37,407 nt of DNA from Acidobacteriota bacterium (GTDB taxonomy: Bacteria > Acidobacteriota > Vicinamibacteria > Vicinamibacterales > UBA8438): the NCBI GenBank assembly GCA_026706755.1, contig JAPOYG010000505.1, positions 1 through 37,407 of the forward strand, in the 5' to 3' direction. Below, piece by piece: positions 1-37,407 of this stretch; within the stretch, counting starts at the first letter, position 1, and the number at the start of each line of letters is the position of its first letter. The position numbers were made by a program, and so were the translations under genes. The notes beneath the pieces were generated by a model. The model was not told the DNA's origin and searched no databases. It saw only the letters and a list, made by a program, of their open reading frames with translations.

Positions 1-235
1 GGGCCACCATCGCCGGGGAGGCATCGGTGGCGACGACCCGGTGACCGGCGGCCACGAGATGACGGGTCAGTGCTCCGGAACCGCAGCCGAGCTCCAGCAC
101 CAGCCCCCCGCGCTCGCGCACCGGCGCGAGTCGGGCCAGGATGCCTGGCGCGCAGGCGTCCGCGTGGCCCGCGAACCCCTCGTGGTGGACGCGCGCGAGG
201 GCCGACCGGTAGTAGTTGGCTCCCATGCCGGTCAT
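1..235 (-). CDS. Class I SAM-dependent methyltransferase (partial, 3' part beyond window)
   Basis: Only the first 78 or so codons are present; the gene runs off the window at position 1. The minus-strand translation opens MTGMGANYYRSALARVHHEG and reaches a textbook SAM-binding motif I, LVLELGCGSGALTRHL, followed by VAAGHRVVATDASPAM, where the Asp is the usual motif II acid for the ribose hydroxyls. This is the Rossmann start of a class I methyltransferase; substrate cannot be read from this piece. I chose ATG at 235; GTG at 238 and ATG at 226 are in frame and equally possible, and no strong ribosome site separates them. The frame stays open upstream but becomes Arg/Ala-rich and does not look coding. 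Confidence 0.8.
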   Translation of the reverse strand, partial: MTGMGANYYRSALARVHHEGFAGHADACAPGILARLAPVRERGGLVLELGCGSGALTRHLVAAGHRVVATDASPAMVA

Positions 236-403
236 CACGGCGGGGTCGAGCCTCCCGGCTTGCGGCGGTGCCGCCTCCGCCCGCCCAACCGCCGCCCGGC
301 GACGTCTCCGGTCCGCGCAGACCGTCCGGGCTCGCCCTGACGGTCGCGTCGGGAGCCTGCACTGTTCGGAGCCTCCATGGCAGGTTGCAGCGCCCGGCGA
401 CGC
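236..403. other. Intergenic gap without recognised feature
   Basis: GC-rich spacer between the methyltransferase start and the end of the flavoprotein gene. I see no convincing promoter, hairpin or coding sequence in it. Confidence 0.4.
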
Positions 404-1645
404 CTAGTGACTGCGCCACGATCCTGCGCGGCGCGATCCGCCGGCTTCCCCGCCGCCCGGCGAGGCTCGCATGCCGGCGAACAGACGCCGGTGCCCTTCC
501 ACGATGCGCCGCTCCGCCTCCGTGTCGAAGTCGAGACTGCCGTTACCGCGCTCGTAGGTGCCGCCGAGGAGAATCCCGTCCGAGCGGGGGATCATGTACA
601 GCCCGCCCTCCAGGACGATGTAGTCGACCTCGGGCTGCGGAAGGAGGATGGTGAGTTGCCCCTTGACCGGAACGAGCTGCCCGTCGCCGAACAGCGCGGC
701 CGCCCCGAGCCCGGTGCAGTTGACGACGACGCGCTCGGAAATGCGCTCCGCCACCTCCGTCCGATCGCGCAACTCGCCCACTACCACCGAGCCGCCCGCG
801 ATGCGGAAGTCGCGCAGCAGCGCGTTCAGGTAGATGGCCGGCTCGATCAGCATCGTCCGGACGCGGTTCGCCGCGCGCGCCGCGAACGGGTGCTCGTGCG
901 GCTCGAGGTCGGTCGAGCTGGCGTAGACGTCCGGCAGCAGATCGACCAGCCAGCTCGATCCCGGCTCGTCGGCGAGGTAGTAGTTGTCGATCCAGCGTAC
1001 GCCGTAGCCCGCGCCGACGAAGTCCTGGTAGTGGCGGTAGGCGATCCGGCTCGCCCGCGCGAACTGCTCGACGAACGCGGGCGTCGCGACGCCGCGGTCG
1101 AAGACCGACGAGGGCGTCCACTGCCCGCCGGCGACGTTGGAGGTCGTGCGAGGCGGGAGATCGCGCGCGTAGATGGTCACCGCCCAGCCCCGGCGCTGGA
1201 GCAGACGGGCCGTGGCGAGCCCTACCACTCCGCAGCCGAGCACGGCCGCGCGCCGCTCCTGCCCGACGGCCGCGGCCTCCGCCTCCCGGACCGCGAGCTC
1301 GGCCGTGCCCCACGACAGCGTGATGCCGCCGCCTCCGTGGCCGTAGTTGTGGACGACGATCTGTTCGCCGAGCCGCTCGGCGCGCAGGACGAAACCGGCG
1401 GGGCGGAACGGCCGCAGGCCCACGACGCGCCGGATGATTCGGTTCCACGCCACGTCGACGGGCGCGAGGACGGGGACGTCCACGGCCGGCGTAACGGGGG
1501 GCGCGTCGCGGGCGGCACACCCGGACGCGACAAGGGCGCCGGGCGCCGCGACGGCGCCGACGAAGGCGCGACCGCCCCAGCGGAGGGCGGCGCGGCGCGT
1601 GAGGTGGCGCGGCGCGGGCCCGCGAGCATGGTCTGGAGCGAACAT
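404..1645 (-). CDS. Exported FAD-dependent oxidoreductase, DAO family, apparently circularly permuted
   Basis: 413 aa. The N-terminus has a Tat-like signal (TRRAALRWGG, hydrophobic stretch, then ASGC at about residue 43, possible lipid attachment). The FAD Rossmann motif GCGVVG is at 137-142, followed by TSNVAGGQWTPSSVFD, VNCTGLGA, VKGQ and LGGTYERG, all in normal D-amino-acid oxidase order. The block that closes ordinary DAO proteins (VGLRPFRP, then VVHNYGHGGGGITLSWG) instead sits before the Rossmann motif, at about 74-113, and the protein ends soon after HRRLFAGM, just where that block would be expected. The last 20 or so residues are Gly/Ser/Arg-rich filler. Known DAO enzymes oxidise amines or amino acids to imines with release of H2O2; the substrate here is unknown. 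The start at 1645 precedes the signal; the longer open frame upstream overlaps the divergent acetyltransferase and is not used. Confidence 0.85.
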   Translation of the reverse strand: MFAPDHARGPAPRHLTRRAALRWGGRAFVGAVAAPGALVASGCAARDAPPVTPAVDVPVLAPVDVAWNRIIRRVVGLRPFRPAGFVLRAERLGEQIVVHNYGHGGGGITLSWGTAELAVREAEAAAVGQERRAAVLGCGVVGLATARLLQRRGWAVTIYARDLPPRTTSNVAGGQWTPSSVFDRGVATPAFVEQFARASRIAYRHYQDFVGAGYGVRWIDNYYLADEPGSSWLVDLLPDVYASSTDLEPHEHPFAARAANRVRTMLIEPAIYLNALLRDFRIAGGSVVVGELRDRTEVAERISERVVVNCTGLGAAALFGDGQLVPVKGQLTILLPQPEVDYIVLEGGLYMIPRSDGILLGGTYERGNGSLDFDTEAERRIVEGHRRLFAGMRASPGGGEAGGSRRAGSWRSH

Positions 1646-1670
1646 CGGTTCCACCCGTTGCAGGCAGGCG

Positions 1671-1676
1671 TATACT
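1671..1676 (+). promoter_or_regulatory. Candidate -10 box for the acetyltransferase
   Basis: TATACT lies 26 nt before the ATG at 1703 in the 57-nt divergent gap. A poor -35 match (GTTCCA, 1648-1653) is 17 nt upstream. This is a motif match only. Confidence 0.3.
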
Positions 1677-1702
1677 ACGCGCTTCGGCACGACCTCAGAA
1701 AC

Positions 1703-2281
1703 ATGGACGCCACCATCAGGGCCGCCTCCCCGAACGACGCCGCGGCCATCGCCGGCGTGCACGTCACGAGCCTGCGCGCGTCGGCCACCGACCTGCTCCC
1801 CGCGCACCTGACGCCGATCGTGCTGCCCCCGGCGGACGCCGCGCCACGGGCGCGGGCATGGAAGCGCTGGATCGAGCGGGAGCGGACCAGCACGTTCGTG
1901 TCGCTCGCGGGCGCCACGGTCACGGGATTCTGCACGTTGCACCCGGCGACCGACGACGTCCGCGCGACCGGGGCCGGCGCAGAGAACCACGGGCCGCAAG
2001 CCGCCGGCGCGGGCACCGCGGCCGGGTGTGGCGAGATCGCGAGCTTCTACGTGCTCCCCTCCGAGTGGCGGCGAGGCACGGGGAGCCGCCTGGGCGGTCG
2101 CGCGCTGGCCGAGGCCCGCGCGCGGGGGTTCGCCGAGGTGATGCTCTGGGTGCTGGAGACCAACGCGCGGGCCCGGCGCTTCTACGAAGCGCTCGGCTTC
2201 CGGCCCGACGGCGCCTCCAAGGTCTTCCTTGAGCGGCCCTACGCGTCGTGGCGCGAGCTGCGCTACCGGAGGGCGGTGTAG
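1703..2281 (+). CDS. GNAT-family N-acetyltransferase
   Basis: 192 aa, cytoplasmic, no signal. The start MDATIRAASPNDAAAIAGVH is the usual first strand and helix of RimI-like GNAT domains. Motif A is at about 112-135 (IASFYVLPSEWRRGTGSRLG) with the acetyl-CoA pyrophosphate loop RRGTGS. Motif B follows with MLWVLETNARARRFYEALGF, the conserved N-x-x-A-x-x-F-Y-x-x-x-G-F pattern. An Ala/Gly-rich insert at about 92-110 separates strands 3 and 4. It transfers acetyl from acetyl-CoA to an amine; the substrate is not predictable. It is divergent from the flavoprotein and lies 27 nt before the DinB-like gene, so the two plus-strand genes are probably co-transcribed. Confidence 0.9.
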   Translation: MDATIRAASPNDAAAIAGVHVTSLRASATDLLPAHLTPIVLPPADAAPRARAWKRWIERERTSTFVSLAGATVTGFCTLHPATDDVRATGAGAENHGPQAAGAGTAAGCGEIASFYVLPSEWRRGTGSRLGGRALAEARARGFAEVMLWVLETNARARRFYEALGFRPDGASKVFLERPYASWRELRYRRAV

Positions 2282-2308
2282 GCGAAGCGACCCGCCAGGG
2301 GGCGAAGC

Positions 2309-2821
2309 ATGCCGCCCGCGTCACTCCTCGACGAAGCGCTCGAAGCTTGGGGCGACGCGCGACGCGGCGTCATCGCCGAGCTTCGGAGCGTCCCTCCCGG
2401 CCAGATCGATTTCCGTCCGGAGCGCGGCGCCCGCTCCGTGGCCGAGATCGCGCAGCACGTCGTCGACACCGGGCTGATGTGGTGCGGCGAGCTCTCCAAC
2501 CCGGACGGCGACTTCACCCGCATGAGCTTCATGGAGTTCATGGAAGCCCACGGCACCCCGGCGTCGAAGCGTCCCGACGACCGGAGCGGCCTCGTCCGGC
2601 TCCTGCGATCGACGCACGCCGCGGGGGCGCGCCGGCTGCGGCGCGTCGGCGAGGTCGGAATCCTGCAGACGATCCGCCGCTTCGACGGCGAGACCGGTAC
2701 GCGCCTCGCGTGGCTGCAGCACGGCATCGCCCACGAGGAATACCACCGCGGCCAGCTTGCACTCTACGTGCGCCTGCTCGGCCGGACGCCCGCGCTGACG
2801 AGGCTGATCGAAGGAAGCTGA
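2309..2821 (+). CDS. DinB-family metal-dependent protein
   Basis: 170 aa. It has the four-helix DinB/YfiT pattern: an early His in VAEIAQHVVDTG (His50) and the late pair in HGIAHEEYHRGQLALY (His142, His146, plus His138), which make the usual three-His metal site. Family members include bacillithiol or mycothiol transferases and many uncharacterised proteins; nothing here specifies a thiol substrate. The start at 2309 follows a purine-rich CAGGGGGCGAAGC stretch that can serve as ribosome site. It follows the GNAT gene by 27 nt and is the last gene before a convergent junction. Confidence 0.85.
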   Translation: MPPASLLDEALEAWGDARRGVIAELRSVPPGQIDFRPERGARSVAEIAQHVVDTGLMWCGELSNPDGDFTRMSFMEFMEAHGTPASKRPDDRSGLVRLLRSTHAAGARRLRRVGEVGILQTIRRFDGETGTRLAWLQHGIAHEEYHRGQLALYVRLLGRTPALTRLIEGS

Positions 2822-2837
2822 CCCTCACAGCGCGCGG

Positions 2838-2867
2838 GCCGGGGACGCGATGAGGCGCGGCCCCGGC
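2838..2867. terminator. Hairpin between convergent genes
   Basis: GCCGGGG (2838-2844) pairs with CCCCGGC (2861-2867); inside, CGCG pairs with CGCG after one A-G mismatch, leaving a 6-nt loop. It lies between the ends of the DinB-like gene (+) and the propeller gene (-), where a shared terminator is expected, but there is no clear T-tract on either side. Confidence 0.4.
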
Positions 2868-2926
2868 GATGCGTCGGCGACGGGATGCACCGCCGCACCG
2901 CCAGGGCCGGAGAGCAGGCCGGACGC

Positions 2927-3832
2927 TCAGTCGAGCGAGAACGGATAGATAACGAGCTGGGCGTCGTTGAGCTGCGGGATCAGCACGCGGCTGCGACCCA
3001 CGTCGATGCCGATGTCGGCCGCCGGCGTGTCCGAGATGATCTCGGAGACGGCGCCGTCCGGGGCGATCCGGTAGACGGCGTTGGCGCCGATGCTCGAGAC
3101 CAGCAGGGAACCATCCCCCGCGACGACCACGCCGTCGAGCTGGCCCTGCGGAAGCTCCGCCAGGGTCGTCAGGCTCCCGTCCTCGCCGATGATCGACACG
3201 ATGTTCGAGCCGATCGGGGCCAGCACCAGGCCCTGCGGCGCCTCGACGACGCCGTTCGGGAGCGCCAGCGCATCGCCCTGCGCGATGGCCTCCGGCTGAC
3301 CGTCGGCATCGAAGCGGTAGACGGCGGCCGTGCCGGTCGGGGTGAAGCCCTGCGGTCCGATCGAGATGCCGGTGTCGGTGACGTAGACCGTGCCGTCGGC
3401 GCCGACCGCGAGGTCGTTCAGGAAACCGGCGCCCGGCACCTCCCACGCGTCGAGCGGGGCGCCCGTGGTCCGGTCGAACGAGCGGACGGTGTCGATGTCG
3501 GCCACGTAGAAGCGGTCGCCGTAGATGGCGCTTCCCTTCGGCGCATGGAGCGTGACCGCCGGATCCTCGCCGTCGATCCACTTGAGATGCGTGATGGTGC
3601 CGTCCGGCGAAAGGCGCGTGATGAACCCGTTGTCGTCGACGTCGCCGGGGCCGCCGTTGATGTTCGAGACGAGGTAGACGTCCGCCTCAGGGTCGTGGAC
3701 CGCGGACTCGGGGGTGGCCATGCCGGTGACTACGACCGGCTCCTGGCCGTGGAGCGACGGCGCGAGGAGCAGGATGGCGGCCAGCGCGAGGGCCGCGCGG
3801 CGGAGGGCTCGGGTGCTGCGGTGGATGGTCAT
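2927..3832 (-). CDS. Exported SMP-30/gluconolactonase-like beta-propeller protein
   Basis: 301 aa from ATG 3832. The Sec signal RRAALALAAILLLAPSLHGQ is followed by repeated propeller-blade signatures: ESAVHDPEADVYLVSNI, FLNDLAVGADGTVYVTDTG, LPNGVVEAPQGLVLAP, LDGVVVAGDGSLLVSSIG. This G-V/N-D pattern with strand-forming blocks is that of SMP-30/NHL propellers, whose members hydrolyse lactones or serve as binding scaffolds. NDL and LDG loops resemble the metal-coordinating positions of SMP-30, but I cannot confirm the full set. A GTG at 3841 adds three residues; GGAG at 3848-3851 is too close to the GTG and rather far from the ATG, so the start is uncertain. It is the last gene of a minus-strand series. 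Confidence 0.8.
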   Translation of the reverse strand: MTIHRSTRALRRAALALAAILLLAPSLHGQEPVVVTGMATPESAVHDPEADVYLVSNINGGPGDVDDNGFITRLSPDGTITHLKWIDGEDPAVTLHAPKGSAIYGDRFYVADIDTVRSFDRTTGAPLDAWEVPGAGFLNDLAVGADGTVYVTDTGISIGPQGFTPTGTAAVYRFDADGQPEAIAQGDALALPNGVVEAPQGLVLAPIGSNIVSIIGEDGSLTTLAELPQGQLDGVVVAGDGSLLVSSIGANAVYRIAPDGAVSEIISDTPAADIGIDVGRSRVLIPQLNDAQLVIYPFSLD

Positions 3833-3889
3833 GTCTGTCACGGTCTCCAGATAAAGCCGATTACGAGGTCGGAGCCGGCGCCGCGAGCA

Positions 3890-3912
3890 CCGGCCCGTGG
3901 TGCACGGGCCGG
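3890..3912. terminator. Perfect 10-bp hairpin upstream of the propeller gene
   Basis: CCGGCCCGTG (3890-3899) is fully complementary to CACGGGCCGG (3903-3912), with a 3-nt loop. It lies about 130 nt past the end of the lipocalin-like gene and about 60 nt before the propeller start. It may end the first transcript or structure the second leader. There is no T-tract. The remainder of the 3833-4040 gap shows nothing recognisable. Confidence 0.35.
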
Positions 3913-4040
3913 ATCTTCCCGTGAACGCTCGCTGTCAGTCAATCCGTGCCAAAACCGCCGCCTGCGACGCGGTTGCGGCCGTGCCGACCGATCCCGCGTG
4001 CGCCCGCCGGCGGGCACCACGCTCCCAACTCCGGCGCCCG

Positions 4041-5015
4041 TCAGTCGAGCCGCGCCCAGAGGATGGTGCTCTGCCCCTCACGCCCCTCGTCGTCGACGCC
4101 GACCGGCGGCCGCAGCGCCAGGTGCGTGTCGGTCAGCTCGTAGAACCGCTGCGCGTCGGTGCCGCTCTGTCCGGGGTCCTCGTTGCCGATGCGGTGGTGC
4201 ACGAGGTAGCTCTCCTCCTCGTTCACCGAGAAGGGGCCGAAGTAGCTGCCGTAGCTGAGGACGGTCGCCAGCGCCTCCTCCGCCGTCGGCTCGTCGCCGG
4301 CGTAGGACATGCGGCCGGGCCGCATCAGGTGCACGGACATGTGTCCGGACGGGGCGTACATGATGTAGGCGGTCTCGTACTGATCGACCTCGATCGGCTC
4401 GCCGTCGGTCGTCTCGCGCGAGATCGACTCCACGCGGTAGGCCCCGAAGAGCCGTCGATGCGTGTCCGTCAGCTCCGCCTCGGGAATCGCGGGGAGCCGT
4501 TCCCAGGTGATGAACGACCTCGCGCCGTCCTCGCTGGCCGGAGGCTGCAGGATGAGGTTGTCGCCTTCGAACGTGAAGAAGCGCTGGTAGTCGGAGCCGG
4601 CGCCGTCCGGGTTCAGGCTCCCCTCGAGGTGGTGGGTCACGTACCCCTCGGCCTCGTTGACGGTGAACCGCCCGAAGTAGGAAGCGTAGCTGCCCATCTG
4701 GGCCAGCGCCTCCTCGCCCGTCGGCCCGTCCTCGGAGTACGGCTCCCGGTCGGGCTGCATGAGGGCGACGCCCATGTATCCGGCCGGGTCGTACATGATG
4801 TAGCCCACCCGGTTCTCCAGGGGCTCGCCGATCAGCTCACCGTCGGCGTCGCGCCGCTCGCTCCGCACCAGCGACCAGGCGCCGGCGAAGCGATCGTTCG
4901 GGTTCGCCGCCTCCATCTCCTCCGCCGGCTCGGCGGGTTCGCTCCCCCCGCAGGCGAACGACACGCCGAGGATGAGGGTGGCCGTTGCGAGCAGCGCGAA
5001 TCTGGTGGTCCGCAT
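4041..5015 (-). CDS. Exported lipoprotein with two lipocalin-like domains
   Basis: 324 aa. It opens with a short signal and a Cys at residue 22 (LGVSFAC, an imperfect lipobox), followed by an acidic linker. Two homologous halves follow. The first (about 43-163) runs FAGAWSLVRSERR, YIMYDPAGYMGVALMQPDR, SYASYFGRFTVNEAEGYVTHH, NLILQPP. The second (about 188-308) runs LFGAYRVESISRE, YIMYAPSGHMSVHLMRPGR, SYGSYFGPFSVNEEESYLVHH, HLALRPP. This W/Y-x-L-V...YIMYxPxGxM pattern is that of the lipocalin-like domain found in bacterial secreted proteins, which usually occurs once. The ligand is unknown. A GGGAGG ribosome site precedes the ATG at 5015. Confidence 0.8.
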   Translation of the reverse strand: MRTTRFALLATATLILGVSFACGGSEPAEPAEEMEAANPNDRFAGAWSLVRSERRDADGELIGEPLENRVGYIMYDPAGYMGVALMQPDREPYSEDGPTGEEALAQMGSYASYFGRFTVNEAEGYVTHHLEGSLNPDGAGSDYQRFFTFEGDNLILQPPASEDGARSFITWERLPAIPEAELTDTHRRLFGAYRVESISRETTDGEPIEVDQYETAYIMYAPSGHMSVHLMRPGRMSYAGDEPTAEEALATVLSYGSYFGPFSVNEEESYLVHHRIGNEDPGQSGTDAQRFYELTDTHLALRPPVGVDDEGREGQSTILWARLD

Positions 5016-5103
5016 CGTTGTCCTCCCGACCCGAAAGTCAAGCGTGCCGGCATCTTAGCGCGACACGGAAGCCGCCCGCCACCGGGCCGCGGCGGAGCGG
5101 CAG

Positions 5104-5373
5104 TCAGTCGTCGCCGTCCCGCGCCGACTCGCCGCCGTCGCCGGGCTGGCCGGCGCTCCCCCCGCCGCGGGCGGCGCGGCGCCTTCCGAGCGCCGGCGGC
5201 GCCGACTCCGCTTCGCCGGCGCGCGCCGGGAGCCGGCCCGCCTGCTGCAGCGCCCGGCGGAGGACGAAGTCGATCTGCCCGTTGACGCTCCGCAGCTCGT
5301 CGGCGGCCCAGCGCTGCAGGGCGGCGAGAACCTCCGGCTCGGTGCGCAGCAGGAACGGCTTGCGTGCGGCCAT
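5104..5373 (-). CDS. Ribbon-helix-helix (Arc-like) regulator
   Basis: 89 aa. Residues 4-43 ([19 protein letters not shown], then [18 protein letters not shown]) match the Arc/MetJ ribbon-helix-helix pattern: an N-terminal strand that reads DNA, then two helices with the SVNGQID turn. The tail (about 50-89) is Ala/Gly/Arg-rich and acidic at the end, likely disordered. It sits 74 nt downstream of the SPFH gene in the same orientation. Small RHH genes directly after SPFH genes are a pairing I recognise from other bacterial genomes. It probably regulates its own operon through the palindrome at 6366-6377 (inference). AAGGT upstream is a usable ribosome site. Confidence 0.85.
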
Positions 5374-5447
5374 CGGTGCGACCTTGCTGAACGGCCTGGA
5401 CGAGGATCAGGACGAGGAACCGTCGGGCGGCGTATCCTCGATTCCGG

Positions 5448-6332
5448 CTACTGGTGCAGCGTGCCCGTGTTGACGACCGGCTGCGTCGCCTTGTCGCCGC
5501 ACAGCACGACCAGCAGGTTGCTGACCATGGCTGCCTTCCGCTCCTCGTCGAGCTCGACGATGTTGCGGTTGGAGAGGCTGTCGAGGGCCATCTGCACCAT
5601 GCTGACCGCCCCGTCGACGATGCGGCTGCGGGCGGCGATGATGGCGCCCGCCTGCTGGCGCTGGAGCATCGCCGAGGCGATCTCCGGCGCGTAGGCCAGG
5701 TGGGTGATCCGCGCCTCGAGCACCTCGACCCCGGCCTTGTGCAGCCGCCCCTGGATCTCGGTCTGCAATTGCCCGGCGATCTCCTCCGTGTTGCCGCGCA
5801 GCGACGTCTGCGCCTCCTCGTGCGCGTCGTACGGGTAGCGGGTGGCCAGGTTCCGGACCGCGGACTCGCTCTGGACGTTGACGTAGTGGACGTAGTCGTC
5901 CACCTCGAAAACGGCCTCGGCCGTGTCGACCACCTTCCACACGACCACCGCCGCGATCTCGATGGGGTTGCCCTCGGTGTCGTTCACCTTGGAGCGCGCG
6001 GTCTCGAAGTTGCGGACGCGCAGCGAGACCGAGCGCCGCCCGGAGAGCGCGTACAGCGGATTGGCCCAGCGCAGCCCGGGTTCGCGGGCCGTGCCGACAT
6101 AGCGCCCGAACAGCAGCAGCACGCGCGCCTGGTTCGGATTGACGACGAAGAGACCGACGAACAGAAAGATGATGACCGGAAGCGCAAGGGTGTTGGCCAG
6201 CCCGGTCAGAGACACCTGCTGGTCCGTGGCAACGTCGATGACGAACCACGTGATGTCCGCCACGAGCGCAACGATCAAGGCGAACAGCACGAGCCAGCCC
6301 GAGGCGGCGGCGAACGACTTCTCCTGAATCAT
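5448..6332 (-). CDS. SPFH/Band 7 domain membrane protein
   Basis: 294 aa. There are two N-terminal membrane segments (about 13-34 and 44-65, the second ending [20 protein letters not shown]), then the SPFH domain: [38 protein letters not shown], and ALRxGRYPY-type positions in [15 protein letters not shown] coiled region (about 170-235) follows with the [20 protein letters not shown] block typical of slipin/stomatin-like proteins. Such proteins oligomerise in membranes and organise microdomains or regulate proteases. No NfeD-type partner gene is beside it; its partner here is the RHH gene. AGGAGGG sits ideally before ATG 6332. Confidence 0.9.
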
Positions 6333-6355
6333 GATCCCTCCTGCGTGATTTCTAA

Positions 6356-6377
6356 ATCATATCATAGTGATATCACT
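6356..6377 (-). promoter_or_regulatory. Palindromic operator and -10 region of the SPFH-RHH operon
   Basis: AGTGATATCACT at 6366-6377 is a perfect 12-nt palindrome, conspicuous in AT content against GC-rich surroundings. Directly downstream on the minus strand, overlapping TATGAT hexamers (6366-6361 and 6361-6356) resemble a -10 box about 25-35 nt before the SPFH ATG. An operator touching the -10 would suit autorepression by the RHH protein (inference). Confidence 0.5.
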
Positions 6378-6410
6378 CCCCGGAGATACGCGGATCGCAC
6401 CGGCCGCGGG

Positions 6411-6416
6411 TATGAT
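6411..6416 (+). promoter_or_regulatory. Candidate -10 box for the PQQ dehydrogenase operon
   Basis: TATGAT lies 73 nt before the ATG at 6490 within the divergent gap. I find no good -35 partner, so this is a weak call. The 12-nt palindrome lies about 35 nt upstream and could affect both directions. Confidence 0.25.
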
Positions 6417-6489
6417 CTCGGGGCTGGCTCGCCGCCGGCCACGGCCGTCGATTCCGGAATCCGGGGCTACCAAACGAGGGAGCGATCCG

Positions 6490-8490
6490 ATGCGGTCCGC
6501 GACTACGCGACGTTCCCGTCCGCGCGGGTCCCGTTCCGCGCTCCACACAGCGGCGCTGGCGACGACGGCGGTGCTCCTCGCCGCCGCTCCCGCCGCCGCG
6601 CAGCACGGGACGACCGGCGGCGAATGGCGCACGTGGGCGGGCGACCTCGGCGCGACGCGCTACGCGCCGCTCGATCAGATCGACGCCGGCAACTTCAACG
6701 ACCTGCTCGTCGCCTGGACCTACCGCACCGACAACCTGGGCCCGAGCCCCGACTTCAATCTGCAGTCGACACCGCTGGTCGTCGACGGCGTGCTCTACAC
6801 GACGGCGGGGAGCCGGCGAGCGGTGGTGGCCCTCGATGCAGGCACCGGCGAGCACGTCTGGATGTACCGCCTCGATGAGGGAGAGCGCGCGGAACGGTCG
6901 GTGCGGCGGCTCTCGGGCCGCGGCGTCGGCTACTGGACCGACGGCGCCGGCGACGAGCGCATCTACTTCGTGACGATCGGCTACCAGCTCGTCGCACTGG
7001 ATGCGGCAACCGGGCGCCCGGTTGCCGGGTTCGGAGAGGCCGGCGTCGTCGATCTCAAGCGCAATAACGACCAGGAGCTCGATCCGATCACGAGCGAGCT
7101 CGCCTGGAACGGCGCCCCGGTGGTCGCCGGCGACGTGGTGATCGTCGGGGCCGCGAGCCGCCCCGGCGGGACGCCGCCGAGCCGCCGCAACGCGAAGGGC
7201 TACGTGCGCGGCTTCGACGCCCGGACGGGCGAGCGCCGCTGGATCTTCCACACCATCCCCCAGCCGGGCGAGTTCGGCCACGAGACGTGGGAGGACGGCT
7301 CCTGGGAGTACACCGGCAACACCGGCGTCTGGACGCAGATGACGGTCGACGCCGAGCTCGGCATCGCGTACCTCCCCGTCGAGATCCCGACCGGCGACTA
7401 CTACGGCGGCCACCGGCCCGGCGACAACCTCTTCGCCGAGAGCCTGGTCGCGGTCGACGTCGAGACCGGCGAGCGCATCTGGCACTTCCAGTTCGTGCAC
7501 CACCCGGTCTGGGACTACGACGTCCCCTGCGCGCCGATCCTGGCCGACATCACGGTGGACGGCCGCGAGATCAAGGCCATCGCGCAGCCCACGAAGCAGG
7601 GCTGGGTCTACGTCTTCGACCGCGTGACCGGCGAGCCGGTCTGGCCGATAGAAGAACGGCCCGTGCCGGCCGGCGACCTCCCCGGCGAGACCTACTCGCC
7701 GACGCAGCCGTTCCCGACCCGGCCGCCACCCTTCGAGCGGCAGGGCTTCGAGCTCGACGAGCTCCTCGACTTCACGCCCGAGCTCCACGCCGAGGCGCTC
7801 CGCATCGCGCAGCAGTACCGCACCGGCCCCGTCTTCACGCCGCCCATCCGGCGCGGCGCGGGCGACCTGTTCGGCACGCTCTTCGTCCCCAACGGCGCGA
7901 ACTGGCCCGGCGGCTCCTTCGACCCGGAGACCGGCATCCTCTATCTCTTCTCGCAGACGCTGAGCCGCGTGCTCGCGATGCAGTCCATTCCCGAGCGCTC
8001 GGACATGGCGTTCATCAACGGCCCCGCGCGCGGCCCCGGCCAGACCGTGCAGGGGCTGCCGCTGATGAAGCCCCCGTGGGGCCGCATCACGGCCATCGAC
8101 CTCAACACCGGCACCATCGTGTGGCAGGTGCCGCACGGGGAGACGCCGGACTCGGTCCGACGCCACCCGGCGCTCCGGGGCGTCGACATTCCCCGCACGG
8201 GACGCAAGGGCCCGGTCGGCACGCTGACGACGAAGACCCTCGTGATCTCGGGGGAAGGCGGGCGCAACGCCATCGACCGCGGCTTCTTCACCACCCCCGA
8301 CGGGCGGCGCGGCGCCATGCTGCGGGCCTACGACAAGGCGACCGGCGACAACGTCGGCGAGGTCTACATGCCCGCGCCGCAGACGGGCACCCCGATGACC
8401 TACCTGCACGACGGGCGGCAGTTCGTCGTCGTCGCCGTAGGCGGCGTCAGCGTCCCCGCCCGGCTGCTCGCGTACACATTGCCGGACTGA
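6490..8490 (+). CDS. Exported PQQ-dependent dehydrogenase (membrane GDH/quinate type, heme-less)
   Basis: 666 aa. A signal peptide (ALATTAVLLAAAPAAAQHG) is followed by an eight-bladed quinoprotein propeller: W-x-x-x-x-G-D-x-x-x-T-R-Y-x-P-L-D-Q-I at about 46-65, repeated blades such as VVALDAGTGEHVW and LVALDAATGRPV, then FQFVHHPVWDYDVPCAP at about 334-350, the signature of the quinate/shikimate/glucose dehydrogenase group. Later come GGSFDPETGILY, MKPPWGRITAIDLNTG and a PxTGTPMTY block near the end. There is no CxxCH, so no own heme; electrons should pass to quinone or a separate cytochrome. Which alcohol or sugar is oxidised is not readable. GAGGGAG is well placed before ATG 6490; the earlier in-frame ATGs lie in promoter sequence. 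Confidence 0.92.
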   Translation: MRSATTRRSRPRGSRSALHTAALATTAVLLAAAPAAAQHGTTGGEWRTWAGDLGATRYAPLDQIDAGNFNDLLVAWTYRTDNLGPSPDFNLQSTPLVVDGVLYTTAGSRRAVVALDAGTGEHVWMYRLDEGERAERSVRRLSGRGVGYWTDGAGDERIYFVTIGYQLVALDAATGRPVAGFGEAGVVDLKRNNDQELDPITSELAWNGAPVVAGDVVIVGAASRPGGTPPSRRNAKGYVRGFDARTGERRWIFHTIPQPGEFGHETWEDGSWEYTGNTGVWTQMTVDAELGIAYLPVEIPTGDYYGGHRPGDNLFAESLVAVDVETGERIWHFQFVHHPVWDYDVPCAPILADITVDGREIKAIAQPTKQGWVYVFDRVTGEPVWPIEERPVPAGDLPGETYSPTQPFPTRPPPFERQGFELDELLDFTPELHAEALRIAQQYRTGPVFTPPIRRGAGDLFGTLFVPNGANWPGGSFDPETGILYLFSQTLSRVLAMQSIPERSDMAFINGPARGPGQTVQGLPLMKPPWGRITAIDLNTGTIVWQVPHGETPDSVRRHPALRGVDIPRTGRKGPVGTLTTKTLVISGEGGRNAIDRGFFTTPDGRRGAMLRAYDKATGDNVGEVYMPAPQTGTPMTYLHDGRQFVVVAVGGVSVPARLLAYTLPD

Positions 8491-8519
8491 CGGCCCGGAC
8501 TCTACCTGGAGGTGCAATC

Positions 8520-9833
8520 GTGATCGTGAGTTCCAAGCTGCGTTTCGTCACGCTCGTCCTCGTCGCGGTCTTCGCGCTCGGCGGCGCCGGGACGGCGGGC
8601 GAAGCGGCGGCCTCGGAGGCCGACCGCGACCTGAAGGCTGCGAAGCCGGAATCGGTCGGCATCGACCCCAAGCGGCTCGAACGGCTCGAGTCCGGCATGC
8701 GCGCCTTCGTGGATGAGGGCCGCCTGTCCGGTGTCGTCACCCTCGTGGCGCGCCACGGCAAGACGGCCCACCTGAGCGCGGCGGGCGTCAAGAGCACGGC
8801 CACCGGCGAGCCGCTTGCGACCGACTCGATCTTCCGCATCTACTCGATGACGAAGCCGGTGACGGGCGTCGCCATGATGATCCTCCACGAGGAGGGCAAG
8901 TGGCGGCTCGACGACCCGATTGCGAAGTACATCCCCGAGTGGGCCGACCTCAAGGTCTACGCGGGCGACGGGTCGGAAGGTGAAGGCGACGAGCTGGCCG
9001 TCGAGGACCCTGCGTCGCCGATGACGATGCGGCACGTCATGACGCACGCCGGCGGCCTCTCCTACGGCTTCGGACCGCACCCCGTCGACCAGCGCTACGG
9101 GGCGGTCGACATCTTCGACCTGGAGAAGCCGCTCCAGACGATGATCGAGAAGCTCGGCGAGATCCCCCTGATGGTCCACCCGGGGACGCAGTGGATCTAC
9201 AGCATCTCCGTCGACGTGCAGGGCTACCTGGTCGAGAAGCTCTCGGGCCAGCCGCTGGCCGACTTCTTCCATGACCGCATCTTCGAGCCGCTCGGCATGT
9301 CGGACACCGCCTTCTACGTCCCGGAGGAGAAGATCGGCCGCCTGGCGAGCATCCACGCCGCGGACGAGAACGGCAAGCTCCAGCCGAACCCGCAGATGTT
9401 CGGGCTGCTGGGGACCGATGCGACGGTTCCGCCCATCCTGCCTCTCGGCGGGGCCGGGCTCTTCTCCACGGCGGAAGACTACGCACGCTTCGCCCAGATG
9501 CTGGCCAACGACGGCGAGCTGAACGGCGCGCGCATCCTGGCCCCGCGCACGGTGGAGACGATGCGCACCAACCACCTCTCGCCGGAGGCGGTGGCCACGA
9601 TGACTCCCGGCCTCGGCTTCGGGATGGACTTCGCCGTGGTGCTCGACTCGGCCGCCGCGGGCGAGCCGAGCCGCGAGGGGTCGTACTACTGGAGCGGCGC
9701 GGCGGGGACCTGGTTCTGGATCGACCCGGCGACGGACCTGATCTTCGTCGGCATGATCCAGCACCAGGGACCGGAGATCGGGGAGATCCAGGGCGTGTCG
9801 CGCAACCTGATCTACCAGGCCATCGTGAAGTAG
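8520..9833 (+). CDS. Exported serine hydrolase, class C beta-lactamase / family VIII esterase type
   Basis: 437 aa, start GTG 8520, chosen because GGAGGT (8508-8513) lies 6 nt upstream; GTG 8526 is the alternative. A signal peptide (FVTLVLVAVFALGGAGTAG) is followed by the beta-lactamase fold. The SxxK nucleophile motif is FRIYSMTKPVTG (Ser109, Lys112), the second motif is WIYSIS with Tyr217, and PLGGAGLFSTAEDYARF is the typical late block. MTHAGGLSYGF is the usual active-site flank in EstB-like esterases. Members of this group hydrolyse short esters, lactones or amides more often than beta-lactams. It starts 29 nt after the PQQ dehydrogenase and is probably co-transcribed with it. Confidence 0.92.
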   Translation: MIVSSKLRFVTLVLVAVFALGGAGTAGEAAASEADRDLKAAKPESVGIDPKRLERLESGMRAFVDEGRLSGVVTLVARHGKTAHLSAAGVKSTATGEPLATDSIFRIYSMTKPVTGVAMMILHEEGKWRLDDPIAKYIPEWADLKVYAGDGSEGEGDELAVEDPASPMTMRHVMTHAGGLSYGFGPHPVDQRYGAVDIFDLEKPLQTMIEKLGEIPLMVHPGTQWIYSISVDVQGYLVEKLSGQPLADFFHDRIFEPLGMSDTAFYVPEEKIGRLASIHAADENGKLQPNPQMFGLLGTDATVPPILPLGGAGLFSTAEDYARFAQMLANDGELNGARILAPRTVETMRTNHLSPEAVATMTPGLGFGMDFAVVLDSAAAGEPSREGSYYWSGAAGTWFWIDPATDLIFVGMIQHQGPEIGEIQGVSRNLIYQAIVK

Positions 9834-9837
9834 GGGA

Positions 9838-9931
9838 ATCCGAGCCACTCCCGGAGGTAATCCGACTCTCGTAGTGATCCGAGATCCGACTCCCGAAACG
9901 ATCCGAGATCCGGCTCCACGATTCGAGGTGA
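9838..9931. repeat. Intergenic tandem repeat, period about 24 bp
   Basis: Copies begin at 9860 (ATCCGACTCTCG), 9884 (ATCCGACTCCCG) and 9908 (ATCCGGCTCCAC), exactly 24 nt apart; the first two share the 3' part GATCCGAG. A degenerate copy precedes them at 9838 (ATCCGAGCCACTCCCG). The array fills almost all the 102-nt gap between two genes of one apparent operon. Confidence 0.65.
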
Positions 9932-9935
9932 CACA

Positions 9936-11558
<1,623 letters not shown>

Positions 11559-11579
11559 CGCTGTCTGGGGTACTGAATC

Positions 11580-11620
11580 AAGGGCTCTGCACCCTTCGTG
11601 GGGGCAGAGCCCTTTGTCTT
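11580..11620 (+). terminator. Intrinsic terminator of the PQQ-esterase operon
   Basis: AAGGGCTCTGC (11580-11590) pairs perfectly with GCAGAGCCCTT (11604-11614), followed by a T-rich run TTTGTCTT. It begins 22 nt after the carboxylesterase stop, and is the clearest terminator in the window. Confidence 0.85.
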
Positions 11621-11724
11621 CAGGCGCGGGAGCGCGAACACCTCACCTTGCGCGCGTCTATTCGGCAGTCTGCCGCGACGTCGGGTTGGAACGCTCGGGG
11701 CGAGGCGAGTTGATTGAGGAGAGA

Positions 11725-11759
11725 CGGGGTGGAGGACGTCCCTGACGTCCTCCACCCCG
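11725..11759 (-). terminator. 16-bp perfect hairpin after the first CHEGNYG-family gene
   Basis: The arm 11725-11740 is fully complementary to 11744-11759 (core GGTGGAGGACGTC / GACGTCCTCCACC), loop CCT. On the minus strand it is followed by TCTCTCCTC, a pyrimidine-rich tail, and it sits 70 nt past the stop at 11829, so it probably terminates that gene. Confidence 0.6.
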
Positions 11760-11828
11760 CTACGTTGGAACCCTCGGTTGCCAAGGCTCGGCGCGCGCGG
11801 TCAACCGAAGGTCGGAGCCGGCCGTCGG

Positions 11829-12875
11829 CTACTGCTGCGCCGCCGCCTGCGCGGCCTCGTCGTCGCGCGCGCCGCGCAGGATGTTCAGCAGGCCGTAGTT
11901 GCCCTCGTGGCAGGCGTACTCGAAGAGCGGCGCCGCTCCCCGCTTCATCGGGATCTGGGCCGTGACCGGCTGCACGAACGTCGACGGGTCGTAGACGGTG
12001 TACTCGTAGCTCAGGGTCTCGTCGTCGACGCGGCTGAAGCGCTCGATCAGCCGCATGTTCTCACCCGTCCCCATCGCCTCCATGACGCTGGGGTTGAAGC
12101 TGGCCGTGCGGTCGGTGAAGTTCGTCGTCTCCACCACCAGCGTGTCGCCGTCCCAGTAGCCGCGCGAATCGCCCATCCACTGGCGCATGTGGTCCGGCAG
12201 ATGCGGGCGCCCGTCGATCGGGATGATGCGCGAGTCGTGCACCATCTCGTTGAGGACCACGACGTGGTCGGGCGTCTGGAAGAGCTGCATGTTCTGGTTG
12301 TAGCCGCCCGGCAGCATCGGGGGACCGGAGTTGAAGCCGAGGAGGCAGCGCTCCGCGAGGCCGCGGTCCTCGGGGCCGTCGACGCCCGCGCCGCCCGCGC
12401 GATAGAGGATCGGACGCGCGCTGGCGAAGTCCTCGCCGAGCGAGCCGATCTGGTGGCGCGCCCCCTGACGCAGGGCCGGCACCCGCCCGTTCGGGGGATC
12501 GACGATGAGCGACGTGCGCCGGTCGTCGACCACGCCCGCCCCCCGGTCGAACCAGAAGGCGTTGTAGCCGCCGACGTCCTGCCCGGCCGGCAGCGGCTCC
12601 GTGCGGACCTCACTGGGCTGGTCGGCCGCCGCGGCCGCGGCCACCGAGCGGGCCTCGATCTCGGCCGCTTCCTCTGCCGTGAGCGTCGCCTCGGCCCGGT
12701 TCGCCGGGCGCTGAAGCGGGGTCAGGGTGCGGAAGTCCCACACCCCCTGCAGGTCAGGCTGCCCGGCCGCGGTGCGCGGCACGGTCCAGCCCTCTTCCTG
12801 GGCGCTGACACCGACGGGCGCCAGCACGACGAGCGCGGCCAGCGCGAAGCTGGCGACGAGACACCGTTGGGTCAT
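11829..12875 (-). CDS. Secreted protein of unknown function, CHEGNYG family, copy 1
   Basis: 348 aa with Sec signal (ASFALAALVVLAPVGVSAQ). I do not recognise a named domain. It shares with two genes at 19.4-21.6 kb a clear series of blocks: GQPDLQGVWDFRTLTPLQRP just after the signal, FWFDRG, RRTSLIVDPPNGRVPAL, RCLLGFNSGPPMLPGGYNQN, LFQTPDHVVVLNEMVHDSRI, QWMGDSRGYWDGDTLVVET, and a terminal EYACHEGNYGLLNILRGAR. The mix of strand-forming blocks suggests a beta-rich extracytoplasmic protein, perhaps one that binds a small molecule (inference). Start ATG 12875 is fixed by GGAGGAGATTCCC directly upstream. It ends with an Ala/Gln tail. It is transcribed alone, convergent with the esterase operon. 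Confidence 0.85.
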   Translation of the reverse strand: MTQRCLVASFALAALVVLAPVGVSAQEEGWTVPRTAAGQPDLQGVWDFRTLTPLQRPANRAEATLTAEEAAEIEARSVAAAAAADQPSEVRTEPLPAGQDVGGYNAFWFDRGAGVVDDRRTSLIVDPPNGRVPALRQGARHQIGSLGEDFASARPILYRAGGAGVDGPEDRGLAERCLLGFNSGPPMLPGGYNQNMQLFQTPDHVVVLNEMVHDSRIIPIDGRPHLPDHMRQWMGDSRGYWDGDTLVVETTNFTDRTASFNPSVMEAMGTGENMRLIERFSRVDDETLSYEYTVYDPSTFVQPVTAQIPMKRGAAPLFEYACHEGNYGLLNILRGARDDEAAQAAAQQ

Positions 12876-13206
12876 GGGAATCTCCTCCATCGATCGCATT
12901 GCGTGGGGTCGAAGTGCGTCGCGGGCCCCCTGAACTGCTCGGCCGTGGATCGGGAAGGCCCCTCCCACGGCATGGCACGCGCACCGGTGAACCCCTGAGC
13001 ATAGGCGCGGGCCGACTCCTGATGCAAGCGCCAGTTGCCCGGTGCGCGTCGAACGCGTCGAGGCCCGGAGCGATCCGATCGGCGGCGCGCCGCGGCTCCG
13101 GTCGAGGGCGCCTGGGATCCCGGCTCTCGGATTGCGCCGTCGCAACGACTTTCCAGCTCGTGGCGGTGCCGCGCGCGTCCGGTCTTGCACGGAATGGTTG
13201 CGTTTC
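12876..13206. other. Intergenic region without recognised feature
   Basis: GC-rich spacer between the divergent CHEGNYG copy 1 and the Fic gene. Apart from the ribosome site of the minus gene, I see no promoter motif, hairpin or plausible coding sequence here; the open frames crossing it lack family motifs. Confidence 0.4.
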
Positions 13207-13329
13207 CATCAATATTCATCAATAGTGTCGATATTGATGAATATTGATGATCGCGACGCTGGCGAGGCAGAGACCTGGTAGTCGTACATCTTCATCAGCG
13301 ATCATCAAAACGATCCGGCAATTGATGAT
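13207..13329 (+). promoter_or_regulatory. AT-rich inverted-repeat operator upstream of fic
   Basis: CATCAATATTCATCAATA (13207-13224) and TATTGATGAATATTGATG (13232-13249) form a perfect 18-bp inverted repeat around 7 nt; each arm holds two TCATCAA-type half-sites. A second pair, ATCATCAA (13301-13308) and TTGATGAT (13322-13329), ends 15 nt before the Fic start. Six half-sites of one sequence in a GC-rich genome point to a DNA-binding target, most likely the winged-helix domain of the Fic protein itself (inference). Confidence 0.6.
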
Positions 13330-13344
13330 TCCGGAACCCGGCCG

Positions 13345-14706
13345 ATGAAGAGGCCCCTCGCCCCGCCGCCGCTCGAGAAGCTCCTCGAAAGACACAAGCA
13401 GCGTCTACCTGACGTGCTGAGGCTCGGCGGACAGCCGACGGTGGGCGGGCACTACATCCACTGGGACCAGCTGCGGCGCAAGACACCTCGGCCGGCCGAT
13501 CTGAGCGCCGGTGAGTGGTGGACCGGCATCCGGTTGGCCCGTTTCAGTCAGTCGAGACCCCTCCCGCTCGAGGATACGCGCGGCCGGCCGTTCCTCTACA
13601 TGCTCCCGGACCGTGTCCTCGAGGCGCTGCACCGTATCGACAGCGGTGCCAGCGGTCGGATCGGTGTCACCGAGGCAGTGACCAATCCGGCGACACGCGA
13701 TCAGTTCATCGTCAGCTCTCTGATCCGGGAGGCGATCACGTCGAGCCAGCTCGAAGGGGCGTCGACGACTCGCGCCGCGGCGGCGAGAATGATCCGCGCC
13801 GGCCGGCGACCGCGGAATCGTAGCGAACGGATGATCCTGAACAACTATCGCGCGATGCGCGAGGTCCGCGAGATGAAGGATCAGCCGTTGACCGTCGAGG
13901 CGGTGCTCGCCCTGCATCGAGCGGTCACCGACGGCACGCTCGACGATCCGGCTGCCGCCGGCCGGCTGCAACTCCCGGGCGAGGATCGCGTCGAGGTTTG
14001 CGACGCCCAGGGGCAGATCCTTCACCGACCGCCCCCGGCGGACCGGCTACCAGAACGGCTGCGAGCGATGGTCCGATTCGCCAACGCCGAGAACGGGGCC
14101 GACACGCCGCATGGCAACCCCTTTCTGCACCCGGTCATCCGTGCGATCGTGCTGCACTTCTGGCTCGCGTACGACCATCCGTTCGCCGACGGCAACGGGC
14201 GCACCGCCCGAGCCCTCTTCTACTGGGCGATGCTGCGCCGCGGCTATTGGATGTTCGAGTTCCTGTCGATCAGCCGGTTTCTCAAGGCGGCTCCCGTGCA
14301 GTACGCCCAAGCCTTTCTCCATACGGAGACGGACGCGAGCGACGCGACCTACTTCATCGTGCACCAGGTCGACGTTATCCAGCGGGCGCTCGACGCGCTG
14401 GACCGGTACCTCCAGTTGAAGGCGGCGCAGGCGGCACGGATCGACCGGTTGCTCCGCCGCGGGACGGACCTGAACCATCGCCAACTCGCACTCCTCGCCC
14501 ACGCGGTTCGGCACCCGGACTGGGAGTACACGACGCGCTCTCACATGACCAGTCACGACGTGGTCTACGCCACTGCCCGCGCGGACCTGTTCCGGCTGGC
14601 GGAACTGAGCCTGCTCGAGCGGCAGAAGCGTGGACGCAAGCTCAACGTCTTCCGGGCGCCGTCGGATCTCGAAGCGCGTATCCGGGGACTTCGAGCAGTG
14701 CTCTGA
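13345..14706 (+). CDS. Fic-domain AMP transferase with C-terminal winged helix
   Basis: 453 aa, cytoplasmic. A Fic N-terminal region (about 30-150) contains the inhibitory helix motif SSQLEG (Ser133 to Gly138; S/T-x-x-x-E-G), which places it in the class with a built-in inhibitor. The Fic core carries the full active motif HPFADGNGRTAR (278-289), so catalytic His278 and the phosphate-binding residues are intact. Residues about 365-453 look like a winged helix-turn-helix (LNHRQLALLAHAVRHP, then LFRLAELSLLERQKRGRKL). Fic proteins usually transfer AMP from ATP to a Ser, Thr or Tyr of a target protein. No separate antitoxin gene is adjacent. The AT-rich repeats just upstream fit autoregulation. 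The ribosome site is weak. Confidence 0.93.
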   Translation: MKRPLAPPPLEKLLERHKQRLPDVLRLGGQPTVGGHYIHWDQLRRKTPRPADLSAGEWWTGIRLARFSQSRPLPLEDTRGRPFLYMLPDRVLEALHRIDSGASGRIGVTEAVTNPATRDQFIVSSLIREAITSSQLEGASTTRAAAARMIRAGRRPRNRSERMILNNYRAMREVREMKDQPLTVEAVLALHRAVTDGTLDDPAAAGRLQLPGEDRVEVCDAQGQILHRPPPADRLPERLRAMVRFANAENGADTPHGNPFLHPVIRAIVLHFWLAYDHPFADGNGRTARALFYWAMLRRGYWMFEFLSISRFLKAAPVQYAQAFLHTETDASDATYFIVHQVDVIQRALDALDRYLQLKAAQAARIDRLLRRGTDLNHRQLALLAHAVRHPDWEYTTRSHMTSHDVVYATARADLFRLAELSLLERQKRGRKLNVFRAPSDLEARIRGLRAVL

Positions 14707-14868
14707 TACCGCTGCCGCTCCGGATGGACGAAGCGGCAAGTCGTCGACCGCCCCTGCCGGAGCGTCACGCGTCCGCTGCCTGCAACGTCCTCAAATGACC
14801 CGGTCGACGCGTGGACCGGCGGCTGGCGGTCGCGCGCGGCGGGGGCCGCTCCGGTCGCCCGCCGTCTG
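14707..14868. other. Intergenic gap between convergent genes
   Basis: 162 nt between the Fic stop and the end of the Ldi-like gene. I see no clear terminator hairpin or small gene. Confidence 0.35.
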
Positions 14869-16704
14869 TCAGGCCACGCAGCAGGCGCAGGTCGGCCCCT
14901 CCTCCGACGCGAGGGTGGTGCTCGCCTGGCCGCGCGCCTGACCGCGGCCGCCGGTCCCGCTCTGGCCGTTTCGGTCGCGGGCCGCGAGAGCCGCCCCGGC
15001 CGCCGTCGCGCTCGCACCGGCCTGACGCTGGAGGCGACGCCGGGCGTCCGCCTGCTCCGCGCTCTCCCCCCGGTAGCCGGTGAAGATCTGGTAGTGGCGC
15101 TGAGCGATGTCCCCGTCGATGCGGATCGACCCGGGCCCGTCCACGGCGAAGCGGCTGAAGGGCAGGCCGTCGCAGAGGATGTAGACGTCGTCGGGGTCGG
15201 GCAGGTTCGTGACGCGCCAGCTCGTCTCCATCCCGCGGCGGTCCGGGGCCGCGGCATACGTTCCGACGTTCAGCGCGCCGCCGTCGGTGTCGTTCCACGC
15301 CTGGTACAGGCCGAGCGACGGGAAGTCGACTCCCTCCACGGTCGGCGCTGCGTACTTGTCGAGGTGCGGCGCCTCGAGGGCGCGGCCCCAGGCGTCCGCC
15401 TCCCCGACCTCCGCCAGCATCATCTGGGCGCTGAGCTGCCCGCGGGGGAAGCCGTCGTTGAGCCCGAACCACCAGCCGAACATCTCGTCGTCGTCGCCGA
15501 AGTACTTGGGCTCGAAGGCAAGCTCGGCCGCGGCCCGGAGGCGCTCGAGCGACGTGTGGTCCCCGAACTCCCGCGCCAGAAGCGTGCCCGCCGGCGACGG
15601 CTGGACCGGAACGCTCGGGTCGTTCCAGCCGAGCGCGTTGGCGGCCGACTCGTAGAGGAACTCGGTGAACTCGCGGTCCTGCGGCAGGAGGAGCATGCCG
15701 TCGAACACCCCGGCCGCGGCCCCGGCCGTCGACATGTGGTTGACGATGGGGTCGTAGTAGTTGGCGATCCACTCCAGCCGGCCGTCGGAGCCGACGCTCA
15801 TGTAGTTGTCCTTGGCGTACTCCAGCCACCCCAGGACCGGCCGGTGCCGGTCGCGGCCGTAGACCCGGTCGTAGAGGTAGAGCCCGAGCCCCGCCGCGGA
15901 GTTGCACGGCACCCAGATCTTGGTGTTCTCGCAGTGCGGTCCCTCGGGGCGCTCGCGGTACTGCCCTTCGAGGAACTCCGCGATGCGGTGGTGGTCCCAC
16001 TCGAACTGCTCGTCGCCGTAGCCGGTCACCGGGAACGGCCGCTCGTACTTGTCGTCGCCGGAGACGTACTTGTAGATGGACAGGACCAGGTTGAACCAGC
16101 CGCGGAAGAAGAGGTTGCCCTCCGAGCCGATCGGATCGGGAGACAGGCCCCACGGCTCCACCCCGTTCGCGGTCCACCCGATGCGGTTGTAGTTGCCCCG
16201 CAGCCGCTCGGGGATCCCCTGCATCACGGCGTCCGGATAGTTCGCGCGCCGGGGGTCGTTCCCGATCTGCGTCAGCCAGTCGATGGCCCCCCAGTAGGTG
16301 GGATAGCGGGTGGCCAGCCCGTCGGCGATGCGGGTGTAGACCTCGCGCCACGCCGGCGTCTGGTCGGCCATGACGAGCAGCGCGTACGACGAGTCCTGCA
16401 GATCGAAGCGCGGGTAGCTGGTCACCACCGGGTTCGAGTAGCGGTCCCACCACGGGTGGGGCATCCCGTCGCCGCCCCAGTCGTCCGGCGTGGTGGTCTT
16501 CTCCCACAGGAAGCGCAGCCAGCCGCGCGCCCGCCGGTTGAGGGTGGGATGGACGGAGCGCGGCGTCGCGGCGAGGCCTCGCGCGGGAGCCGGCGCCTGC
16601 CCGGCCGCCGCTCCGAGCGCCCCGGGGGCGAACGCGACGGCCCCCGCTCCGGCGCCGGCCTGCTTCAGGAACCCACGACGCGACCACTCGCTTCCAGTCG
16701 GCAC
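14869..16704 (-). CDS. Tat-exported linalool dehydratase/isomerase (Ldi)-like protein
   Basis: 611 aa, start GTG 16704, with GGGGAGG about 8 nt upstream. The Tat signal is SRRGFLKQAGAGAGAVAF. The central part matches the Ldi alpha/alpha-barrel of Castellaniella defragrans, compared from memory: SPDPIGSEGNLFFRGWFNL (188-206) aligns with its DPIEKENIMYKGHLNL, then YKYVSGDDKYE, and CENTKIWVPCNS (258-269) aligns with CEPDNYFVQCNS. The two cysteines (258, 267) keep the exact 9-residue spacing of the Ldi active-site pair (171, 180 in the mature enzyme), but the Ldi His129 position is Trp203 here. The protein is far longer than Ldi (about 400 aa), with extra C-terminal sequence and a Cys-containing Gly/Ala-rich tail. 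Activity on terpenoid alcohols is possible but unproven. It is divergent from the penicillin acylase. Confidence 0.8.
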   Translation of the reverse strand: MPTGSEWSRRGFLKQAGAGAGAVAFAPGALGAAAGQAPAPARGLAATPRSVHPTLNRRARGWLRFLWEKTTTPDDWGGDGMPHPWWDRYSNPVVTSYPRFDLQDSSYALLVMADQTPAWREVYTRIADGLATRYPTYWGAIDWLTQIGNDPRRANYPDAVMQGIPERLRGNYNRIGWTANGVEPWGLSPDPIGSEGNLFFRGWFNLVLSIYKYVSGDDKYERPFPVTGYGDEQFEWDHHRIAEFLEGQYRERPEGPHCENTKIWVPCNSAAGLGLYLYDRVYGRDRHRPVLGWLEYAKDNYMSVGSDGRLEWIANYYDPIVNHMSTAGAAAGVFDGMLLLPQDREFTEFLYESAANALGWNDPSVPVQPSPAGTLLAREFGDHTSLERLRAAAELAFEPKYFGDDDEMFGWWFGLNDGFPRGQLSAQMMLAEVGEADAWGRALEAPHLDKYAAPTVEGVDFPSLGLYQAWNDTDGGALNVGTYAAAPDRRGMETSWRVTNLPDPDDVYILCDGLPFSRFAVDGPGSIRIDGDIAQRHYQIFTGYRGESAEQADARRRLQRQAGASATAAGAALAARDRNGQSGTGGRGQARGQASTTLASEEGPTCACCVA

Positions 16705-16755
16705 GACACGCCTCCCCGATCCCGCGAAGGGACCCCTCGAACTGCCGATTCTCCC

Positions 16756-16764
16756 TGTTACGAT
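16756..16764 (+). promoter_or_regulatory. Candidate extended -10 promoter of the penicillin acylase gene
   Basis: TGTTACGAT (TGn plus TACGAT) lies 73 nt before the chosen start in the 133-nt divergent gap. The -35 region (TCGAAC, 16737-16742) is poor. Confidence 0.3.
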
Positions 16765-16837
16765 ACGGTCACCGGCGCAGGCAGGCAAGGGGGCAGGCGA
16801 CGCGCGAAGCGCAGGCGTGGATGCCCCGGAGATGCTC

Positions 16838-19153
16838 ATGACGAACCTCGCTCGGTGGGCCTGCTTCTGCACGTGGCTGACGCTCGGGTCCCTGCCGGCG
16901 GCGGGTGCCGCACAGCCTCCGGGCGACCCGGCGACTGGGAGCGAGGTCCAGGCCGCGGGCGGCACCTCGACCAGCCCGGATGCGACGGCGGCCGACCTCC
17001 GGCGCATGGAGGCGCTGGCCCGCACGGTCACCATCTACCGCGACACGTGGGGCGTGCCCCACATCGTCGGCACCACCGACGAGAGCGCCATGTTCGGCGC
17101 CGCCTACGCGCGCGCCGAGGACCAACTCCCCGAGGACGAGCCCTTCTTCCTCGACGCCCTTGGACGCCGCGCCGAGCTCGACGGCGAGGAGGCGCTCGCC
17201 GACGATCGGCTGGTCCGGGCCTACCGCATCCCCGACCTCGCGCGGGCGGAGTACGAGACCGCGTCGCCCAGGATCCGCTCCCTGGCCGAGGCCTACGCAG
17301 ACGGCGTGAACTACTACCTGCACCGCAATCCCGGCGTGCCGTGGCAGGTGCTCGACCGCTTCGAGCCGTGGTACGTCTTCGCCTTCTACCGTCTCGACGC
17401 CGGCCCGTGGCTGGCCGGCCCCGCCGAGCAGGTCGCCTTCCGTGCCCCGCCCGGACCCACGAACGGCTCGAACGCCTGGGCCGTCGGCCCGTCGCGCACC
17501 GCGAGCGGTCACGCGATGCTCTTCTCGAATACCCACATGCGCTTCAACGTCCCCTACGAGTTCCACGTCAAGAGCGACGAGGGGCTGAACGCCTCCGGGA
17601 TCACGGGCTACGCGATGGTCGGCCTCCCGTTCGTGGGCCGCAACGAGCGCATCGGCTGGACGGTCACCGTGAACTACCCCGACGTGGTCGATGTCTATCG
17701 GCTCACGTTCGACGATCCGGACGATCCGCTCGCCTACCGCTACGGCGACGGGTACCGGCGTGCCGAAGAGTGGATGGAGACCCTTCGCGTGCGGACCGGC
17801 TCCGGCATCGAGGAGCGGCCCACGACGTTCCGCCGGAGCCACCACGGGCCGGTCTTCGAGGCCGCGCCGGGCGAGCACTACGCCGTCCGGCGCGCGAATC
17901 AGGACGGCGGCAGCCTCTTCCCGCTCTACTACGCAATCGCGAAGGCGCGGAACCTCGACGAGTTCAAGGCCGCCTTCGAGACGGGGCGGCTCGTGTACCA
18001 CAACTTCGTGTACGCCGACGTCGACGGAAACATCTTCTACCTCTACGGCGGCGCGCATCCGCGCAAGGACCCGAGCTTCGACTGGGAGCGCCCGGTCGAC
18101 GGAGCGGATCCGGCGACGGAATGGCAGGGGATGCTCTCCGTCGCCGAGACCCCGCAGATCGTGAACCCCGCAAGCGGCTGGCTGCAGAACGCCAACGCCA
18201 CTCCGTTCCACGCCTCCGCGCCCGGCGACAATCCCGGCCCGTCGGAGTTCCCGCCGTATCTCGTCCGGGAAGCCGGTCCCCGAACGCTCCGCCCGCTCAT
18301 CGACAGCGACGGGAACGGGGCCCGGGCGCGCCAGTCGCGGCGGCTGCTCGCGGCGGAGAGCGGGATCACGTTCGACCGCTGGACGGCCCTGGCCGCCGAC
18401 AACCACTTCCTGTCCGCCGACGAGGAGCTGCCCGGACTCGTCGACGAGTGGAAGCGCCTCGCGGCGGCAGACCCGGCCCGCGCCCGGGTGCTCGCCGAGC
18501 CGCTGCGCCTGCTGCAGGCGTGGGATCGGCGCGGCGCCGCGCACTCGGTGGCGACCACGCTCTTCGTCCGGTGGCGTGAGGAGACGCTCGCGACGATCGA
18601 GGGCGGCGGCGCTCCCGAGGACCGGGCGACGACCGAGGACCTCGGCGCAGCCGAGAGAAACGCGCTCGCCGACGACAGGACCGGCGCCGACGGCCGGGAT
18701 GGTGGCTGGCCGCGCGTCTCCGCGCTCGAGGCCGCCATCGCCGACCTCACCGCGCGCCATGGCACGTGGCGGACGAGCTGGGGCGACATCAACCGTCACC
18801 AGCGCCCGCGCTTCCGCGATGGACGGTCGTACGACGACGGCGCCCCGAGTCTGCCGCTGCCGGCCGCCGACGCCGACCTCGTCGGCTCGATACTGACCGC
18901 GTCGTCCGAGCGGCCGGCGGGGACCCGCCGCCGCTACGGGAACTTCGGAAACACGTACGTGGCGGTCATGGAGTTCAGCCATCCCATCCGCGCCCGTACC
19001 GTCGTGCCGTACGGGCAGAGCGCCGATCCGGCGTCGCCGCACTTCTTCGACCAGGCGCCGCTCTTCGTGGCCGGGAAGTTCAAGCCGTCGTGGTTCACGA
19101 TGGAGGAGATCGAGGCCAACCTGGAGCGCCGCTACCACCCGGGCGAGCGGTAG
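16838..19153 (+). CDS. Exported penicillin acylase / acyl-homoserine lactone acylase family
   Basis: 771 aa. A signal peptide (ACFCTWLTLGSLPAAGAA) is followed by the Ntn-hydrolase acylase layout: the alpha-chain opens with VTIYRDTWGVPHIVGTTDES (about 64-83) and AAYARAEDQL; the self-cleavage site and N-terminal nucleophile lie in NGSNAWAVGP (Ser211); later FSNTHMRFNVP, GLPFVGRNERIGWTVTVN, RRSHHGPVF, YADVDGNIFYLYGG and the C-terminal YGNFGNTYVAVMEF. All main marks of the family are present. Such enzymes split amides of acylated amines, including AHL signals and beta-lactams; which one applies here is unknown. I chose ATG 16838 because GGAG (16828-16831) is 6 nt upstream; ATG 16832 would touch it. 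Confidence 0.9.
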   Translation: MTNLARWACFCTWLTLGSLPAAGAAQPPGDPATGSEVQAAGGTSTSPDATAADLRRMEALARTVTIYRDTWGVPHIVGTTDESAMFGAAYARAEDQLPEDEPFFLDALGRRAELDGEEALADDRLVRAYRIPDLARAEYETASPRIRSLAEAYADGVNYYLHRNPGVPWQVLDRFEPWYVFAFYRLDAGPWLAGPAEQVAFRAPPGPTNGSNAWAVGPSRTASGHAMLFSNTHMRFNVPYEFHVKSDEGLNASGITGYAMVGLPFVGRNERIGWTVTVNYPDVVDVYRLTFDDPDDPLAYRYGDGYRRAEEWMETLRVRTGSGIEERPTTFRRSHHGPVFEAAPGEHYAVRRANQDGGSLFPLYYAIAKARNLDEFKAAFETGRLVYHNFVYADVDGNIFYLYGGAHPRKDPSFDWERPVDGADPATEWQGMLSVAETPQIVNPASGWLQNANATPFHASAPGDNPGPSEFPPYLVREAGPRTLRPLIDSDGNGARARQSRRLLAAESGITFDRWTALAADNHFLSADEELPGLVDEWKRLAAADPARARVLAEPLRLLQAWDRRGAAHSVATTLFVRWREETLATIEGGGAPEDRATTEDLGAAERNALADDRTGADGRDGGWPRVSALEAAIADLTARHGTWRTSWGDINRHQRPRFRDGRSYDDGAPSLPLPAADADLVGSILTASSERPAGTRRRYGNFGNTYVAVMEFSHPIRARTVVPYGQSADPASPHFFDQAPLFVAGKFKPSWFTMEEIEANLERRYHPGER

Positions 19154-19410
19154 CAGCCGGCGCCGCCCGGATGTCGTCCATCAGCAGGACGTCGATGTTG
19201 CAGTAGCGCTCGCCCGGCCGCGTCGGATCGGCTGCGGCGGTCCCGGGACCCGGTCCCGAGCGGCGGGAGTGCAGCGGCAGCGAGGCTCCGCGCACGCCCG
19301 AACGGCCGGTAGCCCACAGGGCCGAGCGGAACGGTGGTTGCGCCGGTCCGGCCGCGCGACTATCGTAGCCGGCAGGGCTTCCGATCGCTCGCTGCCGCAG
19401 GGAGGTTGAC
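19154..19410. other. Intergenic region without recognised gene
   Basis: 257 nt between acylase and CHEGNYG copy 2. On the minus strand near 19170-19210 a short stretch reads RYCNIDVLLMDDIRA, reminiscent of a DnaA Walker B segment, but the flanks show no homology. GGGAGG at the 3' end is the ribosome site of the next gene. Confidence 0.35.
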
Positions 19411-20448
19411 ATGAGGTGCCGAGGGTCCGTCTCCATCGCGTTCGTCGCCGTCGCGCTCGCCATCACCGGCTGGGCGCCCGCGGCCGCCGGGCAGGACGCC
19501 GACCTGCCCCGGACGCCGGACGGGCGACCCGATCTGCAGGGCGTCTGGAACTTCAGCACCATCACGCCGCTGGAGCGTCCCGAGGAGCTGGCCGACCAGG
19601 CGTTCCTGACCGCGGAGGAAGCGGCCGCGTTCGAGCAGGAAACGGCGGCCGGGCGGGTGGACGCGCCGCCCCCGCCGGGCTGCCCCGGCGGCTACAACCA
19701 GTTCTGGTTCGACCCGGGAACCGAGGTGGTCGGCGACCGCCGGACTTCCCTGATCGTCGACCCGCCGGACGGGCGGCTCCCCGCGCTGCAGCCGGGGGTA
19801 GCGCAGGGCGAAATGGTTCCCGACGACGGCAGCGTAATCGCGCCCCCCGAGGCGCGACCCGTCCGCTTCCGCGCGGGCGGCGTCGGGTACGACGGCCCGG
19901 AAGACCGCGGCCTCGCCGAGCGGTGCCTCCTCGGATTCAACACGGGACCGCCGATGCTCCCGAGCGGCTTCTACAACGACTACATGCAGCTCTTCCAGGG
20001 GCCCGACCACGTGGCGATCCTCAACGAGATGGTCCACGACGTGCGCATCGTGCCCCTCGACGGACGGGCACAACTTGCGGACGGCGTCCGGCAGTGGATG
20101 GGGAGCTCGCGCGGGCACTGGGAGGGCGACACGCTGGTCGTCACGAGCACCAACTTCACCGACCGGACCGCCGGGTTCAACACGTCGGTCATCAGCGGGG
20201 TGGGAACTGGCGACACGCTGCGCCTCATCGAGCGCTTCACGCGCGTCGACGCCGACACGCTGCTCTACGAGTTCACCGTCGACGACCCGGCGACCTACAC
20301 GCGTCCCTTCACGGTCGCCGTGCCGATGACGCGGACGGACGCGCCGATCTTCGAGTACGCCTGCCACGAGGGGAACTACGGCCTGCTGAACATCCTCCGC
20401 GGCGCGCGCGCGGAGGAGCGGGAGGCCGCGGAGGCCGGGCAGCCGTAG
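19411..20448 (+). CDS. Secreted protein of unknown function, CHEGNYG family, copy 2
   Basis: 345 aa. Sec signal (SIAFVAVALAITGWAPAAAGQ), then the same ordered blocks as copy 1: GRPDLQGVWNFSTITPLERP, GGYNQFWFDPG, RRTSLIVDPPDGRLPALQP, RCLLGFNTGPPMLPSGFYND, VAILNEMVHDVRIVPLDGR, QWMGSSRGHWEGDTLVVTS and EYACHEGNYGLLNILRGAR. It is closer to copy 1 than to copy 3 by the shared GPEDRGLAERCLLGFN block. GGGAGG precedes ATG 19411 at good spacing. The function is unknown; conserved Cys in RCLLGF and ACHEG could form a disulfide or bind a ligand (inference). It is followed 158 nt later by copy 3, probably a tandem duplicate. Confidence 0.85.
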   Translation: MRCRGSVSIAFVAVALAITGWAPAAAGQDADLPRTPDGRPDLQGVWNFSTITPLERPEELADQAFLTAEEAAAFEQETAAGRVDAPPPPGCPGGYNQFWFDPGTEVVGDRRTSLIVDPPDGRLPALQPGVAQGEMVPDDGSVIAPPEARPVRFRAGGVGYDGPEDRGLAERCLLGFNTGPPMLPSGFYNDYMQLFQGPDHVAILNEMVHDVRIVPLDGRAQLADGVRQWMGSSRGHWEGDTLVVTSTNFTDRTAGFNTSVISGVGTGDTLRLIERFTRVDADTLLYEFTVDDPATYTRPFTVAVPMTRTDAPIFEYACHEGNYGLLNILRGARAEEREAAEAGQP

Positions 20449-20606
20449 GCCGCCCGTCGCCGAGGCCGGGAACGCCGGGAGGGGCGGATGCGGCGGGACG
20501 CCGGCGGCGACCGGTCGGAGTTGCTCGTACAATTGGCTGCTCGCGGACCGGTCCGACGACAGTCGTTCTGCCACCACGAGTGGACGAGAGGCAGAAGGAG
20601 GAAGAG

Positions 20607-21638
20607 ATGAGGCAACGAAACCTCGCCGTTCTGTGCGCCGCGGCCGCGGTCGTGGCCTTGGCGCCCGCGCTCGCGGCGGGCCAGGCGGAGGTACCCCGGA
20701 CGTCGTGGGGCGCGCCCGACATCGGGGGCGTGTGGGACTTCCGCTCGATCACTCCCATGGAACGGCCCGACGATCTGGCCGACCAGGAGTTCCTGACCGA
20801 GGAGGAGGCGGCGCGACTCGAGCAGGAGACCGTCGCCCGCAACCAGGAGCTGCTGGACCGACCGGCCCAGCGCACGGCGGTGACCGAGAGCGTCGACAGC
20901 GGCGAGAACGGCGCCCCCGGCTTCTACAACAACTTCTGGCTGGACCGGGGCACGACGACCGTCGGTACGCGCCGCACGTCGCTCATCGTCGACCCGCCCG
21001 ACGGCAAGATGCCGCCGTTCACGCCGGAGGCCGCCGCCCGTCAGGAGGCGCTCCGCGCGGCCCGCGAGGGCGTCGTGACGCACGCTCCGACCCCGGGCGG
21101 CTGGGTCGAGGACCTCGGCGCCAACGGGCTGCAGCTCCGCTGCATCACCGGCTTCAACGCCGGCCCGCCGATGACGCCGGGCGGCTACAACAACAACGTG
21201 CAGATCTTCCAGACGGAGGACTTCATCGCGCTCCTCAACGAGATGAACCACAACGTTCGCTACGTGCCGCTCGACGGCCGGCCGCACGTCGACCTGCCGC
21301 AGTGGACGGGCGATTCGCGCGGGCGCTGGGAGGGCGACACCCTCGTGGTGGAAACCGTCTCCTTCCTCCGCGAGACGAGCTTCTCGTCCGGGCGCACGGA
21401 TGCCAACCTGCACCTCACCGAGCGCTTCACCCGCGTCGAGCCGGGCGTCCTGATGTACGAGGCGACGATCGACGACCCGACGGTCTGGACGCGGCCCTGG
21501 ACCTACCAGGTGCCGATGACCTTCAACGACCAGCCGCTCTACGAGTACGCCTGCCACGAGGGGAACTACGGGCTGGAGAACATCCTCGCCGGCGCCCGCG
21601 CCGAGGAGGCGGCGGCGATGGCGGCCGAAGGCAAGTAG
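20607..21638 (+). CDS. Secreted protein of unknown function, CHEGNYG family, copy 3
   Basis: 343 aa. Sec signal (LAVLCAAAAVVALAPALAAGQ), then GAPDIGGVWDFRSITPMERP, NNFWLDRG, RRTSLIVDPPDGKMPPFTP, LRCITGFNAGPPMTPGGYNN, FIALLNEMNHNVRYVPLDGR, QWTGDSRGRWEGDTLVVETV and EYACHEGNYGLENILAGAR. It lacks the GPEDRGLAER segment and has instead a longer Ala/Arg-rich helix before RCITGF, so it is the more divergent paralog. ATG 20607 is fixed by AAGGAGG 5-6 nt upstream. It ends in a short Ala-rich acidic tail. Orientation and spacing suggest transcription with copy 2 or from a promoter in the 158-nt gap. Confidence 0.85.
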   Translation: MRQRNLAVLCAAAAVVALAPALAAGQAEVPRTSWGAPDIGGVWDFRSITPMERPDDLADQEFLTEEEAARLEQETVARNQELLDRPAQRTAVTESVDSGENGAPGFYNNFWLDRGTTTVGTRRTSLIVDPPDGKMPPFTPEAAARQEALRAAREGVVTHAPTPGGWVEDLGANGLQLRCITGFNAGPPMTPGGYNNNVQIFQTEDFIALLNEMNHNVRYVPLDGRPHVDLPQWTGDSRGRWEGDTLVVETVSFLRETSFSSGRTDANLHLTERFTRVEPGVLMYEATIDDPTVWTRPWTYQVPMTFNDQPLYEYACHEGNYGLENILAGARAEEAAAMAAEGK

Positions 21639-21721
21639 CTGCGGTCGAACGCCCGTCAGGGCGCGCGGGCGGCGGCGACGCGTCACCGGCGCCTGTGCAT
21701 CGGGTGCCGTTTCGCGGCCGG

Positions 21722-21739
21722 CCCGGGTCGGAACCCGGG
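21722..21739. terminator. Small hairpin between convergent genes
   Basis: CCCGGGT (21722-21728) pairs with ACCCGGG (21733-21739) around CGGA. It lies between the stops of CHEGNYG copy 3 and the TonB receptor. There is no T-tract, so it is a weak candidate for a shared terminator. Confidence 0.3.
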
Positions 21740-21761
21740 TCGGCCTGTCCCGTCTCGGGGA

Positions 21762-24365
21762 TCAGAAGAACCGCAGCGAGTAGCCCACCCGGACGCCGCG
21801 TCCCATCTCGGGGGCCAGATCCTTGATGAACGACGTGTGATTCCGGTAGAGCGCGTTCGCAAGGTTGTACCCGGTGAACGACAGGACGTGCGCCACGTGC
21901 TGCCGGGGCCAGATGTAGGACGCGTCCAGGTTGACTACCGAGTAGCCGCGCGTCTCGGTCTCGGCGCGGAAGACCCGGTCCTGCCGTCCCGCGAACAGGA
22001 GCTCCGGACTGATCGTCAGCCCGCCGACCGGGATGTCGAGGCTGAGCGTCCCGCGTAGCGGGGGTATGCGCGGCAGCGGCTCGCCCGTGGTCGTCAGGGT
22101 TGCGTCGACGTAGCCGAGCCCCAGGGTCGCCCAGACCTGCCCGCCCAGCCAGAAGCTCCCGCGGGCGTCGAATCCGACGAACCGGCTGTCGCCCTGCCGG
22201 ATGTCCAGGACACGCAGGTTGTTCGCGACCTGGTCGGTCAGGTCACCGAAGATGAAGTTGGCGATGTCGTACACGTAGAAGTTCGCCTCGCCCTGCACGC
22301 GGCCGACGCGTTGCCGCAGGCTCACGTCGAGGCCGCGCATCGTCTCCGCCTCGAGATCCGGGCTGCCGACCTCGAAGTTCCCCAGGTGGGGGCCGAAGTT
22401 GTAGAGCTCTTCGAGCGCCGGCACCCGGTGCGAGTGGGTGAAGTTGGCCACGATCGCGGTGCTGGCGCCGAGGTCCGCGTGCAGGCCGATCGACGCCGAC
22501 GCCCCGAGGAACTGCCGGTCGCGCGGGTCGGCGGGCACCAGCACGCGTTCGTCTCCCTCGTCGGCGTGATCCTCGTCACCGTGGTCGTCATCGTCGTCGT
22601 CATGCCCGTGGTCGTCGTCATGCCCGTGGTCGTCGTCATGCCCGTGGTCGTGCCCGTCGTCCTCATGGTCGTGGCCCGGCAGCACGGGACGCCCCGCCGC
22701 GCGGTAGTCGGTGCGCTCTGCCCGCCCGCCGACCTGCACGCGGAAGCGGCCGACAGTGAGCTCCTCGTAGCCGAAGAGGGAGAACGAGATCTGCTCGGTG
22801 CGCGGCGCAAGCGCCTCTGCCCCGATCGCCTCGAAGTTGCGGAACCGCAGCTCCGAGCCGAATCGCCCGGTGAGGTGCTCCTGCTGCCGCTGATAGACCA
22901 GGGTCCGCGTGAGGTAGGTCCGGTTGTTGAAACGCGTATCGACGTTCTCGATGCCGTCAAGCGTGTCGACGTGGTCGTCCTGCACGTCGATCGCGAAGAA
23001 TCCCGTGCGGACCCCCTGGATCACAGCGTTGTCGATGTTGCGCACGCCGATGTCGAGCCGGGCCACGCGACGCTCGGAAGCGAGGTCGATCTCGAGCTCG
23101 TCGTCGTGCTCGTCCTCGGCCTCCCCGTGGCCGTGCTCGGCGTGATCGTGCTCTTCCGGCTCCCCGTGGGAGTGGAACCGATCCTCGAAGGGCAGGCCGA
23201 AGCGGCTGTTCTCCATCGTCAGGCCGAAGCTCGTGAAGAAGCGGTCGCCGAAGTAGCCGAGCCCCGCCCGCCCGCTCGAGAGCTCCGTGGCCGAGTTGAA
23301 GACGCTTCCCTCCGGCGTGTCGTAGTCGCCCGCCTGCCGGTAGGAACCGCTCCCCCAGTAGAGCAGGTTGCCCCGCGAGTGTTGCACGTTGGCGTGCGTG
23401 CCGACCTGCCGGTTCGCGCTGCCGGCATCGGTTCCGAACCGTCCCCGCGTGCCGTCGAGCAGCGTGTCGCCGTAGCTCTCCGGCGGGGTGAGCAGGTTGC
23501 GGTAGGCCGCGTGCGGCGTAATCACGTTGATGAGGCCGACGACGTTCGACCCGTAGAGCAGCGTGGCCGGCCCGCGCGTGATCTCGATCCGCTCGGCGCT
23601 GTTCGGGTCGATCGAGACGCCGTGGTGATCCGAAGTGCTCGAGAGATCGCCGGTCGGGATCCCGTCCTCGATGATGTGCACCCGATCCCCGCCGAACCCG
23701 CGGACGATCGGCCGGCTCGCCCCGGGCCCGAAGCTGCGGTTGGCGATGCCCGGCTCGTCCTCGAGCGCTTCCCCGATGCTCCCGGGCGCCTCGCGGGCAA
23801 TCTCGAACGCGTCGACCGTCGAGACGGCGTTGAACGCCCGCAGCGTCGCCTCCGCCCCCACCGTCGCTTCGGCGGTGACGGTCACCTCCTCCCGCAGCGC
23901 CGACAGACTGAGCACGAAGTCGATGCTGGTCGTCTCCCCGGCCGTCACCGCAACGGTCTGCCGGCCGCTGGTCAGTTGCTCGCGCTGCGCCGTGACCTCG
24001 TACGAGCCGGCCGGGACGTTGGTGAACTCGAAGGTCCCGTTGTCGGTGAACGTGAACGCCCCGGTCCCCAGGATCAGAATGACGGCGCCGTCCACCGGTC
24101 CGCCATTCTCCACAAGGGTCACGGTGCCGCGCAGCGTCCCGCCGTCCCCGGTCTGGGCCTCGGCCGGCGCGGCGGCGAGCGCGACGGCGGCAGCGATGGC
24201 AAGCAGAACGGGCCAGGCGAGGCGACTCCGGTCGGCGGGGGCACTACGGCGCGGCACCGCGCGGGGGCACGACGGCGCCCGACTTCGTCCGGCACGGATC
24301 GTCGAGTGCAGGCTCCGGGTCGCCTGCTGCATCGTAGGCGGTTGACGGTGAGTTCCGTGCACCAT
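21762..24365 (-). CDS. TonB-dependent outer-membrane receptor with His/Asp-rich loops
   Basis: 867 aa from ATG 24365; ATG 24332 (12 codons on) is an alternative, and neither has a strong ribosome site. After a signal helix (WPVLLAIAAAVALAAAPAEAQ) comes a carboxypeptidase-regulatory-like domain (TLRGTVTLVENGGPVDGAVI to about residue 150), the plug (TVDAFEIAREAPGSIGEALE, PIVRGFGGDRVHIIEDGIP, IEITRGPATLLYGSNVVGLI; about 180-285), and a beta-barrel ending in Phe-Phe as expected for barrel assembly. Two loops are loaded with His, Asp and Glu: about 396-425 (EEHDHAEHGHGEAEDEH) and about 562-603 (HDHGHDDDHGHDDDHGHDD). Such loops in ZnuD-type receptors capture zinc, so metal uptake is likely; I see no Zur-type box upstream. 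Confidence 0.92.
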   Translation of the reverse strand: MVHGTHRQPPTMQQATRSLHSTIRAGRSRAPSCPRAVPRRSAPADRSRLAWPVLLAIAAAVALAAAPAEAQTGDGGTLRGTVTLVENGGPVDGAVILILGTGAFTFTDNGTFEFTNVPAGSYEVTAQREQLTSGRQTVAVTAGETTSIDFVLSLSALREEVTVTAEATVGAEATLRAFNAVSTVDAFEIAREAPGSIGEALEDEPGIANRSFGPGASRPIVRGFGGDRVHIIEDGIPTGDLSSTSDHHGVSIDPNSAERIEITRGPATLLYGSNVVGLINVITPHAAYRNLLTPPESYGDTLLDGTRGRFGTDAGSANRQVGTHANVQHSRGNLLYWGSGSYRQAGDYDTPEGSVFNSATELSSGRAGLGYFGDRFFTSFGLTMENSRFGLPFEDRFHSHGEPEEHDHAEHGHGEAEDEHDDELEIDLASERRVARLDIGVRNIDNAVIQGVRTGFFAIDVQDDHVDTLDGIENVDTRFNNRTYLTRTLVYQRQQEHLTGRFGSELRFRNFEAIGAEALAPRTEQISFSLFGYEELTVGRFRVQVGGRAERTDYRAAGRPVLPGHDHEDDGHDHGHDDDHGHDDDHGHDDDDDDHGDEDHADEGDERVLVPADPRDRQFLGASASIGLHADLGASTAIVANFTHSHRVPALEELYNFGPHLGNFEVGSPDLEAETMRGLDVSLRQRVGRVQGEANFYVYDIANFIFGDLTDQVANNLRVLDIRQGDSRFVGFDARGSFWLGGQVWATLGLGYVDATLTTTGEPLPRIPPLRGTLSLDIPVGGLTISPELLFAGRQDRVFRAETETRGYSVVNLDASYIWPRQHVAHVLSFTGYNLANALYRNHTSFIKDLAPEMGRGVRVGYSLRFF
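22601..22654. repeat. 18-bp in-frame tandem repeat in the receptor gene
   Basis: The unit CATGCCCGTGGTCGTCGT occurs at 22601 and 22619 with a diverged third copy at 22637. On the coding strand it gives repeats of Asp-Asp-His-Gly-His-Asp and so sets the length of the second metal-binding loop. Such repeats can change copy number by slippage. Confidence 0.7.
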
Positions 24366-24433
24366 GAGATTCTAGCGAACGTGGCGGCCCGCGCCCCGGT
24401 GGACGACGTCCGGGAGACAACCGGAGACGATCG

Positions 24434-24455
24434 AGCGCTTCGGTCGCGAAGCGCT
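24434..24455. other. Hairpin upstream of the TonB receptor
   Basis: AGCGCTTCG (24434-24442) and CGAAGCGCT (24447-24455) are fully complementary around GTCG. It lies in the divergent gap (24366-24645), about 70 nt before the receptor start. It could be a leader structure or a regulator site. The rest of the gap is GC-rich with nothing else I can name. Confidence 0.35.
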
Positions 24456-24645
24456 TCAGGCGTCCGAGCCACCGAACCTCCCGTAGCGGGTGCCGCGGCG
24501 TGCGCGCCGCTCGCCCGGGAGACCGCACGCGTTCGCCGGCCCGCTCGTGCGGGCGGGAAGCTTGCTCCCGGTTGGCCCCGCGTGGTACGTTCCGCTGCGC
24601 CAGTCGGGCGTTTTGTCGGTTTCCCAGGCGGGCGGGAGCATGACC

Positions 24646-25257
24646 ATGTCACGGATCGGGTTCGTTCTCGTAATGTCGTGCGTGCTGGGCACTGTTTCGT
24701 TCTTCGGCGCCGCCACCGCCGTGCAGGCCCAGGTGAAGGCCGGCGACGTCGTGGACCGAGCGTCCCTGAAGGCCTTCGTGGAGAGGGCCGTCGAGTTGGC
24801 GGAGCGAGAGATCTCGCACCCCGCTGACGCGTACGCGTTCTTCGACCGCACCTTCGGGCCGGAGGGTGAATGGAGGATGGGATCCATCTACCTCTACGTG
24901 TCCAACACCCGCGGCGTCATTCGGTTTCACGGCGCCAGAACGGACCTGGAGGGAGTGGACCTGTACAACGACCGCGACAAGACCGGGAAGCTGTACGTCC
25001 GGGAGCTCATCCGTGCCGCGGAGGCCGGCGGCGGCTTCGTGGAGTACTACTTCGACAACCCGGCCGTCGCCGGCGACGAGGACGAAGGGTCGCTCAAGGT
25101 CGGCTACGTCAAGATGCTGGACATTGGAGGAGAGAGGCGCTTCATCGGCTCCGGCATCTATCCGGCCGATTCCGTGCCCATCGCCCCACCGCTCGCCCTG
25201 CTGGCGCTCGTGGCCCTGCTCGCGGGCGGCGCCTACCGGCGACTCCGGGAGCGGTAG
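24646..25257 (+). CDS. Exported cache-domain protein with C-terminal membrane tail
   Basis: 203 aa from ATG 24646; GGGAG (24634-24638) is 7 nt upstream, while ATG 24640 would be too close. A signal peptide (IGFVLVMSCVLGTVSFFGAA) is followed by one small cache sensor domain (about 31-165): ADAYAFFDRTFGPEGEWRMG, SIYLYVSNTRGVIRFHGART, LEGVDLYNDRDKTGKLYVRE, then GGGFVEYYFDNP and KVGYVKMLDIGGERRFIGSG. Cache domains bind small ligands such as carboxylates and usually belong to chemoreceptors or kinases; here it stands alone. The end, PLALLALVALLAGGAYRRLR, is a hydrophobic helix closed by Arg residues, a layout like protein-sorting tails or a simple anchor. It lies upstream of the second PQQ dehydrogenase. 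Confidence 0.8.
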   Translation: MSRIGFVLVMSCVLGTVSFFGAATAVQAQVKAGDVVDRASLKAFVERAVELAEREISHPADAYAFFDRTFGPEGEWRMGSIYLYVSNTRGVIRFHGARTDLEGVDLYNDRDKTGKLYVRELIRAAEAGGGFVEYYFDNPAVAGDEDEGSLKVGYVKMLDIGGERRFIGSGIYPADSVPIAPPLALLALVALLAGGAYRRLRER

Positions 25258-25272
25258 CAGAGGACGGGCGAC

Positions 25273-25290
25273 GTACGGCTCGCGCCGTAC
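25273..25290 (+). other. Small hairpin after the cache gene
   Basis: GTACGGC (25273-25279) pairs with GCCGTAC (25284-25290), loop TCGC, 15 nt after the stop. It lacks a T-tract and may act with the larger hairpin at 25312. Confidence 0.35.
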
Positions 25291-25311
25291 AGCGTCACGG
25301 TCGACGATTCC

Positions 25312-25343
25312 AGGGCCGGCTCCGCGGGTGCGGAGTCGGCCCT
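25312..25343 (+). terminator. Hairpin terminator candidate between cache gene and PQQ dehydrogenase
   Basis: AGGGCCGGCTCCGC (25312-25325) pairs with GCGGAGTCGGCCCT (25330-25343) with one G-U pair and a 4-nt loop. It is followed by TCGCATC rather than a T-run. It suggests that the downstream dehydrogenase has its own promoter. Confidence 0.45.
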
Positions 25344-25473
25344 TCGCATCTCCGCGCGCTCGTCCCGCGGATCGAGGTCCGCGCGGCCGCCGTTTTGACG
25401 TCCCGAGACGATTGTGCCATCGTCCCGTCAGCCGGGCGGCGCCCGCTTCGGTGGAGGAGGTACGTCAACAGCC

Positions 25474-27534
25474 ATGTGCAGAACGCTCTCGAGTCGGCAC
25501 CCGATCCGTTGGCTTGCGGTCGTGGCCGTTGCCTGCCTGGGAACCGTCGGCGTGAGCGCGCAGGACGGCGCCGCCGATGGTGAATGGGGGGTGTTCGGAG
25601 CGGACGCCGGCGCCACGCGCTATTCGCCGCTCGGCGAGATCCACGCCGGGAACGTCGCGGACCTGGCGGTGGCATGGCGCTGGAGCGCACGAGATCAGGG
25701 CACGCCTCCGCCGTCCGGCCGGACGCAGATCAGTCCCATCGTGGTCAACGGCGTCCTCTATACGACCATCGGCAACCAGCGCAGCGTGATCGCTCTCGAC
25801 GCCGCCACGGGCGAGCCCATCTGGAACTGGCACCCGGGCGACAACGAACGCCGGTGGGGCGACATCATCGAGCCCGTGGCTCGCAGCGCGGGACGCGGCG
25901 TCTCCTACTGGACGGACGGGGCAGGCGACGAGCGCATCTTCGTGGTGACGCCGAGCTTTCAGTTGGCGGCCCTCGACGCCCGGACGGGGAACCTGGTGGA
26001 GAGCTTCGGCGCGGCCGGCGTCGTGGACATGATGGACGACCTGCGCTGGAGCGAGCGGCCGGCCGCGCAGCGCGCGGGTCGCGTGGCCAACACGTCGCCG
26101 GCGGCGATCCTCGGCAACACCCTGGTGGCGTCGATCTCGATGCACACCGGCAGCATTCCGACCCGGGCCTCACCCAACGAGGTCTGGCCCATGAACATGC
26201 CCGGCGACGTGGTGGCGTACGACGCGCGCACGGGCCGGACGCTCTGGCGCTTCAACACCATTCCGAAGGAAGGAGAGTTCGGCGTCGAGACCTGGCTGCA
26301 GGCGGACGAGGCCCTCTGGGAGGTCCCGACCGGCACGCACGACTGGGTGCAGGAGCGTCCGGAGCTCCTCGACGCCTCCTGGAAGTACACGGGGAACGTC
26401 GGGCACTGGGCGCCGGTGACGGCCGACCCGGAGCTCGGCCTGTTCTACGTGGCCACCGAGACTCCCACCAACGACTACTACGGCGGCTACCGGCCGGGCG
26501 ACAACCTCTTCGGCAACTCCGTGTTGGCGCTCGACGCCGAGACCGGCGAGCGCGTGTGGCACTTCCAGCTCACCCACCACGAGCTGTGGGACTACGACAT
26601 CCCCACCGCCCCCATCCTCGTGGACATCGAGGTCGACGGCGTTCCGATCAGGGCGCTGGTGCAGCTCTCGAAGCAGGGGTTCGCGTACGTGCTCGACCGC
26701 CAGACGGGCGAGCCCGTGTGGCCGATCGAGGAGCGGGCCGTGCCGCCGTCCGACGTGCCGGGCGAGCGGGCGTCGCCGACCCAGCCCTTTCCTACCCGCC
26801 CCCCCGCGTTCGAGCGCCAGGGCGTCACCGAGGACGACCTGATCGACTTCACGCCGGAGCTCCGGGCCGAGGCGTTGCAGCTCGTGGAGCAGATCCGGCT
26901 CGGGCCTCTGTACACGCCTCCCTCCCTGATCGAGCCGGGCGTCAACCTCGGCACCCTCGGGCTTCCCGGCGCGGGCGGCGGCGTCAATTGGCCGGGCGGA
27001 GCGGTGGATGTCGAGGCGGGGCTGCTGTTCATACCGTCGCAGACGCGGCCAACGCTGTTCGGATTGACGGACGGCACCGAGGGAACGGGGGTGCGCTACC
27101 ACATCTCGTTCTCGCGCGGCGTTCCGACCGTCCGCGACCTGCCGCTCCTGAAGCCTCCCTACGGCCGGATCACCGCGCTCGACCTGACCGCGGGAGAGAT
27201 GCTGTGGCAGATCCCGCACGGCGAGACGCCCGACTACATCCGGGAGCACCCGGACCTGCAGGGCGTGAACGTGCCGCAGACGGGAATGCTCACGCAGAGC
27301 TCCGGACTGCTCGCCACCTCCACGCTGCTGTTTGCCGGCGAAGGGCAGCGGGGGACTCCCGTGCTCCGCGCGTACGACAAGAGGACGGGTGAGGTCGTGC
27401 ACGAGATTCCGCTGCCGGGCGGACCGACTACGGGCTTCCCGATTACATACAGCGCCGACGGCCGGCAATACCTGGTCGTAGCGGCCCTGGATGAGGAGCG
27501 CATCGCGGAGCTGGTCGCGTTCACCGTCGAGTAG
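25474..27534 (+). CDS. Exported PQQ-dependent dehydrogenase (membrane GDH/quinate type), second copy
   Basis: 686 aa from ATG 25474, downstream of a GGAGGAGG tract (12 nt, slightly long spacing). A signal peptide (WLAVVAVACLGTVGVSAQ) precedes a quinoprotein propeller very similar to the product at 6490-8490: WGVFGADAGATRYSPLGEI, VIALDAATGEPIW, GRGVSYWTDGAGDERIF, WKYTGNVGHWAPVTADPELG, PTNDYYGGYRPGDNLFGNS, HFQLTHHELWDYDIPTAP (about 363-380) and LKPPYGRITALDLTAGEM. There is no CxxCH heme motif. The substrate is not predictable. It is monocistronic by context: a hairpin upstream and a convergent neighbour downstream. Confidence 0.92.
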   Translation: MCRTLSSRHPIRWLAVVAVACLGTVGVSAQDGAADGEWGVFGADAGATRYSPLGEIHAGNVADLAVAWRWSARDQGTPPPSGRTQISPIVVNGVLYTTIGNQRSVIALDAATGEPIWNWHPGDNERRWGDIIEPVARSAGRGVSYWTDGAGDERIFVVTPSFQLAALDARTGNLVESFGAAGVVDMMDDLRWSERPAAQRAGRVANTSPAAILGNTLVASISMHTGSIPTRASPNEVWPMNMPGDVVAYDARTGRTLWRFNTIPKEGEFGVETWLQADEALWEVPTGTHDWVQERPELLDASWKYTGNVGHWAPVTADPELGLFYVATETPTNDYYGGYRPGDNLFGNSVLALDAETGERVWHFQLTHHELWDYDIPTAPILVDIEVDGVPIRALVQLSKQGFAYVLDRQTGEPVWPIEERAVPPSDVPGERASPTQPFPTRPPAFERQGVTEDDLIDFTPELRAEALQLVEQIRLGPLYTPPSLIEPGVNLGTLGLPGAGGGVNWPGGAVDVEAGLLFIPSQTRPTLFGLTDGTEGTGVRYHISFSRGVPTVRDLPLLKPPYGRITALDLTAGEMLWQIPHGETPDYIREHPDLQGVNVPQTGMLTQSSGLLATSTLLFAGEGQRGTPVLRAYDKRTGEVVHEIPLPGGPTTGFPITYSADGRQYLVVAALDEERIAELVAFTVE

Positions 27535-27540
27535 TGCGGT

Positions 27541-27557
27541 CCGGCGGGAGTCGCCGG
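27541..27557. terminator. Small hairpin between convergent PQQ dehydrogenase genes
   Basis: CCGGCG (27541-27546) pairs with CGCCGG (27552-27557), loop GGAGT, directly after the stop of the second dehydrogenase. It is short and has no T-tract. Confidence 0.3.
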
Positions 27558-27629
27558 CGCCCGTTATCCGGCGGCCGACCGTGCCTCAGCGGGGCGCTTC
27601 GGGACGAGTGACGCGGGGACGAGCCGCGT

Positions 27630-29402
27630 TCAGGGCAATCCGAACACGAACAGATTGTTGCCGACGCTGGGGCGCAGCTCCGGTGTAAGCAGCATGTGGC
27701 CGCTGACGGTCGCCGCCGTGCCGGTGCTGATCGCCACGTACTGCCGGCCGTCGACGGCGTAGGTGATCGGGAAGCCGGTGATCGGCGAGCCGAGGTTGAT
27801 CTCCCACAGCACTTCGCCGGTCTCGTGGTCGAGGGCCCGGAAGCGCCCGTTGCCGTCGCCCCCGAAGACCAGCCCCCCGCCGGTCGCGACGAGTGAGGTC
27901 GTGACCGCCCGTTGCTCGTAGACCCACGTAATTTCGCCCGTCTCCGCCGAGATCGCCTGCACCGTGCCGACCTGGTCCGTCCCCGGCGCGATCTGGTTGC
28001 GCACGGCGAGGGCGTAGATGGCCAGCCCTCCCTCGCGCGTCGCCAGCATCCGCGCGCAGACGTTGCGGAGCGGGAAGTACATCGTGTTGGTCAGCGGACT
28101 GTAGGCGCCCGCCTCCCAGTCCTTGCCGCCGATCCACGTCGGGCAGGCCAGGACCTCCTGCCCCAGGGAGCTGAAGACGACCTCGGCGTTCTCCGAGACT
28201 TCGCCTGTGGCCCCGTCGATGTCGCTGATGACGTTCTGCGTCACCGTCGGCGTCGCCCAGAGGAACTCGCCCGTCTCGCGGTCGAGCGTGTAGACCACGC
28301 CGGTCTTGCCCGGGATGCCGGTCAGCACCCGGCGCACCTCGCCGGGCACGATGCGCGGGTTGATCCAGCTCACCGCGGCCGGGTCGGGCGCCACCGCGGT
28401 GTCGACCAGCATCCTCTCGAACGGGTGGTCGAGGTCCCAGTGATCGTTCAGGTGCTGGTAGTACCAGCGGATCTCGCCGGTGTCGCCGTCGAGGGCCAGC
28501 GTGGAGTTGTGGTAGAGGTGCTTGTTCCCCGCGCCGCCGAGAAGGAACTTGGGCGCCGGCGAGGTGACCGACGTTCCGATGTAGACCAGGTTCAGCTCCG
28601 GGTCGTAGCTCGGCGCCATCCAGGCGCCGACGTGCAGCCGCTCCTCGAAGGGGACCCCGCCCCAGGTCTCGTCGCCCGGCTCGCCGGGGGCGGGTATCGT
28701 CCGGCGGCGCCACAGCTCGGCACCGGTCGCGGCGTCGTGGGCGGTGATGACGCAGGCGTCGGGGCCGCCCCGCGGCAGGCAGCCGCGGCCCGAGAAGATC
28801 TTCCCGTTCGCGACGATGGGGCCGGAAGTCTGGTGGGCGGGATGCGTCCGGTAGTCGAGGATGCGCGTCTCCCACACGGGCTCGCCGGTGGTGGCGTCGA
28901 GGGCGAAGACGGAGTCGTCGGCGCTGGTGTCGATGATCAGGCGGCCGTAGATGGCGATGTTGCGGTTGTTGTCGAGCAGGCCGCCTGCCGGCAGGTACTC
29001 GTCGAGATCGTCGGGCCGCGGACGCTGGTGCTCCCAGAGGAGGTCGCCGGTCACGGCGTCGATCGCCTGGATGACGTCCGCCGGGTTCGGCATGTAGAGC
29101 ACGCCGCCGTACGCCAGCGGTGTCCCCTGCTGGCTGCCCGGCCGCAGGGCGCGGGTCCAGACCAGGCGCAGGTCGGCGACGTTGTCGCGGTCGATCTGGT
29201 CGAGCGGGCTGTAGCCCCACCCGTCGAGCGTGCGCCGCCACGTCAGCCAGTCGCCGGGCGCCGGGCGGCGCAGCATCTCGTCGGTGACCGGCTCGAACGG
29301 GACCTCCGGCTGGGCGCCGGCCGGAACGGAACCTGCCGCGAGCAGCGGGAGCGCCAGGGCGAGAATCAGAGCACCGCGGGTACTGAAGCTCGGACTGTCC
29401 AT
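27630..29402 (-). CDS. Exported PQQ-dependent alcohol dehydrogenase (methanol/ethanol dehydrogenase type, heme-less)
   Basis: 590 aa. A signal peptide (ALILALALPLLAAGSVPAGA) is followed by the eight-bladed propeller of the alcohol-dehydrogenase branch: GDWLTWRRTLDGWGYSPLDQ, NVADLRLVWTRAL, GTPLAYGGVLYMPNPADVIQ, VFALDATTGEPVWET, ETWGGVPFEERLHVGAWMAP, YYQHLNDHWDLDHPF (about 315-330), and the C-terminal block TTSLVATGGGLVFGGDGNGR and GSPITGFPITYAVDGRQYVA. It differs from the two GDH-type enzymes in this window. No CxxCH motif is present, so an outside acceptor is needed. It is 25 nt behind the ankyrin gene and is the last gene of the long minus-strand cluster. The ribosome site GGAGGGAG is about 9 nt before ATG 29402. 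Confidence 0.92.
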   Translation of the reverse strand: MDSPSFSTRGALILALALPLLAAGSVPAGAQPEVPFEPVTDEMLRRPAPGDWLTWRRTLDGWGYSPLDQIDRDNVADLRLVWTRALRPGSQQGTPLAYGGVLYMPNPADVIQAIDAVTGDLLWEHQRPRPDDLDEYLPAGGLLDNNRNIAIYGRLIIDTSADDSVFALDATTGEPVWETRILDYRTHPAHQTSGPIVANGKIFSGRGCLPRGGPDACVITAHDAATGAELWRRRTIPAPGEPGDETWGGVPFEERLHVGAWMAPSYDPELNLVYIGTSVTSPAPKFLLGGAGNKHLYHNSTLALDGDTGEIRWYYQHLNDHWDLDHPFERMLVDTAVAPDPAAVSWINPRIVPGEVRRVLTGIPGKTGVVYTLDRETGEFLWATPTVTQNVISDIDGATGEVSENAEVVFSSLGQEVLACPTWIGGKDWEAGAYSPLTNTMYFPLRNVCARMLATREGGLAIYALAVRNQIAPGTDQVGTVQAISAETGEITWVYEQRAVTTSLVATGGGLVFGGDGNGRFRALDHETGEVLWEINLGSPITGFPITYAVDGRQYVAISTGTAATVSGHMLLTPELRPSVGNNLFVFGLP

Positions 29403-29427
29403 CTTCGGGACTCCCTCCGCACGAGGA

Positions 29428-30909
29428 TCACTGTGCGCCCAGCGCGCGCAGGAGATCGCCGGTGCTCGTGCGGGTGACGAGCGTGGCGCCGCCTACGTTC
29501 ACGAAGCGCTCCGCGACGTCGAGCGGCGTCTCGCCGCGTTCGTTCTCGACGTGCACGGTGGCTCCCCCCTCCACCAGGAGCTCGACGAGGGCGTCGGACC
29601 GCACGAGAGCGGCACCGTGCAGGGCGGTGTCGCCGGCCGCATTGGCGGCGTTGAGGTCGCCGCCGAGCGTGCGGATGAACGCGACGGACTCCAGCGCCCG
29701 ATGCTCGGTCACCAGGCTCAACGCAAGGTTGCGCCCGACACCCGCGGCGGCCATCAGCGGCGTGGTGCCGCGGTGGACGCGCGCCTGCCCGTCGAAGACG
29801 GCGCCGGTCACGTCGGCCGTCGTCGCCATCCGCGGATCGGCCCCGTTCGCCGCGAGCACGCGCAGCACCTCGACGTCCGCCGCCATGGCCGCGAGCCAGA
29901 ACGGCGTGGCTCCCCCCAGCGAGCTCAGGACGGACGCGTTGAAGCCGACCTGGGGCGGCGGCTTGACGAGCCGGGCGTTCGGGTTCGCGCCGTGGGCCAG
30001 CAGCGCCCCGATGAGGTCCAGCTTCCCGGCAGGTACTCCGCCCAGGGCGCGCCACTCGTCGTCGCGCGCGGTGACGATGCCCCGCGGCCCCGTGAGCTCG
30101 CTCTCCCAGGAGCCGGCCGCCCAATGCAGCGCCGTGAATCCGGCGCCCACGACGTTCGGATCGGCTCCCCGCTCCAGGAACCACACCGCGAGCGGCGCGT
30201 GACCCCGGACCGTGGCCAAGACGAGCGGGGTGAGGCCGCTCGGGGACGCCTCGTCGACGCGGGCGCCGGCGTCGGCGAGCAGCCGGGCGGAGGCGAGATC
30301 GCCTTCCCGCGCCGCGAAGAGCATCGGCGTGAACGCGCCGGCGGACCGCGCGTGAACGTCCGCCCCACTGGCGATCAGCGCCCGAGCGACGCCGGGATGC
30401 GCCTTCGAGACGGCCCACATCAGGGCCGTCTGACTCCCGATCGACTCCGTCGCGTTCACGTGCGCGCCGTGCGCGAGCAGGGCCTCGACCGCCCCGACGC
30501 TGCCCGTCCGCGCGGCCGTCATCAGCGGCGTCTCGCCCGTCGACCGCGGGGCGTTCGGGTCCGCGCCGGCCTGGAGCAATCGATGCACCAGGGCGGGGCT
30601 GGCGTTCCCGGCGGCGAGCGCGAGCGGTGTGACCCCGAAGTCGTTGGAGGCGTTCACGTCCGCCCCCGCCCGAAGCAGGAGCTCCACGGCGTCGGAATCG
30701 TCCCAGTGCGCGGCCCAATGGAGCGCCGTCGCGCCGTCCGGCTGAGCGGCGTGGACGTCCACCCCGTGCGCCAGCAGGACGCGCACTGCCGCCGTGTCCT
30801 GGCGCTTCATCGCGTCGACGATCCGAAGATCGCCGCCGGCGGCCTGCAGCGACGCCGCCAGCGTGGCGAGCATCACCCCGCCTCCGAGCCCGGCTCTGGC
30901 CATTCGCAT
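29428..30909 (-). CDS. Exported ankyrin-repeat protein
   Basis: 493 aa. A short signal (LGGGVMLATLAASLQAAGG) is followed by ankyrin repeats through nearly the whole chain: GATALHWAAHWDDSDAVELL with LRAGADVNASNDFGVTPLAL, then GETPLMTAARTGSVGAVEAL, SQTALMWAVSKAHPGVARAL, SGLTPLVLATVRGHAPLAVW, and the last ones GDTALHGAALVRSDALVELL and GETPLDVAERF. I count about ten repeats. A less regular insert (about 260-330) breaks the array. Bacterial exported ankyrin proteins serve as binding scaffolds in the periplasm. It follows the DUF1552 gene by 89 nt and precedes the PQQ alcohol dehydrogenase by 25 nt. ATG 30903 is an alternative start. Confidence 0.9.
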   Translation of the reverse strand: MRMARAGLGGGVMLATLAASLQAAGGDLRIVDAMKRQDTAAVRVLLAHGVDVHAAQPDGATALHWAAHWDDSDAVELLLRAGADVNASNDFGVTPLALAAGNASPALVHRLLQAGADPNAPRSTGETPLMTAARTGSVGAVEALLAHGAHVNATESIGSQTALMWAVSKAHPGVARALIASGADVHARSAGAFTPMLFAAREGDLASARLLADAGARVDEASPSGLTPLVLATVRGHAPLAVWFLERGADPNVVGAGFTALHWAAGSWESELTGPRGIVTARDDEWRALGGVPAGKLDLIGALLAHGANPNARLVKPPPQVGFNASVLSSLGGATPFWLAAMAADVEVLRVLAANGADPRMATTADVTGAVFDGQARVHRGTTPLMAAAGVGRNLALSLVTEHRALESVAFIRTLGGDLNAANAAGDTALHGAALVRSDALVELLVEGGATVHVENERGETPLDVAERFVNVGGATLVTRTSTGDLLRALGAQ

Positions 30910-30998
30910 CGTGTCTCGCCTGTCTTCGGCCTTCCGCGCACCGCCACCGCGACTCCCGGACCGACCGCGCTTCCCGTGGGCCGCGCGGGCCGGCGGTC

Positions 30999-32357
30999 CT
31001 ACAGGTCCGAGAGCTCGGTCAGCTCGCCCGTGCTGTCCCCGATCCGCTCGACCGGCACCCCGACCTTGTCGAGCAGGCTCACGTAGAGGTTCGCCAGCGG
31101 CGTCCCGTCTCCGTAGCGCACGTGGCGGCCCCCGGAGAGCCCGCCCGCCCCGCCGCCGGCCACCAGGATGGGCAGTCGGCGGGGTGTATGCAGGTTGCTG
31201 TTGCTCATCCCGCTGCCGTAGACGATCGCCACGTGGTCGAGGAGCGACCCGTCGCCGTCCGGCGTGGATCGCAGCCGCTCGAGGTAGTCGGCGAACAGGC
31301 GGACGTGGAACGTGTTGACCATCGTCAGCTTCGCCAGCTTCTCCGCGTCGTTGTGGTGGTGCGACAGCGGGTGGTGCTGGTCGGGCACGCCGATCTCCGG
31401 ATAGGTCCGGTTGCTGATCTCCTTGGCCACCATGAACGTGATGACGCGGGTGAGGTCGGCCTGGTAGGCGAGCACCTGCAGGTCGAACATGACGCGGGCG
31501 TAGTCCTCGAAGGACTCCGGGATGCCGCCCGAGGGGCGCTCCACCGCCGGCAACTCGCGCGCTCCCTGTCGCTCGGCGTTCTCGATCCGGCGCTCGACAT
31601 CCCGGATGGCGTCCAGATACTCGGCGAGCTTGGCGCGATCCGGCGCCCCGAGCTCCCGATCGAGGCGGCGAACCTTGTCCGACACCGAGTCGAGGATGCT
31701 GCGCTCGGCTTCCAGGCGGGCCAGACGGTCCGCCGGGTCGGTGCTGTCGCTGTCGCCGAACAGGCGCTCGAACGCCGCGCGCGGATTGTTCTCCATCGGC
31801 AGCGGCGTCGTCGGACTGCGCCAGCAGAGGGTGTTGACGTAGGCGCAACTGAAGCCCGCGTCGCATGCGCCGGCCATCTCCGTCGACTCCAGGCTGAGCT
31901 CGAGCGACGCCACCTGCGTCCGGCGGCCGAGCTCCGTCGCGGCGATCTGGTCCATCGAGACGCCCGCCTCGACGTCGGCGCCCTCGGTCGGCTTCGCGTG
32001 CACGCCGGTCAGGAACGCCCCGCCGATGCGTCCGTGCCCACCCGCGGGCTCGCCCTTGACCGCGAGCGCCGGGCGGTTGTCGAGCCCGGTCAACACCAGC
32101 AGACGATCCCGGAACGGCGAGAGCGGGGCGAGGATCGGCGAGAACTCGAAGTCCACCCCCTCGCCGGCAGGCGTCCAGTTGTCCATCACGGCGCCGTGCG
32201 GCACGTAGACGACGCCCAGGCGCCGCACGGGCCGGGCCGCCGTGTTGCGCAGGGCCGCGTAGGCCGGCACCATGCCGTCCAGCAGGGGCAACGCGATGGT
32301 GGCGCCGAGGCCGCGCAGGACGGTCCGCCGAGGGATGGCCTGCTTCGTGATGATCAT
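30999..32357 (-). CDS. Tat-exported DUF1552 protein, copy 2
   Basis: 452 aa. A Tat signal (IPRRTVLRGLGATIALPLLD) leads into the DUF1552 domain: RRLGVVYVPHGAVMDNWTP, LLVLTGLDNRPAL, GGHGRIGGAFLTGVHAKPT, SLELSLESTEMAGACDAGFS, WRSPTTPLPMENNPRAAFER, VMFDLQVLAYQADLTRVITF, HHPLSHHHNDAEKL and a terminal LLDHVAIVYGSGMSNSNLHT. The family is related to alkaline-phosphatase/sulfatase-like DUF1501 proteins; no biochemical role is established to my knowledge. The ATG overlaps the stop of the upstream DUF1592 gene by 4 nt (ATGA), so the two are translationally coupled and likely act together. Confidence 0.92.
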   Translation of the reverse strand: MIITKQAIPRRTVLRGLGATIALPLLDGMVPAYAALRNTAARPVRRLGVVYVPHGAVMDNWTPAGEGVDFEFSPILAPLSPFRDRLLVLTGLDNRPALAVKGEPAGGHGRIGGAFLTGVHAKPTEGADVEAGVSMDQIAATELGRRTQVASLELSLESTEMAGACDAGFSCAYVNTLCWRSPTTPLPMENNPRAAFERLFGDSDSTDPADRLARLEAERSILDSVSDKVRRLDRELGAPDRAKLAEYLDAIRDVERRIENAERQGARELPAVERPSGGIPESFEDYARVMFDLQVLAYQADLTRVITFMVAKEISNRTYPEIGVPDQHHPLSHHHNDAEKLAKLTMVNTFHVRLFADYLERLRSTPDGDGSLLDHVAIVYGSGMSNSNLHTPRRLPILVAGGGAGGLSGGRHVRYGDGTPLANLYVSLLDKVGVPVERIGDSTGELTELSDL

Positions 32358-34777
32358 GGCTCCGGTCTCCTGATCCGCATCGTGAAGGGCGTGCTCTCGA
32401 CGATTCCGAGGATGATCGAGGACCAGCGATAGTCGTCCGGGCGCGCCTCCCGCACGATCGCCCGGATGGCCGGCATGTCGTAGTGCTCGACGCCTCGGCC
32501 CACCGCGTACGTCAGCAGACGGCTCGTCACCGTGGTGACGAACTCCTCCGCGCGATCCTCCAGCAGCCGCCGCAGGTCCGCCGCGCCGTCGAAGGTGGTG
32601 CCGTTCGGCAGCGAGCCGGAAGCGTCGATCGGAAGGCCGCGGTCGCTGGTCCGCCACCGCCCGATGCCGTCGAAGTTCTCGAGCGCGAAGCCGAGCGGGT
32701 CCATCCGCGCGTGGCAGCTCGCGCAGACCGCGTTGGCGCGATGCCGTTCCAGGCGCTCCCGCATCGAGCGCGGCGTGCCGGCCTCGTCGACCTCCTCGAG
32801 CTCGGGCACGTCGGGCGGCGGCGCCGGCGGCGGGGCACCGAGGATGTTCTCCAGCAGCCACTTGCCGCGTACCACCGGAGACGTTCGCGTCGCGTAGGAG
32901 GTCACCGTCAGGATGCTGCCGTGCCCCAGGAGACCCCTCCGCGCCTCGTCGGCCAGCGCCACTCGCCGGAAGTGGCCGCCGTGGACGTTCGGGACGTCGT
33001 AGTGCTGGGCCAGGCGCTCGTTCAGGAACGTGTAGTCGGCCGTCAGCAGCTCGACGACGCTGCGGTCGTGGTCGAGCTGGCTCGCGACGAACAGCTCCGT
33101 CTCCCGCTCGAATGCGCGGCGAAGGTTGTCGTCGAACTCGGGGAACTCCCGCACGTCGGGCGTCACGGCACGCACGTTCCGCAGGTGCAGCCACTGCGCG
33201 GCGAAGTTCTCGACGAGCGCCGCCGCGCGGTCGTCCGCCAGCATGCGCCGCACCTGCCGTCGGAGAACGGCGGGTCGGCTCAGCCGTCCGGCGGTCGCGA
33301 GCGCGACGAGCTCGTCGTCGGGGATGCTGCTCCAGAGGAAAAAGGACAGCCGCGACGCCAGCTCGAGGTCGCTCAGGCGGTAGGCGGTCCCGGCCGGCAC
33401 GTGCGCGGGGTCGCGCTCGACGCGGAACAGGAACTCGGGGTCGACCAGGATCCGCTCGAGGGCGCGCCGTATGCCGGCGTCGAAGTCGCCCGCGCGGCGA
33501 CCGGCTTCGTACTGGCGCAGGAGCGGCCGCAGATCGTCCTCGGCCACCGGCCGCCGCCAGGCCCGCCGCGCCAGGGTTCGCAGGATCTGCCGGGCGCAGC
33601 CCCGTTCGTCCTGGGGGGCGTCCGGCCGGCAGACGAAGATCCGACGCCGGCTCGGGCTGTCGCCGACTCCTTCGACGTCGTACGGACCGGCGATGTCGAT
33701 GCTCTGCACGCCGGTCTGCCGAAAGCTGATGCTGCCCACCGGGAGGTACGCGGGCGTCAATCCTTCCGGAGCCGACGTGATCGCCGCGAACGCCGCGCCG
33801 ACGAGCCGCGAGCCGGCCTTCACCCGCACGCGGACCACCACCGGCCGGTCCGCGCCCCCGTAGTCAACCGTCTCGGCGACCTCCGGTCCACCCGCCCCCG
33901 GATCCCCCAGCGGCACGAGCGCCAGCCGCTCGCCGTCGAGTCGGATGTCGAGCTGCTCGCGCGACGTTCGCGGCGGACGGCTCGTGAGGTGGATGGCGAT
34001 CTCGTACTCGCCGTCGAGAGGGAAGAGGTGTCGAAGCGCCAGACCGCCGCGCGTTCCGAACGGCAACTCCTCGCTCATGCGGTCGTCCTGCACGAGCGCC
34101 TTCGGCACGCGATACGTCTCCACCCCCGGACGCAGGGCGGGATCGCCGATCGCCAGCCGGCTGATCCTGCGGGCGGCCAGCAGGTATCGCTCGAGCAGCC
34201 CGGGGGAGAACGCCAGCGCATCCGCGATGTTGTCGAAGCCGAAGGCCTGATCGTCGGCCGGCAGCAACGTCCGGGCGTCAATCTCCACCGCCAGCAGATC
34301 GCGGATGGCATTGGCGTACTCGACCCGATTCAGCCGATGCAGGGCCGGCCGTCCCGGATTCGGCCGAGCGGCTGCCACGCGATCGAGGCCGTCCTCCAGC
34401 CACGAAGCGAACGCGTCGTAGGTTTCGGGCGCCGGCCGCGCCCGCGGGGGCGGCGGCATCTCGCGGGTCCGCAGCTTCTGGACGACCCTCTCCCACACCG
34501 GCGCATCTGCGGCGAGGTCGTGGATGTCGACGTTGTCGAGGGTCAGGTGGGCGGTGCGGAGGCGTGCGTTATGGCAGGTGACGCAGTAGCGATCGAGGAC
34601 GGCGCGATAGGTGGAGGCGGCGGACGGCTCGATTCCGGCCGCCGATGCGGGCGCCCCCGGCGGCCGGGCCGCCTCGGCTGCACGCGCGGGCTCCGCCGAG
34701 CCCACCAGGCAGGCGGCCGCGATCGCGCCGACGACGACATGCTCCCCGATCCGGCCGCCCGGGTGCATCTGTCGCAT
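32354..34777 (-). CDS. Exported cytochrome-like DUF1592 multidomain protein, copy 2
   Basis: 807 aa from ATG 34777 (ATG 34768 also possible), which directly precedes a signal helix (HVVVGAIAAACLVGSAEPA). Domain order follows the planctomycete-type set: N-terminal cytochrome c-like region with CVTCHN (Cys65, Cys68, His69), DUF1587 (ALHRLNRVEYANAIRDLLAV), a carbohydrate-binding-like middle part, DUF1595 (LRTLARRAWRRPVAEDDLRP), DUF1592 (YRLSDLELASRLSFFLWSSI, TADYTFLNERLAQHY), DUF1588 (GHGSILTVTSYATRTSPVVR, with CASCHARMDPLG, Cys685) and DUF1585 at the end (TYAVGRGVEHYDMPAIRAIV). The two CxxCH motifs suggest c-type heme; reports of activity are lacking. The gene is coupled to the DUF1552 gene that follows. 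Confidence 0.92.
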   Translation of the reverse strand: MRQMHPGGRIGEHVVVGAIAAACLVGSAEPARAAEAARPPGAPASAAGIEPSAASTYRAVLDRYCVTCHNARLRTAHLTLDNVDIHDLAADAPVWERVVQKLRTREMPPPPRARPAPETYDAFASWLEDGLDRVAAARPNPGRPALHRLNRVEYANAIRDLLAVEIDARTLLPADDQAFGFDNIADALAFSPGLLERYLLAARRISRLAIGDPALRPGVETYRVPKALVQDDRMSEELPFGTRGGLALRHLFPLDGEYEIAIHLTSRPPRTSREQLDIRLDGERLALVPLGDPGAGGPEVAETVDYGGADRPVVVRVRVKAGSRLVGAAFAAITSAPEGLTPAYLPVGSISFRQTGVQSIDIAGPYDVEGVGDSPSRRRIFVCRPDAPQDERGCARQILRTLARRAWRRPVAEDDLRPLLRQYEAGRRAGDFDAGIRRALERILVDPEFLFRVERDPAHVPAGTAYRLSDLELASRLSFFLWSSIPDDELVALATAGRLSRPAVLRRQVRRMLADDRAAALVENFAAQWLHLRNVRAVTPDVREFPEFDDNLRRAFERETELFVASQLDHDRSVVELLTADYTFLNERLAQHYDVPNVHGGHFRRVALADEARRGLLGHGSILTVTSYATRTSPVVRGKWLLENILGAPPPAPPPDVPELEEVDEAGTPRSMRERLERHRANAVCASCHARMDPLGFALENFDGIGRWRTSDRGLPIDASGSLPNGTTFDGAADLRRLLEDRAEEFVTTVTSRLLTYAVGRGVEHYDMPAIRAIVREARPDDYRWSSIILGIVESTPFTMRIRRPEP

Positions 34778-34985
34778 ATCGCCCACCGTACCTCGCGACC
34801 CTGGGACCCCGGCGGGTCGGGCATCGCGCCGCGGGAACACACCGTACGCCTGGAACCAGCCGCGGCAAGTCGGCCGCGGTACATCCCGGGCGCCACGCAG
34901 CGGGAACCGCCGTCCGCCGGGCACCGGCCGCGAGCAGAGAACGGCCACGGACCGGGCTCCCGCACCCCGGCCCGACGCTCAGCCT
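34778..34985. other. Intergenic gap between the two DUF1592-DUF1552 pairs
   Basis: 208 nt, GC-rich. I see no clear terminator or promoter; the second pair may be read through from the first or have its own start. Confidence 0.35.
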
Positions 34986-36338
34986 CTACACGCCGGGAAG
35001 CGGTTCGAGCGGCAACACGCCGGTCGCGTCGCCGAAGTCTTCCGTGTGGACCCCCACCCGCCCCAGCATCGCCAGCAGCAGGTTGTTCATGGGCGTGTCC
35101 CTCGTGTGGCGCAGGACGCGGCCGCCCTTGACCCCGCCGGCCCCGCCGATCATCACGAGCGGCAGATCGATGTGCGAATGCTCGTTGGCGTCGCTGATGC
35201 CGCCGCCGTGGAGCACGAGCGAGTGGTCCAAGAGGTTCCCGTCGCCGTCGGGCGTCGCCTTCAGCGCCTTCAGGAAGTGCGCCGTCAGGCCGATGTGGTA
35301 CTGGTTGATCTTGTGCCCCTGCTCGAACTTCAGCGGGTCGTGCTGGTGGTGCGACACCGCGTGGTGCGCGGCGTTCACGCCCAGCTCCGGGTAGGCGCGG
35401 TTGGTCTGCTCCTTGCCCAGCGTCAGCACGAAGACGCGGGTGATGTCGGCCTGGAAGGCGAGCGCGACCAGATCGAACATCAGCTTCGCGTGCTCGTCGT
35501 ACGACTCCGGCACGCCGACCGGTCGGTCCGGCAGCTCCAGCGTGGACTCTCCGTGCTGGCGCTCCGCGACCTGCAGGCGCTGCTCGACCTCGCGCACGGA
35601 ATCGAGATACTCGTTCACGCTGCTGCGGTCCGCCGGGCCGAGCTTCGCCTTGAGCTCCGCGACGTCGGCGAGCACCCAGTCGAGGATGCTCCGATCCTCC
35701 TGCATCTGCGCCAGGCGCGCCTCCGGCGAGCCGCCGTCGCCGAACATCCGCTGGAAGACGATGCGCGGGTTCGTCTCGTGCGGGTTGGGCGTGGTCGGCG
35801 TCCGCCACGAGATGCTGTTCGTGTAGACGCAACTGTAGCCGTTGTCGCAGTTGCCGATCAGGTACGTCTGCTCCATCGCGAGCTCGAGCGACGTCAGCGG
35901 CGTGTCGCCGCCGATGTGCCGCGCCGCGATCTGGTCGGCGGTGATGCCGTTGCGGACGTCGGCGCCCTCGGTCTCCTTCGGGTGGACGCCGCTCAGGAAG
36001 ACGGTCCCGGCGCGGGAGTGCTCGCCGTTGCCGTCGCCGAGCGCCTCCGCCTGCTTCTGACTGAGGCCGATCGGAACGACCACCTGATTCCGGAACGGCG
36101 CGAGGGGGCTGAGCGTGGGGGAGAGCGTCTCGAGCTTGCCCTCACCCTCCGGCTGCCAGTGGGACATCACCGCGCCGTTCGGGATGTAGACGAACCCGAG
36201 GCGGCGCACCGGCCTGGCCGCCGTCTTCGCGAGGGCCGACGAGGCCGGCACCATCGCGTCGAGCAACGGCAGCGCGAGCGTGACACCCATCCCGCGGAGG
36301 AACGTCCGGCGGGGCAACGCCATCCTGGTGTTGAACAT
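34986..36338 (-). CDS. Tat-exported DUF1552 protein, copy 1
   Basis: 450 aa, ATG 36338 with AGGAG 8 nt upstream. Tat signal LPRRTFLRGMGVTLALPLLD, then the same blocks as the second copy: RRLGFVYIPNGAVMSHWQP, SRAGTVFLSGVHPKETEGAD, SLELAMEQTYLIGNCDNGYS, WRTPTTPNPHETNPRIVFQR, MFDLVALAFQADITRVFVLT, HHAVSHHQHDPLKFEQ and HSLVLHGGGISDANEHSHID. The conserved His clusters (HH...SHHQHD and NEHSH) could bind metal (inference). It lies 44 nt after the partial DUF1592 gene, without the ATGA overlap seen in the other pair. Confidence 0.92.
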   Translation of the reverse strand: MFNTRMALPRRTFLRGMGVTLALPLLDAMVPASSALAKTAARPVRRLGFVYIPNGAVMSHWQPEGEGKLETLSPTLSPLAPFRNQVVVPIGLSQKQAEALGDGNGEHSRAGTVFLSGVHPKETEGADVRNGITADQIAARHIGGDTPLTSLELAMEQTYLIGNCDNGYSCVYTNSISWRTPTTPNPHETNPRIVFQRMFGDGGSPEARLAQMQEDRSILDWVLADVAELKAKLGPADRSSVNEYLDSVREVEQRLQVAERQHGESTLELPDRPVGVPESYDEHAKLMFDLVALAFQADITRVFVLTLGKEQTNRAYPELGVNAAHHAVSHHQHDPLKFEQGHKINQYHIGLTAHFLKALKATPDGDGNLLDHSLVLHGGGISDANEHSHIDLPLVMIGGAGGVKGGRVLRHTRDTPMNNLLLAMLGRVGVHTEDFGDATGVLPLEPLPGV

Positions 36339-36382
36339 GACGGTTCTCCTGCTCAGCTCTTCCGTTCGGTCTTCCCCGGCCG

Positions 36383-37407
36383 CTACTCCGCGCTCGGAGC
36401 CTGCGCCTGCCGCATCCGGAACGGCGTGCTCTTCACGACCCCGACGACGAGCGACGCCAGGCCGTAGTCGTTCTCCGCCGCGTCGCGCAGGATCTGGCGC
36501 ACGGCAGGGGCGTCGTAGTGCTCCACGCCCCGGCCGAGGGCGTAGATCAACAGCTTCTCCGTCACCACGGTAGCGAACTGCTCCGGGTTCCGGACGAGGA
36601 GGTCGCGCATGCCGGCCGGACCGTCGAAGGCGGTCCCGTCCGGCATCGATCCCGACGCGTCGATTGCCGTCCCGCCCGGCATGTGTCCCCGCCAGCGGCC
36701 GACCGCGTCGAAGTTCTCCAGAGCCAGCCCCAGCGGGTCCATCATGCGGTGGCAGCTCGCGCAGACCGGGTTGGCGCGGTGCTGCTCCATCCGTTCGCGC
36801 ATCGCCAGCACCTGCCCCGCATCCTCCGCCGGCTCGAGCTCCGGCACGTTCGGCGGAGGGGGCGGAGGGGGCGTGCCGAGGACGTTCTCCAGCACCCACT
36901 TGCCGCGCCCGACCGGCGACGTGCGATCGGGATAGGACGTCACGGTGAGGATGCTGCCCTGCCCGAGCAGCCCCCGGCGATTCGCGTCGGGGAGCGCAAC
37001 CCGCCGGAAGTCGCTGCCGTAGACCCCGGGAACACCGTAGTGCCGGGCCAGCCGCTCGTTCAGGAACGTGTAGTCGGCAGTCAGCAGGTCGGTGACGCGC
37101 CGGTCCTCCCGCAGGATGCTGTCGAAGAACAGCTCGGTCTCGCGCACGAAGTCCTGCCGCAGGCTCTCGCCGAAGTTGGGGAAGATGACGTCGGACGGCA
37201 GCGCCCCCGAGATGTTGCGCAGCCGCAGCCACTGGCCGGCGAAGTTCCTCGCCAGGGCCTCCGCCCGCGGGTCTCCGAGCATCCGCCGCACCTGGCGCTC
37301 GATCTCGTTCGGATCGTCGAGTGCTCCCGCGGCCGCGGCCTCCAGCAGCTCCTCGTCCGGCAGGCTGCTCCAGAGGAAGAAGGCGATGCGCGACGCCAGC
37401 GCGAGAT
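36383..37407 (-). CDS. DUF1592 multidomain protein, copy 1 (partial, 5' part beyond window)
   Basis: At least 341 codons; the N-terminal half lies outside the window. The visible part starts inside DUF1592 (LASRIAFFLWSSLPDEELLE), continues with LTADYTFLNERLARHYGVPG, then DUF1588 (GQGSILTVTSYPDRTSPVGR, CASCHRMMDPLG) and DUF1585 (YALGRGVEHYDAPAVRQILR), ending SLVVGVVKSTPFRMRQAQAP. A Pro-rich linker (TPPPPPPNVPELEP) precedes the CxxCH. It aligns throughout with the 807-aa copy, so the missing part probably carries the signal, the first CxxCH and DUF1587/1595. First gene visible of the long minus-strand cluster. Confidence 0.9.
   Translation of the reverse strand, partial: LALASRIAFFLWSSLPDEELLEAAAAGALDDPNEIERQVRRMLGDPRAEALARNFAGQWLRLRNISGALPSDVIFPNFGESLRQDFVRETELFFDSILREDRRVTDLLTADYTFLNERLARHYGVPGVYGSDFRRVALPDANRRGLLGQGSILTVTSYPDRTSPVGRGKWVLENVLGTPPPPPPPNVPELEPAEDAGQVLAMRERMEQHRANPVCASCHRMMDPLGLALENFDAVGRWRGHMPGGTAIDASGSMPDGTAFDGPAGMRDLLVRNPEQFATVVTEKLLIYALGRGVEHYDAPAVRQILRDAAENDYGLASLVVGVVKSTPFRMRQAQAPSAE

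Follow-up and report, generated by a model that had tools for sequence, protein, structure and literature searches.

Can the C-terminal block of D-amino-acid oxidase (DAAO), a flavoenzyme familiar from textbooks and applied in biotechnology and medicine, be encoded at the start of the protein? One gene raises this question in the window analysed here, a stretch of 37,407 nucleotides from an Acidobacteriota bacterium of the Vicinamibacterales group. An earlier note made from the sequence had proposed a circular permutation. Our analysis strongly favours this reading: the gene product is very probably a natural circular permutant within the DAAO and D-aspartate oxidase (DASPO) family, with an ordinary DAAO fold.

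Order of the motifs and predicted fold of the window protein

The window protein was assigned to the Pfam family DAO (PF01266, E = 2.3e-33, best stretch 133–392), and no NCBIfam model scored above its cut-off. Both the GxRPxR motif with the carboxylate-binding arginine and the HNYGHGGxG block are present. In the translation of positions 404–1645 (minus strand), VGLRPFRP occupies residues 75–82, HNYGHGGGGITLSWG residues 99–113 and GCGVVG residues 137–142, i.e., GLRPFRP, the loop and a helix come first, and the Rossmann motif follows. Following established DAAO biochemistry, we take R78 to be the arginine that binds the substrate carboxylate, and HNYGHGGGGIT to be the FAD loop. The last helix of the core corresponds to the one that leads into the C-terminal block in ordinary DAAO, and about 20 residues follow it before the stop (0–29 residues in the relatives, 109 loci). 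The earlier note placed the stop just after this helix; the same helix does end the core, but the last 18 residues, past 395, are a variable tail. The parts of the gene are given in Table 1.

Table 1. Parts of the permuted gene, in window positions.
Feature	Position	Strand	Basis
DAAO-family gene, permuted, 413 aa	404..1645	-	ORF translation; homologous loci
Twin-arginine signal R17 R18 and lipobox-like Cys43 (ASGC)	1517..1597	-	translation; motif conserved in the family
Counterpart of the DAAO C-terminal block, residues 66-128 (R78, HNYGHGGGGIT loop, helix)	1262..1450	-	phmmer, profiles, model, alignment, conservation
Start of the FAD-binding Rossmann domain and remaining DAAO core, residues 129-395	461..1261	-	Pfam, phmmer, VIA-align, full profile
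C-terminal tail, residues 396-413, low confidence, poorly conserved	407..460	-	alignment and AlphaFold

Comparison with proteins of known structure gave the same picture. In a phmmer search of the PDB, residues 131–383 matched residues 13–265 of human DASPO (6rkf), and residues 71–120 matched residues 280–332, in swapped order. Together with the translation, these matches confirm the earlier claim that the DAAO C-terminal block lies ahead of the Rossmann motif. The whole sequence matches as two pieces in exchanged order, each present exactly once. A profile built from 63 N-terminal blocks and searched alone against solved structures (E ≤ 0.1) matched only DAAO and DASPO chains, at their C-termini (7ct4 319–375, E = 7.5e-14; 6rkf 280–336, E = 1.9e-12). 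The resemblance is not due to chance, since the block profile alone matches DAAO C-termini at E = 7.5e-14. In the full profile (80 sequences) the part outside the block matched 6rkf 8–268, and the permuted chains, once cut and re-ordered, aligned end to end with canonical DAAO.

The AlphaFold2 model of residues 50–413 had a pLDDT of 93.1 and a pTM of 0.90. The N-terminal block reached a pLDDT of 96–98, with strands at 21–31, 37–43 and 46–52 and a helix at 55–76 (model numbering). Modelled alone, the block had a pLDDT of 71 and a pTM of 0.47, as against 0.90 for the whole protein, which argues that it is not an independent add-on domain. With VIA-align, which is sequential and therefore compared the core only, model residues 82–342 aligned to human DAAO 1–269 with Z of 22.5–23 and an rmsd of about 2 Å, and to human DASPO (6rkf) with Z of 23.6. 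Foldseek, also a sequential aligner, agreed on the DAAO/DASPO fold of the core. The DAAO fold is thus found structurally in the core (Z of 22–24 to DAAO and DASPO), and the likeness of the block is at the sequence level. Because both aligners require the same chain order, we infer from sequence homology and model confidence that the block would sit in the usual DAAO C-terminal site.

The homologous family, its spread and origin

The earlier note proposed a search for homologues with the same order. In each of the 109 clearly matching loci the order is permuted, with the block first and a single GHG block adjoining the core; none has the canonical order with the C-terminal block last. No second HNYGHGG block, which the note held to be incompatible with a permutation, lies downstream, and each homologous ORF carries one block. 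A genome-wide block search found only two copies in the source genome, the window gene and one paralogue. The latter (L002:1522-2697) is also permuted, is 52% identical, and has a histidine in place of the active-site tyrosine (GIHMQPR).

In a rival reading, a stray DAAO C-terminal block would have been fused to the front of a truncated DAO-type oxidase whose fold it does not complete, and the block is indeed a compact conserved segment. Yet in none of the relatives does the core have a C-terminal block of its own, both parts are strongly conserved and complement each other, and one compact fold is predicted for the whole but not for the block alone. We regard such a fusion as very improbable. 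An assembly error or mis-joined frame could be suspected because the source assembly is fragmented (713 contigs), but 109 loci share this order, among them named strains (Dokdonella, Luteolibacter, Ekhidna, Sphingopyxis, Blastomonas) and complete plasmids, which rules out mis-assembly and leaves this explanation with a negligible probability. The earlier preference for a permutation over a fusion or a mis-joined frame is therefore supported by the order in 109/109 loci, the complementary matches and the single compact fold, and further by the block not being predicted to be stable alone.

In the permutation that we favour, the ancestral C-terminal segment (arginine strand, second strand, HNYGHGG FAD loop and last helix) would have come to lie ahead of the Rossmann domain, joined to it by about six residues, with new termini between the helix at about 375–390 and the strand VVGLRP. 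On folding, such a chain would adopt the ordinary DAAO fold, with FAD bound and Arg78 holding the substrate carboxylate.

We found at least 568 confirmed relatives in the scan of the genome collection, of which the best 80 were retained. One relative (L031, 80% identical to the window protein) lies on an uncultured Vicinamibacterales chromosome, a genome of the same family, and 25 of 60 related genomes had a match at E ≤ 1e-10. Among the matches listed, relatives occurred, to judge from the record titles, in Acidobacteriota, Gemmatimonadota, Pseudomonadota, Verrucomicrobiota, Bacteroidota, Myxococcota and Zixibacteria, to which plasmids added Actinomycetota (Nonomuraea) and rhizobia. The rearranged, apparently exported enzyme is thus present in about eight bacterial phyla. 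With the permuted-block profile, which favours the permuted form, the block was found in 34 of 297 genomes of Acidobacteriota, mostly permuted and with the canonical form in the minority. The same profile, with the same bias, found it in 22 of 398 genomes of Pseudomonadota (20 permuted, two distant proteins with the block last). No intermediate with the block at both chain ends was found in these 297 and 398 genomes, and tblastn found no relative in viral contigs. The annotated plasmid relatives are named simply "FAD-dependent oxidoreductase", as the earlier note had supposed.

Some unusual loci proved to be ordinary. Two long frames considered as possible intermediates were a canonical DAAO with a C-terminal extension of about 350 residues, from one acidobacterial genome (L143, G199:C6), and an ordinary permuted gene (L144). 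Two annotated "FAD-dependent oxidoreductases" on a Mesorhizobium onobrychidis plasmid, considered as a split enzyme, are a single permuted gene, read as two ORFs because of a frameshift within the Rossmann motif (L116:5926-6989).

We placed the homologues on trees, as had also been proposed. In the tree of re-ordered chains all permuted rows fall on one side of a single branch (SH-aLRT 91), and so they do in the tree of the core only (SH-aLRT 80). In both trees the other side holds the canonical DAAO of Acidobacteriota and Actinomycetota, human DAAO (its row entered by hand) and human DASPO (assembled from the phmmer alignment). A long-branch canonical archaeal protein adjoins the split. The branch supports are moderate, and the trees are consistent with a single origin of the permuted lineage. 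Three subfamilies were distinguished: (a) the main Tat group, which includes the window protein; (b) the Kozakia/Niveispirillum type, with CxRPFR instead of GLRP and no active-site tyrosine; and (c) the Rhizobium/Bradyrhizobium/Nonomuraea type, in which the annotated ORFs of L111 and L112 lack the Tat motif. Members of the CxRPFR subfamily (L113, L115, L144, L154–L161) are permuted and have lost both the active-site tyrosine and the GGT motif; they may act on another substrate or lack catalytic activity.

Relation to known enzymes and known permutations

The window protein shares with DAAO and DASPO (human 2du8 and 6rkf, Rasamsonia 7ct4) the FAD motifs, the carboxylate arginine, the HNYGHGG loop and the core fold (Z of about 23). 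It differs from them by having the C-terminal block at the N-terminus, a Tat signal and a short substrate lid. Canonical bacterial DAAO (Streptomyces, Nocardia, Tsukamurella and some Acidobacteriota, L117–L128) have the same motifs and occur in the same phylum, but unlike the permuted form they keep the canonical order and their ORFs begin at or near the Rossmann motif. Glycine oxidase ThiO, MnmC and sarcosine oxidase share the Pfam family DAO (PF01266) and the core fold, but with lower Z (16–18), and the HNYGHGG block profile matched DAAO and DASPO chains only. The window protein is a relative of DAAO and DASPO by descent with a changed topology, a variant of the DAAO family.

Natural circular permutations occur in other families, such as the saposin-like proteins and DNA methyltransferases, and the rearrangement in the permuted DAAO is of the same kind. 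To our knowledge, none is known in the DAAO family. The earlier note knew of no description of the permutation, and the open-access full text searched contained nothing relevant on a permuted DAAO or FAD-Rossmann protein. GxRPxR and YGHGGxG have been given as signatures of bacterial DAAO, of which few examples are reported, with just over ten identified genes; the permutation is not mentioned there (PMC9844085). A widespread permuted lineage would be hard to spot with criteria that assume the usual order. It would also provide a natural permutant, with many sequences, for studies of the folding and evolution of the DAAO fold.

Conserved residues, putative export and gene neighbours

Arg78, the GxGxxG glycines (80/80), H99, GHGG at 102–105, N309 and G312 are invariant in the 80 proteins, as is S169 in the TTSNVA segment (80/80). 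Judged by alignment, these invariant positions correspond to the FAD-binding and carboxylate-binding residues of DAAO. Since these are kept, the likeliest role predicted for the enzyme is that of a Tat-exported, membrane-anchored D-amino-acid oxidase or dehydrogenase. Tyr350, the equivalent of human Tyr228, is present in the window protein. This position is tyrosine in 52 and histidine in 22 of the 80 proteins, and proteins of the Kozakia/Niveispirillum type lack the tyrosine; some members may therefore not be DAAOs. For the window protein itself, a substrate of another kind than free D-amino acids, e.g., a peptide-linked or secondary amine, is conceivable, and we consider it the less probable case. 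An E-HPF motif in the substrate domain (residues 251–254) is conserved in the permuted family and absent from canonical DAAO, and the window protein lacks a gating-loop insert of the human DAAO kind; against this, the carboxylate-binding arginine is invariant and Tyr350 is present.

The Tat-like signal reported for the window protein turned out to be a family trait: by pattern counts, 107 of 109 loci have the twin-arginine motif and 89 of 109 a lipobox-like cysteine, although the window protein's own lipobox, VASGC, is atypical. The two motifs suggest export of the enzyme in its folded state, with the cofactor loaded, and tethering on the outer side of the inner membrane. The protein would take up FAD and fold in the cytoplasm, be transported by the Tat pathway, become anchored outside the inner membrane (by the lipobox-like cysteine in most members) and there oxidise D-amino acids or similar amines. 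This suggests an extracytoplasmic, membrane-anchored D-amino-acid-oxidising activity in many soil and marine bacteria.

Such an enzyme might be a dehydrogenase, with a c-type cytochrome or the respiratory chain as the recipient of its electrons, rather than producing H2O2 outside the membrane. Immediately downstream in Kozakia, and in a Longimicrobiales relative that is close to the window protein, there is a gene for a c-type cytochrome or a CxxCH protein; three gammaproteobacterial loci have one within about 1 kb. There is no such neighbour beside the window gene or in most loci. We keep the dehydrogenase reading open because of these scattered cytochrome c neighbours, as a tentative alternative. 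Broader still, and rather doubtful, is the scenario of one ancient permutation at the root of a separate bacterial DAAO lineage, made up mostly of Tat-exported lipoproteins, that outnumbers the canonical form in Acidobacteriota and Pseudomonadota and works as a membrane-surface D-amino-acid dehydrogenase feeding the respiratory chain.

The neighbours of the gene in the window (GNAT, DinB, SGL, lipocalin, Band 7 and PQQ dehydrogenase) gave no functional link from gene context. In five sphingomonad loci (L096, L100, L101, L102 and L104; matches near 5001–6100) the permuted gene is flanked on one side by an hslV-like gene of the proteasome family and on the other by an hslU-like AAA gene, and all three share a strand. 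In the rhizobial/Nonomuraea branch (L111, L112, L114 and L116) a gene for a TPP-dependent enzyme follows the permuted gene, and in L111 and L112 a gene for an FAD-binding oxidoreductase precedes it; these neighbours possibly form a small pathway. Elsewhere in the window, a Fic/DOC-domain protein is encoded at 13345–14706 on the plus strand (Pfam E = 1.2e-16). Two repeated pairs, each a twin-arginine-type protein (RRTxLRGxGxTxALPLLD) adjoining large proteins, lie at 30999–37405 on the minus strand and presumably resemble pairs of the DUF1552/DUF1592 type.
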